A stretch of 64,000 nucleotides of DNA. Origin: Nitratireductor indicus C115. Its GTDB lineage: Bacteria > Pseudomonadota > Alphaproteobacteria > Rhizobiales > Rhizobiaceae. A model generated the notes under the pieces. The model did no database searches, had not been told where the DNA came from, and saw nothing but the letters and a program-made list of their open reading frames with translations. Position 1 is the stretch's first letter. Every line of letters begins with the position of its first letter. Below, piece by piece: positions 1 through 64,000 of this stretch. The stretch lies in NCBI RefSeq assembly GCF_000300515.1, contig NZ_AMSI01000005.1, positions 1 through 64,000 of the forward strand, written 5' to 3'. The translations under genes were made by a program, and so were the position numbers.

Positions 1-55
1 TTCGATTCCGGGCGAGGCCTCCATTTTCCCAATAGAAAAATATTTTCAAGATCTT

Positions 56-84
56 GGGCGCAGCCAGCCGATACGGCAGCGCCC
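56..84 (-). terminator. possible terminator of the hybrid kinase gene
   Basis: Read on the minus strand, an interrupted hairpin (GGGCGC with GCGCCC, inner GCCG with CGGC) begins about 28 bases after the kinase stop codon. It is followed by an A/T-rich stretch, but not by a clean T run, so termination here is only plausible. Confidence 0.4.
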
Positions 85-112
85 GGAAAATGACCCGTAA
101 TCGAACAGGCGG

Positions 113-1846
113 TCACGTATTGCGATCCTGCGCATCCTTTTGGCTGGCATTGGCCAGCGCCAGAGTGTTGAGCACCGAACGCAACTCCGCGGGCCGAACC
201 GGTTTCGTCAGCACGGGAATGGAGGCGTCGTCCAGTTCAGCGCGCACTCTCGCCTCGTCATGGCCGGTCATGACAAGCGCAGGGACGCGCCGCCGGACCG
301 ATTCGCGAACCATGGAAATGCAATCCGCACCCGTCTGACGGTCGCCCAGATCAAAATCGGTAATGACCATGTCGCAATCGGCCGGCACGGGCGGGGGGGC
401 CGCCTCGGCCTGCACGATACATCCCCAGCGTTTCAGCATGGCGGCAGTCGCGTCGAGCACTTCCCGATCATCGTCGACCAGCAGAACCCGCACGCCCGAC
501 ATCGCACCCGGCGCCGGATATGCGGGGGCAGTGTTCATCTCTTCAAGGCGCGGCGCCTCGACAATGTCGAGCCCGCCTATGGCAACGCATGTCCCCCTGC
601 CCTCCACCGAGCGCAGTTTCACCGAAAGCCCGAGCAGCTTCACCAGCCGGTTCACGATCGTGAGCCCGAGGCCGACACCTTCGATGTCGCGATCCCCGCG
701 TTCACGCACCTGATAGAATTCATCGAAGACCCTCGCGAGGTGAGCTTCGGGAATCCCCGGCCCCGTATCGTAGATTTCGATCACAAGTTTACCGCTCCTC
801 CTGCGGCAGCCGATAAGGATCTTGCCATCGGGAGCGTATTTCAGGGAGTTTGTGATCACATTCTGCAGGATGGTGGAAAGAAGAACGTCATCCACCCGGA
901 TATAGCTGCTGCACGGGACGAGCCTGATCGTCACATTAGCCCATTCGGCGGCCTGCGAATTCCTCTGTTTCAGTTCATCGAGCAAAGCACCAACGGCAAC
1001 CTTGCGCCCATTGGGTTTCACCTTTCCGCTATCCAGCGTCGAGATATCGAGAAGCGAGCGAAAAAGGCGCATCAGGCTCTGCAGGGAATGGTCGATATGC
1101 TCGACCATCTTGCGCTCCTCCAGACCGAGACCTGCATCGCGCAGACAGGCAATAAAAAGGCTTATGGCGTGGATCGGCTGACGCAGGTCATGACTTGCCT
1201 GCGCCAGGAAACGTGATTTTGCGACATTCGCTTCCAAGGCGACGTCACGGGCGCGCTGAATCCGGCTCAGCAGCACGAATACATAGGCCGGCACCAGGGC
1301 ACAGGTGAGAAACAGCGTCAGAACAAGAAATGGCTCTCCGCGCCAATACGCATTGAACGCCCAGGCAGTGGCCAGCGTGGCAAAGGCACAGATGGTGGCG
1401 AATAGCAGGGTGCGGGGGCCATACCGGATCCCGTTTCCCACGGTTACCCATAACACGAACGCATAAACTGGCAGCGATTGCGGTCCCGTCATGCTGAGGG
1501 TGTAGGCCATCGCCGCGTAGTCCAGCGCCATTGCGCAGGCGCGTCTGGGAAGGCTTCGCCCGGGCCGCTGCAGCACCCACATGAACAACAGCCATGAGGA
1601 AATCAGATAAAGCGGAATGATGACGGCGATCAGCTCCGTCAGGGCCCAGGGCCGTTCGGGCGCCAGAAGAACCGCCAACACCATGTAGATGGCGACCACC
1701 GGGCCTGAAAAGAGCCTGGAAAGCGCCTGCCCCCTCTCGGGATCATAGGTCAGGTCCTCGGGATGAACGAAAGTGCGGTTCACCCAGGTCTGCAGGCCGT
1801 TCCAGGAGGCAATTCCGCCTGCGTCAATAACGCCTTCCTGTTTCAT
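113..1846 (-). CDS. membrane hybrid sensor histidine kinase with C-terminal receiver domain
   Basis: This 577-residue protein senses an unknown signal at the inner membrane and passes phosphate to its own receiver. The first ~200 residues carry about six hydrophobic spans and no recognisable PAS or periplasmic domain. A HisKA segment follows with the H-box ASHDLRQPIH (His about 219), then a HATPase domain (N-box NVITNSLKYA, DTGPGIP, GVGLGLTIV). The C-terminal ~120 residues form a REC domain (LLVDDD, ITDFDLGD, MTGHD, TKPVRP). No output domain is present, so a separate regulator must act downstream; none is adjacent. The ATG at 1846 is preferred over an upstream in-frame ATG because GAGGAAAA lies just before it. 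The ligand and targets cannot be read from sequence. Confidence 0.9.
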   Translation of the reverse strand: MKQEGVIDAGGIASWNGLQTWVNRTFVHPEDLTYDPERGQALSRLFSGPVVAIYMVLAVLLAPERPWALTELIAVIIPLYLISSWLLFMWVLQRPGRSLPRRACAMALDYAAMAYTLSMTGPQSLPVYAFVLWVTVGNGIRYGPRTLLFATICAFATLATAWAFNAYWRGEPFLVLTLFLTCALVPAYVFVLLSRIQRARDVALEANVAKSRFLAQASHDLRQPIHAISLFIACLRDAGLGLEERKMVEHIDHSLQSLMRLFRSLLDISTLDSGKVKPNGRKVAVGALLDELKQRNSQAAEWANVTIRLVPCSSYIRVDDVLLSTILQNVITNSLKYAPDGKILIGCRRRSGKLVIEIYDTGPGIPEAHLARVFDEFYQVRERGDRDIEGVGLGLTIVNRLVKLLGLSVKLRSVEGRGTCVAIGGLDIVEAPRLEEMNTAPAYPAPGAMSGVRVLLVDDDREVLDATAAMLKRWGCIVQAEAAPPPVPADCDMVITDFDLGDRQTGADCISMVRESVRRRVPALVMTGHDEARVRAELDDASIPVLTKPVRPAELRSVLNTLALANASQKDAQDRNT

Positions 1847-2256
1847 GGAGCTTTTTCCTCTTTGGATCACCGGTGCGGAAATCCTCATCGCCAGGCCCTT
1901 GCGAACGCATCGCGCCGGTCTACCGGGTTTCGCATTCAGGCCGTCACAGTCGGTCCGATGGGGACATCATCCTCTCCTCATGGACCTGCGCTTCTCATCT
2001 CCTATGACATTTGAGGCGATTTTTGCCTGCAAACCGCGGCTCCATAGGCGTTATCCATAGTAATATTGCCCTGTCGAACGCCCTTCATGGCAAGAGTTGG
2101 CGACCTCAGGTTAAAAACGACACTCATCTTGAAAGTTGCATATCTTGAAAGCTCAATGCTCTCAATGAAAGTGCCATCCTTAATAATATGATGAGTTGTA
2201 AATAAGCGTGCATTCGGATTGCCAATATATGCGAAGCCTGTCGAAGGGGGGATTTG
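1847..2256. other. intergenic region with paired direct repeats
   Basis: This 410-base AT-richer gap separates the minus-strand kinase from the plus-strand small gene at 2257. It should hold both promoters. The only clear structure is a 10-base direct repeat, ATCTTGAAAG, at 2126-2135 and 2142-2151 (16-base period). Open frames here do not look protein-like. Confidence 0.5.
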
Positions 2257-2469
2257 ATGGAAATCGTAAAGGGCAGACATTTCGAAAACGCGCGCGTCGA
2301 TCTTACGGGCAAGGCGTGGCCAGGATGTACGTTCAGGAATTGCACGCTGATCTGGAACAAGGGACCTGAGACGGACCTGGCAGACAGCAAACGCCTGGGA
2401 AAGAACAGACTGGAAGGCGACGGCTGGCCACTCGAATGGTTCGAAGACTATCTCGACTACCCGGAATAG
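2257..2469 (+). CDS. small hypothetical protein (70 aa)
   Basis: A 70-residue soluble, charged protein of no family I recognise. It begins MEIVKGRHFENARVD and ends in an acidic, aromatic tail (WFEDYLDYPE). The ATG at 2257 is favoured because a strong purine tract (GAAGGGGGG, 2243-2251) lies six bases upstream; the in-frame TTG one codon earlier is less likely. It is monocistronic as far as can be seen, with the minus-strand gene at 2529-2792 convergent to it. The ribosome binding site and amino-acid composition support a real gene; the function is unknown. Confidence 0.6.
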   Translation: MEIVKGRHFENARVDLTGKAWPGCTFRNCTLIWNKGPETDLADSKRLGKNRLEGDGWPLEWFEDYLDYPE

Positions 2470-2528
2470 GCCGGCGACCGGACAAAGAACCCGAAGGAAA
2501 CCGGAAATTTCACCTCTTCAGCGCAGCA

Positions 2529-2792
2529 TCACTTCTGATTGCGGCGGTTCCACCACACTGCGAGCTTGCGCCTGCGGCGGCGCACCGAAGCAAGATCATA
2601 GGACAGAATCAGAAGCCCGAGCGGTATCATCCAAAACCCCAGAACAGGCAGGAAGCCGAACATTCCAAGGACCACCAGAGCGCCGCCTGCGCACAGGCGT
2701 GCGGGACGCGAACTGGGAATGCGGAAACGGCGCCCCATCAGAACGACGGATGGCTGATCGTCGCGCTCGTCTTCCTGCGATTCGTCCCGCAT
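2529..2792 (-). CDS. small membrane protein resembling the PGPGW transmembrane family
   Basis: This 87-residue protein has an acidic N-terminus (MRDESQEDERDD), two closely spaced hydrophobic spans in the middle (ALVVLGMFGFLPVLG and FWMIPLGLLILS) and a very basic C-terminus with RRRRRK. The glycine/proline turn between the two spans resembles small PGPGW-type putative membrane proteins, though the exact motif is not present, so the family is a suggestion. The ATG at 2792 has CGGAG seven bases upstream; an in-frame GTG at 2810 is a weaker choice. The charge distribution predicts a cytoplasmic C-terminus. Function unknown. Confidence 0.65.
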   Translation of the reverse strand: MRDESQEDERDDQPSVVLMGRRFRIPSSRPARLCAGGALVVLGMFGFLPVLGFWMIPLGLLILSYDLASVRRRRRKLAVWWNRRNQK

Positions 2793-3011
2793 CAGCAAAC
2801 TCCGTTTCACACATGCACTTCACATGCGACCCAACGCTTGCTTTCCCACAGGAACAGAGTCATTCGGGGCGCCAATTGTCCCTTGATATGCGTGCTGACT
2901 TGCACGAAAGCGAGGCATGTTTGGGCAAGAAGTCAAAAAAAGTGAAATTGGCGCTTTGCAAAGCCGAATTCGGTTTGCTATAGGCACGCTCACTTGCAAG
3001 AGCACAGGCAT

Positions 3012-3086
3012 TCCCCGGTAGCTCAGCGGTAGAGCAACCGGCTGTTAACCGGTTGGTCGCTGGTTCGAATCCGGCCCGGGGAGCCA
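3012..3086 (+). tRNA. tRNA-Asn (anticodon GTT), CCA encoded
   Basis: A complete cloverleaf is visible. The acceptor arm TCCCCGG pairs with CCGGGGA, the D-arm has AGCTCAGCGGTAGAGC, the anticodon loop CTGTTAA carries GTT, the T-arm has GGTTCGAATCC, and CCA is encoded at 3084-3086. The integrase gene begins 87 bases downstream in the same direction, so this tRNA 3' end is the likely attachment site of the island to its right. Confidence 0.97.
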
Positions 3087-3173
3087 CTTTTCTTTAGAAA
3101 AGCGAATTTTCTCAATAGTTTCAGGGCATAAGAGTTCCTTCCGGTCCACATTCAGGTCCACCGGAGGTACACA

Positions 3174-4535
3174 ATGGGGCTTGTTTTGAAACACATTGTC
3201 CACACCAAGGCGGGGACGATTCACTACCGTCGAAGGTTTCCAAAGGCCGTTGCAGACATAATTGGTCAGGGCGAGTTCAAGCGCCGCCTTGGCGAAACCG
3301 AGCGAGAAGCACTTCGGAACTACCCGAAAGTCAACGCCGAGTTTGAACGCCTCGTCAGAAACGCCCGCGCCCAAACGATTCTGCCGACCACTCCGCTTGA
3401 GGTTCATCGCGAGGCGGAAAGGCTGGCGCGTGAAATGGCTCAGGGTGTCGTGTATCTAGGTGACGAAACGCTCTCAGCGAGCGACCCCAATGCTGCGGAC
3501 ATCATTCGGGACAGCATCTTCTCATCACACAGGACTGACGAAGAAACCGGCGAACCCGTCGGCGTCCCCGACGTGGAAGCCCGCGCAATCAGTTTGCTTG
3601 TGAATGGTGGACAACTCGCCCGCCCTGCTCCGACGCTCGAAGACGCGCGCCGCCTATACGTTCAAGAGCGGATCACCGGGGACATCAGCGAGGCCAAAAA
3701 AGTCGCTCGCCTGAACCTTGTGATTAAGCACATGAAGGCCGCGTCGGTTGGGAGTGACCGCCGCCTAGACAGCCTCACAAGGGACGATGCTCGAAGCGTT
3801 CGCGACTACATGCTGCGCGATCTCGACATGTCCCCGACCACCGTCCAGCGCTATCTAAACGATGTTCGTGCAATGGTCAGCATCGGGATAACCGAGCTAG
3901 GCGTTCGTGATGCAGTCAATCCGTTTTTGAACTTGCCCGTTCGACACGACGTTGCGGCGGTTCACCAACGCGACCCCATTTCAGATAAGTTGCTCCCGCT
4001 TCTCCGCGCACGAATTTCAGAACACGCCGGAGCCGATTTGTGGGCGGTTTGGCGAATTGTCGAAGGAACGGGATGCCGATTGGGCGAGGTGACCGGGCTG
4101 CTTGTATCGGACGTTTCGCTAGACAGCGACATTCCGCATTTCACTTTGACCCACCACCCCCACAGACGCCTCAAGAACAACGGTTCGGCCCGAAACGTTC
4201 CCCTGATAGGCGAAGCGCTGGAAGCCGCTAAGGAGGCCGTGGAGGCCGCTGGAAAGAGCCCTTATCTGTTTCCTCGTTATGGTCGCGTACGCGGCGCAGA
4301 TGCGGCGTCGAAAATCCTTATGAAGCATATCCGAACGGTAACTGACGAGCGCAAGATTGTGGTTCATTCGCTACGGCACCGGATGGAAGACTGCCTTACG
4401 CGCGCCGGGGTCAGCGAGTACGATCGCAACCTTGTCTTAGGCCACTCCACGGGCAGCATGAGCGAACGTTATGGGAGTGTCGGGGCGCACCTTGAGGTGG
4501 CCGCTAGGGCATTGGAGGCTGCCTTGGTGGATTAA
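3174..4535 (+). CDS. tyrosine recombinase / genomic-island integrase
   Basis: A 453-residue site-specific recombinase of the phage-integrase family. The N-terminal ~40 residues (KHIVHTKAGTIHYRRRFPK) resemble the DUF6538 arm domain common in alphaproteobacterial island integrases. A core-binding segment lies around 180-270. The catalytic set is intact: Arg in TGCRLGEVTGLL, HSLRHRMEDC supplying His and Arg, GHSTGSMSERYG supplying the second His and the nucleophilic Tyr. Start ATG has GGAGG six bases upstream. The position directly behind tRNA-Asn in the same orientation is classic for an integrase that uses the tRNA 3' end. It looks full length and able to function, although the island it would mobilise is partly degraded. 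Confidence 0.92.
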   Translation: MGLVLKHIVHTKAGTIHYRRRFPKAVADIIGQGEFKRRLGETEREALRNYPKVNAEFERLVRNARAQTILPTTPLEVHREAERLAREMAQGVVYLGDETLSASDPNAADIIRDSIFSSHRTDEETGEPVGVPDVEARAISLLVNGGQLARPAPTLEDARRLYVQERITGDISEAKKVARLNLVIKHMKAASVGSDRRLDSLTRDDARSVRDYMLRDLDMSPTTVQRYLNDVRAMVSIGITELGVRDAVNPFLNLPVRHDVAAVHQRDPISDKLLPLLRARISEHAGADLWAVWRIVEGTGCRLGEVTGLLVSDVSLDSDIPHFTLTHHPHRRLKNNGSARNVPLIGEALEAAKEAVEAAGKSPYLFPRYGRVRGADAASKILMKHIRTVTDERKIVVHSLRHRMEDCLTRAGVSEYDRNLVLGHSTGSMSERYGSVGAHLEVAARALEAALVD

Positions 4536-4590
4536 TCGGCCAAGGAACAACCCCCGCCAGCGGCTGGATGCGAAATAGCTTCCTCAGCCT

Positions 4591-5535
4591 TTATTTTATC
4601 CCCAGATCAACTCCCGCCTTTTTGGTAATCGCTCCAACGCTGTTCTTCAACCAACAGTCGTTGGTCTTTCGAACATAGGAGAAGGCCCTGCACATATCGT
4701 CTCTCAAGCACTCTGCGAAACAACCTATGAAAGTCTGTCCTCGGGCTCTCCGATAATCCCGGCCCGAAATATCGAAGCCCGAATGCACCGAAATTGTGCT
4801 CGTGTAGACATCGCGGCTCTTGGTCCCGGCAATGCTTGCCAACGCGTCCTTGTTGCGGACCAATAGAGCCGCATCGTCCTTTAGAAAGCAAAATCGGACA
4901 GCACGATTGTAAGTTACCGCCTTGCACGCCGGGTCCTCAATACATGCAGATCGGCATTGACTGAAAGAGACGGATTTGAGGGTCGCATAATCGAAGCCAA
5001 TGACATCGTATCCCGCTTTATCAACGAACGCCCGCTTTGGGCTGTATGGCTCTGGCTGCGGCAATGAAACGGGCGCATCTGCGGGGGCTTGTGGTTGCTC
5101 CGAAACCTTCGGATTCTGGCTTGGCTCGCCGTAGCACAAGATTTTGAAAGTGGAAGGCGACACTCTTTCCGCCAAGTCCGCTGTAGATAACTCAAGCTCT
5201 GAACCGTCGGCGCTCTCATAGGCTATGTTCCGCGCTTCTAGAAACAGTCCCAGAACGCTGCCCCTGAGAGCAAAATTCACGTTCTGAGGAACGGTGCCCG
5301 TTTGCGCAATCACTCCCAATCCCAGGGTCGCGGAATTAACCCCCAGAACCACCCCAGACCGATCTACTAACGGTCCCCCGGAGTTCCCCGGCTGAATAGG
5401 TGTCGAGATTTGCAGATAGCGCGTGTCGTTTCCCATTCCGACAAGGGAGTTTATGTTGCCGGTGGTTATCTTCACGCTGTCGGACAGGATTTGCGATAAC
5501 GGATAGCCTATCGCTGCCACGTCTTCACCAAGGCG
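4591..5535 (-). pseudogene. 5'-truncated trypsin-like protease with two PAN domains
   Basis: The readable frame from about 5535 down to 4591 starts with LGEDVAAIGYPL and continues through QPGNSGGPL, the nucleophile-serine motif of DegP/trypsin-like proteases. The upstream half with the catalytic His and Asp is missing, so it cannot be an active protease as it stands. After a proline-rich linker come two cysteine-rich PAN/apple-like repeats (GFDYATLKSVSFSQCRSAC and GRDYRRARGQTFIGCFAEC), which normally bind protein or carbohydrate. A GTG at 5520 could restart translation, overlapping the end of the upstream gene by 13 bases. The breakpoint near 5535 suggests a deletion that joined this gene to its neighbour. 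Confidence 0.7.
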
Positions 5536-5840
5536 CGGAGCTTGGCGTCGTGGAGGCTCCCCGCCCGCTCAATCAGCTTAATGGCCTTGGTCGAGTACCG
5601 TGGAATATCCATCAGGGACGGGAGAGGTTTCCCATCAGCGCCCTTTCGGCTCCCCTCAAGAAGCGCCCGTGCCAAGTCCTCTCGGCCCTGTTCGGCGTAC
5701 TCCTCGGCAAGCGCGAATAATGTGTCGTTCTGCTCCTGCCCGGACAACCCAAGGAAGTCCCGGTTGGATGCCGACTTGGCGAAGATGATCTCTGCCGCCT
5801 CTTGGGCCGACAACCTAAAGAACAACGAGAGAGACGACAT
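5508..5840 (-). CDS. hypothetical island protein (about 110 aa)
   Basis: A helical, charged protein, legible from about FRLSAQEAAEIIFAK through SLHDAKLRALVKTWQR. No family is recognised. The start is uncertain: the ATG at 5840 has no ribosome binding site and lies only three bases from the divergent ATG at 5844. The last residues (about VKTWQR) appear to be read from DNA belonging to the truncated protease that follows, so the C-terminus may also be artificial. It should be read as a possibly damaged gene, not a reliable intact one. Confidence 0.45.
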   Translation of the reverse strand: MSSLSLFFRLSAQEAAEIIFAKSASNRDFLGLSGQEQNDTLFALAEEYAEQGREDLARALLEGSRKGADGKPLPSLMDIPRYSTKAIKLIERAGSLHDAKLRALVKTWQR

Positions 5841-5843
5841 GAA

Positions 5844-6233
5844 ATGAACAAGACAACAATCAAGCGGCCTCCAATCGAGCGCTACACAGACCCCTACAAC
5901 CGCCCTTGTGTGCGCGTTCCGTTGAACCGGCAGGGAACCATTTGGGCGACGGTGCTTGAAGCCGATTATCGGCGCATCAGCGAAAGTGGCGATTTTGCCG
6001 ATACGTGGCACGTCAACGGGAATGGGCGAGGGCGCGACGGAGAGCTTGCGCAGGAGCGGAAGTATGTCCGCGTTCATCGCCGTCGTGAGCGATTGAAACA
6101 GGCAACCGTCTCAAGGCTCATTCTACGGGCCGGTTATAGGCAGGTTGTCGAAATGATCGGGACTGATTGGACCGACCTCCGACCCGAGAACTGGCGGATT
6201 GTGCCGGGGAAGCGCGGGAAAGCCAAACGATGA
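5844..6233 (+). CDS. island protein with degenerate HNH-nuclease-like C-terminus
   Basis: A 129-residue basic protein. The C-terminal segment (GTDWTDLRPENWRIV) matches the spacing and residues of the DNRPENLR-type end of small HNH endonucleases, and an upstream stretch (VLEADYRRI, YVRVHRRR) fits their layout. The expected HNH histidine pair is not obvious, so nuclease activity is doubtful. The ATG at 5844 follows a GAGAGAGACGAC purine tract. This kind of protein is common cargo in mobile elements. Its promoter region overlaps the start of the minus-strand neighbour, an arrangement that suggests local rearrangement. Confidence 0.55.
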   Translation: MNKTTIKRPPIERYTDPYNRPCVRVPLNRQGTIWATVLEADYRRISESGDFADTWHVNGNGRGRDGELAQERKYVRVHRRRERLKQATVSRLILRAGYRQVVEMIGTDWTDLRPENWRIVPGKRGKAKR

Positions 6234-6317
6234 GTGGCGGAACCTCCCATAGAGAGAGCGCCCCCGATCACCGAGCGGTGGTTGTTCGGTTGCGGCGAGT
6301 GCCGGTTTGCACATCGC

Positions 6318-6350
6318 AAAAAGAAAGACCCCGCAGCGTGTGCCGCAGGG
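6318..6350 (-). terminator. rho-independent terminator, minus strand
   Basis: On the minus strand CCCTGCGGC and GCTGCGGGG form a nine-pair stem with an ACAC loop, followed by TCTTTCTTTTT. No minus-strand coding gene ends directly before it, so it may end a small RNA or a lost gene. Confidence 0.75.
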
Positions 6351-6698
6351 CCTAAAAGGGGCGCGTTCGGAAGAATCACGCCGCAATTTCGGGAGGTCTG
6401 GATCAAGGCGGGGTAGCGACGAATGTCCGTCGCAAAAAGTTCATCTTCCCAGATGGTACATCACAAAAAATCTTGGAAGACTGATAGGCTCGCACACTGT
6501 TGCAATTATACAACACACACACAAACCGGAAAGCTGGCCGCGAACAACCAAAGGAAACCCCGCAGGGTCTCGCGGCGATGCTCAAGCGGCCAGCTATCCG
6601 GGCTGTGTCAAATGATAATGATGCACGGGTATCTAATGGTAGGGGGTAATTGCGAAATCGGAGTGTGCTATCTTGTAGCAGGGGGTAATTGCGCGCCC

Positions 6699-6734
6699 CA
6701 ACAAACAAGAAAGGCCCGAGCAGACACCCGAGCC
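6699..6734 (-). terminator. rho-independent terminator after the 49-aa gene
   Basis: Minus strand: GGCTCGGG pairs with GCTCGGGCC (with G-T pairs) around a short loop, followed by TTTCTTGTTTGTT. It begins 27 bases after the stop codon of the 49-residue ORF, which supports that ORF and its upstream neighbour being one transcript. Confidence 0.7.
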
Positions 6735-6760
6735 AATCTTCATTCCGCCAAGGCGCTGCA

Positions 6761-6910
6761 CTACTCCGCCCGCCGCCCGGCGCGCACCCGCCCGAACCGA
6801 TCAACTGTCCGGGGAACCTTCCGACGCTGGATAGGCAGTGAAAGCAATCCCAAGCGGGCACGATACAGGGTTGCGGATGGCTTCCGCCCTTTGCGCTTCC
6901 TCCGCTCCAT
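6761..6910 (-). CDS. small basic hypothetical protein (49 aa)
   Basis: A 49-residue, arginine-rich ORF beginning MERRKRKGRKPSATLYR. Its ATG follows the stop codon of the upstream gene after a single base (TAACATG), suggesting translational coupling, and a good terminator follows its stop. No family is recognised; the charge would suit nucleic-acid binding, as in excisionases, but no helix-turn-helix is evident. Context rather than sequence supports it. Confidence 0.45.
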   Translation of the reverse strand: MERRKRKGRKPSATLYRARLGLLSLPIQRRKVPRTVDRFGRVRAGRRAE

Positions 6911-6911
6911 G

Positions 6912-7200
6912 TTAGCGCCCGCCTGTCCGGTCCACGAAACAATCCCGCGAAAGGTCTCCACGCAGATGCTCCGGCAGGGCATTGTTGAACTCCAACGCCT
7001 TCATGATGCCCCAACGGAAATAGCTCATTACTTCGGGGTCGCTGATCTCCGCCCCTTGGGCAATCAGAGAAGAAGCGTGTTCAAGAAGGTCCGCCGCGTG
7101 GCGGAGAGCGTACATACTGGTCCACGCCTCCTTCGATATTCCCGAAGCAATGGCCGTAGACGTGAATGCCTTCTCGGCTGCAATCAGGTCGGCAAGGCTG
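6912..7200 (-). pseudogene. hypothetical island protein, 5' end probably lost
   Basis: The protein-like part reads LADLIAAEKAFTSTAIASG, then ISKEAW, then YALRHAADLLEHASSLIAQG and ends RDCFVDRTGGR. The frame stays open past 7200 into the LysR remnant without an ATG, so the true start has probably been removed at the junction. Translation could restart at the ATG at 7115 (67 residues), which has AAGGAGG eleven bases upstream. The helical pattern faintly resembles small DUF3077/DUF6124-type proteins, but the assignment is weak. Confidence 0.45.
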
Positions 7201-7405
7201 GCTGTACCGGCAGCAGTGAATGGGCTTGCTCGGTGGGAAAAATACGCCCCTGAATGTTCTCGAACAGGGTAAGCCCCGTCTCCTCCTCCACCTGGCGCAC
7301 CGTCTTGCTGATGGCAGGCTGCGAGACATGCAGCATTCTCGCGGTTTCGGTTACCGAACCGGTCTTGCAGACCGTCTGGATCACCTTCAGCTGCCGAATA
7401 TCCAT
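7184..7405 (-). pseudogene. LysR-family regulator, truncated after the DNA-binding domain
   Basis: The first ~63 residues are a typical LysR winged helix-turn-helix: MDIRQLKVIQTVCKTGSVTE, then HVSQPAISKTVRQVEEETG, then LFENIQGRIFPTEQA. Homology stops near 7200, where the frame enters island sequence and ends within about ten codons. The co-inducer-binding domain (about 220 residues) is absent, so it cannot respond to an effector in the normal way. It is divergent from the catabolic operon starting at 7563 and has an intact LysR-type box next to its start, so it was probably that operon's regulator. The truncated product could still bind DNA. Confidence 0.8.
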
Positions 7406-7413
7406 GAAACCTC

Positions 7414-7430
7414 CATAACCAGCGGTTATG
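7414..7430. promoter_or_regulatory. LysR-type operator (T-N11-A palindrome)
   Basis: CATAACC-AGC-GGTTATG is a perfect seven-base inverted repeat containing a T-N11-A core, the standard LysR-family recognition pattern. It lies nine bases upstream of the LysR start codon in the 157-base divergent intergenic region, the usual place of an autoregulatory/activation site. Confidence 0.75.
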
Positions 7431-7562
7431 GATTCATGAAAAGATATTCATTGTCAAGAAATGAACTGCACACTACCGTGATCAAAGAAAAATAAAACAG
7501 GGCGAATAACCCTGTATTCGCGGGAACATAAATAAATATCTACAAGAGAAAGTAGGTATTTC

Positions 7563-8375
7563 GTGCGCTATCATATAGAAAATGGAATTGCCCATTTTGT
7601 CTTAGACAATGGGAAAATGAATGTTCTTACGCCTCAGGCATATAAGGACTTCTATTCTTTTCTTTGCGATTTCGAAATCGATCGTGAAGCCCGTGTAGGA
7701 ATATTTTACGGGGCCGGCTACGACGAAGGCCGCTCCTTTTGCGCCGGCGACGACATCAAAAACAAATATCGACCAAAACGAACGCGTCAGGAAGAGCTTG
7801 AAGCCTTCCTCTTCCTCCATCAGGACGAGGGGGACACGCCGTCACGACCGGGCTGGGAAGAAGATGTCTATCGCCACCGGCGCTACAAGCCGATCATCGC
7901 GGCGGTGAGCGGATATTGTCTTGGCGCAGGCATGGCCTGCATGCTCCAGCACAGCGATATCCGCATCGCTGAACCCGGAGCGCGTTTCGGCCTGCCCGAA
8001 GTCTCCTTCGGGGCTGCTGGCCTCTCCGGTGTTACCCGGCTTGCCCGCCATATCGCACCGGCCGATGCGGCCTGGATCGCCCTGACGGGCGAATTCGTGC
8101 CGGCGGAAGAAGCAGCGCGGATGCGCCTTATCAATGAAGTGGTGCCCAAGGACAGGCTGCTGGAGCGTGCGGCCGAAATTGCCCGCCTGATTGCCCGGCA
8201 TCCGCCGACGGCGGTGCGGGTGGAGATGGAGGCGCTGGAGATCGGCCAGACAATGGACCGCCACGATGCCGCACGCTTCGGACAGCAGCTCTACAAGCTG
8301 CATCGCACCAATTACGAGGGTTACGGCTCGGAAGAGGGCTTCTTCGCCGGTCGCAGCAAAAAGAAGGACGTTTGA
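7563..8375 (+). CDS. enoyl-CoA hydratase/isomerase (crotonase) family protein
   Basis: A 270-residue cytoplasmic crotonase-fold enzyme acting on a CoA thioester. The oxyanion-hole segments are present (FCAGDDIKN and GYCLGAGMACML), and RFGLPEVSFG carries the first conserved acidic residue. The region where classical hydratases have the second catalytic Glu reads AADAAWIAL-like and lacks it, so a hydrolase or decarboxylase-like chemistry is possible. Start is GTG at 7563. It is the first gene of a nine-gene operon and is followed after one base by the CoA ligase. The substrate cannot be read from sequence. Confidence 0.85.
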   Translation: MRYHIENGIAHFVLDNGKMNVLTPQAYKDFYSFLCDFEIDREARVGIFYGAGYDEGRSFCAGDDIKNKYRPKRTRQEELEAFLFLHQDEGDTPSRPGWEEDVYRHRRYKPIIAAVSGYCLGAGMACMLQHSDIRIAEPGARFGLPEVSFGAAGLSGVTRLARHIAPADAAWIALTGEFVPAEEAARMRLINEVVPKDRLLERAAEIARLIARHPPTAVRVEMEALEIGQTMDRHDAARFGQQLYKLHRTNYEGYGSEEGFFAGRSKKKDV

Positions 8376-8376
8376 C

Positions 8377-10035
8377 GTGACATTGATGGAGAGGATTGCC
8401 GAAAGCGACGAGGCGTTCCGCCGACGGGTCGAGGCCGAGCCCCTGCCCTGCAATCTCGGCGCGCTGCTCGACCAAGCGGTCGAGCGCTTCGCGGACGATC
8501 CGGCATGGGTGTTCGTCGAGCAGGACCTGCCGGCGCTGTCATGGCGCGATCTTTCGGAACTCGTGTCGCGCTCGGCAAACGCTTTCGCCGCCATGGGTGT
8601 GCGCAAGGGATCGCATGTGGGCGTGATGCTGCCGAACATCCCGCAAAGTCTTGCCGCCTGGCTCGGCCTCGCCCGGCTTGGCGCGCGCATGATCCCCATC
8701 AATCCGGGCTACACGCCCGATGAGCTGAAATACTGGCTGACTGACGGGGACGCGGAATTTCTCCTGATGGACGGAGCCAAGTTCGACACGTTTCTGGCCG
8801 TGGAAAAGGATGCCCCTCTTCTTTCACGCGAGCGCATGGCGATCTGGGGCGATCCAATCGACGGTTTCAAGCATTGGCAGAACCTTCTCGATACGGCATC
8901 GCCCAGCTTCAGCGAAGGCGAGACGGTCGATATCGATGACATCGTCAGTATCCAGTACACCTCCGGTTCGACCGGCTGGCCGAAAGGTTGCCTCCTCTCG
9001 CATCGATACTGGATCGTCTGCGGCAAGGTGGTTTCGGAGATGTGGCCGGGCCTCAAGCGCATCCAGTGCGACCTGCCCTTCTACTACATGGGACCTCTCT
9101 GGCGCTTCACGATGGCCGCGTTTCAGGGGGCTGCCCTCTACGTTCCGCCCGCCTACAGCCTGTCGCGTTTCCGGGAACGCGTGCGCGACTATGAATACGA
9201 CATGGCGTGGATGACGAACCCGGTCGCCATGCTGGAACCGGCCCCCATCGAGGATGAGCACAAGCTCACCATGATTGCCACCTTCGGTATGGGCCCCAGC
9301 CTGCAATCCTCCATCGCCGGGCGCTACAAGGTTCCGGTTCGCGATGCCTTCGGGATGACAGAAATCGGCTTTGCCATCGGTTGCCGGCTCAATGACGACC
9401 GTTCCGTGGGCATCGGCACCTGCGGCAAGATACTGCCTCTGCGTGAGGGAAAGATCGCCGATCCTGAGGGCAATGAACTGCCCGATGGCGAAATCGGGGA
9501 ATTGTGCATTACAGGCCCCGGCATCCTGCAGGGATATTACAAGAAGAAAGAAGCTACCGACGGCGCCTTCCATGGTCGCTGGTTCCGCACAGGCGATCTC
9601 GCGCGCCGCGATGCAGATGGCTACTACTACATCGTCGGCCGCATCAAGGACATGATCCGCCGCAGTGCGGAGAACATCTCCGTAACGGAGGTGGAAAGCG
9701 CCCTCTCGACCCTAAGCGAGATCGAGGACGTTGCCGTTCACGGCGTGAAGGACGAGAAGCGCGGCGAGGAAGTGAAGGCATGCCTCGTCCTCAAGGAAGG
9801 CAAAACGCCTCAGGACCTGCCACCCGAAGCCGTCCTCGACCATGCTCGCGGGCATCTCGCGCGCTTCAAGGTGCCCCGCTACATCCAGTATTACACAGTG
9901 TTCCCGCGCACGGGTTCCAACAAGATCGCCAAGAAGCGCCTGCAGGACGGCGAGGGACAGGTGTTGACAGGAACCTTCGATGCAACAACGGGCGCATGGT
10001 CAGAACCGCCCTTCGGAAAAGCGGGAGATGCGTGA
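8377..10035 (+). CDS. AMP-forming acyl-CoA synthetase / ligase
   Basis: A 552-residue ANL-superfamily ligase that activates a carboxylic acid to its CoA thioester at the expense of ATP. Visible motifs: the P-loop-like YTSGSTGWPKG, FGMTEIG, TGDLARRDADGYYYIVGRIKD and the C-terminal catalytic lysine region GSNKIAKKRL. Overall style is similar to CaiC-like and medium-chain ligases. GTG at 8377 is taken as start because AAGGA lies eight bases upstream; an ATG at 8386 is possible. It sits between two crotonases and upstream of a peptide-type importer, so its substrate is likely the imported compound or a derivative of it. The exact acid is unknown. Confidence 0.9.
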   Translation: MTLMERIAESDEAFRRRVEAEPLPCNLGALLDQAVERFADDPAWVFVEQDLPALSWRDLSELVSRSANAFAAMGVRKGSHVGVMLPNIPQSLAAWLGLARLGARMIPINPGYTPDELKYWLTDGDAEFLLMDGAKFDTFLAVEKDAPLLSRERMAIWGDPIDGFKHWQNLLDTASPSFSEGETVDIDDIVSIQYTSGSTGWPKGCLLSHRYWIVCGKVVSEMWPGLKRIQCDLPFYYMGPLWRFTMAAFQGAALYVPPAYSLSRFRERVRDYEYDMAWMTNPVAMLEPAPIEDEHKLTMIATFGMGPSLQSSIAGRYKVPVRDAFGMTEIGFAIGCRLNDDRSVGIGTCGKILPLREGKIADPEGNELPDGEIGELCITGPGILQGYYKKKEATDGAFHGRWFRTGDLARRDADGYYYIVGRIKDMIRRSAENISVTEVESALSTLSEIEDVAVHGVKDEKRGEEVKACLVLKEGKTPQDLPPEAVLDHARGHLARFKVPRYIQYYTVFPRTGSNKIAKKRLQDGEGQVLTGTFDATTGAWSEPPFGKAGDA

Positions 10036-10850
10036 TGGATCATCTCGTGCATACCTTCGAGGAAAACGTTCTCACGCTGACCCTCAACAGGCCCGAAAAG
10101 CTGAATGCCCTGACACCCGATATATACAAGGCGCTTGGCGACCTCATCGAGGAAGCGAGCGGCAAGGATGATTGCAAGGCAATCGTCCTGAAGGGAGCCG
10201 GCCGCGCGTTTTCCTCGGGTTTCGATCTCAAGCTCGAGGTCTCGCATCGCTCGCACGCGCAGAAACTCCACACGCTGCAGAATGTCGCAAACCGGCTGCG
10301 CTGGGCCATATGGCGCTCGCCCAAACCGGTTGTGGCGGCGATCCACGGCTACTGCCTCGGCGGCGCCTTCGAACTCATGCTTCCCTGCGATTTCACGATC
10401 GCTTCGGAAGAGTGTCAGCTCGGCGAACCGGAAATCCTGTTCGGTGCCGGCCCTGCCTTCATGATGGTGCCGTGGATGACTGGGCATAAACGTGCCAAGG
10501 ACGTTCTTCTGTCCGGTCGCAGGATCAGTGCCCGCGAAGCGCTCGACATGGGGCTCGTCACATCCGTCGTCGCATCCGGCACGCATGAGGAAGAAGCGGA
10601 GCGCCTGGTCAGGACGCTGTGCGCCATACCCGCGCCCGCCATCGCCATGAACAAGCGCGGCATAAACCGCGCCTATGAAACCATGGGCATGGGACCGCAT
10701 CTGGAAAGCTGGGCGGAAAGCACGGCTTATCTCGGCTATGTGATCGAGGAGGAAGGCAGCGAGTTTCAAAAGATACTCGAGCGCGAAGGCACGAGCGCGG
10801 CGCTCAGGTGGCGTGAAAACCGTTTTGGCTCCGGAAAGGACAAGGCGTAA
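10035..10850 (+). CDS. enoyl-CoA hydratase/isomerase (crotonase) family protein
   Basis: A 271-residue crotonase, distinct in sequence from the first one in the operon. It has LNRPEKLNALTP near the N-terminus, the oxyanion motif FSSGFDLKL, GYCLGGAFELMLPCDF and LGEPEILFGAGP. Only the first catalytic acidic position is clear. Its ATG overlaps the ligase stop (TGATG), and its own stop overlaps the next gene's start, so it is translationally coupled. It presumably works on the CoA ester made by the ligase. Whether it hydrates, isomerises or cleaves is not determinable here. Confidence 0.87.
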   Translation: MDHLVHTFEENVLTLTLNRPEKLNALTPDIYKALGDLIEEASGKDDCKAIVLKGAGRAFSSGFDLKLEVSHRSHAQKLHTLQNVANRLRWAIWRSPKPVVAAIHGYCLGGAFELMLPCDFTIASEECQLGEPEILFGAGPAFMMVPWMTGHKRAKDVLLSGRRISAREALDMGLVTSVVASGTHEEEAERLVRTLCAIPAPAIAMNKRGINRAYETMGMGPHLESWAESTAYLGYVIEEEGSEFQKILEREGTSAALRWRENRFGSGKDKA

Positions 10851-11764
10851 TGCAGGTTTTCCTGCGACAGGCCATTCTGGGCATTCTGGTCGTTCTTTCG
10901 GCGCTGACCCTGACCTTTATCCTGGTCCGGCTGAGCGGCGATCCGACCAGCATCATCCTGCCGCAGGATGCAACCGAGGCGCAGCGCGCCCTGCTGCGCG
11001 AGCAGCTCGGATTGAACCAGAGCCTGGTGACACAGTTTCTTTCCTACCTTGGAAACGCGGTGACGGGGGATTTTGGCAAATCCTATTTCGATTCCGAATC
11101 CGTGACCTCCATCGTCATGCGCCACCTGCCCAACACGCTGGTTCTGGCCGGTGCTTCCCTGGCGATCGCCTGCCTTTTTGCCCTGCCGCTTGGCGTGATG
11201 GCGGCGGTTTGGCGCGACGGTCCCGTGGATCGCTTCGTGCAGGTCGCCGCGGTCATCGGGGCTTCCATGCCCTCCTTCTGGGTGGGATTGCTTCTGATCC
11301 AGGTCTTCGCCGTCGGCCTCAACCTCTTCCCGACCTACGGGACAGGTTCTGCGGCGCATCTTGCCCTCCCTGCCCTGACGCTCGCCATCTATGCCTTTCC
11401 GAGCCTTGCCCGCCTTACACGCTCCTCAATGCTGGAAGTATTACCGCAGAGCTATGTGATGGCGGCGCGAGCCAAGGGCATGCCGGAAAGCCGTGTCATC
11501 AGCCGCACCGTTCTGCGCAACGGCATGGTTCCCGTGCTCACATTGCTGGCGCTTGAAATCGGCAATCTGATCGGCGGTGCCGTGCTGACCGAAACCGTCT
11601 TCGCCTGGGAGGGGATCGGCCGCCTTGCCATTACCTCGATCCAGCGGAGAGACTTCCCCGTGGTACAGGGCGTCGTGGCCTATGTGGCCGTCGGCTTCGT
11701 GATCGTAACCTTCCTCGCCGAAGTCGCAATCCGCTTTGTCAATCCGCGGCTGAGGCACAAGTGA
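10850..11764 (+). CDS. peptide/opine-type ABC transporter permease (DppB-like)
   Basis: A 304-residue inner-membrane permease with about six spans and the DppB/OppB N-terminal signature (LRQAILGILVVLSALTLTF). The ATPase-coupling EAA loop reads SYVMAARAKGMPESR. It forms the heteromeric channel with the next gene. ATG overlaps the previous stop (TAATG). The Dpp/Opp family moves dipeptides, nickel chelates, opines and other small compounds; the neighbouring CoA-dependent enzymes suggest an amide- or amine-containing carboxylate, but this is inference. Confidence 0.9.
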   Translation: MQVFLRQAILGILVVLSALTLTFILVRLSGDPTSIILPQDATEAQRALLREQLGLNQSLVTQFLSYLGNAVTGDFGKSYFDSESVTSIVMRHLPNTLVLAGASLAIACLFALPLGVMAAVWRDGPVDRFVQVAAVIGASMPSFWVGLLLIQVFAVGLNLFPTYGTGSAAHLALPALTLAIYAFPSLARLTRSSMLEVLPQSYVMAARAKGMPESRVISRTVLRNGMVPVLTLLALEIGNLIGGAVLTETVFAWEGIGRLAITSIQRRDFPVVQGVVAYVAVGFVIVTFLAEVAIRFVNPRLRHK

Positions 11765-12627
11765 TGGCGGCGATGGCGCGAAAGCTCACCTCCTTGCGCG
11801 GCAGTCAGATCATCGTGGCGCTGGCCCTGGTCTTTCTGCTGGTTCTGGCCGTGATGGCGGTGACAGGCGACCTGATGGCTCCGATGAACGCCGCCCGCCA
11901 ATCCCTGAGAGCCCGTCTCATGCCACCCGGTTTCGAGGGGCGGCAGGGCATTCACTGGCTGGGTACCGATTCGGTGGGCCGCGACATCCTTTCCCTGATC
12001 GTGGCAGGCGCGCGACCGGCCATTCTCGTCTCGGGATTTGCCGTCGCGCTCGCAGCGCTGTTCGGTGTGTCGCTCGGCATGTTTGCCGGTTATCGCGGCG
12101 GACGCATGGGCGGATTGCTGCTCTACATTACCAATATCCAGCTCGCCTTTCCCTTCTTCCTGCTCGCCGTAACCATCGTCGGTATCATGCGCCCCTCGAT
12201 CCCCCTCGTGGTCTTCGTGATCGCGCTCGGCTGCTGGGTGCCTTTCGCCCGCATCTCCTATTCGGAGACAATGCAGGTGGTGGAGCAGGAATATATCGAG
12301 GCGGTTCGCGTCATGCGCGGCGGGACAGCCCGCATCCTCCTGCGGCACGTCCTTCCCAATATCCTGCCCAACATATTGGTGCTCGCCACCTTCGCCCTTG
12401 GAACAGCGATCGTCATGGAGAGCGGGCTTTCCTTTGTCGGCCTCGGCGTGCCGACCAAGACGCCTACCTGGGGACGCATGCTCTCGGAAGGGCGCGACTA
12501 CATCAGCACCGCCTGGTGGCTGACCTTCTTTCCCGGTCTCGCAATCTTTCTGCTCGTCCTGTCGATCAATGTGTGCGGCGAACGGCTTCGGGACATTACG
12601 GACCCAAAACAAGCAGGCAAACAATAA
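11764..12627 (+). CDS. peptide/opine-type ABC transporter permease (DppC-like)
   Basis: A 287-residue inner-membrane partner permease. It has the DppC-type periplasmic motif HWLGTDSVGRDILS near residue 63, about six spans and the EAA loop EYIEAVRVMRGGTAR. Start ATG at 11764 overlaps the preceding stop by one base (TGATG); a GTG one codon upstream is possible. Together with the DppB-like protein it completes the membrane channel. Confidence 0.9.
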   Translation: MAAMARKLTSLRGSQIIVALALVFLLVLAVMAVTGDLMAPMNAARQSLRARLMPPGFEGRQGIHWLGTDSVGRDILSLIVAGARPAILVSGFAVALAALFGVSLGMFAGYRGGRMGGLLLYITNIQLAFPFFLLAVTIVGIMRPSIPLVVFVIALGCWVPFARISYSETMQVVEQEYIEAVRVMRGGTARILLRHVLPNILPNILVLATFALGTAIVMESGLSFVGLGVPTKTPTWGRMLSEGRDYISTAWWLTFFPGLAIFLLVLSINVCGERLRDITDPKQAGKQ

Positions 12628-12646
12628 CACCGCAAAGGAGAATGAA

Positions 12647-14209
12647 ATGGGAGTGCATTCTAGAACCCGGGCACGTTTCACAGCCCTTCACGGAACACGC
12701 GCGGCGATGCTTGCCTTCGGGCTCTCGCTCACGGCAGCCCCGTTCTCGCTGTCCGATGCGCTGGCGCAAACCGCCACCGCCCGTATTGCTCTGAGCGGCG
12801 GCCTCGACCGGCTCGATCCTTCCATGAGCGCCAACGGCACCGATCTCGTGGTGATGTCGCAGATTTACGAGACCCTTTTGCAGATCGATCCGGCAACGGG
12901 CGAACTGAAGCCGAAACTCGCTGAATCCTATTCGGCCAAATCGCCGACGGTCTGGGAAATCAAGCTGCGCAAAGACGTGACGTTTCACGATGGAACGCCG
13001 CTGACGGCAGCGGATGTGAAATACACGCTCCAACGCCTTCTCGACAAGGATCTCGGCTCGCCCCACTATTCGCAGCTCACCAGCATCAAGGAAGTGCGCG
13101 CCGTCGACGACCATACCGTCGAAATCGAGACGGAGACGCCCAATCCCGTCCTGATGCGCCGCATGCAGCCGATCGGCGGCAGCGGACGCGTGTTCATCGT
13201 TTCCAAGGCCTATTTCGAAAGCCACACGCCAGAAGAACTGATCAACCAGCCCATGGGGACCGGTCCCTACAAGCTGGAAAGCTGGCAGAAGGGCAATTCG
13301 CTCACGCTGGCGCGCAACGAAGATTACTGGGGCGAGAAGCCGGCCATCGAAAAGGGTATCTTCACCTTCATTCCCGAGAACTCCACGCGCGTGAATGCCC
13401 TCCTCCAAGGTGAAGTGGACGTCATTCAGCGCCTGCCCATCTCCGATGTGGAGCGGGTCAAGCAATCCGATAACGCCCATGTCGTGTCGAGCCCGAACGG
13501 TCTCGTTCACACGCTGCTCCTGGATTCCAGCAAGCCGCCCTTCGACGATATCGATGTCCGCAAGGCCTTTGCCCATGCGCTCGACACAGAAGACATGGTG
13601 GACGGCCTTCTGGGAGAATATGGCCGTGTGCTTGGCGTCCCGCTTGGGCCGAATGCCGTCCAGTTCGACGACACTATCGAACCCTATGCATACGATCCCG
13701 ACCTTTCGGAGAAGCTTCTCGAAGGCAAGACGCCGATAAAGCTCGACACCTTCACCTCGGACGGGCGCTATGTGAACGACCGCGACTTCTATCAGGTCAT
13801 CAATTCGCAGCTTGACCAGGTCGGCTTCGAGATCACCCCACAGACATTGGAATGGGGGCGCTTCATCAACATGATGCAGAACCGCAGCGGTGGCCCATTC
13901 TACATTATCGGCTGGGACTTCGGCGAAGGCGATGCCAGCAAGATGAACTCCTTCCTGCAATCGAGTTCGGCGCTTTCGGTGACGCAGGATGCCGAATATG
14001 ACCGGCTCGTGGCTGCTGCGGGACAGGAACCGGACGACGCCAAGCGCACGGAAATCTGGAAACAGGTGCAGAAATATGTGCACGACCAGTATTTCATCGC
14101 CGCTGTATGGCAGGCCTCGTCCCTTTACGGCTTCTCCAAGAAGCTGGATTGGACCGCGAATTTCGGGGAGAATCTCGCTCTCTCGGAATTCAAGCTCTCC
14201 CAGCAGTGA
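12647..14209 (+). CDS. periplasmic substrate-binding protein, Dpp/Opp (SBP_bac_5) family
   Basis: A 520-residue exported solute-binding protein. A long signal peptide with twin-Arg-free n-region and hydrophobic stretch (MLAFGLSLTAAPFSLS) ends near DALAQT, about residue 40. The mature part has the family-5 pattern: GGLDRLDPSMSANGTD, LAESYSAKSPTVWEIKLRKD, TFHDGTPLTAADVKYTL and GTGPYKLESW. AAAGGAG precedes the ATG by six bases, the strongest ribosome binding site in the operon, consistent with the need for excess binding protein. It sets the specificity of the importer; the ligand is unknown. Confidence 0.92.
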   Translation: MGVHSRTRARFTALHGTRAAMLAFGLSLTAAPFSLSDALAQTATARIALSGGLDRLDPSMSANGTDLVVMSQIYETLLQIDPATGELKPKLAESYSAKSPTVWEIKLRKDVTFHDGTPLTAADVKYTLQRLLDKDLGSPHYSQLTSIKEVRAVDDHTVEIETETPNPVLMRRMQPIGGSGRVFIVSKAYFESHTPEELINQPMGTGPYKLESWQKGNSLTLARNEDYWGEKPAIEKGIFTFIPENSTRVNALLQGEVDVIQRLPISDVERVKQSDNAHVVSSPNGLVHTLLLDSSKPPFDDIDVRKAFAHALDTEDMVDGLLGEYGRVLGVPLGPNAVQFDDTIEPYAYDPDLSEKLLEGKTPIKLDTFTSDGRYVNDRDFYQVINSQLDQVGFEITPQTLEWGRFINMMQNRSGGPFYIIGWDFGEGDASKMNSFLQSSSALSVTQDAEYDRLVAAAGQEPDDAKRTEIWKQVQKYVHDQYFIAAVWQASSLYGFSKKLDWTANFGENLALSEFKLSQQ

Positions 14210-15210
14210 CGGTCGGCGTGACCCTTCCGCCCCCGACACCCACGCTCCGCGTCGAGGACCTGAACGTCTCGTTCAGGTCCCGGGCGGGCCATGTGGACAT
14301 CGTTCGCGGCGTGTCCTTCGACATTGCCAAGGGCGAGGTGTTCGCGATCATCGGGGAATCGGGCTCCGGCAAATCGACCGCCGCCCAAGCGATCATGGGG
14401 CTTCTGCCCGATCATGCGCGCGTGAGCGGCGGCCTGCTGCTTGGCGGCGAAGATATCGCCCATATCTCCGCCCGCGCGCGGCGGCGGCTTCTGGGACAAC
14501 GGATTTCCTTCATCAGCCAGGATGCGCTTTCCGCCCTCAACCCCTGCACCACCGTCGGCTACCAGATCGCCGAGGTGATGATGGTGCATCGCGGAACACC
14601 GCGCCGCCAAGCCATGGAACGGGCGGTCGAGCTGCTTGCGCTGACGGGAATATCTGCGCCCGAGGAACGGGTGAACCACTATCCTCATCAATTTTCTGGC
14701 GGCATGCGGCAAAGAGCGCTCATCGCCATGGCGCTGGCGCTCGAACCGGAACTGCTCATCGCCGATGAGCCTACCACGGCGCTCGATGCAACCATCAAGG
14801 CACAGATACTGGAGCTTCTGTCGTCGTTGCGCGCCAGGTTCGGCATGTCCGTTCTGCTCATCACGCACGACATGGGGGCCGTCGCGCGGCTCGCTGATCG
14901 GCTGCTCGTGATGTATGCCGGCAAGGCGGCCGAGGTCGGCCAGGCAACGGACGTGTTCGCCGCGCCGCAGCATCCTTACACGCGTGCGCTGCTGCGCTCG
15001 ATGCCCAGGCTCGACCGGCCCGGCGAAGCGCTGGTTTCCATTCCCGGAAGCCCGCCCGTTCCGAGCAACCCCGTCGCCGGATGCGCCTTCCATCCGCGTT
15101 GCGAGCAGATGGGCGAGGTTTGCATGAGGATCGCACCGGAGGAAGCGCTCCTGCGGGACGGACACCGGGTTGCCTGCCACTTCGCTTCGAGGGAGCCAAC
15201 CGATGCATGA
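14206..15210 (+). CDS. ABC transporter ATPase (DppD-like)
   Basis: A 334-residue ATPase subunit that powers import. Walker A GESGSGKST, Q-loop ISFISQDALSALNP, signature FSGGMRQRALIAMAL and Walker B LLIADEPTTALD are all intact. The C-terminal oligopeptide-transporter extension contains the cysteine cluster CAFHPRCEQMGEVC, a conserved metal-site feature of this family. GTG at 14206 overlaps the binding-protein stop by four bases; the exact start is uncertain because no clear ribosome binding site is seen. Confidence 0.9.
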   Translation: MTVGVTLPPPTPTLRVEDLNVSFRSRAGHVDIVRGVSFDIAKGEVFAIIGESGSGKSTAAQAIMGLLPDHARVSGGLLLGGEDIAHISARARRRLLGQRISFISQDALSALNPCTTVGYQIAEVMMVHRGTPRRQAMERAVELLALTGISAPEERVNHYPHQFSGGMRQRALIAMALALEPELLIADEPTTALDATIKAQILELLSSLRARFGMSVLLITHDMGAVARLADRLLVMYAGKAAEVGQATDVFAAPQHPYTRALLRSMPRLDRPGEALVSIPGSPPVPSNPVAGCAFHPRCEQMGEVCMRIAPEEALLRDGHRVACHFASREPTDA

Positions 15211-16195
15211 ACCTTCAGGCAACGGCATTCCCCTTCTCGAAATCAGGGATCTCTCCAAAACCTATTTCATAGGGCAAGGGCTTTTCAGAGAGCCTGTCGA
15301 GCTCAATGCGGTGAGCGGCGTGTCGCTGCGTCTCGATAAGGGCCAGACGCTCGGCATTGTCGGTGAATCCGGCTGCGGAAAATCCACGCTTTCGCGCATG
15401 CTTGCCGGGACGACGGGCGCCACGTCCGGCAGGATCCTGCTGGAAGGCCAGGATGTGACGAACCTGCCCGAACGCCAGCGCAACAAGGCACTGCAACATG
15501 TGCAGATGGTGTTTCAATCGCCCTACAGTTCACTGAACCCGCGCATGAGGATTGCCGATATCGTGCGTGAGCCGCTCGATGTGCACCGAAGGGACCTTTC
15601 CGCGAAGCAACGCGGCGAGCGCGCCCTTGAAATGCTGGAGCGGGTGGGTATCGGTAAGGAGATGGCGCAGCGAATGCCGCATCAGCTCTCCGGCGGTCAA
15701 CAGCAGCGTGTGGGCATCGCACGCGCGCTGATATCGGATGTGCGGCTGGTAATCTGCGACGAACCTGTCTCGGCGCTCGATGTCTCCGTGCAGGCGCAGG
15801 TGATCAACCTTCTGCGCGAACTGCAAACCTCCCTGCAGGTCTCCTACGTGTTCGTGTCGCATGACCTTGCCGTTGTCGCGAATATCTCCGACCTGATCGC
15901 GGTCATGTATCTTGGCAAGGTGGTGGAATACGGCCGGGCGCAGGACGTCCTGCAATCGCCACGCCATCCCTACACGCAGGCCCTGGTCGACAGTGCGAAT
16001 GTGCCCGACCCGGCCCTGGAGAAATCCCGCACGCCGCGCATCCTGAAGGGCGAAATTCCCAAACCTACCGACCCTCCCTCCGGATGCCGCTTCCGCACCC
16101 GTTGCTGGATGGCACAGGAACGCTGCGCTATCGAACAGCCGGAGCTGAAACAGCGCGACGGCTCCCCCCAGTCCGTCGCCTGTCATTTCGTTTGA
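15203..16195 (+). CDS. ABC transporter ATPase (DppF-like)
   Basis: A 330-residue second ATPase that forms a heterodimer with the DppD-like protein. Walker A GESGCGKST, signature LSGGQQQRVGIARAL and Walker B LVICDEPVSALD are intact. The C-terminal CRFRTRCWMAQERC cysteine cluster is present. ATG at 15203 overlaps the previous gene by eight bases and has GAGGGAG upstream. This completes a five-component importer (two permeases, one binding protein, two ATPases). Confidence 0.9.
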   Translation: MHEPSGNGIPLLEIRDLSKTYFIGQGLFREPVELNAVSGVSLRLDKGQTLGIVGESGCGKSTLSRMLAGTTGATSGRILLEGQDVTNLPERQRNKALQHVQMVFQSPYSSLNPRMRIADIVREPLDVHRRDLSAKQRGERALEMLERVGIGKEMAQRMPHQLSGGQQQRVGIARALISDVRLVICDEPVSALDVSVQAQVINLLRELQTSLQVSYVFVSHDLAVVANISDLIAVMYLGKVVEYGRAQDVLQSPRHPYTQALVDSANVPDPALEKSRTPRILKGEIPKPTDPPSGCRFRTRCWMAQERCAIEQPELKQRDGSPQSVACHFV

Positions 16196-16220
16196 ATCAA
16201 ACCCGCAAAGAAAACGCACC

Positions 16221-17651
16221 ATGAGCCCAACGCCTTCCGACACTCCAAAACCAGACAGGATTTCATGGTGGTTCCAGGAGGCACTTCGCCATGACGGTTC
16301 CGCGCCTTCCCCGGCCCTGGAAGGGGTTCAGCGCACCGATGTGACAATCGTCGGCGGTGGCTTCACGGGACTTTGGACTGCCCTTCTCCTCAAGGAGCGC
16401 AAGCCCGATCTTGATATCGTGCTCGTGGAAGCAGGCCTTTGCGGGTCGGGCGCCAGCGGCATGAACGGTGGCAAGGTTCATGGCTATTGGGGTTCCCTTG
16501 GAACGCTTGCCGCAAATTTTGGCGCCGACGCTGCGCTTGAGGCTGCAAAACTGGGAACGCTGGCGCAGGACGCGATCAGGGTCTACGCCACCGCTCACGG
16601 CAGAGACATCTGGTGGCGCGAGGCCGGCAATATCCGGGTCTCCACTTCCGATGCGCAGGATATCAAACTGCAGGGCGTTGTCGCGGCAGCCCGCCGTCTC
16701 GGCGTTCCAGAAACAGCCGTCGCGCTCGACAAGAAGATGCTCGACGAGCGCATCCGCTCACGCGTGTTCCGGCAGGGCATCTATCTGCCTGAAGGAGCCA
16801 ATCTGCAACCGGCCCGCCTGGCGCGCGCGTTGCGCCAGAGCTGCATCGAAGCCGGCGTCCGCATCTTCGAGAACACGACCATGACCGGCATGGAAGACGG
16901 CGGACCATGCATCGTGCGCACCGCCCGCGGCGAAATCCACTGCGACCAGGTGGTGCTCGCCACCAATACGGGGCTTGCCGGCCATGCGCTTGCAAGCGGT
17001 CATATCGCCGTCTTTTCCTCCTACGCGGTGATGAGCGAGGAAATTCCCGATCTGCACGACAAGATCGGCTGGGATGGTGATGAGGGTCTCGCCGATCTGC
17101 GTATGTTCGTACACTATTTCCGCAAGGCCGAAGGCAATCGCATCCTGATGGGGTCTGGCTCCGGACCCATCGCCTATGGTGCGCGCTATCTCGATCCCGT
17201 GTTGAGCGAGGACATGGCATCGGCTGGACGTGCTGCGGCCGCACTTTCCCGCCTCATGCCCGGCCTCGGCAGACCACGTATCGAAAAATCCTGGGGCGGC
17301 GGGATAGACATCTCCGCCGACCGGCTGCCCTTCTTCAAAAGTTCGGCGAACCGGCGGGTGCATGTCGGTTGCGGCTATTCAGGGCACGGCGTCAATGCCA
17401 CTCGGATCGGCGGCGAATGCCTGAGCTCGCTTGTTCTCGGAGAGAGCAACCGATGGACGAACTCTCTGTTCTGCCGCCGCGATGTGCCGCGATTTCCGCC
17501 CGAGCCCTTCCGAACCGTTGGCGGCAGAATGGTCCGGGCTGCGATCCTTTCCTGCGAGGAGGCGGAAGATCTCGGACAGGAACCGGGGCTTGCCGCACGG
17601 TTTGGCGCGTGGCTGCCCAAGGCGCTGAACATCAAGGTCGGAATGCGCTGA
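16221..17651 (+). CDS. FAD-dependent oxidoreductase, D-amino-acid-oxidase/PuuB-like
   Basis: A 476-residue flavoprotein of the DAO family. The Rossmann motif VTIVGGGFTGLWTALLL lies near residue 42; SGASGMNGGKVHGYWGSL is the FAD-contacting loop typical of gamma-glutamylputrescine- and sarcosine-type oxidases; a C-terminal SWGGGIDISADRLPFF segment completes the pattern. Such enzymes oxidise a C-N bond of an amine or amino acid. As the last gene of the transporter/CoA-ligase operon, it suggests the imported compound contains an oxidisable amine. It converges with the minus-strand dehydrogenase only 11 bases away. Substrate unknown. Confidence 0.85.
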   Translation: MSPTPSDTPKPDRISWWFQEALRHDGSAPSPALEGVQRTDVTIVGGGFTGLWTALLLKERKPDLDIVLVEAGLCGSGASGMNGGKVHGYWGSLGTLAANFGADAALEAAKLGTLAQDAIRVYATAHGRDIWWREAGNIRVSTSDAQDIKLQGVVAAARRLGVPETAVALDKKMLDERIRSRVFRQGIYLPEGANLQPARLARALRQSCIEAGVRIFENTTMTGMEDGGPCIVRTARGEIHCDQVVLATNTGLAGHALASGHIAVFSSYAVMSEEIPDLHDKIGWDGDEGLADLRMFVHYFRKAEGNRILMGSGSGPIAYGARYLDPVLSEDMASAGRAAAALSRLMPGLGRPRIEKSWGGGIDISADRLPFFKSSANRRVHVGCGYSGHGVNATRIGGECLSSLVLGESNRWTNSLFCRRDVPRFPPEPFRTVGGRMVRAAILSCEEAEDLGQEPGLAARFGAWLPKALNIKVGMR

Positions 17652-17662
17652 TCTCGGGAGGG

Positions 17663-18574
17663 TCAGTCGCTGGATATAGCGGCCTTCAACCGAACGATCT
17701 CGGACAGGAGCCGGTCGCGCTCGGCTTCCAACGCAGCGATATCGCGTCCCTGGGCCTCTTCCTCGACCCCTTCGACAATCGCCTTCTTGACCTCGCTATT
17801 GAGCTGAGGCGTGCCGAGCGATGCCCAGCGGCGCTCCTGGCTCGGGCCGAGGTGATCGAGATAATGGGCAATGCCGCCCGCACCGCCTCCCAGATGATAT
17901 GTCATGTGCGGCCCCATGATCGCCCAACGCAGCCCCGGTCCATCGCTGACGGCGGCATCGATGTCCGCGACGCTGGCAATCCCCTGCTCGACCAGCGAGA
18001 CAGCCTCGCGGTAAAGCGCGGAGGAGAGCCTGTTTGCAATGTGCCCGGGCGCCTCACGCTTCAACACGATGGGCCGCCGTCCGAGTGAGCGGTAGAAGGC
18101 GCAAGCGCGTTCCACGACGGCATCGTCCTCCCCGACGATCTCGACAAGCGGCAACAGATGCGGCGGATTGAAGGGATGCGCCACGATGTGGCGATGTTTC
18201 CTGGCGCAATCGGCAACGATGCGGCTGCGCAGAAGCGCAGACGTGCTGCTGGCGACGATGGTCTGCTCGGGTGCAAGCGCATCGATGCGGGCAAGGAAAT
18301 CGCGCTTGAAGGCCTCGTTCTCAGGCGCATTCTCCTGCACGAAATCGGCGGATCCGACCGCCTCCTCAAGATTTTCGGTGAAGGACAGCGCGCCATCTCC
18401 GGCAAGGCCGAGTTCGGCAAGCTGCGGCCTGGCGCGCGCGATGAATGCCATCAGTCCGGCTTTTGCTCCAGGCGCCGGGTCGGTCGCGACCACATCATAA
18501 CCGCCAGCCAGAAACAAAGCGGCCCAGCTTGCTCCAACCGTGCCGCACCCAACAACGGCAACCGTCCTCACCAT
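17663..18574 (-). CDS. 3-hydroxyacyl-CoA dehydrogenase family protein (carnitine dehydrogenase / lambda-crystallin type)
   Basis: A 303-residue NAD-dependent dehydrogenase. The N-terminal Rossmann fold starts VAVVGCGTVGASWAALFLAG, followed by ATDPAPGA, ASSTSALL, the catalytic His region HPFNPPHLLPLVEIVG and a C-terminal helical domain with PGLRWAIMGPHMTYHL. This last segment is typical of L-carnitine 3-dehydrogenase and L-gulonate 3-dehydrogenase rather than of fatty-acid FadB-type enzymes. ATG at 18574 has AGGACGAG upstream. A strong terminator lies between it and the sugar operon, so it is probably transcribed separately. A link to the convergent ligase/crotonase operon is possible but unproven. 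Confidence 0.8.
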   Translation of the reverse strand: MVRTVAVVGCGTVGASWAALFLAGGYDVVATDPAPGAKAGLMAFIARARPQLAELGLAGDGALSFTENLEEAVGSADFVQENAPENEAFKRDFLARIDALAPEQTIVASSTSALLRSRIVADCARKHRHIVAHPFNPPHLLPLVEIVGEDDAVVERACAFYRSLGRRPIVLKREAPGHIANRLSSALYREAVSLVEQGIASVADIDAAVSDGPGLRWAIMGPHMTYHLGGGAGGIAHYLDHLGPSQERRWASLGTPQLNSEVKKAIVEGVEEEAQGRDIAALEAERDRLLSEIVRLKAAISSD

Positions 18575-18621
18575 TTCTCGTCCTCCAGTCCGCATTGCAT
18601 CGCTTGGCGCCATGCTTACGC

Positions 18622-18664
18622 GCAAAAGGACGAAAGCGGGAAGCGCAGGCTCCCCGCTTTCGTC
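18622..18664 (-). terminator. strong terminator of the deoC/ALDH operon
   Basis: GACGAAAGCGGG and CCCGCTTTCGTC form a perfect 12-pair stem just past the aldehyde dehydrogenase stop codon. On the minus strand CTTTTG follows. It separates the sugar operon from the dehydrogenase gene at 17663-18574. Confidence 0.85.
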
Positions 18665-18667
18665 TTC

Positions 18668-21049
18668 TTATTCGCCGTAGGGCAGCCAGATCGTCTTCAC
18701 CTGGCAGGCGCGGCGCAGAAATTCCCTGCCCTGCCCCTGTTTCGGATCGCGCCAGTCGCGCAGCCTTCCATTGTCGGACCAGGTCGATTTGAGGTTTCCG
18801 GCGGAGGCTTTTTCGACCATCGCCGATCCTTCCTCGCTGCCGCAATACCAGAGCGCTGCAACGTCATCGTGTTCGGCCAGCGTTCTGGCGAGTACGTCGC
18901 GATCACCCGTCAGGAGGTTGACCACGCCGCCAGGAATGTCAGAGGTTTCAAGCACCTGATAGAGACGCGCGGCAATCAACGGGTGGCTTTGCGAGGCCAC
19001 CGCGACAACGCGGTTGCCGAGCGCGATGGCCGGCAGGATCAGCGACAGGAGCGACAGAAGCGGTGCCTCGTCGGGCGCCACGATGCCCATGGTTCCGAAG
19101 GGCTCGTTGACGGTCATGGTCACGTGCCGCGATTTCGTCGCCGTCACCGCGCCGTCGAATTTGTCGACCTGGGCCGCATACCAGAAGGCGCGGCGGATCG
19201 TCAGTTCCACCTCATCCTCGGCTTTCGGGCTTGCGCCGGAGGCGGCCAGAGCAGCAGCGAACTCGGCACGCCGCTGGCTCAAATTCTCGGCAAGGAAATA
19301 CAAGACCTGCGCCCTGTTGTGGCCGGTGACATTGCCCCAGCCTGTTGCCTTGCCCGCCGCTTCGACGGCGTTGCGCACATCCTTGCGGTTGGCGAGGCCC
19401 GCCTGGCCGATGGCCTGGCCGGATTTGCCAATCACCGTATAGCTCTGCCCGCCGTCGGCACGCGCCTGCTTGCCGCCGATATAGAGCTTTGCCGTAATGT
19501 CGATCTCGGGCAGGTCGGCCTTGCCCGTGAAGGGCTGCACCTGCGGAACAAGTGTCGGAGCCGGGCGCGGCTTGCCTTTCTTGTCGGCGGGAAGCGCCAG
19601 ATATTCAAGCATGCCGGAGCGCCCGCCCTCGCGTCCGAAACCGCTCTCTCGGTAACCACCGAAGGGAGCTGCCGCATCGAACATGTTGGTGCCGTTGATC
19701 CACACCACACCGGCCTTCACCCGCGCGGCAAGCTCGATGGCGCGATTGACGTTTTCAGACCAGACGGAGGCCGCAAGCCCGTAGCGCGTATCGTTGGCGA
19801 GCGCCACCGCCTCACCAAGCGTGCGAAAGGTCTGGGTGGTGGCGACGGGGCCGAAAATTTCGACCTGGGAGACAGTGTGGGACGATGCCGTGCCGGTGAA
19901 AAAGCCGGGGGCACAGAAGGCTCCGCGCTTTGGCAGTTCGACAGGCGCGACATTCAACGTCGCGCCCTCGGCCTTGCCGGTTTCAAGAAGCGCTTCGATG
20001 CGGGACAATTGCTTCTTTGAGACCACGGCGCCGATATCCATGGTCTTGTCCAACGGGTCTCCGACGCGAAGGGTCTTCATGCGCTGCGTGAGCTTTTCGA
20101 AGAAGCGCCGAGCAACGCCTTCCTGCACGAGAATGCGCGAGCCCGCGCAGCAAACCTCGCCCTGATTGAACCAGATCGCATCGACGACGCCTTCCACCGC
20201 ACCGTCGAGATCGGCATCCTCGAGCACGATGAAGGGGGACTTGCCGCCGAGTTCCAGGCTGAGCTTCTTGCCCGATCCGGCAATCTGGCGACGGATGACG
20301 CGGCCCACATCGGTGGAGCCGGTGAAGGCCACCTTGTCGATGTCGGCATGGCCGGCAATCGCCGCACCCGTCTCGCCATCGCCATGAACGATGTTGACGA
20401 CGCCTGCGGGAAGCCCGATCTCCACCAGAAGCTCGGCGAAAGCCGAGGCCGTCATGGGTGTCAGGTCGGCGGGCTTGAGCACCACCGTGTTGCCGGCGGC
20501 CAGCGCCGGCGCCACCTTCCAGGCCAGCATCAGGAGCGGAAAATTCCACGGAATGATCTGGCCGCAGACCCCGACCGGGGTGTGATCGGGAAACTCGTCA
20601 TCGACAAGCTCGGCCCAGCCCGCATGGTGATAGAAATGACGGGCGACGAGCGGAATGTCGATATCGCGCGTCTCGCGGATGGTCTTGCCATTGTCCATGG
20701 TTTCAAGGACGGCGAAGAAACGCTCACGCTTCTGGATATGGCGGGCGATGGCATAGAGATAGCGGGCGCGCTCGAAGCCCGAAAGGGCGGCCCATTTGGG
20801 AAGGGCAGCGCGTGCGGCGCGAACCGCTGCATCCACATCGGCGGCGACGCCCTTCGGCACCCGGCCGATCACCTCTTCCGTTGCCGGATTGACGACCTCG
20901 ATCAGGTCGTCGCCAGGGGCGGTGAACCTGCCATTGATGAAGTGGCCGAGGCCCGCGGCGCGCTCATCGAGCCAGGCCCTGACCTCTGAATTGCTTTCGG
21001 GAGCGGGACCGTATTCCATGGTCTGCATGATGTCCTTGATGGAAGGCAT
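18668..21049 (-). CDS. aldehyde dehydrogenase, ALDH16-type double-domain protein
   Basis: A 793-residue protein with two aldehyde-dehydrogenase folds in tandem. The first (about 35-490) is catalytic: IIPWNFPLLMLAWK, ELGGKSPFIVLEDADLDG and the nucleophile in NQGEVCCAGSRILV. The second (about 510-790: YIGGKQARADGG, GIVAPDEAPLLSLLSL) lacks an equivalent Cys-Glu pair and is probably structural. This is the ALDH16 layout, in which bacterial members keep an active first domain. It would oxidise the acetaldehyde, or other aldehyde, released by the DeoC aldolase encoded just upstream. ATG has GAGGATA upstream, and the gene is last in its operon. Confidence 0.9.
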   Translation of the reverse strand: MPSIKDIMQTMEYGPAPESNSEVRAWLDERAAGLGHFINGRFTAPGDDLIEVVNPATEEVIGRVPKGVAADVDAAVRAARAALPKWAALSGFERARYLYAIARHIQKRERFFAVLETMDNGKTIRETRDIDIPLVARHFYHHAGWAELVDDEFPDHTPVGVCGQIIPWNFPLLMLAWKVAPALAAGNTVVLKPADLTPMTASAFAELLVEIGLPAGVVNIVHGDGETGAAIAGHADIDKVAFTGSTDVGRVIRRQIAGSGKKLSLELGGKSPFIVLEDADLDGAVEGVVDAIWFNQGEVCCAGSRILVQEGVARRFFEKLTQRMKTLRVGDPLDKTMDIGAVVSKKQLSRIEALLETGKAEGATLNVAPVELPKRGAFCAPGFFTGTASSHTVSQVEIFGPVATTQTFRTLGEAVALANDTRYGLAASVWSENVNRAIELAARVKAGVVWINGTNMFDAAAPFGGYRESGFGREGGRSGMLEYLALPADKKGKPRPAPTLVPQVQPFTGKADLPEIDITAKLYIGGKQARADGGQSYTVIGKSGQAIGQAGLANRKDVRNAVEAAGKATGWGNVTGHNRAQVLYFLAENLSQRRAEFAAALAASGASPKAEDEVELTIRRAFWYAAQVDKFDGAVTATKSRHVTMTVNEPFGTMGIVAPDEAPLLSLLSLILPAIALGNRVVAVASQSHPLIAARLYQVLETSDIPGGVVNLLTGDRDVLARTLAEHDDVAALWYCGSEEGSAMVEKASAGNLKSTWSDNGRLRDWRDPKQGQGREFLRRACQVKTIWLPYGE

Positions 21050-21058
21050 GGTCTATCC

Positions 21059-22012
21059 TCAGGCCAGCGCGTGGCGATTGGCGGCCGAGTAGCGGCCCGT
21101 GACATGGTGTTCGAGCTGGCGTTCAATGTCGCCGAGCAGCGAGGAAGCGCCGATGCGGAAGAGATCGGGCATCATGAAACGCGTTCCCAGCTCCTCCTTG
21201 ATGAGGATCAGCCAGTTCATGGCGTCCTTCGCCGTCTTCAGGCCGCCGGCAGGCTTGAAGCCGACCATCTGGCCCGTGCGCTCGCCATAATCACGCAATG
21301 CCCTGACCATGGTCAGCGAAACCGGCAATGTGGCATTCACATCCTCCTTGCCGGTGGAGGTCTTTATGAAATCCGCGCCGGCCTGCATGGCCACCATGGA
21401 GGCCTTGTAGACATTGGTCAGGGTCTTCAGATCGCCGGTTGCCAGAATGGCCTTCATGTGAGCGTCGCCGCAGGCTTCGCGCATGGCCTTCAGCTCATCG
21501 TAAAGAGCCGCCCACTCGCCCTTAAGGACATGTTCGCGGGTGATGACGATATCGATCTCACGGGCGCCCGCTTCCACCGCATAGCGAATTTCGGCAAGCC
21601 TGAGCGGCAGCGGCGAAAGGCCCGCCGGAAAGCCGGTCGCGACGGAAGCCACGGGAATGCCGGAACCTTCGAGCGCGCGGACCGCGTGGGGCACCATGGT
21701 CGGGTAGACGCAGACCGCCCCGACGGTGAGCCCTTCGACGCCCAGCGCCTCCAGAAGATCGGCCCGAACCGGCGCTCTTGCCTTGGCGCAGAGCCTGTTT
21801 ACGCGGCCTTCCGTATCGTCGCCGGCAAGCGTGGTCAAATCGATGCAGGAGACGGCGCGCAGAAGCCAGGCGGCCTGCCATTCCTTCTTGACCGTTCGCC
21901 GGGTGGGCAGCGTGGCCGCGCGACGCTCGGCCGCGCTGAGGTTCACCTCATGGCCCTCGAACCAGTCGAGCGTGAGGGGCGTGCCCTCCGGGCGGGGAAA
22001 ATGATCTGTCAT
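21059..22012 (-). CDS. deoC: deoxyribose-phosphate aldolase (DeoC family)
   Basis: A 317-residue class I aldolase, expected to cleave 2-deoxy-D-ribose 5-phosphate into acetaldehyde and glyceraldehyde 3-phosphate through a lysine Schiff base. Key parts: SCIDLTTLAGDD, VCVYPTMVPHAV, EIDIVITREHVLKGEW, the Schiff-base Lys in DFIKTSTGKED and the second Lys in VGFKPAGGLKTAKDA. It belongs to the longer (>300 residue) DeoC subgroup. The start is uncertain: ATG at 22012 or 22027, neither with a good ribosome binding site. Its place between a sugar importer and ALDH16 suggests that the aldehyde product is oxidised next door. Confidence 0.9.
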   Translation of the reverse strand: MTDHFPRPEGTPLTLDWFEGHEVNLSAAERRAATLPTRRTVKKEWQAAWLLRAVSCIDLTTLAGDDTEGRVNRLCAKARAPVRADLLEALGVEGLTVGAVCVYPTMVPHAVRALEGSGIPVASVATGFPAGLSPLPLRLAEIRYAVEAGAREIDIVITREHVLKGEWAALYDELKAMREACGDAHMKAILATGDLKTLTNVYKASMVAMQAGADFIKTSTGKEDVNATLPVSLTMVRALRDYGERTGQMVGFKPAGGLKTAKDAMNWLILIKEELGTRFMMPDLFRIGASSLLGDIERQLEHHVTGRYSAANRHALA

Positions 22013-22039
22013 TTCGAAATCCAGCATTTGGCGATTGGT

Positions 22040-23041
22040 TCAGGCCCGACCGCGACGAATGTCGATGAAGCGATTGAGCAGGATCGCGGCGACGATGATA
22101 AGGCCTGTCACGGTCATCTGGTAGAAGGAGCCGAGGCCAAGCAGATTGAAGATGTTGCGCAGGACCTGCAACAGCATCACAGCGAAAAACGTGCCGAGAA
22201 CCCCGCCCCTGCCGCCGAAGAGCGAGGTTCCCCCCAAAACCACAGCGGCGATGGCATCGAGCTCCAATCCCTGAGCCGCCGTCGGCTGGCCAATGCGCAG
22301 GCGCGAGGTCAGAAGAATGCCGGCCAGAGCGCTCATGATGCCCGATACGGTGAAGACCATGACCAGAATGCGCGTGGTCGGAAGACCCGAAAGGCGCGAT
22401 GCTTCCGCGTTGCCGCCCGTCGCGTAAACGGATTCGCCGAACACAGTGAGGCGCAAAAGGGCGCCGGCGGCAATGCACAACACGATGAAGATCAGGCCCA
22501 TGGAGCTGATCTGGAGACCGGGCAGAACCGGCACCATTGTGGAGGAGATCGCGCCGAAGCCCTGCGGCAGTCCTGAAACCGGCACGCCATCGGTCATGAG
22601 ATAGGTGATGCCCCGAAACGAGACCAGACCGGCCAGCGAGACAATGAAGCTCGGCACCTCGGCAAGCGCACTGATAAGGCCAATCGTGGCGCCCGCAATC
22701 GCGCCGGCCAATATGGTGATCGCGATTGCCGGCATGATCGGCATTCCGTCGGCAAGAAGCACGGCTGCGAGCATGCCGCACAATGCCACCACCGAACCGA
22801 CCGAAAGATCGATATTGCCGGTCAGGATGACGAAGGTCATACCGATGGCGACGACGCCCACCACGGCTGCCTGCTGGAAAAGGTTGGCGATGTTGGTGGC
22901 CGTCAGGAAGTTGGGTGACAGGGTCGCCGCAATCGCCACCACGACCAGGAAGATGAGGATGAAGTTGTATTCGATCGCCAGATCGATGAGGCGGCGTCCG
23001 GGGCGCCGCGCGGGCGCTGCTCCCGTCACGGTCTCAGTCAT
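22040..23041 (-). CDS. ribose/galactose-type ABC transporter permease (RbsC-like)
   Basis: A 333-residue inner-membrane permease of the BPD_transp_2 (RbsC/XylH) family with roughly nine to ten hydrophobic spans. Recognisable parts are FVILTGNIDLSVGSVVAL, GTSLFGGRGGVLGTFF and the C-terminal GLIIVAAILLNRFIDIRRGR. The ATG at 23041 lies inside the last codons of the ATPase gene (eight-base overlap), with GGAG nine bases upstream, implying coupled translation. It forms the channel for the sugar/polyol captured by the binding protein at 28230-29216. Confidence 0.9.
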   Translation of the reverse strand: MTETVTGAAPARRPGRRLIDLAIEYNFILIFLVVVAIAATLSPNFLTATNIANLFQQAAVVGVVAIGMTFVILTGNIDLSVGSVVALCGMLAAVLLADGMPIMPAIAITILAGAIAGATIGLISALAEVPSFIVSLAGLVSFRGITYLMTDGVPVSGLPQGFGAISSTMVPVLPGLQISSMGLIFIVLCIAAGALLRLTVFGESVYATGGNAEASRLSGLPTTRILVMVFTVSGIMSALAGILLTSRLRIGQPTAAQGLELDAIAAVVLGGTSLFGGRGGVLGTFFAVMLLQVLRNIFNLLGLGSFYQMTVTGLIIVAAILLNRFIDIRRGRA

Positions 23042-24524
23042 GGTGATGTTCTCCAAGAATCTGATGCTTCAGGATCGTGTCCTGATCGGTGGTGGCCGGG
23101 TCGAAACGCGCAATGTTGCGCCCCTCGTGAAAGACCCAGATCGTATCACAGGCCGCATAGAGTTCCTCAAGTTCCGAGGAAGCGACGATGACGGCGGCGC
23201 CATTGGCGGCTAGTTCGGAAACCAGGCGGTAAAGATCGGCCTTGGCGCCAATGTCCAGCCCCCGCGATGGCTCGTCCAGCAGAAGCAGATCGGCACCCTT
23301 GATGATCCATTTGGCGAGCACGACCTTCTGCTGGTTGCCGCCTGAAAGCTGGATCACCTTTTGCTCCGGCGCGCCATATTTGGTCGAGAGCTGCTTTAGA
23401 ACCGGTTCGGTTCGCGCCTTCAGGTCGCCGTGACGCGCCCAGAACCGGCCCTGCATGGTGGGCAAGGTGGCGTTGCGATAGATTGGCGCATCGAGAATCA
23501 GCCCCTCCGTCTTGCGGCTTTCCGGCACGAGGCCAAGGCCAGCGCGGATCGCATCCCGCGGCGTCCCGGGTGCATAGCTCCTTCCATGCAGGATCATCTC
23601 TGCCTCGCATTGCTGCGCGCCGAACAGCGAGCGCAGGAACGAGGTGCGGCCCGACCCATTCAGCCCGGTGAGGCCTGCGATCTCGCCACGGCGCAGCTCG
23701 AAACCACGAATGTCGAGTCCTTGCGGACCTTTAAGCCGCTCGACGCTCAAGACCACCTCGCCGGTGACCGGCGGACGCTCGCGCCGCTCGACGAAGGCCC
23801 TGTCACGACCCAGGATCGCCTCGACCAGCGCACTGTCGGGAGTGCCATCGACGTCGAAGGTCTCGATGGTGCGCCCACCGCGCAGGACGGTGACGCGGTC
23901 GCCGATCTCCCGCAATTCGCCAAGCCGATGGCTGACATAAAGGATCGCCACATCCTGTGCGGTCAGCTCGCGGATCACGCGGAAGACGGCTTCCAGCTCG
24001 GTTTCATTGAGGGCAGCCGAAGGCTCATCCATGATGATGACCTTGGCGTCGCGCGTCAGCGAGCGGGCAATCGCGGTGAGCTGCTGGTTGGCGATGGACA
24101 GACTTCCGACCCGGTCGTCGGGCGAAAAATTCGCTCCCACGCGGGCCAGCGCCTCTACGGCCCTCGTCCGGCGTGCACGCTTGTCCAGGAAGCCGAAGCG
24201 GGATGGCGGATGTCCCAGAAACAGATTTTCGGCAACGGTGAGCTGCGGCACAAGATCCAGTTCCTGATAGATCATCGAGATTCCGGCCGCCGCAGCCTCG
24301 ACCGGCGCGCGGAAATTGACCTTATGTCCCTCGATGCAGATTTCGCCACCCGACGGCGACAGAGCGCCGGCGATCAGCTTCAGGAAGGTGGACTTTCCGG
24401 CGCCATTGGCACCTAGAAGGCAGTGCACCTCGCCCTTGCGCACGGAGACGGTTGCCTGTTCCAGCGCCACTATATTGGGCGGAAAGCGCTTGGAGAGATT
24501 TTCGATCGTCAGCAAATCCGCCAT
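23034..24524 (-). CDS. sugar ABC transporter ATPase with two nucleotide-binding domains (RbsA-like)
   Basis: A 496-residue tandem ATPase of the RbsA/MglA/XylG type. Domain one has Walker A GANGAGKSTFLK, a diverged signature (SIANQQLTAIARSL) and Walker B IIMDEPSAAL. Domain two has the degenerate Walker A GLNGSGRTSFLR, signature LSGGNQQKVVLAKW and DEPSRGLDIGAK. This asymmetric pair is normal for the family. Its ATG overlaps the regulator's stop (TGATG). It energises uptake through the RbsC-like permease. Confidence 0.92.
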   Translation of the reverse strand: MADLLTIENLSKRFPPNIVALEQATVSVRKGEVHCLLGANGAGKSTFLKLIAGALSPSGGEICIEGHKVNFRAPVEAAAAGISMIYQELDLVPQLTVAENLFLGHPPSRFGFLDKRARRTRAVEALARVGANFSPDDRVGSLSIANQQLTAIARSLTRDAKVIIMDEPSAALNETELEAVFRVIRELTAQDVAILYVSHRLGELREIGDRVTVLRGGRTIETFDVDGTPDSALVEAILGRDRAFVERRERPPVTGEVVLSVERLKGPQGLDIRGFELRRGEIAGLTGLNGSGRTSFLRSLFGAQQCEAEMILHGRSYAPGTPRDAIRAGLGLVPESRKTEGLILDAPIYRNATLPTMQGRFWARHGDLKARTEPVLKQLSTKYGAPEQKVIQLSGGNQQKVVLAKWIIKGADLLLLDEPSRGLDIGAKADLYRLVSELAANGAAVIVASSELEELYAACDTIWVFHEGRNIARFDPATTDQDTILKHQILGEHHHD

Positions 24525-25510
24525 CAGGCCGCCTCCTCGAGTATCCGGCGGGCCGTACCCTCGTCGGTCACGAGATCGGTGACATAGCCTGCGCCGAGGC
24601 AGGCAGCGGCGATCAGGTGCTTGTCCTCCCCCGCCGCGACACCGATGACGCGCTCCTTGCGCGACAGCGCCTCGAGCCGCAGGCCGATAGTGCGGTCATC
24701 AAGATGCGTGTCGGCGATGCGGCCCTGCCGGTCGACGAAACGGCCCATGATGTCGCCCACCGAATTGAGCTTGCGCAGCCGGGCGATGTCGTCCTCGTCC
24801 AGATAGCCGGAGCCGAGGAGAACCGACTGGTGTGTCAGTCCGCCAAGGCCGAAGCAGAGGACGGGCGCCTCCTCGGCCAGGGTCAGGACACGTTCGATGA
24901 TCGGGTCCTGCTCCAGCGCATCGCGCGTGGAGCGCGACCCCATGATCGCCGGCACCGGCAGAAGCGTGGCGCGACCGCCAGCGGACTGGGCGAATTCCTC
25001 GGCCACGGCGGAATTGCGGCTGGTCGTTGTGGTGAGCGCGGTCGATCCATTGACGAGGACCACGTGAAGCCCCGGACACCAGTCTTTGGGAAGAGCACGC
25101 GCCACAGCCGCCATGGTCCGGCCCCAGCTCACGCCCATCAGAGCCGGTTTTGGGCTCAGGCTGACCAGATGCTTGGCGGCCGCCTGGGCGACACTGTCGA
25201 TGATGAGGCTCGGGTCCTCGATATCTCCGGTGGGGACGACGATCACCTCACGCACGGAGAAGCGACGCTGCAGCTCCACCTCGAGCGACGTGCGCCTGCC
25301 GCCGCGCGGCGTGATTTCAATGCGAACGATACCCCCTTCCTTCGCCTCGGTCAGGAGCCTGCCCACCTGCCAGCGGGTCAAACCCAGTTCGGATGCGATG
25401 TCGGACTGCGTGCGGTCGAGGTCGTAATAGAGCTTCGCCACCTGAACCATCAGATGGTCACGTTGCTCATTGATCGGCAGCCGGGCGGCGTAGACGTTGC
25501 GTTCAGCCAT
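24524..25510 (-). CDS. SorC/DeoR-family transcriptional regulator
   Basis: A 328-residue regulator. The N-terminal helix-turn-helix (YDLDRTQSDIASELGLTRWQ) is followed by a sugar-phosphate-binding domain of the SorC family (GVSWGRTMAAVARALP, VLCFGLGGL, GVAAGEDKHL). The Bacillus subtilis DeoR, which senses deoxyribose 5-phosphate, belongs to this family, which fits a deoC-containing operon. It is encoded inside the operon, coupled to the kinase before it and the ATPase after it, so it likely autoregulates. A candidate operator is the palindrome at 29356-29377. Start ATG at 25510 is chosen for its purine-rich upstream tract. Confidence 0.88.
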   Translation of the reverse strand: MAERNVYAARLPINEQRDHLMVQVAKLYYDLDRTQSDIASELGLTRWQVGRLLTEAKEGGIVRIEITPRGGRRTSLEVELQRRFSVREVIVVPTGDIEDPSLIIDSVAQAAAKHLVSLSPKPALMGVSWGRTMAAVARALPKDWCPGLHVVLVNGSTALTTTTSRNSAVAEEFAQSAGGRATLLPVPAIMGSRSTRDALEQDPIIERVLTLAEEAPVLCFGLGGLTHQSVLLGSGYLDEDDIARLRKLNSVGDIMGRFVDRQGRIADTHLDDRTIGLRLEALSRKERVIGVAAGEDKHLIAAACLGAGYVTDLVTDEGTARRILEEAA

Positions 25511-25512
25511 GC

Positions 25513-27033
25513 TCACTTCCCCTCCCGGCCCATCTGACGGTAAGCGAGCTGATGCAGCACGGGACGCAGTTCCTCCGTCGCTTCGCGATAAAGCGGCAGG
25601 GTGCGCGCATACCATTCCGCCCTCTCGGGACGCGGCTCCAATCGACCGGCAGGCGCTACACAGGCCTTTGCCGCAGCCTGAAGGTCGGAGAACACACCGA
25701 TTGCCGTAGCGCCGGCAACCGACGCGCCAACCAGGGAAAGATTGTCCTCTCGCGCGACTTCGACGGAGATGCCGAGCGCATCCACCGTAGCCTGCAGCCA
25801 GGCCGGATTCTTAACGATGCCGCCGGCCATCATCACGCGCTCGACCGGAATGCCCCTGCCCGAGAGGACCGAAAGAATGTTCGCCGAGCCGAGAGCGATG
25901 GAATCGATTGCCGCCGCGTAGACATCAGCTCGCGTGTGGCCAAGCGTCAAGCCGAGCAGCGCGCCGCGCAGGGCTGCGTCGCGATAGGGTGTACGATTGC
26001 CCATCATGTAGTCGAGGCCCAGAAGCCCTTCGGCCCGCGCCGGTGTGGCGGCCACGTCATCGATCAGCGCGGCATGCCCCTTCCCGTCGAGGCCGAACAT
26101 CTCGCCCGTGAGCCAGTTGAGCATGGACCCCGCGGCAACCTGACCGCATTCGACGAGCCAATGTCCGTCCGTCAATGCGTTGGGATATGGCCCCCAGAAA
26201 CCGGATACATCGGCTTCTTCCGCCAGTTGCACCAGCTGGACGATGGAGGTTCCACCGATGAACAGCATGCCACCCGGCTCGACCGTGTCCGCTCCCAGGA
26301 TGCCCATATGGGCATCGATACCGCCCTGGGCGACCACGGGACAATTGCTCAGGCCGAGTTCTGCAGCCATGGCCTCGCGCATCGGAGCGATGACGCCGCC
26401 GACCGGCACGATACGCTGCGGCAGCCGTTCCTTCAGCTCGGGAATGCCCAAGGCCTCATATATCTCCGGCACGAAACGCTGTTCGGCGCTGTCGTAATTC
26501 CATTTGCAGGCCGCGTTCATGCGCGAGCCCACCCATTCTCCCGTGAGGTCGAAATTGACGTAATCGAGCGCTTCGCAGACCATTTCGGCCCTTGCCCAGA
26601 CTTCCGGCTGATGGCGCTTCAGCCACATGGATTTGGGCACCAGCCATTCCACCGCGTCGGAGCCGCCGCAATAGCGCATGACGGGATGGTCGAGCGCAGC
26701 GGTCTCCCGCGCCTCGGCCTCAGCCCGGCAATCCATCCAGAGAAGTGCCGGCGCAATGGGCGTTCCATCGCGCAGACAGAGTGCGACCGTCGAGGCAGTC
26801 GTGGCGGTGCAGACGGCATCCACGGTCGTTGAGCCCGTCTTTTCAAGGACAGCGCGGCCGGCGGCACGCAAGGCGGCGCGCCATTCCTGCGGCGATTGCT
26901 CCGCCCAGCCGGCATGGGGATAGCGGGTGGCGTAAGGAGCGTCTTCCTGACCAAGCATCTGCCGCCGGTCGGTGTCGTACACCCCCGCCCGGACACCGCC
27001 CGTGCCGAAATCGAAGCTCAGTATGCGAGCCAT
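25513..27033 (-). CDS. FGGY-family carbohydrate kinase
   Basis: A 506-residue sugar/polyol kinase of the xylulokinase-ribulokinase superfamily. N-terminal phosphate-binding FDFGTGGVRAGVYD, catalytic VVAQGGIDAHMGILGAD (base Asp) and C-terminal MAGGIVKNPAWLQATVDALG are visible. It would phosphorylate the imported sugar or polyol with ATP. Known family members act on ketoses and polyols such as xylulose, ribulose, ribitol, glycerol or erythritol; specificity cannot be told here. ATG at 27033 has GGGAGGG upstream, and the stop lies two bases before the regulator's start. Confidence 0.9.
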   Translation of the reverse strand: MARILSFDFGTGGVRAGVYDTDRRQMLGQEDAPYATRYPHAGWAEQSPQEWRAALRAAGRAVLEKTGSTTVDAVCTATTASTVALCLRDGTPIAPALLWMDCRAEAEARETAALDHPVMRYCGGSDAVEWLVPKSMWLKRHQPEVWARAEMVCEALDYVNFDLTGEWVGSRMNAACKWNYDSAEQRFVPEIYEALGIPELKERLPQRIVPVGGVIAPMREAMAAELGLSNCPVVAQGGIDAHMGILGADTVEPGGMLFIGGTSIVQLVQLAEEADVSGFWGPYPNALTDGHWLVECGQVAAGSMLNWLTGEMFGLDGKGHAALIDDVAATPARAEGLLGLDYMMGNRTPYRDAALRGALLGLTLGHTRADVYAAAIDSIALGSANILSVLSGRGIPVERVMMAGGIVKNPAWLQATVDALGISVEVAREDNLSLVGASVAGATAIGVFSDLQAAAKACVAPAGRLEPRPERAEWYARTLPLYREATEELRPVLHQLAYRQMGREGK

Positions 27034-27099
27034 ATCAATCTGCCCTCCCTCACATCGCCGCCTGCGACAGTTCCCGGCCTCCTCGCCCGGAACCGCCCG

Positions 27100-28122
27100 T
27101 CACGGGCGGAACATGATCTTGGAGAAGAAGAAGCTGCGATCGGTGCGCAGCCGCTCGAACACGCCCGGCAGTTCCTCCAGCCCCAGTTCATGCGTGATCA
27201 TGAATTCCCATTTCAGGGCGCCCGAGGCAAGCTTGTCCAGGGTTACGGTCCATTGCGGTCCCGGATAGGGAGCGCCGAAGGAATTCCATGATCCATGCAG
27301 GGAGACTTCCTGGCGCAGGAAATGCTGGAAGGCCGCGTTGGAGATCGGCACTTCGCCGACCGGAATGCCGATGAAGACCACATGCCCGCCGGGCGCAGCC
27401 AGCCGCACCGCCGCCTCGATGGAACTTGGATGCCCCGCCGCCTCAACGATCACGTCCGACAGGAGGTCCTTCGGCAGTTCGGCGCTCGAAAGGAATGTGT
27501 GGGTCGCGCCCGCCTGGCGCGCCAGATCGAGTTTTTCCTCCGAAACGTCGATGGCAACAACTTCCCTTGCCCCCATCAGGAGCATCCACTGAATGGCGAA
27601 GAGTCCGATCGGGCCGCAGCCGATCACTGCGCCGCGGTCGCCCATGCGCACACCGCCCGCTTTCCAGATCGCATGCAGAGCGATGGAGGCTGGATCGACC
27701 ATGGCGGCCGCACGCGGGTCGCACCCCTCGGGAACCTTGAGGAGGTTTTCGACCGGCGCGCAGACCCATTCGGCATAGGCACCGTCGCGGCGCGATCCGA
27801 AATAATCATAGTTGCGGCAACGGGAGAAATTTCCGGTCGCGCATTGATCGCAGGTTCCGCAGGGCAGCATGGGCGGAACCGTGACGAGGTCGCCAAGCGC
27901 ATAACCGCTCACACCCTCTCCGAATTCCTCGATGCGGCCCGAGAACTCGTGACCGCAGATGATCGGCATCTTGTGCGCGCCCTTGATGAGCATGCGCGGC
28001 AGGTCCGAGCCGCAAACCCCAACCGCATCCACGCGCAGAAGCACCTCGCCGGGTCCCGGAGCAGGCTTTGCCACATCTTCGAGACGAATGTCACCCGGGG
28101 TATGAAGGACGGCTGCGCGCAT
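27100..28122 (-). CDS. zinc-dependent polyol(-phosphate) dehydrogenase, GatD-like
   Basis: A 340-residue medium-chain dehydrogenase. Catalytic zinc ligands are in GVCGSDLPRM and GHEFSG, structural zinc cysteines in CGTCDQCATGNFSRC, and the NAD site in VIGCGPIGLFAIQ. The segments GSRRDGAYAEW and GSWNSFGAPYPGPQW closely recall GatD, galactitol-1-phosphate 5-dehydrogenase. This suggests it oxidises a phosphorylated polyol made by the adjacent FGGY kinase, although a free polyol is possible. AGGAGGAAG precedes the ATG at 28122. It follows the binding-protein gene, separated by a stem-loop. Confidence 0.85.
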   Translation of the reverse strand: MRAAVLHTPGDIRLEDVAKPAPGPGEVLLRVDAVGVCGSDLPRMLIKGAHKMPIICGHEFSGRIEEFGEGVSGYALGDLVTVPPMLPCGTCDQCATGNFSRCRNYDYFGSRRDGAYAEWVCAPVENLLKVPEGCDPRAAAMVDPASIALHAIWKAGGVRMGDRGAVIGCGPIGLFAIQWMLLMGAREVVAIDVSEEKLDLARQAGATHTFLSSAELPKDLLSDVIVEAAGHPSSIEAAVRLAAPGGHVVFIGIPVGEVPISNAAFQHFLRQEVSLHGSWNSFGAPYPGPQWTVTLDKLASGALKWEFMITHELGLEELPGVFERLRTDRSFFFSKIMFRP

Positions 28123-28191
28123 GAAAATCTTCCTCCTGAATAGGCCTGTCATCGCCTGCGACGCCGCGCCGGCGGCCGCATGCGCGGGAGA

Positions 28192-28211
28192 GAGGGGCGA
28201 AAGCGCCCCTC
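28192..28211 (-). promoter_or_regulatory. intercistronic stem-loop after the binding-protein gene
   Basis: GAGGGGCG and CGCCCCTC form a perfect eight-pair stem with a tight four-base loop, 18 bases past the binding-protein stop. There is no T run after it on the minus strand, so it more likely protects the upstream mRNA and raises binding-protein yield than terminates transcription. Confidence 0.6.
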
Positions 28212-28229
28212 CCTCTTTGCTTGGGAGCT

Positions 28230-29216
28230 TTACTTGCCCAGAACCTGTGGGCGGTATTCGGCGAAGAGGGCCGAGTGCGGGAACTCGCCGACATTTTCCG
28301 GTGTCACCAGAGCAGTGCCCGCATCGACGAAGGAAGGCACGTCCTTGCCAGCAGCCGCTTCACGCGCAACCTGAATCGTCACGTCGCCCAGATATTGCGG
28401 ATCGTTGAGCGCGGTCGCGACATATTCGCCACCCGAGCTCATGGTCTCCAGAGCCTCGGAAAGACCGTCGACGCCGGCAATCAACACGTCGTTGCGACCA
28501 CTTTCCTTGAGTACCTGCAGAGCGCCGAGCGCCATGTCGTCATTGTGGGCATAAACCACCTTCACGTCGGCATTCGCCTGCAGCAGGTCCTGCATAGCCG
28601 TCACCGCATTGGCGCGGATATATTCGGCGTATGGCCCCTCGACGATGGTGTGGCCCGAGCCTTCGATGGCCGCATGGAAACCATCGCGACGGTCCATCAT
28701 GACGGCGCCGCCCGCATCGCCCTGGATTTCGATGATCTTGGCGCCGCTCACGCCATCGGCCTTCAGCTTGGCGACAACCGCCTCGCCGACCAGCTTGCCC
28801 ATCTGCTTGTTGTCGCGTCCCACATGGGCAGCAACCTTGCCACCATTGGTCGGCCGGTCGACGGTGATGACGGGAATACCGGCAGCCTCGGCAGCCTCAA
28901 GAGACGGCGCCACCGCATCGGGATTGACCGGGTTGATGATGATCGCATCGACGCCCTGAGTGATCAGGTCCTGAATGTCATTGTTCTGCTTGCTGACGTC
29001 GCCATTGGCGTCGAGGAAGACAAGCGTGTCGCCGGAAGCCTTGGCCGCAGCCTCTGCGCCGTTCTTCAACTGGACATAGAAGGGCGACTGCAGCGTGACC
29101 TGGCTGAAACCGATCTTCAGGCCTTCGGCATGGGCCGAGACGCCGGAGATTGCCAGTAATGCAATGGCGGAGGCCGCGCCGGTCAGGCTGGCCAGAAATG
29201 TACGACGGGTGTTCAT
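28230..29216 (-). CDS. periplasmic sugar-binding protein (RbsB-like)
   Basis: A 328-residue exported protein of the Peripla_BP_4 family. A signal peptide (MNTRRTFLASLTG, then a hydrophobic stretch ending SAHA) is followed by LKIGFSQVTLQSPFY. The ligand-binding pattern includes IIINPVNPDAVAPSL, VITVDRPTN and VYAHNDDMALGAL. First gene of the sugar operon, with a GGGAGG ribosome binding site. It determines transporter specificity, probably for a pentose- or polyol-like compound; the ligand is not deducible. Confidence 0.92.
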   Translation of the reverse strand: MNTRRTFLASLTGAASAIALLAISGVSAHAEGLKIGFSQVTLQSPFYVQLKNGAEAAAKASGDTLVFLDANGDVSKQNNDIQDLITQGVDAIIINPVNPDAVAPSLEAAEAAGIPVITVDRPTNGGKVAAHVGRDNKQMGKLVGEAVVAKLKADGVSGAKIIEIQGDAGGAVMMDRRDGFHAAIEGSGHTIVEGPYAEYIRANAVTAMQDLLQANADVKVVYAHNDDMALGALQVLKESGRNDVLIAGVDGLSEALETMSSGGEYVATALNDPQYLGDVTIQVAREAAAGKDVPSFVDAGTALVTPENVGEFPHSALFAEYRPQVLGK

Positions 29217-29557
29217 GCGTTCCTCCCAAACAAAGCAAAAGACGATTGCCCTCCCGGCAATCAGCATTTGTGATATTTAGTCACTTCTGCTGCATTGATG
29301 ACGCCATGAACCCGGTTTGCTTGTCAACTGAGGGGTTTCGAGATTTCACAAACACAGTTTAATGGATTGAATTAACTAGAGAAATTATGCCTTCAATCAC
29401 CGATCAAAGCGCGGCAAGCGCTATCAGACGAGTTGTTCGACCATCATTGATCCCGCAAAGGTTGAGCATAAAACTCACATCTGTTGGATTGTGCACCGCA
29501 CGGGCGGCGGAAACGTTCCGTCGCCACACTTTCCCCGCTCGGGCAAATCCCCTTTGC
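29217..29557. other. promoter region of the sugar operon
   Basis: This 340-base region lies between the sugar operon (leftward) and the end of the BenE-cluster transcript (also leftward, arriving from the right). It contains the candidate operator palindrome at 29356-29377 and, on the minus strand, a TTGACA hexamer near 29315-29320 without an obvious matching -10. No gene is seen. Confidence 0.5.
29356..29377. promoter_or_regulatory. candidate SorC-regulator operator palindrome
   Basis: AGTTTAAT-GGATTG-AATTAACT is a near-perfect inverted repeat of AT-rich arms about 140 bases upstream of the binding-protein start. Size and composition resemble operators of SorC/DeoR-type regulators. The link to the regulator at 24524-25510 is inference from position. 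Confidence 0.4.
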
Positions 29558-29589
29558 AAAAGAAAACGGAGCGCCGTTTCCGGCGCTCC
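29558..29589 (-). terminator. terminator of the BenE/furoate gene cluster
   Basis: Minus strand: GGAGCGCCG-GAAA-CGGCGCTCC, a perfect nine-pair stem with a GAAA tetraloop, followed by GTTTTCTTTT. It starts 27 bases after the BenE stop codon. Confidence 0.92.
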
Positions 29590-29616
29590 GCGTTCGTCAG
29601 CCGCCCGTTGGAAGGG

Positions 29617-30873
29617 TCAGGATGCCTTCGAGGGTGCGGCCTGCGCCGAGATCAGCGCATCGCGCTCCACGATAAAAGATACGACAACACCGGCGACAAG
29701 CGCCCAGAATGGTGCGCTGATGCCCATGAGCGAGATGTTCGACATCGCAACTGCAAGCGCCACGAAGGCACCGGTCTGATTGCCGAGCGACCGCCCGAAC
29801 GCATTCTGGAAAGCGGCCAGCAGCACACCGATCATGGCGAGACCGGCGACCGTTCCAATCAGGGCGCCGGGAAGCGACATGACCACCGGCACAGCCGCGC
29901 CGGCAACCAGGCCGAAAGCCCCGAAGAGGATACCGTTCACCACGGTTGCGGCGTAACGCCCTTCCTTGTCCTCGCCTGCCTGTTCCGAAGAGCAGATAGC
30001 CGTCATCGGGCCTGCGATGTTGGCATTGTGACCGCCCAGGAAGCCGGCGGCGATGCCGCCAATGCCCGAGATTATGGTCATCATGTTGATTGGAGGGCGA
30101 TAGCCTTCGGCCATCAGCACGCCGGTCGCCTGCGCATTTTCAGCGCCGATGACGAGAAGAGCCAATGGAACGGAAATCGCCAGGAAGGCATCGAGCGTGA
30201 ATGTCGGCGCGGTGAATTCCGGCATCACAAAGGCGATCTCGGCACTGCCGCCGCCAACCGATCCCGTCGCAAAGGCCGCTATGAGGCCGACGACGAAAGC
30301 AGCCAGAACGGGCGGGACGGTTTTCACGAAGCGCATCGACACGAAGAAGGCGACGATGGCGGCTCCGGCGATGATCGGCGCCGTGCCAAGCGCGGAAACC
30401 GCACCGGTTGCAAAGCGGATCAGGGCGCCTGCGATCATCGCCATCACGATGGGCATGGGCAGCCAGCGCATCACCTTGCCGATGAGGCCGCTGATGCCCA
30501 GAAGGAAGACGATGATGCCCGCCATGATGAATGCGCCCACGGCCTGGTCGAACGAGAAAGCGGCAAGGGACCCCGCCACAAGTGCCGCGCCCGGAATGGA
30601 ATAGGCGCCCGTGACCGGCTGCTTGTAGCGCAGGGCCAGAAACAGGCTGATGAGCCCGCCCAGAAAATAGATCGCGAAAAGCCAGGCAACCGTCTGGCCA
30701 TTGCTGAGGCCGGCCTTGTTGGCCGCGCCGATGACGATCAGTGCAGGCCCAGAGCAGCCGAAGATGGCCGCGACGAGACCGGCGCTTGCCGTCTTGAGAT
30801 TGAGATATTTGAAGAGATCGCGCAGGCCGCTGGCAATGCCCGGCCCCGCTTCGATGATCTGACGCTTTTCCAT
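29617..30873 (-). CDS. BenE-family aromatic acid/proton symporter, probable furoate importer
   Basis: A 418-residue inner-membrane carrier of the BenE (benzoate:H+ symporter) family with about twelve hydrophobic spans. Characteristic parts are GLVAAIFGCSGPALIVIGAA, GGHNANIAGPMTAICSSEQAG and GAFVALAVAMSNISLMGI. The ATG at 30873 has GGAGGAAG upstream; the open frame continues further but the upstream part is not protein-like. It follows the ligase/molybdenum-enzyme genes in the same direction and ends at a strong terminator, so it most likely imports the carboxylic acid degraded by the cluster, proposed here to be 2-furoate. Confidence 0.88.
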   Translation of the reverse strand: MEKRQIIEAGPGIASGLRDLFKYLNLKTASAGLVAAIFGCSGPALIVIGAANKAGLSNGQTVAWLFAIYFLGGLISLFLALRYKQPVTGAYSIPGAALVAGSLAAFSFDQAVGAFIMAGIIVFLLGISGLIGKVMRWLPMPIVMAMIAGALIRFATGAVSALGTAPIIAGAAIVAFFVSMRFVKTVPPVLAAFVVGLIAAFATGSVGGGSAEIAFVMPEFTAPTFTLDAFLAISVPLALLVIGAENAQATGVLMAEGYRPPINMMTIISGIGGIAAGFLGGHNANIAGPMTAICSSEQAGEDKEGRYAATVVNGILFGAFGLVAGAAVPVVMSLPGALIGTVAGLAMIGVLLAAFQNAFGRSLGNQTGAFVALAVAMSNISLMGISAPFWALVAGVVVSFIVERDALISAQAAPSKAS

Positions 30874-30971
30874 GTCACTTCCTCCCTGGACTGGCAGGAG
30901 GCCGGCATTTTCCCGATTGCCGGCTCCCGACCCGATAAAACCGTCCGGCCGCCAGGCGCGGCTCCTTACGG

Positions 30972-31778
30972 TCAGCTGCCGATGAATTTCGGCGCGCGTT
31001 TCTCGTGAAAGGCGTTCACGCCTTCGCGGAAGTCGTCCGACGTGCGCAGACGGCTGTAGCAATGGCCCTCGAGATCGATGGCAATGGACAGGTTCGCGTC
31101 GTCAGTGTCGTTGAGCAGCTTCTTCGCCGTGCGCTGGGCGATCGGCGAGAAGGCGATCAGCTCCTCCACCAGGGCGTCGACGGTGCTTTCGAGTTCAGCG
31201 TCCGGAACCACTTCCGTTGCGATGCCCCAGTCATAGGCCTGCTGGCCGGTAATGCGCTTGGAACGCATGACGATGTGTTTGGTGCGGGTCACGCCAACCA
31301 TCTTCTGAAGACGGGCGGAACCACCCGATCCCGGAATCTGACCCAGTTTCTGTTCCGGCAGCGCGTAAAGCGTGGTTTCGCTGGCGATGCGGAAATCGCA
31401 GGCAAGCGACAGTTCGAAGCCGACGCCGAAGCAATAGCCGCGATTGGCAGCGATAACCGGCTTGGAGCAGCGGGCTGGTGCCGCGATGTTCCAGGCAAGA
31501 TGAGCCACATGCTCGGGCGTCGCCTCGAGGAAACCGCGAATATTGCCGCCCGAGGAAAAATGCGCGCCCGCCCCCGTCACAACGATCACACGCACCCGTT
31601 CATCGGCGTCGAGCGCTTCGAAAACGAGGCGCAGCTGATCGCGCTGGTCCATCGACACGACGTTGTAAGGAGCGCGGTCGAGCGTGATGTCGGCGCGCTG
31701 GCGGACAGCGTCCACCGTTACGGTGAAACCGTCGAGCTCGGCCAGGCGTGGATCGGCGAATTTCATTGTCTCAGCCAT
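30972..31778 (-). CDS. hmfE: enoyl-CoA hydratase-family protein, probable 2-oxoglutaroyl-CoA hydrolase (HmfE-like)
   Basis: A 268-residue crotonase. Oxyanion-hole segments HFSSGGNIRGF and GYCFGVGFELSLACDF are clear, as is LPEQKLGQIPGSGGSARL. The second acidic position of classical hydratases is not seen. In the 2-furoate pathway of Cupriavidus basilensis, HmfE is a crotonase-family protein that releases 2-oxoglutarate from its CoA ester, and it lies directly after HmfD, as here. The assignment rests mainly on gene order; a plain enoyl-CoA hydratase of another aromatic route is the alternative. Confidence 0.65.
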   Translation of the reverse strand: MAETMKFADPRLAELDGFTVTVDAVRQRADITLDRAPYNVVSMDQRDQLRLVFEALDADERVRVIVVTGAGAHFSSGGNIRGFLEATPEHVAHLAWNIAAPARCSKPVIAANRGYCFGVGFELSLACDFRIASETTLYALPEQKLGQIPGSGGSARLQKMVGVTRTKHIVMRSKRITGQQAYDWGIATEVVPDAELESTVDALVEELIAFSPIAQRTAKKLLNDTDDANLSIAIDLEGHCYSRLRTSDDFREGVNAFHEKRAPKFIGS

Positions 31779-31801
31779 CTGAATGGAATCCTTTCGGTCT
31801 G

Positions 31802-33331
31802 CTATTGGGCGGTCTGGTCGGCTTCGAGCGGGCGCTCGGTGCTGTATTCGCCTGCGACGAGCATGCGGCGCAGGATCTTGCCGACCGGGGATTTGGGGAT
31901 TTCGTCAACGAAGACGATGCGGCGCGGGCGGCGGAAATTGGCGAGGCCCGACGTCCTGCAATGGGCGTCCAGTTCTTCAGCCGAGACATTGCCCTTGCGC
32001 TTGACGAAAGCGGTGACGATCTTGCCCCAGCGCTCATCGGGCAGGCCGACCACGGCAACCTCCGCGACCTGCTCATGCAATGACAGACAGCTCTCGACCT
32101 CGACCGGCGAGACATTCTCGCCGCCGGTGATGATCATGTCGTCGACACGGCCCGTCACGAAAAGATCGCCGTCCGCATCGTAGAAGCCGGTGTCGCCGGT
32201 GAAATACCAGCCCTGGCGCAACGCCTTGGCATCGGCATCGGGGCGGTTCCAGTAGCCCTCGAAGGATTCGTCGCCCTTCAGATAGGCTATGATCTCGCCT
32301 TCCTCATCGGTTGCCGCGTGCTCGTCCGGAGCCTTCGCGCCAAGTTTCACGACCCGGATTATCTGGTTGATGCCGGCGCGGCCGGCCGACCCCGGCTTTG
32401 CCACCGCATTCTGTTCGATGGTGAAGGTGTAGATTTCCGAAGAACCGTAGTGATTGACGAAAAGCTCCGGCATGAACGCTTCATCGAGACGTTTCAGAAG
32501 GCCATCGGTCATGGAGGCGCCCGCAAAGCCGAGCTTGGTAACGCTCTTCACGCGCTCAGGCGCAAAAGACGGGTCGTGAATGACGTCATGGTAAAGCGTC
32601 GGCACGAGATAGAGATTGGTGATCTTCTCCGCTTCAATCAGCTCGATGGCGCGGGCCGCATTGAAGCGCGGCAGGCAGATGAAGGCGCCGCCCGTCAGCG
32701 AAGAGGAGATCAACGAGCGCACGCCCATCGTGTGGTAGAGCGGCATCACGCCGAGCGTGCGCTCTCCGTGGCGATAAAGGTTCTGCGCCACATGGGCGAC
32801 AGCCCCTGCCCGCTCCGCGCGATGGCGGCGCGGCACGCCCTTGGGCCGCGAGGTGGTGCCGGAGGTGTAGAGCATCAGCGACCAGTCGCCCGCATCGGCG
32901 CGCGGCGCTGCGTCGGGCGCGTCGCCCTGCATCATGGAGACGAGCTCTTCCGCCGAAACAGAGGGCAACCCGGCTGCAGCGGGAGCTTCGCCGACCGCCT
33001 CACGCGTCATCTCCTCATAGAAAATCGCCCTGGCACCGGCATCGTTGATCGCGTATTCGACTTCATCGCCCTTGGCGCGCCAGTTGAGCGGCGTGACGAT
33101 CAGGCCGGCGAACTGGCAGGCCCAGTGCAGGGAGGCGTTCTCCCAGCGGTTCATCATGAGGGTGAGGACGTGATCGCCCTTCTTCAGGCCCAGCCGGTCC
33201 AATCCGGCGACGAGCGCTGAAATCTTGCGATACCATTCAGCATAGGTTAGGCGCGTATCACCATCGACCACGGCCAGCGCAGCCGGGTCCCGGCTCACGC
33301 TCGCCAGAAAACTCGCTCCCAGATCAAGCAT
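31802..33331 (-). CDS. hmfD: AMP-forming acyl-CoA ligase, probable 2-furoate-CoA ligase (HmfD-like)
   Basis: A 509-residue ANL-family ligase with YTSGTTSRPKGVPRRH, HYGSSEIYTF, TGDTGFYDADGDLFVTGR, the hinge region DDMIITGGENVSPVEVE and the catalytic-lysine tail PKSPVGKILRR. It would activate the imported acid to its CoA ester before ring hydroxylation. The start overlaps the small molybdenum-enzyme subunit gene by eight bases and has GGAAGGAG upstream. Order and content of the cluster (large, medium, small Mo-subunits, ligase, crotonase) equal hmfABCDE. Benzoate- or other aryl-CoA ligase activity is the main alternative. Confidence 0.7.
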   Translation of the reverse strand: MLDLGASFLASVSRDPAALAVVDGDTRLTYAEWYRKISALVAGLDRLGLKKGDHVLTLMMNRWENASLHWACQFAGLIVTPLNWRAKGDEVEYAINDAGARAIFYEEMTREAVGEAPAAAGLPSVSAEELVSMMQGDAPDAAPRADAGDWSLMLYTSGTTSRPKGVPRRHRAERAGAVAHVAQNLYRHGERTLGVMPLYHTMGVRSLISSSLTGGAFICLPRFNAARAIELIEAEKITNLYLVPTLYHDVIHDPSFAPERVKSVTKLGFAGASMTDGLLKRLDEAFMPELFVNHYGSSEIYTFTIEQNAVAKPGSAGRAGINQIIRVVKLGAKAPDEHAATDEEGEIIAYLKGDESFEGYWNRPDADAKALRQGWYFTGDTGFYDADGDLFVTGRVDDMIITGGENVSPVEVESCLSLHEQVAEVAVVGLPDERWGKIVTAFVKRKGNVSAEELDAHCRTSGLANFRRPRRIVFVDEIPKSPVGKILRRMLVAGEYSTERPLEADQTAQ

Positions 33332-33836
33332 TTTCTTTTTGCTCCTTCCTCAATTCCTCCACGGCCGCCAGCGCGGCCGCCACGATGGTCGCGTAGCCGG
33401 TGCAGCGGCACAGATGTCCCGACAAGTGCTCGCGTATCTCCGCCTCGCTGGCATCGGGACGCGTGGTCAAAAACGCATCGAGCGTCATCAGGATGCCGGG
33501 CGTGCAGAAGCCGCATTGCAAGCCGTGCTTTTCGCGGAACGCTGCCTGCAGGACGGAGAGCCGGCCAGGCTGCGGCGCCAGCGCCTCGACCGTGCGCACA
33601 TCCGCACCGTCGATCTGGGCAGCGAGAATGAGGCAGGCCCGCGCGGGTGCACCGTCCACCTGGATGGTGCAGGCACCGCAGACACCGTGTTCGCAGCCCA
33701 CATGGGTGCCGGTGGCGCCAAGCTCGTGGCGCAGAAGATCGCTGAGAAGCATCCGGTTCTCGGCAAGCGCTTCCACCTGCCTGCCATTGAGGCGGAAGGC
33801 GACGCGGTGTCGGTTTCGAGCGGTCAGCTGCGGCAT
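33324..33836 (-). CDS. hmfC: molybdenum hydroxylase small subunit with two 2Fe-2S clusters, probable 2-furoyl-CoA dehydrogenase subunit
   Basis: A 170-residue electron-transfer subunit of the xanthine-dehydrogenase family. The plant-type 2Fe-2S motif is GCEHGVCGACTIQVDG with a further Cys in ARACLIL. The second, all-helical cluster has CGFCTPGILMTL and HLCRCTGYATIV. It carries electrons from the molybdenum site in the large subunit towards FAD in the medium subunit. It overlaps the medium-subunit gene by 13 bases and the ligase gene by eight, so all are co-translated. Confidence 0.85.
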   Translation of the reverse strand: MPQLTARNRHRVAFRLNGRQVEALAENRMLLSDLLRHELGATGTHVGCEHGVCGACTIQVDGAPARACLILAAQIDGADVRTVEALAPQPGRLSVLQAAFREKHGLQCGFCTPGILMTLDAFLTTRPDASEAEIREHLSGHLCRCTGYATIVAAALAAVEELRKEQKENA

Positions 33837-34651
33837 GAACGGGCCTCCATCACGGTTTCCCGGCCGAGCCGGCGCACGAGTTCGCGCCGGTAGCGCGCAC
33901 TGGCATGCAGGTCGTCGCGGGCGTTGAGCGACCAGGCGATATCGTTGAGCGCGTCATCGAGTGCCCCACCATCCTCCTGCGGGAGATCGAAACGGCGGGG
34001 GTGATCGTCCACGCCGGCCACCGCAAGGCGGGTGGTTTGACCGTCGCTGACCGCGGCACAGGCAACGATGGCAAAGTCGCCATGACGCCTGCCGATCTCA
34101 CGGAAAGCGTGGCCAGTTCCACGGCCCGCCACCGGAAAGGCAACCGCCTCGATCATCTCGCCTTCGGCGATGGCCGTGGACATCATGCCCAGGAAGAATT
34201 CGGCGGCAGGCACGGTGCGCCTCCTGCGCCGGCTCGCGAGCCTTACCGAACCGCCAAGTGCGATCAGCGAAAGCGGCAGTTCGGCGCTCGGGTCCGCATG
34301 GGCAATGGAGCCGCATACCGTGCCGCGCGCCCGCGTCTGCACATGACCAATCCAGCCGATCGCCTGCGACAGGAGCGGGAGTTTTTCGGCAAGCTGCGGC
34401 CAGGCTTCGAATTCCGCCTGTCGAACGCCGGCGCCGACGATCACCTCGCCCCGCTCCTCGCGGATCGCGCGCAGCGCATGGAGAGGCATGATGTCGATCA
34501 GGACCCCGGGACGCGCCAGGCGCATGTTCAGCATCGGCACCAGGGATTGACCTCCGGCGATGATGCGGGCGTCGGACCCTGCGCGGTGCAGTGTCTCGAG
34601 CACCTCTTCCTGCGTGTCGGGCCTCAGAAAATCGAATGCGGGCGGCTTCAT
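33824..34651 (-). CDS. hmfB: molybdenum hydroxylase medium (FAD-binding) subunit, probable 2-furoyl-CoA dehydrogenase subunit
   Basis: A 275-residue flavin subunit of the CoxM/XdhB type. The FAD-binding signature ARIIAGGQSLVPMLNMRLARP lies near residue 35, and a second motif, GSIAHADPSAELP, near 110. The C-terminal CO-dehydrogenase flavoprotein domain follows. It accepts electrons from the iron-sulfur subunit. Overlaps the large-subunit gene by four bases. Some members are annotated as carbon monoxide dehydrogenase; the large subunit argues against that here. Confidence 0.85.
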   Translation of the reverse strand: MKPPAFDFLRPDTQEEVLETLHRAGSDARIIAGGQSLVPMLNMRLARPGVLIDIMPLHALRAIREERGEVIVGAGVRQAEFEAWPQLAEKLPLLSQAIGWIGHVQTRARGTVCGSIAHADPSAELPLSLIALGGSVRLASRRRRRTVPAAEFFLGMMSTAIAEGEMIEAVAFPVAGRGTGHAFREIGRRHGDFAIVACAAVSDGQTTRLAVAGVDDHPRRFDLPQEDGGALDDALNDIAWSLNARDDLHASARYRRELVRRLGRETVMEARSCRS

Positions 34652-37611
34652 GAGCGGCCTCCCAGCAGTGCCTTCAGGCGGGCGAGAATTCCGCCGCCGC
34701 CTGATCCGCCGCCGGCATGACGCGCCAGCGCCTGGAAGAATTGACCGATGACCACGCGCGCCGCGCCATCGAGAAGCCGTCCACCGACGGAGGCAACCTT
34801 GCCGCCTATGCCCGCCTCATAGCGATATCCCACAACCGTCTTGCCATCAGCGTCGGTCAGCGTGATGCGCCCGACGCCGCTGCCGAAGCCCAGCGCACCC
34901 TGCGTGGAACCGCTCAGGGTCACCGCTTCGGGCTCAACCATATCCGACAGCTTGATTTCGGCGCGGTAACGCCCCTTGACCGGCCCGACGCCGAGCGTCA
35001 CATCGGCGCGGAAATGCGTGGCGCTGACTTTTTCGACGCCATGGGCGCCGGGGATGATGGCTTCCAGCGTGGCCGGATCAAGCAGCATCTTCCAGACCGC
35101 CTCGCGAGAAGCAGCAACCGTGGCACTGCCCTCTCCGGTCAGCTGGCGCTCGCCAGGTCTGGCCTTTGCAGGCTTCCGGGCCTGCGGGTTCGAAGAAGGC
35201 TTTTCCTCGCCAAAGATCAGATCGGCGATGCGGCCGGGGGAGAGCGGCAAGGTGATATCGGATGCTCCGGTCGCATCGGCAATTGCATTGGCAATGCAGA
35301 CCGGCGTGGACATGCAATTGCCCTCGCCCACACCCTTGGCGCCCAACGGTGTGAAGGGAGACGGGCTCTCATAGTGCAGGATGACCGGTTCGGGCGTCTC
35401 CATCACCGTCGGCATGAGGTAATCCGCCAGCGTGCCGGACAGGAAAGACCCGTCTTCGCCATAGGCGTATTCCTCGAACAGGGCTGCACCCACGGCCTGC
35501 GCGAACGCGCCGCGCACCTGCCCCTCGACCATGCCGGAATGCAGGATGCGCCCGCAATCATGCATGGTCACATATTTGTCGATGCGCACCGCCCCTGTCG
35601 CCGGATCGATCTCAATGCCGCAGAAATCGAAGATGAAGCCGTGGCAGAGCGAGGAATTGATGCCGTCTACCGGTGTGGGCGCCTCAAGCTGTTCCGGTGT
35701 CCAGAAGACGGTTTCGCGGATCGTGTGGCCTATGCCATCGGGCAACGTTCCCGGTGCCCAATGGCTGGAGGCTGCGACACGGTTGAAGGAAACCGAGTTG
35801 TCCGGGTTGTTGCGGTCGAAGATGCGCCCGCCGGCGAATTCGACCTGCGCCGCCTCGACATTGAGCTGGCTTGCGGCGATTGCGGCCAGCCGCTCGCGGA
35901 TACGGTCCGCGGCAAGCCGCGCCGTGCCGGCGACGGCTGCCGCGAAACGGCTTGAATAATTGCCAGACGCTATCGACCAGGCATCCCGACCGGTATCGAG
36001 TTCAGTGTTCACGCGTACTGCCTCGAAAGGCAGGCCGAGGCGGTCGGCCACCACCTGCGCCAGCACCGTGCGGTGCCCCTGCCCCTGTGGAACGGAGGCG
36101 ACCTTGACGGTGACCGCGCCAAGCGGATCGATACCGATGGTGGCAACCGCCTGCGCGCCGTTCTTCGGACCGGCCTTGGCACGTTCCTGCGGCGTCAGGA
36201 CCGTGGTGATATAGCCCATGTTGGAAACGCTGGGCTCGACGGCGGCAGCAAGCCCGATGCCGTAGAGCTTCCCCGCTTCACGGGCGCGTTTGCGCCGTTC
36301 GACGAGATCATCAAAGCCTCCGTCCTTCAATGCCGCCTCAAAGGCCGCAACGTAATCGCCCGAATCGAGCAACGCACCGGAAGCCGTGCGGTAGGGAAAG
36401 GCACCGGAGGGCACGAGATTGCGGCGGATAACCTCAAGTCGGTCGAGCCCCAACTCGTCGGCGATGCGATGCATCAGCCGCTCGAGCGGATAATAGATCT
36501 GCGGGCCGCCGAAACCACGGTTGAGACCCGTCGGTGTCTTGTTGGTCAGAACGACACGGTTGCGGATGGCGAGGTTGGATATCGCATAGGCGCCCGTCAT
36601 GTTGCCGTGCATGCGGTACAGCGTGGCAGGCTCAGGCGCGCGCAGATGCGCGCCGCAATCCTCGATCTGATCCCAGGAGAGCGCCGTCACGCGGCCGTCG
36701 GGCTCGACGGCGGCCTCCAGCCGCGTGACGCGGTTGGTCGCCGAGACGGAAGCCATAAGATGTTCCAGCCGGTCTTCGATCCATTTGACCGGCCGGCCAG
36801 AGATACGGGCGGCGACCGCAGCAAGGATCGCATAGACGAACACACCCTGCTTGACGCCGAAGGAGCCGCCCGAATCAGGCGGTGTCCTGAGCCGCATCCG
36901 GTTGCCCGGCACCTTGAGCGCCAGCGCCACCACCGCATGGATGGAGAACGGCCCCTGGAAATTCGCCGTCACGTCATAGGCATCCTCGCCCGGATCGTAT
37001 TCGGCGATCACGCCATAGGTTTCGATGGGCGTGCAGGAATTGCGCGGATAGGAAATCTCGACGGCGATCCGATGCCTTGCCTCGGAAAAGGCCTTTTCGG
37101 GATCGCCATAACGGAAGCTTCGTTCGGAAATGCAGTTGCTGCCAAGTGAAGGGTGCAGAAGCGGCGCTTCATCCTGAAGGGCCGCTTTCGGGTCCATCAC
37201 CACCGGCAGGACGCCATAGTCGACCTCGATCAGATCGAGCGCGTCCTCGGCCAGATAGCGCGTTTCAGCAACGACAAGCGCCACCGGCTCACCCACATAA
37301 CGCACCCGCTCGCGCGCCATGGGCCAGCATTCCACATTGGCCTTCACGCCAACGGTCAGGCTACGGGTCAGTGAAGCGACATCATCGCCGGTAATGACCG
37401 CGTGGACGCCATCGAGCGCCAGCGCCTTCGAAGCATTGATGGAACGGATTTCGGCATGGGCATGCGGGGAACGCAAAATGGCAAGATGCGCCGTGTCGCG
37501 GCGGGTCGGCAGGTCATCTATGTAGCGGCCGCGACCGGTCAGGAGCGCGGCATCTTCCACACGCGGCATCGAACGGCCGACAAGGCCGGTGCTTTCCTGA
37601 TTGACGGACAT
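34648..37611 (-). CDS. hmfA: molybdenum hydroxylase large subunit fused to a CoxG/SRPBCC domain, probable 2-furoyl-CoA dehydrogenase
   Basis: A 987-residue molybdopterin-binding subunit. It starts with the aldehyde-oxidase a/b-hammerhead domain (LLTGRGRYIDDLP), continues through the molybdopterin domains (LNRGFGGPQIYYPLER, VPQGQGHRTVLAQVVAD) and has the catalytic glutamate loop GAKGVGEGNC near 780. The AYRCSFR cysteine loop of true CO dehydrogenase is absent. The last ~160 residues are a separate CoxG/START-like domain (GSATVAASREAVWKMLLDPA). The Mo enzyme would hydroxylate furoyl-CoA with water as oxygen source. First gene of the cluster; the roughly 100-base gap before it should hold the promoter. 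Confidence 0.75.
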   Translation of the reverse strand: MSVNQESTGLVGRSMPRVEDAALLTGRGRYIDDLPTRRDTAHLAILRSPHAHAEIRSINASKALALDGVHAVITGDDVASLTRSLTVGVKANVECWPMARERVRYVGEPVALVVAETRYLAEDALDLIEVDYGVLPVVMDPKAALQDEAPLLHPSLGSNCISERSFRYGDPEKAFSEARHRIAVEISYPRNSCTPIETYGVIAEYDPGEDAYDVTANFQGPFSIHAVVALALKVPGNRMRLRTPPDSGGSFGVKQGVFVYAILAAVAARISGRPVKWIEDRLEHLMASVSATNRVTRLEAAVEPDGRVTALSWDQIEDCGAHLRAPEPATLYRMHGNMTGAYAISNLAIRNRVVLTNKTPTGLNRGFGGPQIYYPLERLMHRIADELGLDRLEVIRRNLVPSGAFPYRTASGALLDSGDYVAAFEAALKDGGFDDLVERRKRAREAGKLYGIGLAAAVEPSVSNMGYITTVLTPQERAKAGPKNGAQAVATIGIDPLGAVTVKVASVPQGQGHRTVLAQVVADRLGLPFEAVRVNTELDTGRDAWSIASGNYSSRFAAAVAGTARLAADRIRERLAAIAASQLNVEAAQVEFAGGRIFDRNNPDNSVSFNRVAASSHWAPGTLPDGIGHTIRETVFWTPEQLEAPTPVDGINSSLCHGFIFDFCGIEIDPATGAVRIDKYVTMHDCGRILHSGMVEGQVRGAFAQAVGAALFEEYAYGEDGSFLSGTLADYLMPTVMETPEPVILHYESPSPFTPLGAKGVGEGNCMSTPVCIANAIADATGASDITLPLSPGRIADLIFGEEKPSSNPQARKPAKARPGERQLTGEGSATVAASREAVWKMLLDPATLEAIIPGAHGVEKVSATHFRADVTLGVGPVKGRYRAEIKLSDMVEPEAVTLSGSTQGALGFGSGVGRITLTDADGKTVVGYRYEAGIGGKVASVGGRLLDGAARVVIGQFFQALARHAGGGSGGGGILARLKALLGGRS

Positions 37612-37711
37612 TCACTCCTCCCCGTCCGACATGGACGGCCCTCATGGGCGTTCATGCGCAAGGAGAAGCGCGGCGACGATACCGCTAAGTCTTATAACTT
37701 ACCCTGGAGTC

Positions 37712-38563
37712 TCAAATTCGCTCGTTCAGGCGGGTGACCCGGCGAAAAATGCTCGGGGACGATCCGGCATGGTCGTGGAAGAACCGGGAGAAGTGCGCAG
37801 GTACGGAAAAGCCGAGTTTCTCACCGATGGCAGCGAAGGTGTCCTCGCTCTCCACAACCTGCTGGACCGCGCATTCCAGCCTCTGCACGTTGAGAAAGAC
37901 ACGCGGGCTGACGCCCGTATTGTTCTCGAACAGACGAAAGAAATGGGCCCGCGACAGGCCGACATCGCGCGCCAATGCGTTCATGTCATCCACCTCGCCC
38001 GGCGCATCCTGAATGCGCCGCACCGCCTTCTGGATGCGGTAATCCATCATGCGGCCATCGGCGAGGCTGCGGATCGAGTTGGGCAGGCCGCGCCAGGCGG
38101 TGAAACGCTCGATGACGGCAATCATCAGCCGGCCGAGAAGCTCTTCGTGCACATGGGCATCCTGCGGGGCATAAATCATCGTGGAGGCGAGCAGTTCCGT
38201 CAGCCGCCTGATCTCCGGTGTGATCGCCCCGACGCTACGGTCGAAGAAATCGGGCGCATTGCTGGCAGCCCAGTTGGGGCGGAAATGCGCAAGCCAGTGC
38301 GGCTCGATATAAAGCGCGAGGATGACCGTTTTGGGCCGTTCCAGATCGTGCTCATAGGCATGCGGTTCCCACGCATTGATCAGAACCGCGCTCTCATCGG
38401 TAAGGCGGGCAATCCCGTCCTTGACCTGAAACTGGGTGTCTGCGCCCTCGACTTTCAAAAGGACATGGCAATGCGGGTGCGCGTGGCGCACCAGAGGGCG
38501 ATCCATATCCAGAAGCGCGACACGCCCAAAGCGGCCTCTGGCAATGCGCAGAGCATCAGACAT
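37712..38563 (-). CDS. AraC-family transcriptional regulator
   Basis: A 283-residue regulator with an N-terminal cupin-like sensing domain (HAHPHCHVLLKVEG, DESAVLINAWEPHAYEH) and a C-terminal double helix-turn-helix (MNALARDVGLSRAHFFRLF and FAAIGEKLGFSVPAHFSRFF). It lies directly upstream of the molybdenum-hydroxylase cluster in the same direction, so it is the likely activator of that cluster, responding to the acid or its CoA ester. AraC-type activators are known for furoate clusters in Pseudomonas, which agrees with the proposed pathway. Confidence 0.88.
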   Translation of the reverse strand: MSDALRIARGRFGRVALLDMDRPLVRHAHPHCHVLLKVEGADTQFQVKDGIARLTDESAVLINAWEPHAYEHDLERPKTVILALYIEPHWLAHFRPNWAASNAPDFFDRSVGAITPEIRRLTELLASTMIYAPQDAHVHEELLGRLMIAVIERFTAWRGLPNSIRSLADGRMMDYRIQKAVRRIQDAPGEVDDMNALARDVGLSRAHFFRLFENNTGVSPRVFLNVQRLECAVQQVVESEDTFAAIGEKLGFSVPAHFSRFFHDHAGSSPSIFRRVTRLNERI

Positions 38564-38632
38564 GGCTATAATTAGCCGGTCATTCGCAGAAAATGCAATT
38601 GAAAGCCGTCAAACGGCAAATTCAGGCGCGTT

Positions 38633-40066
38633 TCATGTCTTGAACGGCCCAGACAAGCCTCGATCTTGCAACAATGTTGCAAGCTTGTTTGCCGCAAGCA
38701 TCATGTCCAGCCCCTGCTTTCCGATCAGGCGCTCGCGCTCTTCCGCGCTAGGACAAGCCACAATGGCTCTCCAGAAGGCAGACAAGACCTCCGCCTGTTC
38801 AGCAAGCTTTTCCGCATTCGTCCCATCGCCAGCGATGCGTGCAAGCTGTGCGGCGGACGTGCCGCCGATACCTGCCGGAACGTCTGTCCCCCCGTCCTCA
38901 TATCCATCCGGGAGACTGCCCTTCAGGTTGACGACGCGGCGGTCTCTTATGGCCATGAGAATCTGGTCCACTGCCTGCCTGGCGCCCGCCACCCGCGAGG
39001 GATGATCCGTGTCGGCAGCGGCATGCGGCAGAAGTTCAAGCCTCCCGCCGAACCGCTCGACCAGCGAGAGATAGGGCAGCATCGGGCCCGAAAGCGCGCC
39101 GGTGGCGGCATCCTTGAAGAGATCGGCATCGATGGCCGCATGGGTGATCCTGCCTACCGCCATCGCCTCGGCAAGCGCCTCCACATCCACCAGCTCGCCA
39201 CGGTCGTAATTGATGAGGACAGCGCCTTCGGCGAGTGCAGCAAGCACTTTTGCATCGACAAGCCCCGCATTGGCGTAGCGGCCCGTTTGCGCATCGAGAT
39301 TGCCGAGCCCCACATGCACGGAGAAGACGTGAGCGCCCCGCGCGGCTTCAAGCGGGGTTTCGGCATAGACGAACCCCTCAGCCTCGATCCATTCGCGGTG
39401 ATGGGCGCGGGCGTGCACCACCACTTCCATGCCAAAGGCACGCGCGAGCTTTGCCAGTTCGCGGCCGATATTGCCGTAGCCGACGATGCCGAAGCGCTTG
39501 CCTTCCAGCTTGGCTGTCGGCACGTCGCGCAACTGGCGTCCAGTGTCGAAATCGCCCGACTGCACCTGTCGATTGAGATCGGCGACCGGCAAGTCCGGCA
39601 GAACGCGCAGCACCGCCTTCATTGCCATCTGTGCCGTGGCGCGGCTGTTGATGCCGGGCGTGTTCATGAGCGGGGCCGTTCCGCCCTCACCGTTTCCTCC
39701 ACCCCAGGACCGCGAACCCATATTGCCGGTGCCCGCGCCAATGCGCACGCCCCCCAGGGGAAAACAGGTCTCCGCCGGCAGAAAGGTTGCAGCAGCGATC
39801 ACTGCGTCGTAGCGCCCGTCGCCAGCTTCCGCGATCAATTCCTCGCGGGTCGACAAATCCGGCAGGTAGAAAAAATGTACCCGGCCCTCTTCAAGCGGCC
39901 CCGCCGTGCCGAGCGGGCCTTCATGGAAAACACCGCCCCGTGCCTCCACATGTGCCTTCACCTCGCCATGATCGATCTTGCCATTGGCATCGAAAGCAAG
40001 CCCGATCAGATCGCAGATCAGGACCCGCGCCATGCCTGCATGCGGGAGAATGGCCGAAACCGTCAT
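38633..40066 (-). CDS. D-isomer-specific 2-hydroxyacid dehydrogenase family protein
   Basis: A 477-residue NAD-dependent dehydrogenase related to D-3-phosphoglycerate dehydrogenase. The NAD fold has LEGKRFGIVGYGNIGRELAKLARAFG; the catalytic Arg region reads INYDRGELVDVEAL, and a His is seen in LLPHAAADTDHPSR. N-terminal GTGNMGSRSWGGGNGEGG is a glycine-rich insert unusual for the family, and the C-terminal ~80 residues are not a recognisable ACT domain. The ATG at 40066 is chosen for AAGGGAAAAGA upstream. It does not overlap its neighbours, and the substrate is unknown. Confidence 0.8.
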   Translation of the reverse strand: MTVSAILPHAGMARVLICDLIGLAFDANGKIDHGEVKAHVEARGGVFHEGPLGTAGPLEEGRVHFFYLPDLSTREELIAEAGDGRYDAVIAAATFLPAETCFPLGGVRIGAGTGNMGSRSWGGGNGEGGTAPLMNTPGINSRATAQMAMKAVLRVLPDLPVADLNRQVQSGDFDTGRQLRDVPTAKLEGKRFGIVGYGNIGRELAKLARAFGMEVVVHARAHHREWIEAEGFVYAETPLEAARGAHVFSVHVGLGNLDAQTGRYANAGLVDAKVLAALAEGAVLINYDRGELVDVEALAEAMAVGRITHAAIDADLFKDAATGALSGPMLPYLSLVERFGGRLELLPHAAADTDHPSRVAGARQAVDQILMAIRDRRVVNLKGSLPDGYEDGGTDVPAGIGGTSAAQLARIAGDGTNAEKLAEQAEVLSAFWRAIVACPSAEERERLIGKQGLDMMLAANKLATLLQDRGLSGPFKT

Positions 40067-40095
40067 TTCACGTCTTTTCCCTTGGCGCATGCATT

Positions 40096-41520
40096 TCAGA
40101 GAAGACCGAACCACCAGGTGGCAAGCCCCAGAAACGCGAAGAAGCCAACCACATCGGTCATTGCCGTTACGAAGACAGCGGAGGCGACAGCTGGATCGGC
40201 GCCCACCCGGTCAAGCAAAAGCGGTATGAGGATGCCCGCAAGTGCCGCCACGAACATGTTGATGACCATGGCTGCGGCAATGATGCCGCCAAGATTCGGG
40301 TCCTGGAACCAGAGCGCCGCCACGGTGCCAATCAGGACCGCGAAGATGAGACCGTTGAGAAGCCCTACGCCCATTTCACGACGGATGATGCGGCCGGCAT
40401 TGTAGATGTCGATATCGCGTGTCGCGAGCGCGCGCACCGTCACCGTCATGGTCTGCGACCCGGCATTGCCCCCCATGCCGGCGACAATCGGCATGAGAAC
40501 GGCGAGCGCTACGATCTTCTCGATCGTTCCGTCGAAAAGCCCGATCACCGAGGCCGCCAGAAAAGCGGTCAGAAGATTGACCATCAGCCACGGCACGCGC
40601 GAGCGCGCGGCGGCCATGACACGGTCGGACAGTTCCTCATCGCCCACACCGCCAAGGCGCAGAAGATCCTCCTCCGCTTCCTGCTGGATCACGTCGACGA
40701 CGTCATCGATGGTCAGAACGCCCACGAGCCGGTCGTTCTCATCCACAACGGCAGCCGACAGAAGATCGTATTTTTCGAAAATCTGCGCCGCCTCTTCCTG
40801 GTCCATCGTGGCGGGAATGGCATGGCGCGTCTCGCGCATGATGTCTTCGATCTTCGTCGTGCGGTTGGTGCGCAGGATACGGTCGAGGTCGACCGCACCA
40901 ACCAGCCGGAAGGTCGGATCGATGACGAAAATCTGCGAGAAGCTTTCCGGCAGGTTCTGCTCTTCGCGCATGTAGTCGATGGTCTGACCCACGGTCCAGA
41001 ACGGCGGCACAGCGACGAATTCCGTCTGCATGCGCCGACCGGCCGTCTCTTCCGGGTAGCCGAGAGAGCGACGCAGGCGGACGCGTTCCGTGAAGGGAAG
41101 TTCGGCTAGAATTTCATCCTGGTCCGCCTGATCGAGGTCTTCCAGGATGTAGACCGCGTCATCCGAATCGAGCTGCTCAACGGCGCGCGCCACCTGCCGA
41201 TTGGGCAGGTTTTCGAGAATTTCGAGGCGGATCGCCTCGTCCACTTCCGTCAGGGCCGTATAGTCGAAATCGTCGCCCATCAGGACGACGAGTGCCAGAC
41301 GCTGCTCGGGAAGCAGGGCTTCCAGAAGATCGCCTATCTCGGACTGGTGAAGGGAGCCGACATCCTTCTTGAGCGTCAGCGTGTCCCGGTCGGCTATGGC
41401 CGCGCCGATATGGGCAAGGAACGGCGCGGAAACGACGCCATCCTCATCATAAATCCCCATGTCGGGCGGAATGCCCGCATCGGTTCCGGCGTCGGTGTCC
41501 AGTCCTTCCGGCTCGCTCAA
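40096..41520 (-). CDS. mgtE: magnesium transporter MgtE
   Basis: A 474-residue Mg2+ channel/transporter. An N-terminal helical domain (IGDLLEALLPEQRLALVVLM, REILENLPNRQVARAVEQL-like repeats) is followed by two CBS domains (about 165-285) that sense cytosolic Mg2+, then five membrane spans with MPIVAGMGGNAGSQTMTV and LADPAVASAVF-type segments. The start is probably the TTG at 41520, which has AGGGAG six bases upstream; an ATG at 41460 would remove 20 residues. No Mg2+-sensing leader is evident. Confidence 0.92.
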   Translation of the reverse strand: MSEPEGLDTDAGTDAGIPPDMGIYDEDGVVSAPFLAHIGAAIADRDTLTLKKDVGSLHQSEIGDLLEALLPEQRLALVVLMGDDFDYTALTEVDEAIRLEILENLPNRQVARAVEQLDSDDAVYILEDLDQADQDEILAELPFTERVRLRRSLGYPEETAGRRMQTEFVAVPPFWTVGQTIDYMREEQNLPESFSQIFVIDPTFRLVGAVDLDRILRTNRTTKIEDIMRETRHAIPATMDQEEAAQIFEKYDLLSAAVVDENDRLVGVLTIDDVVDVIQQEAEEDLLRLGGVGDEELSDRVMAAARSRVPWLMVNLLTAFLAASVIGLFDGTIEKIVALAVLMPIVAGMGGNAGSQTMTVTVRALATRDIDIYNAGRIIRREMGVGLLNGLIFAVLIGTVAALWFQDPNLGGIIAAAMVINMFVAALAGILIPLLLDRVGADPAVASAVFVTAMTDVVGFFAFLGLATWWFGLL

Positions 41521-41742
41521 TGGCAACTCCCTGGAACGGAAAACGGGTTTCGGATCGGCTTTCAGCCCTCCCCGGCAATATAGAGCCGCACGCGGCACTG
41601 CAACCGGTCGGCAAGGCTTTTCGCCGAAGAAATTCAAGTCACGGGGCCACGGGGCGCTTCCTTGCGACACAAAGCGCGCGGCAAGGCTTGCCGGCTGATC
41701 TTTCGGGGCTACATCCCTTCAAAAACCCGTCAGGAAAACCCT

Positions 41743-42195
41743 ATGCCCCGCGCCAGAACACTCCTGCCCTTCCTTCTCCTCGTCATGGTAGGGGGACTCT
41801 TCATCGGTTATGTGACCCGCCCGGGAGAGTGGTATGCAGCACTCGCAAAGCCGGCCTTCAATCCACCCAACGCCGTCTTTGCCCCAGTCTGGACCCTGCT
41901 TTACATTCTCATCGCGATTGCCGGTGCACGCACCTGTCAACGGGCAGCTTCAAGCATGGCCATGCGTGCCTGGTGGCTACAGCTTGTGCTCAACTTCCTT
42001 TGGTCACCCATATTCTTTGTCGCTCACCAGATTCCGCTGGCGTTCGTCGTCATCCTGGCTCTTCTGGCAACGATTTTCGCCTTCATCCGCGATTGCTGGG
42101 ACACCGACCGGCCCGCTGCCCTTCTCTTCGTGCCCTATGCGGCCTGGGTCGCCTTTGCAGCGCTGTTGAACGGATCGATCATGGTGCTCAACTGA
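41743..42195 (+). CDS. tspO: TspO/MBR family tryptophan-rich sensory protein
   Basis: A 150-residue inner-membrane protein with five predicted spans. The family hallmarks are present: WYAALAKPAFNPPNAVFAPVWTLLY at the first loop and second helix (quoted only in part elsewhere as KPAFNPP), and WLQLVLNFLWSPIFF in helix three. Bacterial TspO proteins bind or degrade porphyrins and respond to oxygen or stress. Start ATG at 41743 has AGGAAAA upstream. It stands alone, divergent from mgtE. Confidence 0.9.
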   Translation: MPRARTLLPFLLLVMVGGLFIGYVTRPGEWYAALAKPAFNPPNAVFAPVWTLLYILIAIAGARTCQRAASSMAMRAWWLQLVLNFLWSPIFFVAHQIPLAFVVILALLATIFAFIRDCWDTDRPAALLFVPYAAWVAFAALLNGSIMVLN

Positions 42196-42289
42196 AGCGA
42201 ACATGGGTGGCGATAAACACATGCGATTACTACATTGTGTTTGCATCGGGAATTTGTGCGGGTGGCGCTTCGAATCACGGAGCATGAAG

Positions 42290-42541
42290 ATGAAAGTCTT
42301 GGCATTAGCGATCTTATCGGCAGCGGTCGGCATTCACGCAGCAGCAGCCGACACCATTACCAAACCGCTCGACACCTGGAGTGCGCAGGACCAGCGTGCC
42401 GCGGATGCCGCTGAAAGAAGCCAGGAATTGCTCGATCGGGAGCATCAACGCTGGCGCGACCAGCAGCGGGATGTGAAGACCCTTTTGACCCCGCGCCCTC
42501 TCAAGCTGGAAGTTCCGATTTACAAGCCTCCTTCACAATAG
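42290..42541 (+). CDS. small exported protein of unknown function (83 aa)
   Basis: A signal peptide (MKVLALAILSAAVGIHAAAA) ends near residue 20, leaving about 60 residues of charged helix (AQDQRAADAAERSQELLDRE) and a proline-rich tail ending YKPPSQ. The ATG at 42290 has GGAG seven bases upstream; an in-frame ATG at 42284 is too close to it. The mature part has a short coiled-coil look. No family is recognised; the likely location is the periplasm. Confidence 0.7.
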   Translation: MKVLALAILSAAVGIHAAAADTITKPLDTWSAQDQRAADAAERSQELLDREHQRWRDQQRDVKTLLTPRPLKLEVPIYKPPSQ

Positions 42542-43047
42542 ACAGGAAGCGTCGGGATTTCCCAAGAAAGCCCATAGCCGGCTATTGCTTCCGCAACGTC
42601 AACCGTGTTTAATAATCCTAAAGGGAGTTACCTCATTCTTGGGGAGTGAGGTGGCTAAAAGCCTTTGATTGGGGGGACTTGCGCGCAGGCTGAATCGTTT
42701 CGGCCCCGTTGCGGTCTCGATGTTGAACGAAGGCGCCATGCGCCGTGTATCGAGAGTTAACGCGTGTTATATCTGTACGCGTATATTGGCAGCTGTGTGC
42801 TCATACTCGTTGCTGCGGGGCTCGCTGTGCCCTTTTTGGACGACCGAAAGTCCAATTCCCGGCGGGATTGATGTGAATTGCGGTGCGCATTGCTGTACCG
42901 GGGCCGTCAGGGCGGCCACCCCGTAACCGCACCAGCCCCCCTCTTGGCCGACGCCTTTATGCGCGCCGGCGATAAACATTATTTGTCTTATTCCTGTGAA
43001 TATGGCGGGATAGATCGCGCTCATCGTGACTGCCTTTGGGGTCCTGC
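42542..43047. other. intergenic region without recognisable gene
   Basis: This 506-base stretch separates the small exported protein from the CYTH-CHAD gene. I see only a weak ACCTCA/TGAGGT inverted repeat near 42630-42655. An 85-codon plus-strand frame here is Cys-rich without coding character or a ribosome binding site, so I do not call it. Confidence 0.5.
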
Positions 43048-44589
43048 ATGCGTGAAATCGAATTGAAAGTCCTCATCGGCGCAGAACGCGCCAAAGACCT
43101 TGCAGCGTTGCTTCCCGGCCTCGACATGATCCGGGGAGAGCCCCGGCAGAACGCGCTTCACAGCATCTATTTCGACACGCCAGAGGGCATCTTACGGCAT
43201 GAGAAGATGGCGCTCAGGCTTCGTCATGACGGCGAGCGCTGGCTGCAAACCGTGAAATGGCGCGGACAACTGGCCGGTGGCCTTTCCAAAGCCGAGGAAG
43301 ACGAACAGGAGATCGAAACCGACACGATTTCCTTCGAGGTTATTCAAAACCAGAAGTTACGCAAGAAAATCAAAAGACTGATCCCAGAGCCTCAGATTTT
43401 GATTCCGGTACTTGAGACAAAGATTCAACGTCACGGCTTCGATGTGGAATTGAACGGCACCAGAGCAGTGCTGGCGCTCGACAATGGGGAAATCCATGCG
43501 TCGGGAAAAAGCGCGCCTCTCCACGAGCTTGAGATCGAGCTTGTGGAAGGCGCCCCGCGCGACCTTTACGAGATCGCCCGTTTTCTCCTGCCCGATGGCG
43601 GCTTTCGGCCTTCGCGCTATTCCAAGGCCGCCCGCGGCTTCATGCTTCTCGATGAAGGCTGTATCGAGCCCGCAGTGATCCCCCGCAAGGCTTTTCCCGT
43701 TCCTCTCGACCCGGAAGAGAGTTGCGAAAAAGCGCTGCGTGCCATGCTGCGCGAGTGCTTCGACCAGCTTTGCGCCAATATCGAAGCGGTCCGGCTTCTT
43801 GAAGCGCCGGAGGGGCCGCATCAATTGCGGATCGGCCTGCGCCGCCTGCGAAGCGCCCTTGCCTTCGCCGGGGAACCAGAAGACGGGCAAGACAGTTTCG
43901 ACCTCGAAAGCCTGCGCGAAGAATGCCGCTGGCTCGGCCGGGAAGTCGGCAGACTGCGGGACCTGGATGTGATCTGCACGCAGATAATCCCCCAGGAGGC
44001 GGCCGCCCACCCCGAAGAAACCGGTTTCGACCTGTTGCGCACAAGCATCGGCGAACAGGCGGGAGCGGTGCGCGGCATACTGCGCCTCATTCTGACCGGC
44101 CCCCGGGTCCAGGATCTTTTGATCACGCTTGCCCAGTTCATCGAGACGGGACGGCTGACGGGCGATGCCGGCGGGGAGCGCAGTTTTTCCGACGCTGCCC
44201 GCAAGGCCCTGAACAAACGCTGGAAGCGGGTCATACAGCGCGCCGGCAGGATCGACATGCTTGACCTCGAGCAACGCCACGCGCTGCGCAAGGAGCTCAA
44301 AAAGCTTCGTTACTCTCTTGAATTTTCAGCGCCATTGCTCCCCGAGAAAGCCACATCGCGGTTCCTGGGGAAGCTCCGGGCACTGCAGGTGGTGTTCGGC
44401 GATCTCAATGATGCAACCATGGTGGAGGCCCTCCTCACCCAGCCGCCTTTCAGGGATATGAAAGACATTTCCACGCAGCGCGCCATCGGCCGCATTCTGG
44501 GTGCGCGCCAGCACAAGGCGCAGGAAAGCTGGGACCATGCGCGCGAATTGTGGGATGCACTTATTGCCTGCAAACTTCCCTGGGATTGA
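43048..44589 (+). CDS. CYTH and CHAD domain protein (triphosphate tunnel enzyme, YgiF-like)
   Basis: A 513-residue cytoplasmic protein. The N-terminal CYTH domain (about 1-200) starts with the ExExK motif in REIELKVLIG and continues with RLRHDGERWLQTVKWRG, HELEIELVEG and FRPSRYSKAARGF, the metal- and triphosphate-binding strands. The C-terminal CHAD domain (about 225-510) has paired helices with HQLRIGLRRLRSAL and HALRKELKKLRYSLEF, which bind polyphosphate. E. coli YgiF with this layout hydrolyses inorganic triphosphate. ATG at 43048 is preferred over an upstream TTG. Confidence 0.88.
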   Translation: MREIELKVLIGAERAKDLAALLPGLDMIRGEPRQNALHSIYFDTPEGILRHEKMALRLRHDGERWLQTVKWRGQLAGGLSKAEEDEQEIETDTISFEVIQNQKLRKKIKRLIPEPQILIPVLETKIQRHGFDVELNGTRAVLALDNGEIHASGKSAPLHELEIELVEGAPRDLYEIARFLLPDGGFRPSRYSKAARGFMLLDEGCIEPAVIPRKAFPVPLDPEESCEKALRAMLRECFDQLCANIEAVRLLEAPEGPHQLRIGLRRLRSALAFAGEPEDGQDSFDLESLREECRWLGREVGRLRDLDVICTQIIPQEAAAHPEETGFDLLRTSIGEQAGAVRGILRLILTGPRVQDLLITLAQFIETGRLTGDAGGERSFSDAARKALNKRWKRVIQRAGRIDMLDLEQRHALRKELKKLRYSLEFSAPLLPEKATSRFLGKLRALQVVFGDLNDATMVEALLTQPPFRDMKDISTQRAIGRILGARQHKAQESWDHARELWDALIACKLPWD

Positions 44590-44729
44590 TGGGTGCGGCG
44601 GGGCGATCGAGCGTCTTTGCACCGCTTGATGGCTTGCAGGGCTTTCCCTGCAAGCTTGGATGCTGCTAGAAAATCCTTGGCGGGTGGACTGCCGTGCGCG
44701 CCGCACGGCGACCATCGAAAGGATAGGGA

Positions 44730-44978
44730 ATGAACGAACGTTACGACGCCTATGCGGTCGCGATCATCGTAACCTTCGGGGCGATCATCATCGGTGGGCT
44801 GATGGCTGCCGCCATCGCGAGCGGCGAGCGCGACGCATTCATGTTCGCGCTTGGAGCGGCCACCGCCGCCTGGGCTGCCGGCTATGCCATGTTCTTCGAC
44901 TGGGCCCGCAGCTTCATGGGCTTGATTGTGCTTTCCATCGCCATGGCAATCGCAGCAACCGTCATTCTCGCCTTTTAA
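44730..44978 (+). CDS. small integral membrane protein (82 aa)
   Basis: Two to three hydrophobic spans (VAIIVTFGAIIIGGLMAAAI, ALGAATAAWAAGYAMFF, IVLSIAMAIAATVILAF) with a short charged loop around ASGERD. The ATG follows AAAGGATAGGGA. No family is recognised and neighbours do not suggest a function, but start signal and composition support a genuine inner-membrane protein. Confidence 0.75.
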   Translation: MNERYDAYAVAIIVTFGAIIIGGLMAAAIASGERDAFMFALGAATAAWAAGYAMFFDWARSFMGLIVLSIAMAIAATVILAF

Positions 44979-45002
44979 ATTTTCAGGAACGACGTATAGA
45001 CC

Positions 45003-45091
45003 GGCAAGGCATCTTGCCATGGAAAGGATCAGGAAGATGGACGCCAAGAAAGCAGACCGCTAGGCCGCAACAGTTTTTCAAATTGTTGCGG
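45003..45091 (+). promoter_or_regulatory. possible leader: short ORF between two hairpins upstream of the efflux gene
   Basis: In order: a hairpin GGCAAG-GCAT-CTTGCC (45003-45018), a 14-codon ORF (ATG 45019, in-frame ATG 45037 behind AGGAAG, stop 45061-45063, ending MDAKKADR), and a second hairpin CCGCAACA/TGTTGCGG (45065-45091). The arrangement resembles a translational attenuator, but the second hairpin could simply end the upstream transcript. Confidence 0.35.
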
Positions 45092-45166
45092 CAGTCTGAC
45101 CGGTTCCATCTCTTTTCCGGCTCTACAGGCCGCCGCCAAATGCCAATCATTTGAGCGGATTTCGTC

Positions 45167-46378
45167 ATGAATTTTCATAAACAACGGCCCTGGCGCCACA
45201 GCCTGCCGGTGGCGCTTGCCTTGCTGGCTCCCTTCAACATTCTTGCTTCGCTTGGCATGGATATCTACCTGCCGGTGGTTCCTGCCATGCCCGTCATCCT
45301 CGGAACAACCCCGCAGATCGTCCAACTGACCCTCACGCTCTACATGCTGACATTAGGCGTGGGGCAGATCATCTTCGGACCACTATCGGACCGGTTCGGC
45401 CGCCGCCCCGTGGTTCTGGGAGGCGCGCTTGTCTTCACGACCGCATCCTTTCTTCTGGCCATCGCGGTTTCCCCCATGGCTTTTCTCGCCCTGCGCTTCG
45501 TTCAGGCGGTCGGCGCATCAGCGGCGCTGGTCGGCGTATTCGCCACCGTACGCGACGTTTATGGAGACCGCCCCGAGAGCGCGCTCGTCTACAGCCTGAT
45601 GAACGCCATGCTTTCCTTTGCTCCAGCGCTTGGGCCCATCATCGGAGCTATTCTCGCTGAAAAGCTGGGCTGGCAGTCAATTTTCATCGCCCTTGGCGTT
45701 CCTGCGCTCATCGCCTTCATCGCCGCCCTGCCCGCCTGGCAGGAAACCCGGCCGGTAAAGACCGAAGCCCTGCGGGCAGGATCGTTTCGCAGGGTGTTGG
45801 GAAGCCCCGTTTTCTGGGCCTATACAATGGCATTCGGCACCGCGATGGGCACGTTTTTCGTGTTCTTCTCAACGGCACCGCGCATCCTCATCGAGCGGGC
45901 CGGCTTTTCGCAATTGGGTTTCAGCCTTGCGTTCGCAACGGTTGCCGGTGCGATGATCATCACTACCCGTTTCGCGAAGACCTGCGTGGAACATTGGGGT
46001 ATTCCGGGAAGCGCTTATCGGGGCATGGCTCTTATTGCGACCGGCTCGGCATTGATTGCCGGCGGTGCTTTCGTTTTCTCCCCCTCGTTCACCAGCTTCA
46101 TCGTGCCCATGTGGCTGATCGCGGTGGGGATAGTCTTCACAGGATCGGTCACGGCAAACGGCGCATTGGCCGAATTCAGCGATATTGCGGGAACGGCCGT
46201 TGCGCTGCATTTCTGTGTTCAAAGCCTGATTGTGGGCCTTCTCGGGACCTTCTTCGTGATCGGCCTGGGGAGCGACACAATCTGGCCGCTGGCTGCTTAC
46301 GGTCTCTGCATGGCCGCATTGACCGCGGCAGCTCTCAAAGGCGTGCAGCGCTTTCAGTTACGACAGAAGGCCCGATGA
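45167..46378 (+). CDS. Bcr/CflA-family multidrug efflux MFS transporter
   Basis: A 403-residue inner-membrane antiporter with twelve predicted spans. The DHA1-type motif is GPLSDRFGRRPVVLGGALVF in the loop between helices two and three, and the N-terminus has LAPFNILASLGMDIYLPVVP, typical of Bcr/CflA drug exporters (bicyclomycin, chloramphenicol, sulfonamides in known members). Start ATG at 45167 has only a weak ribosome binding site. A strong terminator follows the stop. The actual substrates are unknown. Confidence 0.88.
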   Translation: MNFHKQRPWRHSLPVALALLAPFNILASLGMDIYLPVVPAMPVILGTTPQIVQLTLTLYMLTLGVGQIIFGPLSDRFGRRPVVLGGALVFTTASFLLAIAVSPMAFLALRFVQAVGASAALVGVFATVRDVYGDRPESALVYSLMNAMLSFAPALGPIIGAILAEKLGWQSIFIALGVPALIAFIAALPAWQETRPVKTEALRAGSFRRVLGSPVFWAYTMAFGTAMGTFFVFFSTAPRILIERAGFSQLGFSLAFATVAGAMIITTRFAKTCVEHWGIPGSAYRGMALIATGSALIAGGAFVFSPSFTSFIVPMWLIAVGIVFTGSVTANGALAEFSDIAGTAVALHFCVQSLIVGLLGTFFVIGLGSDTIWPLAAYGLCMAALTAAALKGVQRFQLRQKAR

Positions 46379-46388
46379 TTCTGGAGAC

Positions 46389-46420
46389 CGGGCGATCCCA
46401 GTGGGGATCGCCCGATTTTG
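46389..46420 (+). terminator. terminator of the efflux gene
   Basis: CGGGCGATCCC-AGTG-GGGATCGCCCG, a perfect eleven-pair stem, followed by ATTTTG; it begins 10 bases after the stop codon. The sequence is symmetrical enough to work in both directions. Confidence 0.88.
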
Positions 46421-46579
46421 TGCCTTTTCCGCAGCTTTGGGCAAGCCAGCCAACAGATAGCTGAGACAGAAACATTCAACCTGTGAAGAATTTTGCGAAA
46501 TCGCTCATTGGCGCTCTTGTGTCGCGAAATCCTATTTGCTACATGCCCGGTGCCGGTGCGAACCGGCCTTTCGTTGCGT

Positions 46580-46664
46580 GCGGTCGTGGCGGAATTGGTA
46601 GACGCGCAGCGTTGAGGTCGCTGTGGGGCAACCCGTGGAAGTTCGAGTCTTCTCGACCGCACCA
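46580..46664 (+). tRNA. tRNA-Leu (anticodon GAG), CCA encoded
   Basis: An 85-base class II tRNA. Acceptor GCGGTCG pairs with CGACCGC, the D-arm reads GCGGAATTGGTAGACGC, the anticodon loop TTGAGGT carries GAG, the long variable arm GTGGGGCAACCCGTG folds on itself, and the T-arm GAAGTTCGAGTCTTC is followed by ACCA with the encoded CCA at 46662-46664. Confidence 0.96.
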
Positions 46665-46919
46665 TCTCTCTCCCAAATCCTCTGTCTGTAGCTGCCTGTC
46701 TTTCGGACAAGCCGCTGGGTAATTCTCTCCTCCATGACAGTTTTTGCCAATGACGCTGGACCGCAACGCGGTTAATCGCCATATGTGCAGCTGAAGCATC
46801 TTGCACTTCGATGAAGCCATCCGAATTCTGGCGGAATGCCTGAATGCAAGGTGATGAAGCGCTCCTCATGGCTCCGCACGGGTCATGAAGCGTCGACATA
46901 TTTGGAAACGGGACCAGCC

Positions 46920-47636
46920 ATGAGCGAACGCGGCCAGATCGATACCGTTTTCCTGCCTCGCGGTGACCAGCCGCCGGTGGAATGGCGCATCGAACCGGGA
47001 TTGACCGATTACGAGAAAGCCCTCGCCTTCATGGAAGAGCGGGCAGGCCTTATCCGGGAAGGCAAGGCGGGCGAACTTATCTGGCTGGTGGAACACCCTC
47101 CCCTCTACACCGCCGGAACCAGCGCACAGAGCGAAGACCTTCTCGACGCGAATCGTTTTCCCGTCTTCAAGGCGGGGCGCGGCGGCGAATACACCTATCA
47201 TGGCCCCGGCCAGCGCGTGGCCTATGTGATGCTCGACCTGAAAACCCGGCGCGAGGATATCCGTGCCTTCGTCGCGGCACTCGAGGACTGGATCATCACC
47301 GCGCTCGCGAGCTTCAACGTTAAAGGCGAACGCCGCGAAGACCGGGTCGGCGTGTGGGTTGCCCGCCCTGAAAAGCCGCCGCTTCCCGGCGGACAGGCCG
47401 CCGAAGACAAGATCGCAGCAATCGGCATCCGCATTCGTCGGTGGGTCAGCTTTCATGGCATTGCGGTCAATGTCGAACCGGAACTGGCTCATTTCGGCGG
47501 CATCGTTCCCTGCGGTATAAGCGGTTATGGCGTCACCAGCCTGGTCGATCTCGGCTTGCCGGTGACGATGGAGGATTTCGACCTGGCGCTGAAAAACGCC
47601 TTCGAGGAAATTTTCGGTCCCGCCGAACGCCGGTAG
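46920..47636 (+). CDS. lipB: octanoyl-[ACP]:protein N-octanoyltransferase
   Basis: A 238-residue cytoplasmic enzyme that moves octanoate from acyl carrier protein to lipoyl domains, the first step of lipoate synthesis. Conserved segments: [35 protein letters not shown] (in two blocks), the catalytic Lys region [17 protein letters not shown] and the catalytic Cys in [11 protein letters not shown]. Start ATG at 46920 is chosen because homologs begin near here and a purine-rich GGAAACGGGA lies upstream. Confidence 0.93.
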
Positions 47637-47680
47637 CGTTATAAGCGCATAAGCGCCTTCCTATGCATCCTGCGTTCTCC

Positions 47681-47716
47681 CCAGATTTGGCCAGATTTGG
47701 CCAGATTCGGCCAGTT
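47681..47716. repeat. 10-base tandem repeat, about 3.5 units
   Basis: CCAGATTTGG occurs twice in a row, followed by CCAGATTCGG and a decayed CCAGTTTCGA. The 10-base period equals roughly one helical turn. It lies between lipB and ggt, about 200 bases upstream of the ggt start. Confidence 0.8.
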
Positions 47717-47832
47717 TCGATCGGGGCCGGCCTTCCCCGCGGGCCATAATATGCTCTACTCCCAGCGCCCCGGCGGATGGCTGCGCATCTCGTGGTCATC
47801 CTTCAGAGTTTCATGCGCTCTTACGAGCGCAC

Positions 47833-47893
47833 CGCTCTCTTGTTTCCCGCATTCGTGCGGGCGTCAGGTGATTTCACCTGACTGCAAACTCTA
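47833..47893. repeat. dispersed palindromic repeat, copy 1
   Basis: About 60 bases with a perfect core palindrome GTCAGGTGATTTCACCTGAC (47863-47882), preceded by CTCTCTTGTTTCCCGCATTCG and followed by TGCAAACTCTAG. The same element, reversed, occurs at 50187-50245, and a diverged one at 54231-54285. It lies just upstream of the ggt ribosome binding site. Confidence 0.8.
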
Positions 47894-47912
47894 GCGTCAA
47901 GGAGGATCGACA

Positions 47913-49676
47913 GTGCACTTATCGCAAAATCTGACATCGTTTGCTCTCCTGTCCAGCCTGCTGCTTGCGACCGGCAGCGCGCTTGCCCAACAGGCAACGG
48001 ATGCCCATGCCCCCGAAGCCGCGAGCGGCATGGCCGAAAAAAGCGTCGTCCACGCCAAGACCCATATGGTTGCCGCCGCCAATCCTCTGGCCGCCGAAGC
48101 CGGCCTTGAAATCCTGCGCAAGGGCGGAAGCGCGGCCGACGCGCTTATCGCAGTTCAGACCGTCCTTGGCCTTGTGGAGCCGCAATCTTCCGGCATAGGC
48201 GGTGGGGCATTCCTGGTCTGGTACGATGCCGCAAGCGGTAAGCTCTCCACTTTCGATGGCCGGGAGACAGCGCCCGCCGCCGTCACGCCGAAGCTCTTTC
48301 TGGACGACAAGGGTGAGCCCCTCGCATTCTTCGATGCGGTGGTGGGCGGGCGCTCCGTCGGCACGCCCGGCGTCGTGCGCCTGATGGAAGCCGTGCACGA
48401 AAAGGCCGGCAAACTCTCCTGGGCCGACACGCTTCGACCAGCCATCAAGCTCGCGCAGGAGGGCTTTTCCGTTTCGCCGCGCCTCAACGCCCTGCTGGGC
48501 GAGGACAAGGGCAAGCTCGATCGGCAAGCTGTGGCACGCGCCTATTTCTACGATCAGGCCGGAGAGCCGCTTGCCACCGGCACGGTGCTGAAGAATCCCG
48601 ACTATGCGCAAACGCTGACACTCATCGCCGAAAAGGGTGCGGACGGGTTCTACGCCGGAGAGGTCGCGGAGAAGATCGTCGCCGCCGTCAAGGCGCATGA
48701 AGGCAATCCGGGCCTGCTTTCGCTGGACGATCTTTCTTCCTATGAGGTCAAGGAACGGGAAGCCGTATGCGCTCCCTATCGGGGCCTCGATGTCTGCGGG
48801 ATGGGACCGCCCTCCTCCGGAGCGCTGACCGTCGGCCAGATTCTCGGCATGGTGTCGCACTTCGACCTTGCGGCACTCGGCCCCGAAGATCCCGAAAGCT
48901 GGCGCATCATCGGGGATGCAACGCGCCTGGCCTTCGCCGATCGCGGTCGCTACATGGCCGACGCCGATTTCGTGAAGATGCCGGACGGGCTTCTCAATCA
49001 GGACTATCTGAAAGACCGTTCCAATCTCATCCGGCGCCCCACCGCGCTCAGCGCCGACGAGGTCAAGGCGGGCACCCCGCCATGGGATAAGGCCGAGCTG
49101 CGCATTGACGGGTTGAACCTCGAGCAGCCTTCCACTTCGCATTTCGTCATCGTGGACGATCAGGGCAACATCGCTTCCATGACCACTTCGGTGGAAAGCG
49201 CCTTCGGTTCGCGCCAGATGGCCGCCGGCTTCATCCTGAACAATCAGCTGACCGACTTCTCCTTCTCGCCTGAAGAGGATGGCCAGGCCGTAGCCAACCG
49301 TGTCGAACCCGGAAAGCGGCCACGCTCCTCAATGTCGCCCACCATCGTCCTGAAGGACGGCAAGCCGGTCTACGCGCTCGGCTCTCCCGGCGGCAGCAAC
49401 ATCATCCCCTATGTGGCCAATACGATCATCGCGCTGGTCGACTGGAAGATGAACATGCAGGAAGCAATCGACCTGCCGCATCTGACAAACCGTTTCGGCA
49501 CCTATACGGTCGAAGCAGGAACCTCGGCTGAGACCCTCGAAAAGGATCTTGCAGCGTTCGGCTTCAAGACAACCGTTGGAGACCTCAATTCGGGCCTGCA
49601 TGGCATCGCCATTCTTCCCGGTGCGCTCGAAGGCGCTGCCGATCCGCGCCGCGAGGGCGTCGCCCTCGGCGACTGA
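47913..49676 (+). CDS. ggt: gamma-glutamyltransferase (periplasmic)
   Basis: A 587-residue Ntn-hydrolase precursor that cleaves or transfers the gamma-glutamyl group of glutathione. A signal peptide (LLSSLLLATGSALA) targets it to the periplasm. The large-subunit part has GSAADALIAVQTVLGLVEPQ and SSGIGGGAFLVWYD. Autoprocessing would occur before Thr408 in EQPSTSHFVIVD, followed by SMTTSVESAFGSRQ and the oxyanion/glutamate site LGSPGGSNIIPYV. Start is GTG at 47913 with AAGGAGG seven bases upstream, the best ribosome binding site in the region. A good terminator follows the stop. Confidence 0.94.
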   Translation: MHLSQNLTSFALLSSLLLATGSALAQQATDAHAPEAASGMAEKSVVHAKTHMVAAANPLAAEAGLEILRKGGSAADALIAVQTVLGLVEPQSSGIGGGAFLVWYDAASGKLSTFDGRETAPAAVTPKLFLDDKGEPLAFFDAVVGGRSVGTPGVVRLMEAVHEKAGKLSWADTLRPAIKLAQEGFSVSPRLNALLGEDKGKLDRQAVARAYFYDQAGEPLATGTVLKNPDYAQTLTLIAEKGADGFYAGEVAEKIVAAVKAHEGNPGLLSLDDLSSYEVKEREAVCAPYRGLDVCGMGPPSSGALTVGQILGMVSHFDLAALGPEDPESWRIIGDATRLAFADRGRYMADADFVKMPDGLLNQDYLKDRSNLIRRPTALSADEVKAGTPPWDKAELRIDGLNLEQPSTSHFVIVDDQGNIASMTTSVESAFGSRQMAAGFILNNQLTDFSFSPEEDGQAVANRVEPGKRPRSSMSPTIVLKDGKPVYALGSPGGSNIIPYVANTIIALVDWKMNMQEAIDLPHLTNRFGTYTVEAGTSAETLEKDLAAFGFKTTVGDLNSGLHGIAILPGALEGAADPRREGVALGD

Positions 49677-49694
49677 ACTCAGGCCGCATTGACT

Positions 49695-49728
49695 GCCGGC
49701 GGTGGTTACAGTTCCACCGCCGGCTTTT
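49695..49728 (+). terminator. terminator of ggt
   Basis: GCCGGCGGTGG-TTACAGTT-CCACCGCCGGC, an eleven-pair perfect stem, followed by TTTTC. It starts 18 bases after the ggt stop codon. Confidence 0.92.
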
Positions 49729-49849
49729 CACGGCAGAGCTGGCCCGCTCGTTCAGCGCCCATGGCACTCCACGGCGCCAGAGCCGGCTTTCCGAATTTAC
49801 GAATCGTCAACCCTCTTTCCCCTGCGTCAAGGGGTGGGCCAAGCTTGCC

Positions 49850-49878
49850 TTGACTTGTGAACATAAATAGAACATAAA
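49850..49878 (+). promoter_or_regulatory. promoter with LexA (SOS) box in the spacer
   Basis: A -35 hexamer TTGACT (49850-49855) and a -10 hexamer CATAAA (49873-49878) are separated by exactly 17 bases. Inside the spacer lies a perfect GAAC-N7-GAAC (49859-49873), the direct-repeat LexA box of alphaproteobacteria. A LexA dimer here would block RNA polymerase, so the downstream 28-codon gene should be DNA-damage inducible. Confidence 0.75.
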
Positions 49879-49906
49879 GGGTTCATAAAGAGATCAGGAG
49901 GGAATT

Positions 49907-49993
49907 ATGACCGATCTGTTTCAGGATGTCATCTCGCTCGTCGCCGTCAGTTCATTCATCATGGTCGCCGCCGTCTTCATCGGCGCGTTCTGA
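49907..49993 (+). CDS. 28-residue membrane peptide, candidate SOS cell-division inhibitor (SidA-like)
   Basis: A tiny gene with a strong ribosome binding site (AGGAGGGAA, five-base spacing) behind a LexA-box promoter. The product has a short polar start (MTDLFQDV) and one hydrophobic span (ISLVAVSSFIMVAAVFIGAF) ending at the stop. Size, topology and SOS control match SidA of Caulobacter crescentus, a 29-residue inner-membrane peptide that blocks division through FtsW/FtsN. No sequence alignment was made, so homology is not claimed; the match is in architecture. It is monocistronic between the ggt terminator and convergent lolD. Confidence 0.75.
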   Translation: MTDLFQDVISLVAVSSFIMVAAVFIGAF

Positions 49994-50181
49994 TTTTCAA
50001 TACAATTTGAGGCCATCCTCTCGCTTGTGAGGGCGGGCCGAAAGGCTGCAACCCAAAAGTGACGGGAAGGGTAAAGCAGCAGCCTTCTCCCAGAGCCCAG
50101 CGCGTGGCCTACACCATACGAGGTCCGGCACCGTGCAAGGTCTTTCGAACAGGGCCCGGTGCTTGGGATTTGATGCAGGCC

Positions 50182-50961
50182 TTAGAGCATTTTGCAGTCA
50201 GGTGAAATCACCTGACGTCTGCATAAATGCGGAAAAACAAAGAGATAGATCGGCTCAGGGTTTCCGTGAAACGGTGATGCCTTGAAGGGAACGACCTTGC
50301 CGCCATCAAGCGTGACCACGCGATCCATGCGGGCAGCAAGCTCATGGTTGTGGGTGGCGATCAAGGCTGCAAGGCCCGACTGGCGCACAAGCGCTTCCAA
50401 GGCATCGAACACATAGCTTGCCGTCACAGGATCGAGATTGCCGGTCGGCTCGTCCGCAAGCAGAACCCGTGGCGCATTGGCAACGGCGCGGGCAATGGCC
50501 ACGCGCTGCTGCTCGCCGCCCGACAGTTCGGCCGGCCGATGGCTGGCGCGATGTCCCACACGCAGATAATCCAGTAACTGCCTGGCACGGGCGCTCGCCT
50601 CGGCAGGCGCCATGCCCGTGATCATTTGTGGCACCATCACGTTCTCTTCGGCCGAGAATTCCGGCAGAAGATGATGGAACTGATACACGAAGCCGATCTC
50701 GTTGCGGCGGATGGCGGTGCGCGCATCGTCTGAAAGACCGCCGCAATCGCGGCCGCCAACGATGACCTGCCCCGCATCCGGCGCTTCGAGTAGCCCGGCA
50801 AGATGAAGAAGCGTGGACTTGCCGGCACCGGAAGGCGCAACCAGGGCGACCATCTCGCCGCGCTTGAGCGAGAATTCCGCATCCTTCAAAATGGTCAGGC
50901 TGCCGCTTCCCTCCCGATAGCTGCGCTCTATTCCCTTCAATTGCAGGATTGGAGCCGCCAT
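50182..50961 (-). CDS. lolD: lipoprotein-releasing ABC transporter ATPase LolD
   Basis: A 259-residue ATPase that powers extraction of lipoproteins from the inner membrane. Walker [13 protein letters not shown], LolD-typical [17 protein letters not shown], signature [14 protein letters not shown] and Walker [12 protein letters not shown] are intact. ATG at 50961 overlaps the lolC stop (TGATG). The normal end of LolD is expected near [12 protein letters not shown]; the last ~30 residues ([19 protein letters not shown] and onward) are read from a dispersed palindromic repeat, so the native stop has been replaced. The extension probably does not disturb the ATPase core. Confidence 0.92.
50187..50245. 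repeat. dispersed palindromic repeat, copy 2, inside the lolD 3' end
   Basis: The core palindrome GTCAGGTGAAATCACCTGAC (50197-50216) and flanks TTAGAGCATTTTGCA and the GCGGAAAAACAAAGAG side match copy 1 at 47833-47893 in inverted orientation. In the lolD frame it encodes a tail ending [12 protein letters not shown]. Copy 1 in one frame reads a near-identical [11 protein letters not shown], showing common origin. Confidence 0.85.
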
Positions 50962-52274
50962 CAATCGTACCTCAGAGCCTTGACCGGATCGAGCCGCGAG
51001 GCGCGCCAGGCGGGAAACAGCGTTGCCAGGAAGGACAGGGTCAGTGTCATGACGACCACGGAAACCGTTTCCCCAAGTTCCATCTTCGCGGGCAGCTGGC
51101 TCAGGAAATAGAGCTCGGGATTGAAGAGCGTCGTGCCCGACAGCCAGGAGAAGAACTGGCGGATCGATTCCACGTTCCAGCAGATCACCACACCGAGGAC
51201 CAGCCCTGCTATCGTGCCCGCGATGCCGATGGCAGCCCCCGTCATCAGGAAGATGCGCATGATCGCCCCGCTGGTCGCCCCCATGGTGCGCAGGATGGCG
51301 ATATCATGCCCCTTGTCCTTAACGAGCATCACCAGACCGGAGATGATGTTGAGCGATGCGACGAGCACGATCATGGTCAGGATCATGAACATCACATTGC
51401 GCTCCACCTGCAAGGCGGAGAAGAAGGTGCTGTTGCGCTGACGCCAGTCAGAAAGCAGAATCGGACGCTGGGCCGCCGCCTCCACCGCCGGGCGCAATGT
51501 GTCCACGGCATCGGGATTGTCGACGAAGAGCTCGATCGACTGCACCAGGCCTTCCGCATTGAAATAGAGCTGCGCTTCCTCGAGCGGCATGTAGATGACG
51601 GAGGAATCATATTCCGACATGCCGATCTCGAAAGTCGCGGCAACGGGATAGGATTTGACACGCGGCGTCGTGCCGAAAGGCGTGATGTCTCCCTCCGGCG
51701 CCACCAGCGTAATCATGTCGCCGACGGACAGGCCGAGATTCTGCGCCATGCGGGTGCCGATCACCAGCCCCTCGCCGGCGGCGAAATTCACCATCGAGCC
51801 ATCACGGATGTTCCTGGAAACCAGATCGAGGCGCGCGAGGTCTTCTGCCCGCACCCCACGCACGATGGCGCCCGTTCCAGCACCCGATGTGCCTGAGACC
51901 AGCACCTGTCCCTGGACCATAGGCATCGCCAGCTTGACGCCCGTAACGCCCTCTATCCGCTTTGCAACGGCATCGAAGTCGTTAAGCGGCATGTCGACCG
52001 GCTGAACGATCAGATGGCCATTGACGCCCAGAATGCGGGTCAGGAGCTCCGCCCGGAATCCATTCATCACCGCCATCACCACAATCAGCGTGGCAACGCC
52101 AAGCATGATGCCGAGAAAGGAAATGATGGCGATGACGGAAACCACCGTTTCCTTGCGCCGCGAACGCAGGTAGCGCCAGGCCACGAGCCTCTCGAAATGC
52201 GAGAACGGTCCAGCTCCCTTCGGAGCGGCGTCTCCCGGTGCGGCGGCTACCCCTGTGGTGGCGGCGTCGCTCAT
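50961..52274 (-). CDS. lolC: lipoprotein-releasing ABC transporter permease LolC/LolE
   Basis: A 437-residue inner-membrane permease with one span after the start ([20 protein letters not shown]), a large periplasmic domain (about 75-290) and three C-terminal spans ([20 protein letters not shown] onward). The family end motif [15 protein letters not shown] is present. With LolD it hands lipoproteins to LolA. Start ATG at 52274 has AGAGG upstream. Alphaproteobacteria usually have one such permease in place of separate LolC and LolE. Confidence 0.93.
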
Positions 52275-52314
52275 TTCCAAACCTCTCGGATCGTGGCCGG
52301 GCCGGGCCGCTTCA

Positions 52315-53658
52315 TCAGGCGGCAGTCCCCGCCGGGTTGGCAGCGAGGCGGTTGAGGGCGGCTTCAAGCGGCATGGTCTCGCGCTCGCCCGTAGCGCGGT
52401 TCTTGATTTCCACCTCGCCATTGGCCACGCCGCGCGGACCGACGATAAGCTGCCAGGGCAGACCGATCAGGTCGGCGGTTGCGAATTTTCCGCCCGCGCG
52501 CTGGTCGGTGTCGTCATAGAGCACGTCCTTGCCGGCGGCCTGCAGCTTCTCGTAAAGCTCTTCGCAAACCCGGTCGCACTCCCCGTCGCCCGCCTTCATG
52601 TTGATCAGGCCTATGTCGAAGGGTGCCACGCTTTGCGGCCAGATGATGCCGTTTTCATCGTGGCTCGCCTCGATGATGGCCGCCAGAAGACGGCTCGGAC
52701 CGATGCCGTAAGATCCCATGGACACGAAATGCTCCTTGCCGTCCGGCCCCGTGACCGAAGCGTTCATGGGCTTGGAATACTTCGTCCCGAAGTGGAAAAT
52801 ATGGCCGACCTCGATGCCGCGGGCAGAAACCTTTTCGGCTTCGGGAATGGCATCCCATGCCGCCTCGTCATGCATCTCGTCGGTCGCCGCATAGGGCGTC
52901 GTCCAGGTTTCGACAATACCGGCTATCTGGCGGTCATCGCCGAAATTCACGTCCGCCGAGGGCACTTTGAGATCGAGGAATTCCTTGTGGCAGAACACTT
53001 CGCTCTCGCCAGTGGAGGCGAGAATGATGAATTCATGCGAAAGGTCACCGCCGATGGGGCCCGTATCGGCACGCATCGGGATCGCCTGCAGACCCATGCG
53101 GGCGAAGGTGCGCAGATAGGCCACGAACATACGGTTATAGGCAGCGCGCGCGCCCTCATAGTCCAAGTCGAAGGAATAGGCGTCCTTCATCAGGAATTCG
53201 CGCGAGCGCATCACGCCGAAACGGGGGCGGACTTCGTCGCGGAATTTCCACTGGATGTGATAGAGATTGAGCGGCAGGTCCTTGTAGGACTTCACATAGG
53301 ACCGGAAGATGTCGGTCACCATCTCCTCGTTGGTCGGGCCGAAAAGCATCTTGCGCTCGTGACGGTCGGTGATGCGCAGCATCTCCTTGCCATAGTCATC
53401 GTAGCGGCCGCTCTCGATCCACAAATCGGCCGACTGGATGGTCGGCATGAGGATTTCCTGGGCGCCTGCACGGTCCTGTTCCTCACGCACGATGGCGCAG
53501 ACCTTGTCGAGCACGCGCTTGCCGAGTGGCAGCCAGGAGAAGCTGCCCGCGCCCTGCTGGCGGATCATGCCGGCGCGCAACATAAGGCGGTGGGAGACGA
53601 TCTCCGCCTCACGGGGAGTTTCTTTCAGAATCGGCAGGAAATAGCGCGACAGTCGCAT
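52315..53658 (-). CDS. proS: prolyl-tRNA synthetase
   Basis: A 447-residue class II aminoacyl-tRNA synthetase of the short alphaproteobacterial type, lacking the editing insertion of E. coli ProS. Motif 1 is around [20 protein letters not shown], motif 2 is [20 protein letters not shown] and motif 3 is [16 protein letters not shown]. The start [13 protein letters not shown] at 53658 is the family consensus start; an upstream ATG in frame would add a non-conserved 27 residues. It precedes lolC and lolD in the same direction, a common order in this group. Confidence 0.95.
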
Positions 53659-53887
53659 AGACGCATCCATTTGGTCGGCTCCGGGAGCCATGATCGGAAT
53701 CAGAGCCGCAAAACGACCCGAGTGCGGCTTCTTAACCATTTCGCAATGGATTGAAAACCCGCAGGAACACCCTGTTTACGCGCAGGACCCGACGTTGGGG
53801 CGTTGCAGAGCAAGGCCTGCAGCCGTCAATGATAACAATGCATTTCAAACACAATTTTCCTCGTGACAATTCGTCTCAACTTGCTCT

Positions 53888-54022
53888 ATGGTGCGCACCC
53901 ATAACAAGAGGGTGAAGCTGAAATTCACCTTCATTGCGCGGTCAAAGTCTTGGGAGGATGCGATCCAGGCGCGGTTATTCGCAGCCGCCGACGATGATAC
54001 GGTAAAGGATCGGACGCGTTGA
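53888..54022 (+). CDS. candidate 44-aa small protein, or small RNA
   Basis: An ORF too short for routine calling ends six bases before a strong terminator. It begins MVRTHNKRVKLKFTFIARSK and ends with an acidic patch (AAADDDTVKDRTR). No ribosome binding site precedes the ATG at 53888; a GTG at 53912 is the alternative. A GTGACA/CTATGG pair around 53864-53892 could be the promoter, in which case the ATG would be nearly leaderless and the transcript (~160 bases) might act as RNA. GGTGAA/TTCACC forms a small hairpin inside it. Confidence 0.35.
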   Translation: MVRTHNKRVKLKFTFIARSKSWEDAIQARLFAAADDDTVKDRTR

Positions 54023-54027
54023 GTTTA

Positions 54028-54056
54028 GCAAGGCCTTGAGCCTTGCATTTTTTTTT
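54028..54056 (+). terminator. strong rho-independent terminator in a gene-free gap
   Basis: GCAAGGC-CTTGA-GCCTTGC followed by A and nine consecutive T on the plus strand. No annotated plus-strand gene precedes it for more than 4 kb, which implies a short local transcript. Confidence 0.88.
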
Positions 54057-54230
54057 GCGCCTACAGCATCGGACGGCTTCAGGGTTTATCAGGTAAACTC
54101 GTATGCGCAGGCTATCGTGTAGTATCTGGCCTGCGTCTTCCCGTCCGGCAAGGCGACTGATTTTCCATTTACGGATACAATCAGCGATAAAACGCCGTGC
54201 TTCCTTTCGGATGCACAGTGCTCAATTATA

Positions 54231-54285
54231 TGTTTTCCCGCCTTCATTCTGCTGTCAGGCGGCGTCATCTGACAGCAGAATGCTC
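54231..54285. repeat. dispersed palindromic repeat, diverged copy 3
   Basis: TGTTTTCCCGCCTTCATTCT followed by GCTGTCAG-gcggcgtcat-CTGACAGC and AGAATGCTC. Flanks and length match the copies at 47833 and 50187, but the palindrome arms have drifted together. It lies directly downstream of the DUF1467 stop codon and could form its 3' stem-loop. Confidence 0.6.
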
Positions 54286-54290
54286 GAATT

Positions 54291-54560
54291 TCAGTCGTAG
54301 CGCGGAACGATGCGTGGGATGTCGTCTATCGACAGGCCCAGGCCGCGGGTGAGAAAATAGAGAAAACCGAAGACAATCAGCGACACGATGGTGGTGCGAA
54401 TGAGCGCCCGCAGCATATGTGGGCCACGCGGTGCACTCGCAGTCGTGCCAAGCGTCACATCGTCATCCTCGTCCTGGGTGCGCAGGCCGAACGGCAAGGT
54501 TGCAAAGAGCACCACCCACCAGATGATGAAGAAGACAGCGAAAAGCGAAACCCAGTTCAT
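54291..54560 (-). CDS. DUF1467 family small membrane protein
   Basis: An 89-residue inner-membrane protein with two spans (VSLFAVFFIIWWVVLFATLP and ALIRTTIVSLIVFGFLYFL), the PFGLRTQDEDDDVTLGT loop and C-terminal IDDIPRIVP, all typical of DUF1467. It directly follows mce (six-base gap) as in many Rhizobiales. Function unknown. Confidence 0.88.
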   Translation of the reverse strand: MNWVSLFAVFFIIWWVVLFATLPFGLRTQDEDDDVTLGTTASAPRGPHMLRALIRTTIVSLIVFGFLYFLTRGLGLSIDDIPRIVPRYD

Positions 54561-54566
54561 CGTTTC

Positions 54567-54971
54567 TCAGACCTGTTCTAGCTCGACCAGCGTTCCGGAA
54601 AAATCCTTCGGATGCAGGAAAAGCACGGGCTTTCCATGTGCTCCGATCTTCGGTTCCCCATCGCCCAGAACGCGCGCGCCCGAAGCCTTCAGCCGGTCAC
54701 GGGCCTCAACGATATCCTCCACCTCGTAGCAGACGTGATGCATGCCGCCATCGGGGTTCTTTGCCAGAAAACCCGCAATGGGCGAAGCCTCACCCAATGG
54801 CTCCAGAAGCTCGACCTTGGTGTTATCGAGCTCGATGAAGACTACCGTCACCCCATGATCGGGCAGCGCCTGCGGCGCGGAGACCTTCGCGCCAAGCGTA
54901 TCGCGATAAAGAGCGGTGGCGCTCGCCAGATCGGGTACGGCGATGGCCACATGGTTCAAGCGTCCGAGCAT
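54567..54971 (-). CDS. mce: methylmalonyl-CoA epimerase
   Basis: A 134-residue glyoxalase/VOC-fold enzyme that interconverts the (R) and (S) forms of methylmalonyl-CoA in propionate and branched-chain breakdown. Metal ligands fall in LNHVAIAVPD, GMHHVCYEVED and the C-terminal GTLVELEQV. Length equals the family norm. It is encoded between rnj and DUF1467 on the minus strand. Confidence 0.93.
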   Translation of the reverse strand: MLGRLNHVAIAVPDLASATALYRDTLGAKVSAPQALPDHGVTVVFIELDNTKVELLEPLGEASPIAGFLAKNPDGGMHHVCYEVEDIVEARDRLKASGARVLGDGEPKIGAHGKPVLFLHPKDFSGTLVELEQV

Positions 54972-55012
54972 GAGATTATCTCGTCTTCTGTGCGGTGACG
55001 GGCTTCCCTTGC

Positions 55013-56701
55013 TTATTGCGTCACGAAGACCGTCACAACGGGCTTTTTGCCCCAGGCAGCATTGGCCGCATTGCGGACCGCGCGACGCGCGGATTCAGAC
55101 ACCAGATCGAGATCCTTGCGGCGGGCGCGCGGAATGCTGCGCACGGCGCCAATCGCCGCCTCCAGCATGATCTCTTCGAGCGGCGTTCCGCTCTCATCCA
55201 GTTCGGCAACGCCTATCGCGACGATGTCCGGATCGCCGTCCAGTTCGCGACGTTCGTCGAGAACGATGTTCACGGCCACGTGGCCCGCATAGGAGAGCTT
55301 GCGCCGGTCGCGCAGCCCCACTTCCTGATCCGTACCGATCAGCCGGCCATCCTTGAAGATGCGGCCATGGGGCACTTCGCCGACGATTTCGGCCTTGCCG
55401 GGAGCAAGACGCAGCATGTCACCATTGCGCACCTGGGCCACGTCGGGAATCCCCTCCATGGCGCCGAGCGAGCCTTGTGCGACCAGATGCGCCGCTTCGC
55501 CGTGCACCGGCACGAGAACCTGCGGCCGCGTCCAGTTGTACATCCGCCGCAATTCGCTGCGGCGCGGGTGGCCGGAAACATGAACCAGCGCATCGCCATC
55601 GCCGATGATGCGGATACCGCGCTCTATGAGCTGGTTCTCAATTTCCAGAATGGCCTTCTCATTGCCCGGAATGACGCGGGAGGAAAACACAACCGCATCG
55701 CCCGGCGCCAGGCTGACATTGCGCATCTCGTCGCGGGCGAGCTTGGCAAGGGCGGCACGTCCCTCGCCCTGGCTGCCCGTGCACAGGATCACCACCTTGT
55801 CGCGCGGGATCGTCTGGAATTCCTCCTCGTCGAGGAACCCGGGAAGTCCGTCGAGATAACCGAGTTCGGTCGCGACATCGATCACGCGCTTGAGCGAACG
55901 GCCAAGCACCAGAACCTCGCGCCCGGCGTCACGCGACGCCTCGGCAATCGAGCGGATGCGCCCGACATTGGAGGAAAAGGTGGTGACGGCCACACGCCCC
56001 TTGGCGGCGGCGATCACCTCGCGAAGCCCCTCGCCCACAGCTTCCTCGGTGGGCGATTCACCCTCGCGCATGGCATTGGTGGAATCGCATACGAGTGCCA
56101 GAACCCCCGCATCTCCGAGCGCGCGGAAGCGCGCCTCGTCCGTCTTGGGGCCAATGGACGGGGCCTGGTCGATCTTCCAGTCGCCCGTGTGGATCACGGT
56201 GCCGAGCGGCGTGGTGATCGCCAATGAAACAGGCTCGGGAATGGAATGGGCGACAGCCACTGCCTCGATGCGGAACGGGCCGACCTCGAAGGTCTCGCCA
56301 GCCCGGAAAATCTGAATGGGGACTTTCGGCGCATTGGATTCGGATTGGCGCTTCGCTTCCAGCAGCCCCGCGGAAAAGGGCGTCATCCAGACATCGGTCT
56401 GAAGGCGCGGCCAGAGGTCGAGCACCGCGCCATAGTGATCCTCATGGGCATGGGTGATGATCATGCCGCGCAGATTGTCGATCTCATCCTCGATGAAGCT
56501 GATATCGGGCAGGACAAGCTCCACGCCCGGCATATCCGGTCCCGGAAAGGTGACGCCGCAGTCGACGATGATCCATTCACGCTTGCCCGCCGGCCCGAAG
56601 CCATAGAGACCGAAATTCATGCCGATCTCGCCGACACCGCCCAGAGGGCAAAAAACCAGTTCGGCCCCTGCGGCCTGCTTGTTGGTGGTGGAACGCGCCA
56701 T
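55013..56701 (-). CDS. rnj: ribonuclease J
   Basis: A 562-residue metallo-beta-lactamase/beta-CASP ribonuclease with endonuclease and 5'-exonuclease roles in mRNA decay and rRNA maturation. The zinc motif THAHEDHYGAVLDLWPR, downstream HTGDWKID and the beta-CASP part with VHVSGHPRRSEL are intact. Start ATG at 56701 has AAAGGGA upstream; an upstream in-frame start would add six residues. It follows birA by 14 bases, as in related genomes. Confidence 0.95.
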   Translation of the reverse strand: MARSTTNKQAAGAELVFCPLGGVGEIGMNFGLYGFGPAGKREWIIVDCGVTFPGPDMPGVELVLPDISFIEDEIDNLRGMIITHAHEDHYGAVLDLWPRLQTDVWMTPFSAGLLEAKRQSESNAPKVPIQIFRAGETFEVGPFRIEAVAVAHSIPEPVSLAITTPLGTVIHTGDWKIDQAPSIGPKTDEARFRALGDAGVLALVCDSTNAMREGESPTEEAVGEGLREVIAAAKGRVAVTTFSSNVGRIRSIAEASRDAGREVLVLGRSLKRVIDVATELGYLDGLPGFLDEEEFQTIPRDKVVILCTGSQGEGRAALAKLARDEMRNVSLAPGDAVVFSSRVIPGNEKAILEIENQLIERGIRIIGDGDALVHVSGHPRRSELRRMYNWTRPQVLVPVHGEAAHLVAQGSLGAMEGIPDVAQVRNGDMLRLAPGKAEIVGEVPHGRIFKDGRLIGTDQEVGLRDRRKLSYAGHVAVNIVLDERRELDGDPDIVAIGVAELDESGTPLEEIMLEAAIGAVRSIPRARRKDLDLVSESARRAVRNAANAAWGKKPVVTVFVTQ

Positions 56702-56715
56702 GGGTTCCCTTTCTC

Positions 56716-57543
56716 TCAATCGTCACGCGCCGATGCAACGGCGCCAAAATGCACGTCGCCGGCGGCGACCCTCAGCAATGAACCATCCGCCTCGCGGATC
56801 ACGAAGCAGCAGGCTTCGTCAATGGTTTCGAAAACACCGCGAACCACGCGGCCATCAATACGAACGGACACCGGAGCACCCAAGCCTGCCGCCCGTTCCA
56901 GCCAGCGCTTACGTATGGCTTCCAGGCCGCGCCCACCGTTCCAAAGGCGACTGTTATCGACCCAGGCATCGGAAAGCGCAAGGAAGAGGTCGCCCGCATC
57001 CCCCGCAAATCCAAGTTTGCGCAGCGAGGTTGCCGGGTAAGGCACATCCTCGGGATGGGCCACCACATTCACGCCGATGCCGACGGCAATGGCAAACCGG
57101 CCATCCGGCAACAGGGCCGATTCAAGCAGAATGCCGGACAACTTAGCCCCGTCGGCCAGGACATCGTTCGGCCATTTGAGTTCGAAACGACCCGATTTCA
57201 GATTGCCGCCATCGGCGGCAACACCGATCCGCACAGTGGGCACGACGGCGGCAAGCGCATCAGAAAGCGCAAGCCCCGCGACAAATCCCAGCGTCGCGGC
57301 AGCCGCAGGCTGGAAAGTACCGATCGTCAGAAGCGTGGCCGCCAGATTGCCCGTCGGGGTCGCCCATTCGCGCCCGCGCCTGCCACGACCGCTTTCCTGG
57401 CGCGAGGCGACGATCCACAGATCACCCCGATCTCCTTCCCGCACCCGCTCCATGGCGAGTGCGTTGGTCGATCCAACGGTTTCATGGGCCTCCAGCCGGT
57501 AGCCCGCTGCGATGGCGGACGGCGCCAGGCGGAAGGTCGTCAT
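56716..57543 (-). CDS. birA: biotin-[acetyl-CoA-carboxylase] ligase
   Basis: A 275-residue monofunctional biotin protein ligase. The biotinyl-adenylate site contains GSTNALAMERV, SGRGRRGREWATPTGNLAA and KWPNDVLADGAKLSGILLES. The N-terminal DNA-binding domain of E. coli BirA is absent, so it biotinylates carboxylases but does not repress the biotin operon. The ATG at 57543 lies four bases after the nuoN stop, so it is probably transcribed with the nuo operon. Confidence 0.94.
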   Translation of the reverse strand: MTTFRLAPSAIAAGYRLEAHETVGSTNALAMERVREGDRGDLWIVASRQESGRGRRGREWATPTGNLAATLLTIGTFQPAAAATLGFVAGLALSDALAAVVPTVRIGVAADGGNLKSGRFELKWPNDVLADGAKLSGILLESALLPDGRFAIAVGIGVNVVAHPEDVPYPATSLRKLGFAGDAGDLFLALSDAWVDNSRLWNGGRGLEAIRKRWLERAAGLGAPVSVRIDGRVVRGVFETIDEACCFVIREADGSLLRVAAGDVHFGAVASARDD

Positions 57544-57547
57544 GCCG

Positions 57548-58984
57548 TCAGAAGAACGACTTGGCGGCGGCCTCGGCATACCGCCCGACCGGACCACCGA
57601 TCAGGACATAGAAGAGCACGAAGGCCCCCGAGAGCAGCATAACAAGGCGCAACTCGCCGGCCATGGGCTGGAAACCGGCCACCGGCTCGTCGAACCACAT
57701 GATCTTGATGACCCGCAGATAGTAATAGGCGCTGACGACCGAGGCCAGAACGCCGATCACGGCGAGCGCATAGAGGTTCGCATCGATGGCCGCCAGGAAC
57801 ACGTACCACTTTCCCCAGAAGCCCGCGAGCGGCGGAATACCGGCCAGCGAGAACATCAGGATGGTCATGATCGTGGCCATCATCGGATTGGTGGCAGACA
57901 GGCCGGCCAGATCGTCGATCTGCTCAACATTGCCCTCGTTGCGGCGCATGGCAAGAATGACGGCGAAAGTGCCCAGCGTCATCACGAGGTAGATGAGCAT
58001 ATAGATCGCCACGCCGTGGATGCCGGCTTCCGAATTGGCCGCAAGACCGACCAGCGCATATCCCATATGGCCGATGGAGGAGTAAGCCATCAGGCGCTTG
58101 ATGTTACGCTGGCCGATGGCCGCAAAAGCGCCGAGCACCATGGAGGCGATGGACACGAAGACGATGATCTGCTGCCAGTCGAGCGCGATCGGCTCGAAGG
58201 CGCCCATCGTGACGCGCACCAGAAGCGCCATGGCAGCCATCTTGGGTGCAGCCGCAAAGAAGGCGGTAACCGGGGTCGGCGCACCTTCGTAAACGTCCGG
58301 CGTCCACATGTGGAACGGCACAGCGGAAATCTTGAAGGCGAGGCCGGCAAGAACAAAGACCAGACCGAAGACGAGGCCAAGCTGACGCTCCGCCCCCGAC
58401 AGGGAAGCCGCGATCACATCGAAGCCGGTGTTGCCGGTGTAGCCATAGACCAGCGAGATACCGTAGAGCATCATGCCGGACGACAGCGCGCCCAGAACGA
58501 AATATTTAAGGCCCGCTTCGGTAGAACGCGCGCTATCGCGGTTGAAGGCGGCCACCACATAAAGCGCCAGGGACTGGAGCTCAACGCCGAGATAAAGCGA
58601 CAGCATGTCGTTGGCCGAGACCATCAGCATCATGCCGAGCGTGGCGAGCATGATAAGGACCGGGTATTCGAACTTGTCGAATTTTTCGGCCTTTGCAAAG
58701 CCGACCGACATGATCAGCGTAACGACCGAGCCGAGCACGGTCAGAATCTTCATGAAGCGGGCGAAGGCATCGCTCACGAAGGCCCCGCCGAAGGCGCGCC
58801 CGTCGGAGGGGAAGATCAGCATCAGCGCGATGACGGCAACCATCAGCGCAACGGCGAGACCGGTTACGGTGCTGTTTGCCCGCGAACCGGAAAAGACGCC
58901 GATCATCAAAAGCGCCATGGCGCCCACCGCCAAAAGCAGCTCCGGCATGGCAAGGATCAGGCTTATCGTCAGATCTGGCGTCAT
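57548..58984 (-). CDS. nuoN: NADH-quinone oxidoreductase subunit N
   Basis: A 478-residue antiporter-like membrane subunit of respiratory complex I with about fourteen spans. Proton-channel residues are in the segments [40 protein letters not shown] and [19 protein letters not shown]. Length matches the family. It is the last nuo gene, 14 bases after nuoM. Confidence 0.96.
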
Positions 58985-58998
58985 TTCATTTCGTCCGT

Positions 58999-60516
58999 TT
59001 ACTGTGCGGCTGCCGAAGAGGCCGCTTCCCGCGCAGCGTCGGCTGCCAGGGACACGTTATTGACAAGCGCTTCGACCGAAACCGCCGTCGCATCGAGAAT
59101 GGGCGCCGGATAGACGCCGAAGAAGATGACCAGAACCACGAGCGGGTAGAGGATCAGCTTCTCGCGGGCGGAAAGGTCGAGCAGGCCCTTCAGGCTTTCC
59201 TTGGTGAGCGCGCCGAACACCACGCGGCGGTAGAGCCACAGCGCATAGGCGGCCGAAAGGATCACGCCCGTCGCGGCGAAGAGCGCGATCCAGGTGTTGA
59301 CCTCGAACACGGCCAGCAGCGTCAGGAATTCGCCGACGAAGCCGCTGGTGCCCGGCAGGCCGACATTGGCCATGGTGAAGATCATGAACACTGTGGCGTA
59401 TTTCGGCATGTTGTTGACCAGGCCGCCATAGGCCGCGATCTCGCGGGTGTGCATGCGGTCATAGATCACGCCGACACACAGGAACAGCGCGCCGGAGACG
59501 AGGCCGTGCGAGAGCATCTGGAAGATGGCGCCCTGCACGCCCTGCTGGTTCATCGCAAAGATGCCCATGGTCACAAAGCCCATATGTGCGACCGACGAAT
59601 AGGCGATCAGCTTCTTGATGTCTTCCTGCATCAGCGCCACCAGCGAGGTGTAGATGATGGCGACGACCGAAAGCGTGAAGACCAGCGGCGCGAGATCCAT
59701 GGAGGCGACCGGGAACATGGGCAGCGAAAAGCGCAGGAAGCCGTAGCCGCCCATCTTCAGGAGAATGCCCGCCAGGATAACCGACCCCGCCGTCGGCGCC
59801 TCGACGTGCGCATCGGGAAGCCAGGTGTGAACCGGCCACATGGGCATCTTCACCGCGAAGGACGCGAAGAAGGCGAACCATAGCCAGTACTGCATGCCGA
59901 CGGGGAAGACATGGGTCAAAAGCGCCGGAATGTCCGTGGTGCCCGCCTGCCAGTACATCGCCATCATCGCGAGCAGCATCAGGACGGAACCGAGCAGCGT
60001 GTAGAGGAAGAACTTGAAGCTCGCATAAACGCGCCGCTTGCCGCCCCACACGCCGATGATGATGAACATCGGGATCAGGCCCGCCTCGAAGAAGACGTAG
60101 AAGAGCACGATGTCGAGGGCGCAGAACACACCGATCATGAGCGTTTCCAGAATGAGGAACGCGATCATGTATTCCTTGACGCGGTGCTCGATGGCTTCCC
60201 AGCTCGCCAGGATGCAGAATGGCATCAGGAAGGTCGTCAGGATGACGAACAGCATCGAAATACCGTCGACACCCATGTGATAGGAAATGCCGGAGCCGAG
60301 CCATTCGCTCTTTTCGACCATCTGGAAACCGGGCGACGAAGCATCGAAGCCCGCCCAGATGAACAGCGACAGCACAAAGGTGAAGACCGTGGTCAACAAC
60401 GCAACGTTGCGGATGTTGCGGCGCGCGCCGTTACCGTCTTCCCGGATCAGGAGAATGAGGAAGGCACCTACCAGAGGCAGGAAGGTGACCGTGGAAAGAA
60501 TGGGCCAGTCGGTCAT
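58999..60516 (-). CDS. nuoM: NADH-quinone oxidoreductase subunit M
   Basis: A 505-residue proton-pumping membrane subunit of complex I with fourteen predicted spans. Recognisable segments: [40 protein letters not shown] and [19 protein letters not shown]. It ends with a small Ala-rich tail. Start ATG three bases after the nuoL stop, suggesting coupled translation. Confidence 0.96.
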
Positions 60517-60519
60517 GGC

Positions 60520-62505
60520 TTAGAACGTGCCTCCAAGCATCATCCAGGTAACGAGAGCCGCAACGCCGATGAGCATGGCGAAGGCATAGTGATAGAGATA
60601 ACCGCTCTGCAGCTTGACGATGCGGTTGGTCACATCGACCACGCGGGCCGAGATGCCGTCCGGGCCAAGCCCGTCGATGACAATGCCATCGCCCTTCTTC
60701 CAGAGAAAGTGGCCAAGGCGCTTGGCAGGGCGCACGAACAGGAAGTCGTAGGCCTCGTCGAAATACCACTTGTTGAGCAGGAAGGCATAGAGGCCGCTGA
60801 AGCGGCGCGCCAACGCCTTCGGACGCTCGGGCGAGCGAATATAGAAGACCCAGGCCACGTAAAGGCCGAGGAGCATCGCGACGAAGGGCGCAAGCTTCAC
60901 CCACAGCGGAACGTGGTGGAACTCTTCCAGAATGTGGTTTTCCGGCAGGGTGAACAGGGCAGCTTTCCAGAAGTGCTCGTAATCATGGCCGATGAAGAAC
61001 TCCTTGAAGGCAACGCCTGCAAAGAGAGCGCCAGCAGCCAGGATGAACAGCGGAACCAGCATGACGAGCGGCGATTCATGAACATGATGCATCACATCGG
61101 CCGAAGCGCGGGGCTTGCCGTGGAAGGTCATGAAGATGAGACGCCAGGAATAGAAGCTCGTGAACACCGCAGCGACGGTCAGAAGCACGAAGGCAAAGCC
61201 CGAGAAGTAGTTCTCTCCCGCAAAGACGCCTTCGATGATCGCATCCTTCGAGAAGAAACCGGCCGTGCCGATGACCGTCAGCGGAATGCCGACGCCGGTC
61301 AGCGCAATCGTTCCGATGACCATCATCCAGTATGTGGTCGGGATCAATTTGCGAAGGCCGCCCATCTTGCGCATGTCCTGCTCATCGGAAACGGCGTGGA
61401 TGACCGAGCCCGAACCGAGGAACAGCAGCGCCTTGAAGAAGGCATGCGTGAAGAGATGGAATATGGCCGCGCCGTAGAAGCCCGTTCCAAGCGCCACGAA
61501 CATGTAGCCGAGCTGCGAACAGGTCGAATAGGCGATGACGCGCTTGATGTCGTTCTGAACGAGGCCGACGGTCGCGGCGAAGAAGGCCGTGAAGGCGCCC
61601 ACGAAGGTGACGACGGTCAGAGCCGTGTGGGACAGTTCGAAGATGGGTGACAGACGCGCGACCATGAACACGCCGGCCGTCACCATGGTGGCAGCGTGAA
61701 TGAGCGCGGAGACCGGCGTCGGGCCTTCCATGGCGTCAGGCAGCCAGGTGTGCAGCGGCACCTGCGCCGATTTGCCCATGGCACCCATGAAAAGCAGAAG
61801 GCAGATGACCGTGAGGGCGGCCCCCTTGTCGAGCGCATAGCCGAGGAAGGTCAGAACCGCCTCGCCCGCTTCAGCGCCTTCGGCGGGCAGATAGGTAGCC
61901 GCATTGGCGAAGATCGTGCTGAAATTCACCGAACCGAAGAGCATGAAGAGGCCGAAAATGCCAAGCAGGAAGCCAAAGTCGCCGACGCGGTTGACCACAA
62001 AGGCTTTCATGGCCGCGGCATTGGCCGATGGCTTCTTGAACCAGAAACCGATCAGCAGATAGGACGCCAGGCCCACGCCTTCCCAGCCGAAGAACATCTG
62101 GATCAGGTTGTCCGACGTCACCAGCATGAGCATGGCGAAGGTGAACAGCGACAGATAGGCGAAGAAGCGCGGCCGATGCGGGTCATGATGCATGTAGCCG
62201 ATGGAGTAGATATGCACGAGCGCGGAGACCGTGTTGACTACGATCAGCATGACCACGGTCAGCGTGTCGATGCGCAGCGCCCAGGACATGTCCAGGCTGC
62301 CCGAGGTGATGAAGCGCAGAACCGGAACGGTGAAGGCCTCGCCGCTGCCCATGGCAACCGAGAAGAAGGCCACCCAGGACAAAAGCGCGGCGATAACCAT
62401 CAGGCCCGAGGTGATGTACTCGGACGCCTTCGCGCCGATCGACCGGCCGAAGAGCCCGGCAATCAGAAATCCGACGAGCGGAAGGAAAACGATCGCGTGA
62501 TACAT
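60520..62505 (-). CDS. nuoL: NADH-quinone oxidoreductase subunit L
   Basis: A 661-residue subunit, the largest antiporter-like module of complex I. It has the sixteen-span plan with the long lateral helix near the C-terminus. Family segments: [59 protein letters not shown]. The start ATG at 62505 follows nuoK by 10 bases. Confidence 0.96.
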
Positions 62506-62515
62506 AACCCGGCTC

Positions 62516-62827
62516 TCAGCCCTTCATCATGTTGATGTCTTCGACGGCGATGGTGCCGCGATTGCGGAAGAAGACGACGAGGATGGCAAGACCGATCGCG
62601 GCTTCCGCCGCCGCGACGGTGAGAACGAACAAGGCGAAGACCTGACCGACCAGATCGCCAAGCACCGAGGAGAAGGCGACGAAATTCAGGTTCACCGACA
62701 GAAGGATCAACTCCACCGACATCAGGATGACGATGACGTTCTTGCGGTTCAGGAAGATGCCGAACACGCCGAGCGTGAAGAGGATGGCCGATACGGTCAG
62801 ATAGTGTGCGATGCCGATTTCCAGCAT
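62516..62827 (-). CDS. nuoK: NADH-quinone oxidoreductase subunit K
   Basis: A 103-residue membrane subunit of complex I with three spans. Conserved acidic membrane residues fall in [18 protein letters not shown] and [23 protein letters not shown] at 62827 lies two bases from the nuoJ stop. Confidence 0.96.
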
Positions 62828-62829
62828 GG

Positions 62830-63450
62830 TCAGATTCCCTCGCCCGTTTCGACTTTCTTGATCTCGATCGCCGTTTCGGGCGTGCGCGCGACCTGCGCGG
62901 AGATGCTCTGCCGCTTCACATTGGTCTTATGGCGCAGGGTCAGCACGATGGCGCCGATCATGGCCACCAGAAGCACCATGCCGGCGATCTGGAAGAAGTG
63001 GATGTAATCCGTATAGAGGATGTCGCCGAGAGCAGCCGTGTTGTGGCGCACATCGGCCGGCGGTATCGGCTTGGAGATGTCGCTGGCAAGCTCGGGCGCG
63101 AATGCATAGCCACCGAGCACGATGACAAGCTCCGCCGCCAGGATGATGCCCACCAGCGCGCCGACTGGCGCATATTGCAGCGCACCGCGCTTCAGCTCGG
63201 CAAAGTCCACATCCAGCATCATGACGACGAAGAGGAACAGCACCGCCACCGCGCCGACATAGACGACGAGCATGATGAAGGCGAGAAACTCGGCGCCCGT
63301 GAGCAGGAAGAGACCGGCCGCATTGAAGAAGGCGACGATCAGAAACAGCACCGAGTGCACGGGATTGCGCGCGGAGATGACCAAAAAGGCCGCCGCGACG
63401 GTTAGGAAGGCGAAGAGATAGAAGAAGATCGCCTCAAGTCCTGTCAGCAT
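62830..63450 (-). CDS. nuoJ: NADH-quinone oxidoreductase subunit J
   Basis: A 206-residue membrane subunit of complex I with five predicted spans. Key segments are [20 protein letters not shown] and [20 protein letters not shown], the latter containing the pi-bulge helix region implicated in coupling. It is separated from nuoI by 125 bases without a gene. Confidence 0.95.
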
Positions 63451-63575
63451 GGTTCCCTCGGTACCCTACTAGCCCTGGCCGGGTCGTGCCCGGCTGAGTG
63501 TGATCGCCCGGCCCCGCCAGGCAACGAATTCGCATGTGTCAGACGAGAACACTGCCCCGTCCGTGGTTCAAATCT

Positions 63576-64000
63576 TCACCGATACGGTGCGTCCAAGGCA
63601 ATGTTGCGCGCCAGTTCCCGCTCCCAGCGGTCGCCATTGGCGAGCAGCTTGTCCTTGTCGTAGTAAAGCTCTTCGCGCGTCTCGGTGGCGAATTCGAAAT
63701 TCGGTCCCTCGACAATCGCATCCACCGGGCAAGCCTCCTGGCAGAAGCCGCAATAGATGCACTTCACCATGTCGATGTCGTAGCGCACCGTACGGCGGGT
63801 GCCGTCGTTGCGGCGCGGGCCAGCCTCGATGGTGATGGCCTGCGCGGGGCAGATCGCCTCGCACAGCTTGCAGGCGATGCAGCGTTCCTCGCCGTTGGGA
63901 TAACGGCGCAGCGCGTGTTCGCCACGGAAGCGCGGTGAAACCGGCCCCTTCTCATGCGGATAGTTCAGCGTCGGCTTCGGCGCAAAGAACTGGCGCATGG
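63576..64000 (-). CDS. nuoI: NADH-quinone oxidoreductase subunit I, partial (5' end outside window)
   Basis: The visible part carries both 4Fe-4S motifs, [12 protein letters not shown] and [15 protein letters not shown], which relay electrons towards quinone in the peripheral arm of complex I. The visible Met at [17 protein letters not shown] corresponds to an internal position; family members have about 20 further N-terminal residues, so the true start lies beyond base 64000. Confidence 0.95.

Follow-up and report, generated by a model that had tools for sequence, protein, structure and literature searches.

The window (the whole stretch of 64,000 nucleotides that was analysed) carries on its plus strand a 28-codon open reading frame (49907-49993, with the ATG at 49907 and the stop codon ending at 49993), which is predicted from conservation, coding pattern and profile alignment to encode a SidA-like single-span membrane peptide. 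A promoter can be read from the sequence of the same strand. It consists of the -35 hexamer TTGACT (49850-49855) and the -10 hexamer CATAAA (49873-49878) with a 17-base spacer between them, and a LexA-type operator, GAACATAAATAGAAC (49859-49873, plus strand), is located inside the spacer. The ribosome-binding site AGGAGGG (49896-49902, plus strand) lies within a block conserved among relatives. A sequence-only reading of this DNA had pointed to the GAAC-N7-GAAC box within the TTGACT/CATAAA spacer, the ribosome-binding site and the 28-codon frame, and all of them are present as claimed, the 28 bases it gave being the distance between the -10 hexamer and the ATG. The polar start and single membrane span it proposed for the product would be in line with the peptide sequence, MTDLFQDVISLVAVSSFIMVAAVFIGAF, in which the final 21 of the 28 residues are uncharged. 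Its Brucella-group label for the host was wrong; the host genus is Nitratireductor.

ggt, coding for gamma-glutamyltransferase, is located upstream (47913-49676, plus strand; TIGR00066, 403.4 bits, above the cut-off). On the other side lies lolD (50182-50964, minus strand), a conserved neighbour convergent with the peptide frame; its best match is TIGR02211 LolD with an E-value of 4.1e-74, at 248.8 bits under the model cut-off of 307.75. It is followed by a lolC/E permease gene (50961-52421, minus strand; TIGR02212 lolCE, 499 bits, above the cut-off) and proS (52315-53739, minus strand; NF008979 proline-tRNA ligase, 768 bits, above the cut-off). The segment from ggt to the peptide gene is flanked by the arms of an inverted repeat (47835-47888 and 50191-50244), 54 bases each, 85 % complementary and 2302 bases apart, with the palindrome GTCAGGTGAWWTCACCTGAC in each arm. 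This repeat looks like a dispersed intergenic element.

The GAACN7GAAC pattern is found at three places in the window, where 1.81 would be expected, and 27 of 100 shuffles contain three or more. Genome-wide it has 160 occurrences and the reversed pattern 111. On these counts the box taken alone is within the range of chance and proves little. A generic promoter scan, whose rule demands T as the last base of the -10 hexamer, did not list the TTGACT/CATAAA promoter and gave at this site only a minus-strand promoter-like site over the start of the frame. The peptide itself matched no Pfam or NCBIfam family at E<=10. The commonness of the box pattern would by itself permit reading the locus as a chance ORF next to a chance box, so the case for a gene has to come from conservation.

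The peptide frame was found in all 11 genomes of the genus, with the box exactly at -48 in each of them, perfect in ten and with one mismatch in one (L011). Across nine Nitratireductor sequences, the block between -60 and +90 has a mean identity of 0.67-0.93, compared with 0.21-0.32 downstream and 0.28-0.53 upstream of it. Conservation thus covers promoter, operator and coding frame and hardly extends beyond them. The same nine sequences differ at the three codon positions 119, 38 and 331 times over 1008 codon comparisons (233 synonymous and 157 non-synonymous codon changes), and this pattern of differences by position indicates a coding gene.

A closest set of loci was assembled by keeping 80 of 139 relatives (Nitratireductor, Chelativorans, Mesorhizobium, Aminobacter, Aquibium and MAGs). 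All 80 have an ATG start, TTGA stands ahead of the box in 68 of them, and within 130 bases upstream the box is perfect in 76 and has one mismatch in the other four. Conservation of frame and box among relatives, which the sequence-only reading had named as a check on itself, is therefore borne out, and unlike the box alone it is beyond chance. With the frame in every genome of the genus, a coding pattern, and perfect boxes in 76 of 80 relatives against one in 3880 background windows, the chance reading is refuted and its probability can be taken as virtually nil. The 80 loci contain 121 boxes, many loci having two overlapping boxes 11 bases apart; the tandem GAACN7GAACN7GAAC in this 11-base register is seen in L034, L041, L046, L050, L057 and others, and the second box of the window is degraded. 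Such overlapping boxes may allow cooperative binding of LexA.

The host genome has a single lexA gene (TIGR00498, E 1.5e-52), preceded 63 bases before its start by the box GAACACAACTGGAAC, and by sequence the box of the peptide gene belongs to the type that stands before lexA in this genome. A tightened box, GAACAHNNNNNGAACAH, has 19 occurrences genome-wide and its reversed pattern four, and two of the 19 precede ORFs judged by eye to be imuA-like and ssb-like (L205, L207). In two near-identical stretches of the genome, G000:C2:315010 (L197) and G000:C46:140 (L212), small, related ORFs are preceded by a LexA-type box of the tightened form. The LexA site given in the accessible part of PMC12700426, GTTCN7GTTC, is the reverse complement of the window box.

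LexA-controlled single-span peptides of this size need not act on division. A TisB/DinQ-like SOS toxin would depolarise the membrane and drive dormancy, and would be checked by an antisense RNA. It would belong to the same size class, with one span and a LexA-type box, and DinQ, a peptide of 27 residues under LexA control, is described in the available portion of PMC3567139 as residing in the inner membrane and depolarising it; the minus-strand promoter-like site over the start of the frame also fits such an arrangement. However, the leader of the peptide mRNA is about 22-28 bases long, in contrast to the processed, regulated leader and antisense RNA reported there (PMC3567139), conservation does not extend past about -60 and +90, and the predicted folding of the mRNA is no stronger than that of shuffled sequences (z 0.43). 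The short unconserved flanks argue against an antitoxin RNA outside the conserved block; one encoded inside it, at the minus-strand promoter-like site, may still exist. Moreover, the peptide has a characteristic sequence that is kept across several families and connects to a family bearing the name SidA (see below), and we regard a toxin of this type as quite improbable.

Profile searches have found LexA-boxed peptides of 27-38 residues across Hyphomicrobiales. The samples comprised 297 genomes at the family level, 297 and 269 at the order level, and 385 (A2) and 289 (A4) at the class level. Tallies at E<=1 from the first family- and order-level searches are too lax for counting members; the family-level search gave a best E<=1e-3 in 143 of 297 genomes, a sample from which 16 profile rows were drawn. 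The A4 profile contains rows from G351, G448, G387, G561 and G372, so the order-search matches in these genomes are there by construction. In 40 other Rhizobiaceae loci picked from the family search, mostly one per genus, the box is perfect in 35 and has one mismatch in two. Outside Rhizobiaceae it is perfect in 46 and has one mismatch in eight of 60 Hyphomicrobiales loci, a set which includes doubtful matches and two Rhizobiaceae-free families. The background mentioned above comes from 3880 windows of 130 bases placed at random in these loci, one of which held a perfect box. Since the profiles hold no promoter sequence, the boxes constitute independent evidence.

The peptides share the core [RQKE][DE]xx[SA][LF]...F......W. 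Position 10 is S or A in all 63 peptides compared and position 24 is W in 47 of them, D/E7 and F17 being alignment anchors; the window peptide has F at position 24. Periodicity of conservation along a helix face is not significant (p 0.069, with the same two anchors included). One member, L070, has a perfect box at -47, lolC-lolD before it and dnaE after it; no box was found upstream of L095, and tblastn of the L042 peptide against plasmids gave nothing at E<=10.

Class-wide scans A2 (385 genomes) and A4 (289) gave no match outside the order that was convincing by score. Inspection of 34 weak class matches found a box upstream of two, L091 and L107. L091 (G909, family f61, Alphaproteobacteria) is a boxed 44-residue ORF with FKDIAALISVGAFIWVVSTW, a similar peptide; it does not match the SidA model NF033228. 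In L322, L327 and L341 (family f11) the motif is found near dnaE at the end of longer frames of 97, 110 and 136 residues, without a perfect box. These longer frames may represent a fusion or an earlier version that is not under SOS control.

L107 belongs to family f115 of another order. Its class-scan E-value of 0.077 placed it among chance matches, and the next class-wide scan (A4, 289 genomes) did not list the f115 peptide, but two perfect boxes and TTGAC accompany it. A search within f115 found the peptide in 14 of 16 genomes (L342-L355; the match in G865 is there by construction, as the search profile contains a row from it). These peptides have 29-31 residues, 12 of the 14 having 29, and their box is perfect in eight and has one mismatch in six. 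Family f115 is probably Caulobacteraceae or a near neighbour of that family. The RNA family RF01867, tried as a marker for Caulobacter, was no guide, as it matched in 80 of 372 genomes of the class.

NF033228 is the NCBI curated model "cell division inhibitor SidA", with 29 positions and a cut-off of 35 bits. At E<=1 it recognises every one of the 14 peptides from f115, the best with 5.7e-19 and nine with E<=1e-9. Two besides these nine exceed the cut-off, making at least 11 above it, and two others fall short with 23.5 and 20.5 bits. The f115 profile (A7) was aligned by hhalign with a Hyphomicrobiales-only profile (A5) at 95.1 % and E 3e-8, and with a Rhizobiaceae-only profile (A1) at 87.0 % and E 4.1e-6. 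Scored with the A5 model, nine of the 14 f115 peptides exceed the best of 4117 scored shuffles; with the A1 model just one of the 14 is above all shuffles.

The direct comparisons give less. With NF033228 the window peptide gives no match at E<=10, none of 37 A4 rows is matched, and one of 38 A5 rows is (E 0.067). Compared one sequence with another, the window peptide is weakly similar to the peptides of the SidA family. It also has no tryptophan at either place where a conserved one occurs, position 19 of the f115 peptides and position 24 of those from Hyphomicrobiales. The likeness to SidA, which had been offered without a claim of homology, is nevertheless seen to go beyond plan and size, given the A5-A7 alignment and the match of the SidA model to every f115 peptide. 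Via these intermediate profiles the window peptide appears to share descent with SidA-family peptides. It lies outside the equivalog family NF033228, under which it is not filed because its score does not reach the cut-off.

The gene neighbourhood is also shared. lolD is a neighbour in 75 of the 80 loci of the closest set, and in 72 of these 75 the peptide gene lies downstream of lolD in the same direction. An inverted orientation relative to lolD is seen in the window, L115, L127 and L177. The order in relatives is lolC-lolD-peptide-dnaE, with dnaE named by Pfam in four neighbourhoods. In each of 32 loci from six Hyphomicrobiales families, f50 and f115, dnaE is located directly downstream in the same orientation, a count which leaves out L294 and L295 (Rhizobiaceae), L296 (contig edge) and L070 (read separately). 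It is directly downstream in 34 of 40 further Hyphomicrobiales loci, as well as in L070. The six without dnaE beside the match are L305, L321 and L324, which look like chance matches, L329 and L333, which look like family members, and L322, where lolD and dnaE are present in a different arrangement; the other two f11 loci, L327 and L341, are located before dnaE. Among other Rhizobiaceae dnaE is downstream in 21 of 39 loci (L234, at a contig edge, is left out). The window has no dnaE, and none of the 80 loci of the closest set has one within 4 kb. Comparison of these loci suggests that the branch of the window has lost the dnaE neighbourhood, with lolD remaining.

In C. crescentus the positions can be worked out from locus tags. 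sidA is CCNA_02004 (PMC10769358), recN is ccna_02062 (PMC12700426) and, in the older numbering, CC1983, with dnaE being CC1926 (PMC1839093), as given in the accessible passages of these papers. The two recN tags give an offset of 79, which places dnaE at about CCNA_02005, so that sidA would lie beside dnaE in Caulobacter as well.

Taken together, the peptide frame of the window is probably a diverged orthologue of SidA, repressed by LexA and acting on FtsW/FtsI/FtsN. LexA bound to the operator within the promoter spacer would block RNA polymerase. DNA damage would activate RecA and lead to LexA cleavage, releasing the repression, and with the strong ribosome-binding site the 28-residue peptide would then be made in a burst and enter the inner membrane, its short acidic start remaining in the cytoplasm. 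The helix of the peptide would bind FtsW (with FtsI/FtsN) and hold off septal wall synthesis, and the hold on division would end after repair, once LexA re-accumulates. This mechanism is taken over from Caulobacter SidA, and both damage induction and division arrest by the window peptide are presumed by analogy with it. SidA is a 29-residue inner-membrane protein whose interaction partners are FtsW and FtsN and whose suppressors map to FtsW and FtsI, according to the available text of PMC4211646, and filamentation of the lexA-null strain depends on sidA, according to that of PMC12700426.

An SOS-induced peptide of SidA ancestry could also have shifted its target in Hyphomicrobiales to another inner-membrane complex. 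Many Hyphomicrobiales grow from the pole, the sequence has diverged past the reach of the SidA model and the conserved tryptophan has moved, all of which would suit such a shift. Against it, the locus, the promoter plan and the length are the same, and the core [RQK][DE]xx[SA]L..F is common to both groups. We consider a shifted target unlikely and prefer a SidA orthologue acting on the divisome.

We put forward as a tentative possibility, which we do not favour at present, that SidA is the ancestral SOS division brake of much of Alphaproteobacteria, fixed between lolCD and dnaE, with its promoter reading into dnaE. If so, the lolCD-peptide-dnaE order would mean that DNA damage raises the replicative polymerase together with the division brake, and the dnaE link makes joint control of polymerase and division open to direct test. 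Similar genes occur in many rhizobia-like bacteria, so the present name may understate both the age and the spread of this brake. The parts of the literature that were searched yielded no SOS division inhibitor named for rhizobia and their kin, nor any account of such a peptide from an organism other than Caulobacter. Annotation relying on NF033228 would miss these peptides, as the model leaves nearly all Hyphomicrobiales members unmatched. The family also supplies many natural sequences for finding the residues needed to hold FtsW off.

Several known systems resemble the window gene to different degrees. DinQ and TisB of Escherichia coli are likewise LexA-controlled single-span peptides of similar length, but they have the anatomy of type I toxin-antitoxin loci with an antisense RNA (PMC3567139, in its available part), and the window has no such conserved flank. 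DidA of C. crescentus is also a small single-span damage-induced division inhibitor; it differs in having 71 residues, in being SOS-independent and in binding FtsN, as reported in the accessible part of PMC4211646. YneA of Bacillus and SosA of Staphylococcus are SOS-induced membrane division inhibitors, and an interaction of YneA with FtsW is reported; both are likened here by their description. The closest system is SidA of C. crescentus (CCNA_02004; NF033228). The window peptide differs from it in being unmatched by NF033228, in lacking the FVWMVC motif and in having Q-D at positions 6-7 where the SidA side has R-D/E, and its gene is not beside dnaE in Nitratireductor. They are nevertheless alike in length (29 residues in SidA and 28 here), in the single span, predicted here, in a LexA site within the promoter, putative here, in profile homology bridged by family f115 and, as far as the relatives of the window gene are concerned, in the place beside dnaE.
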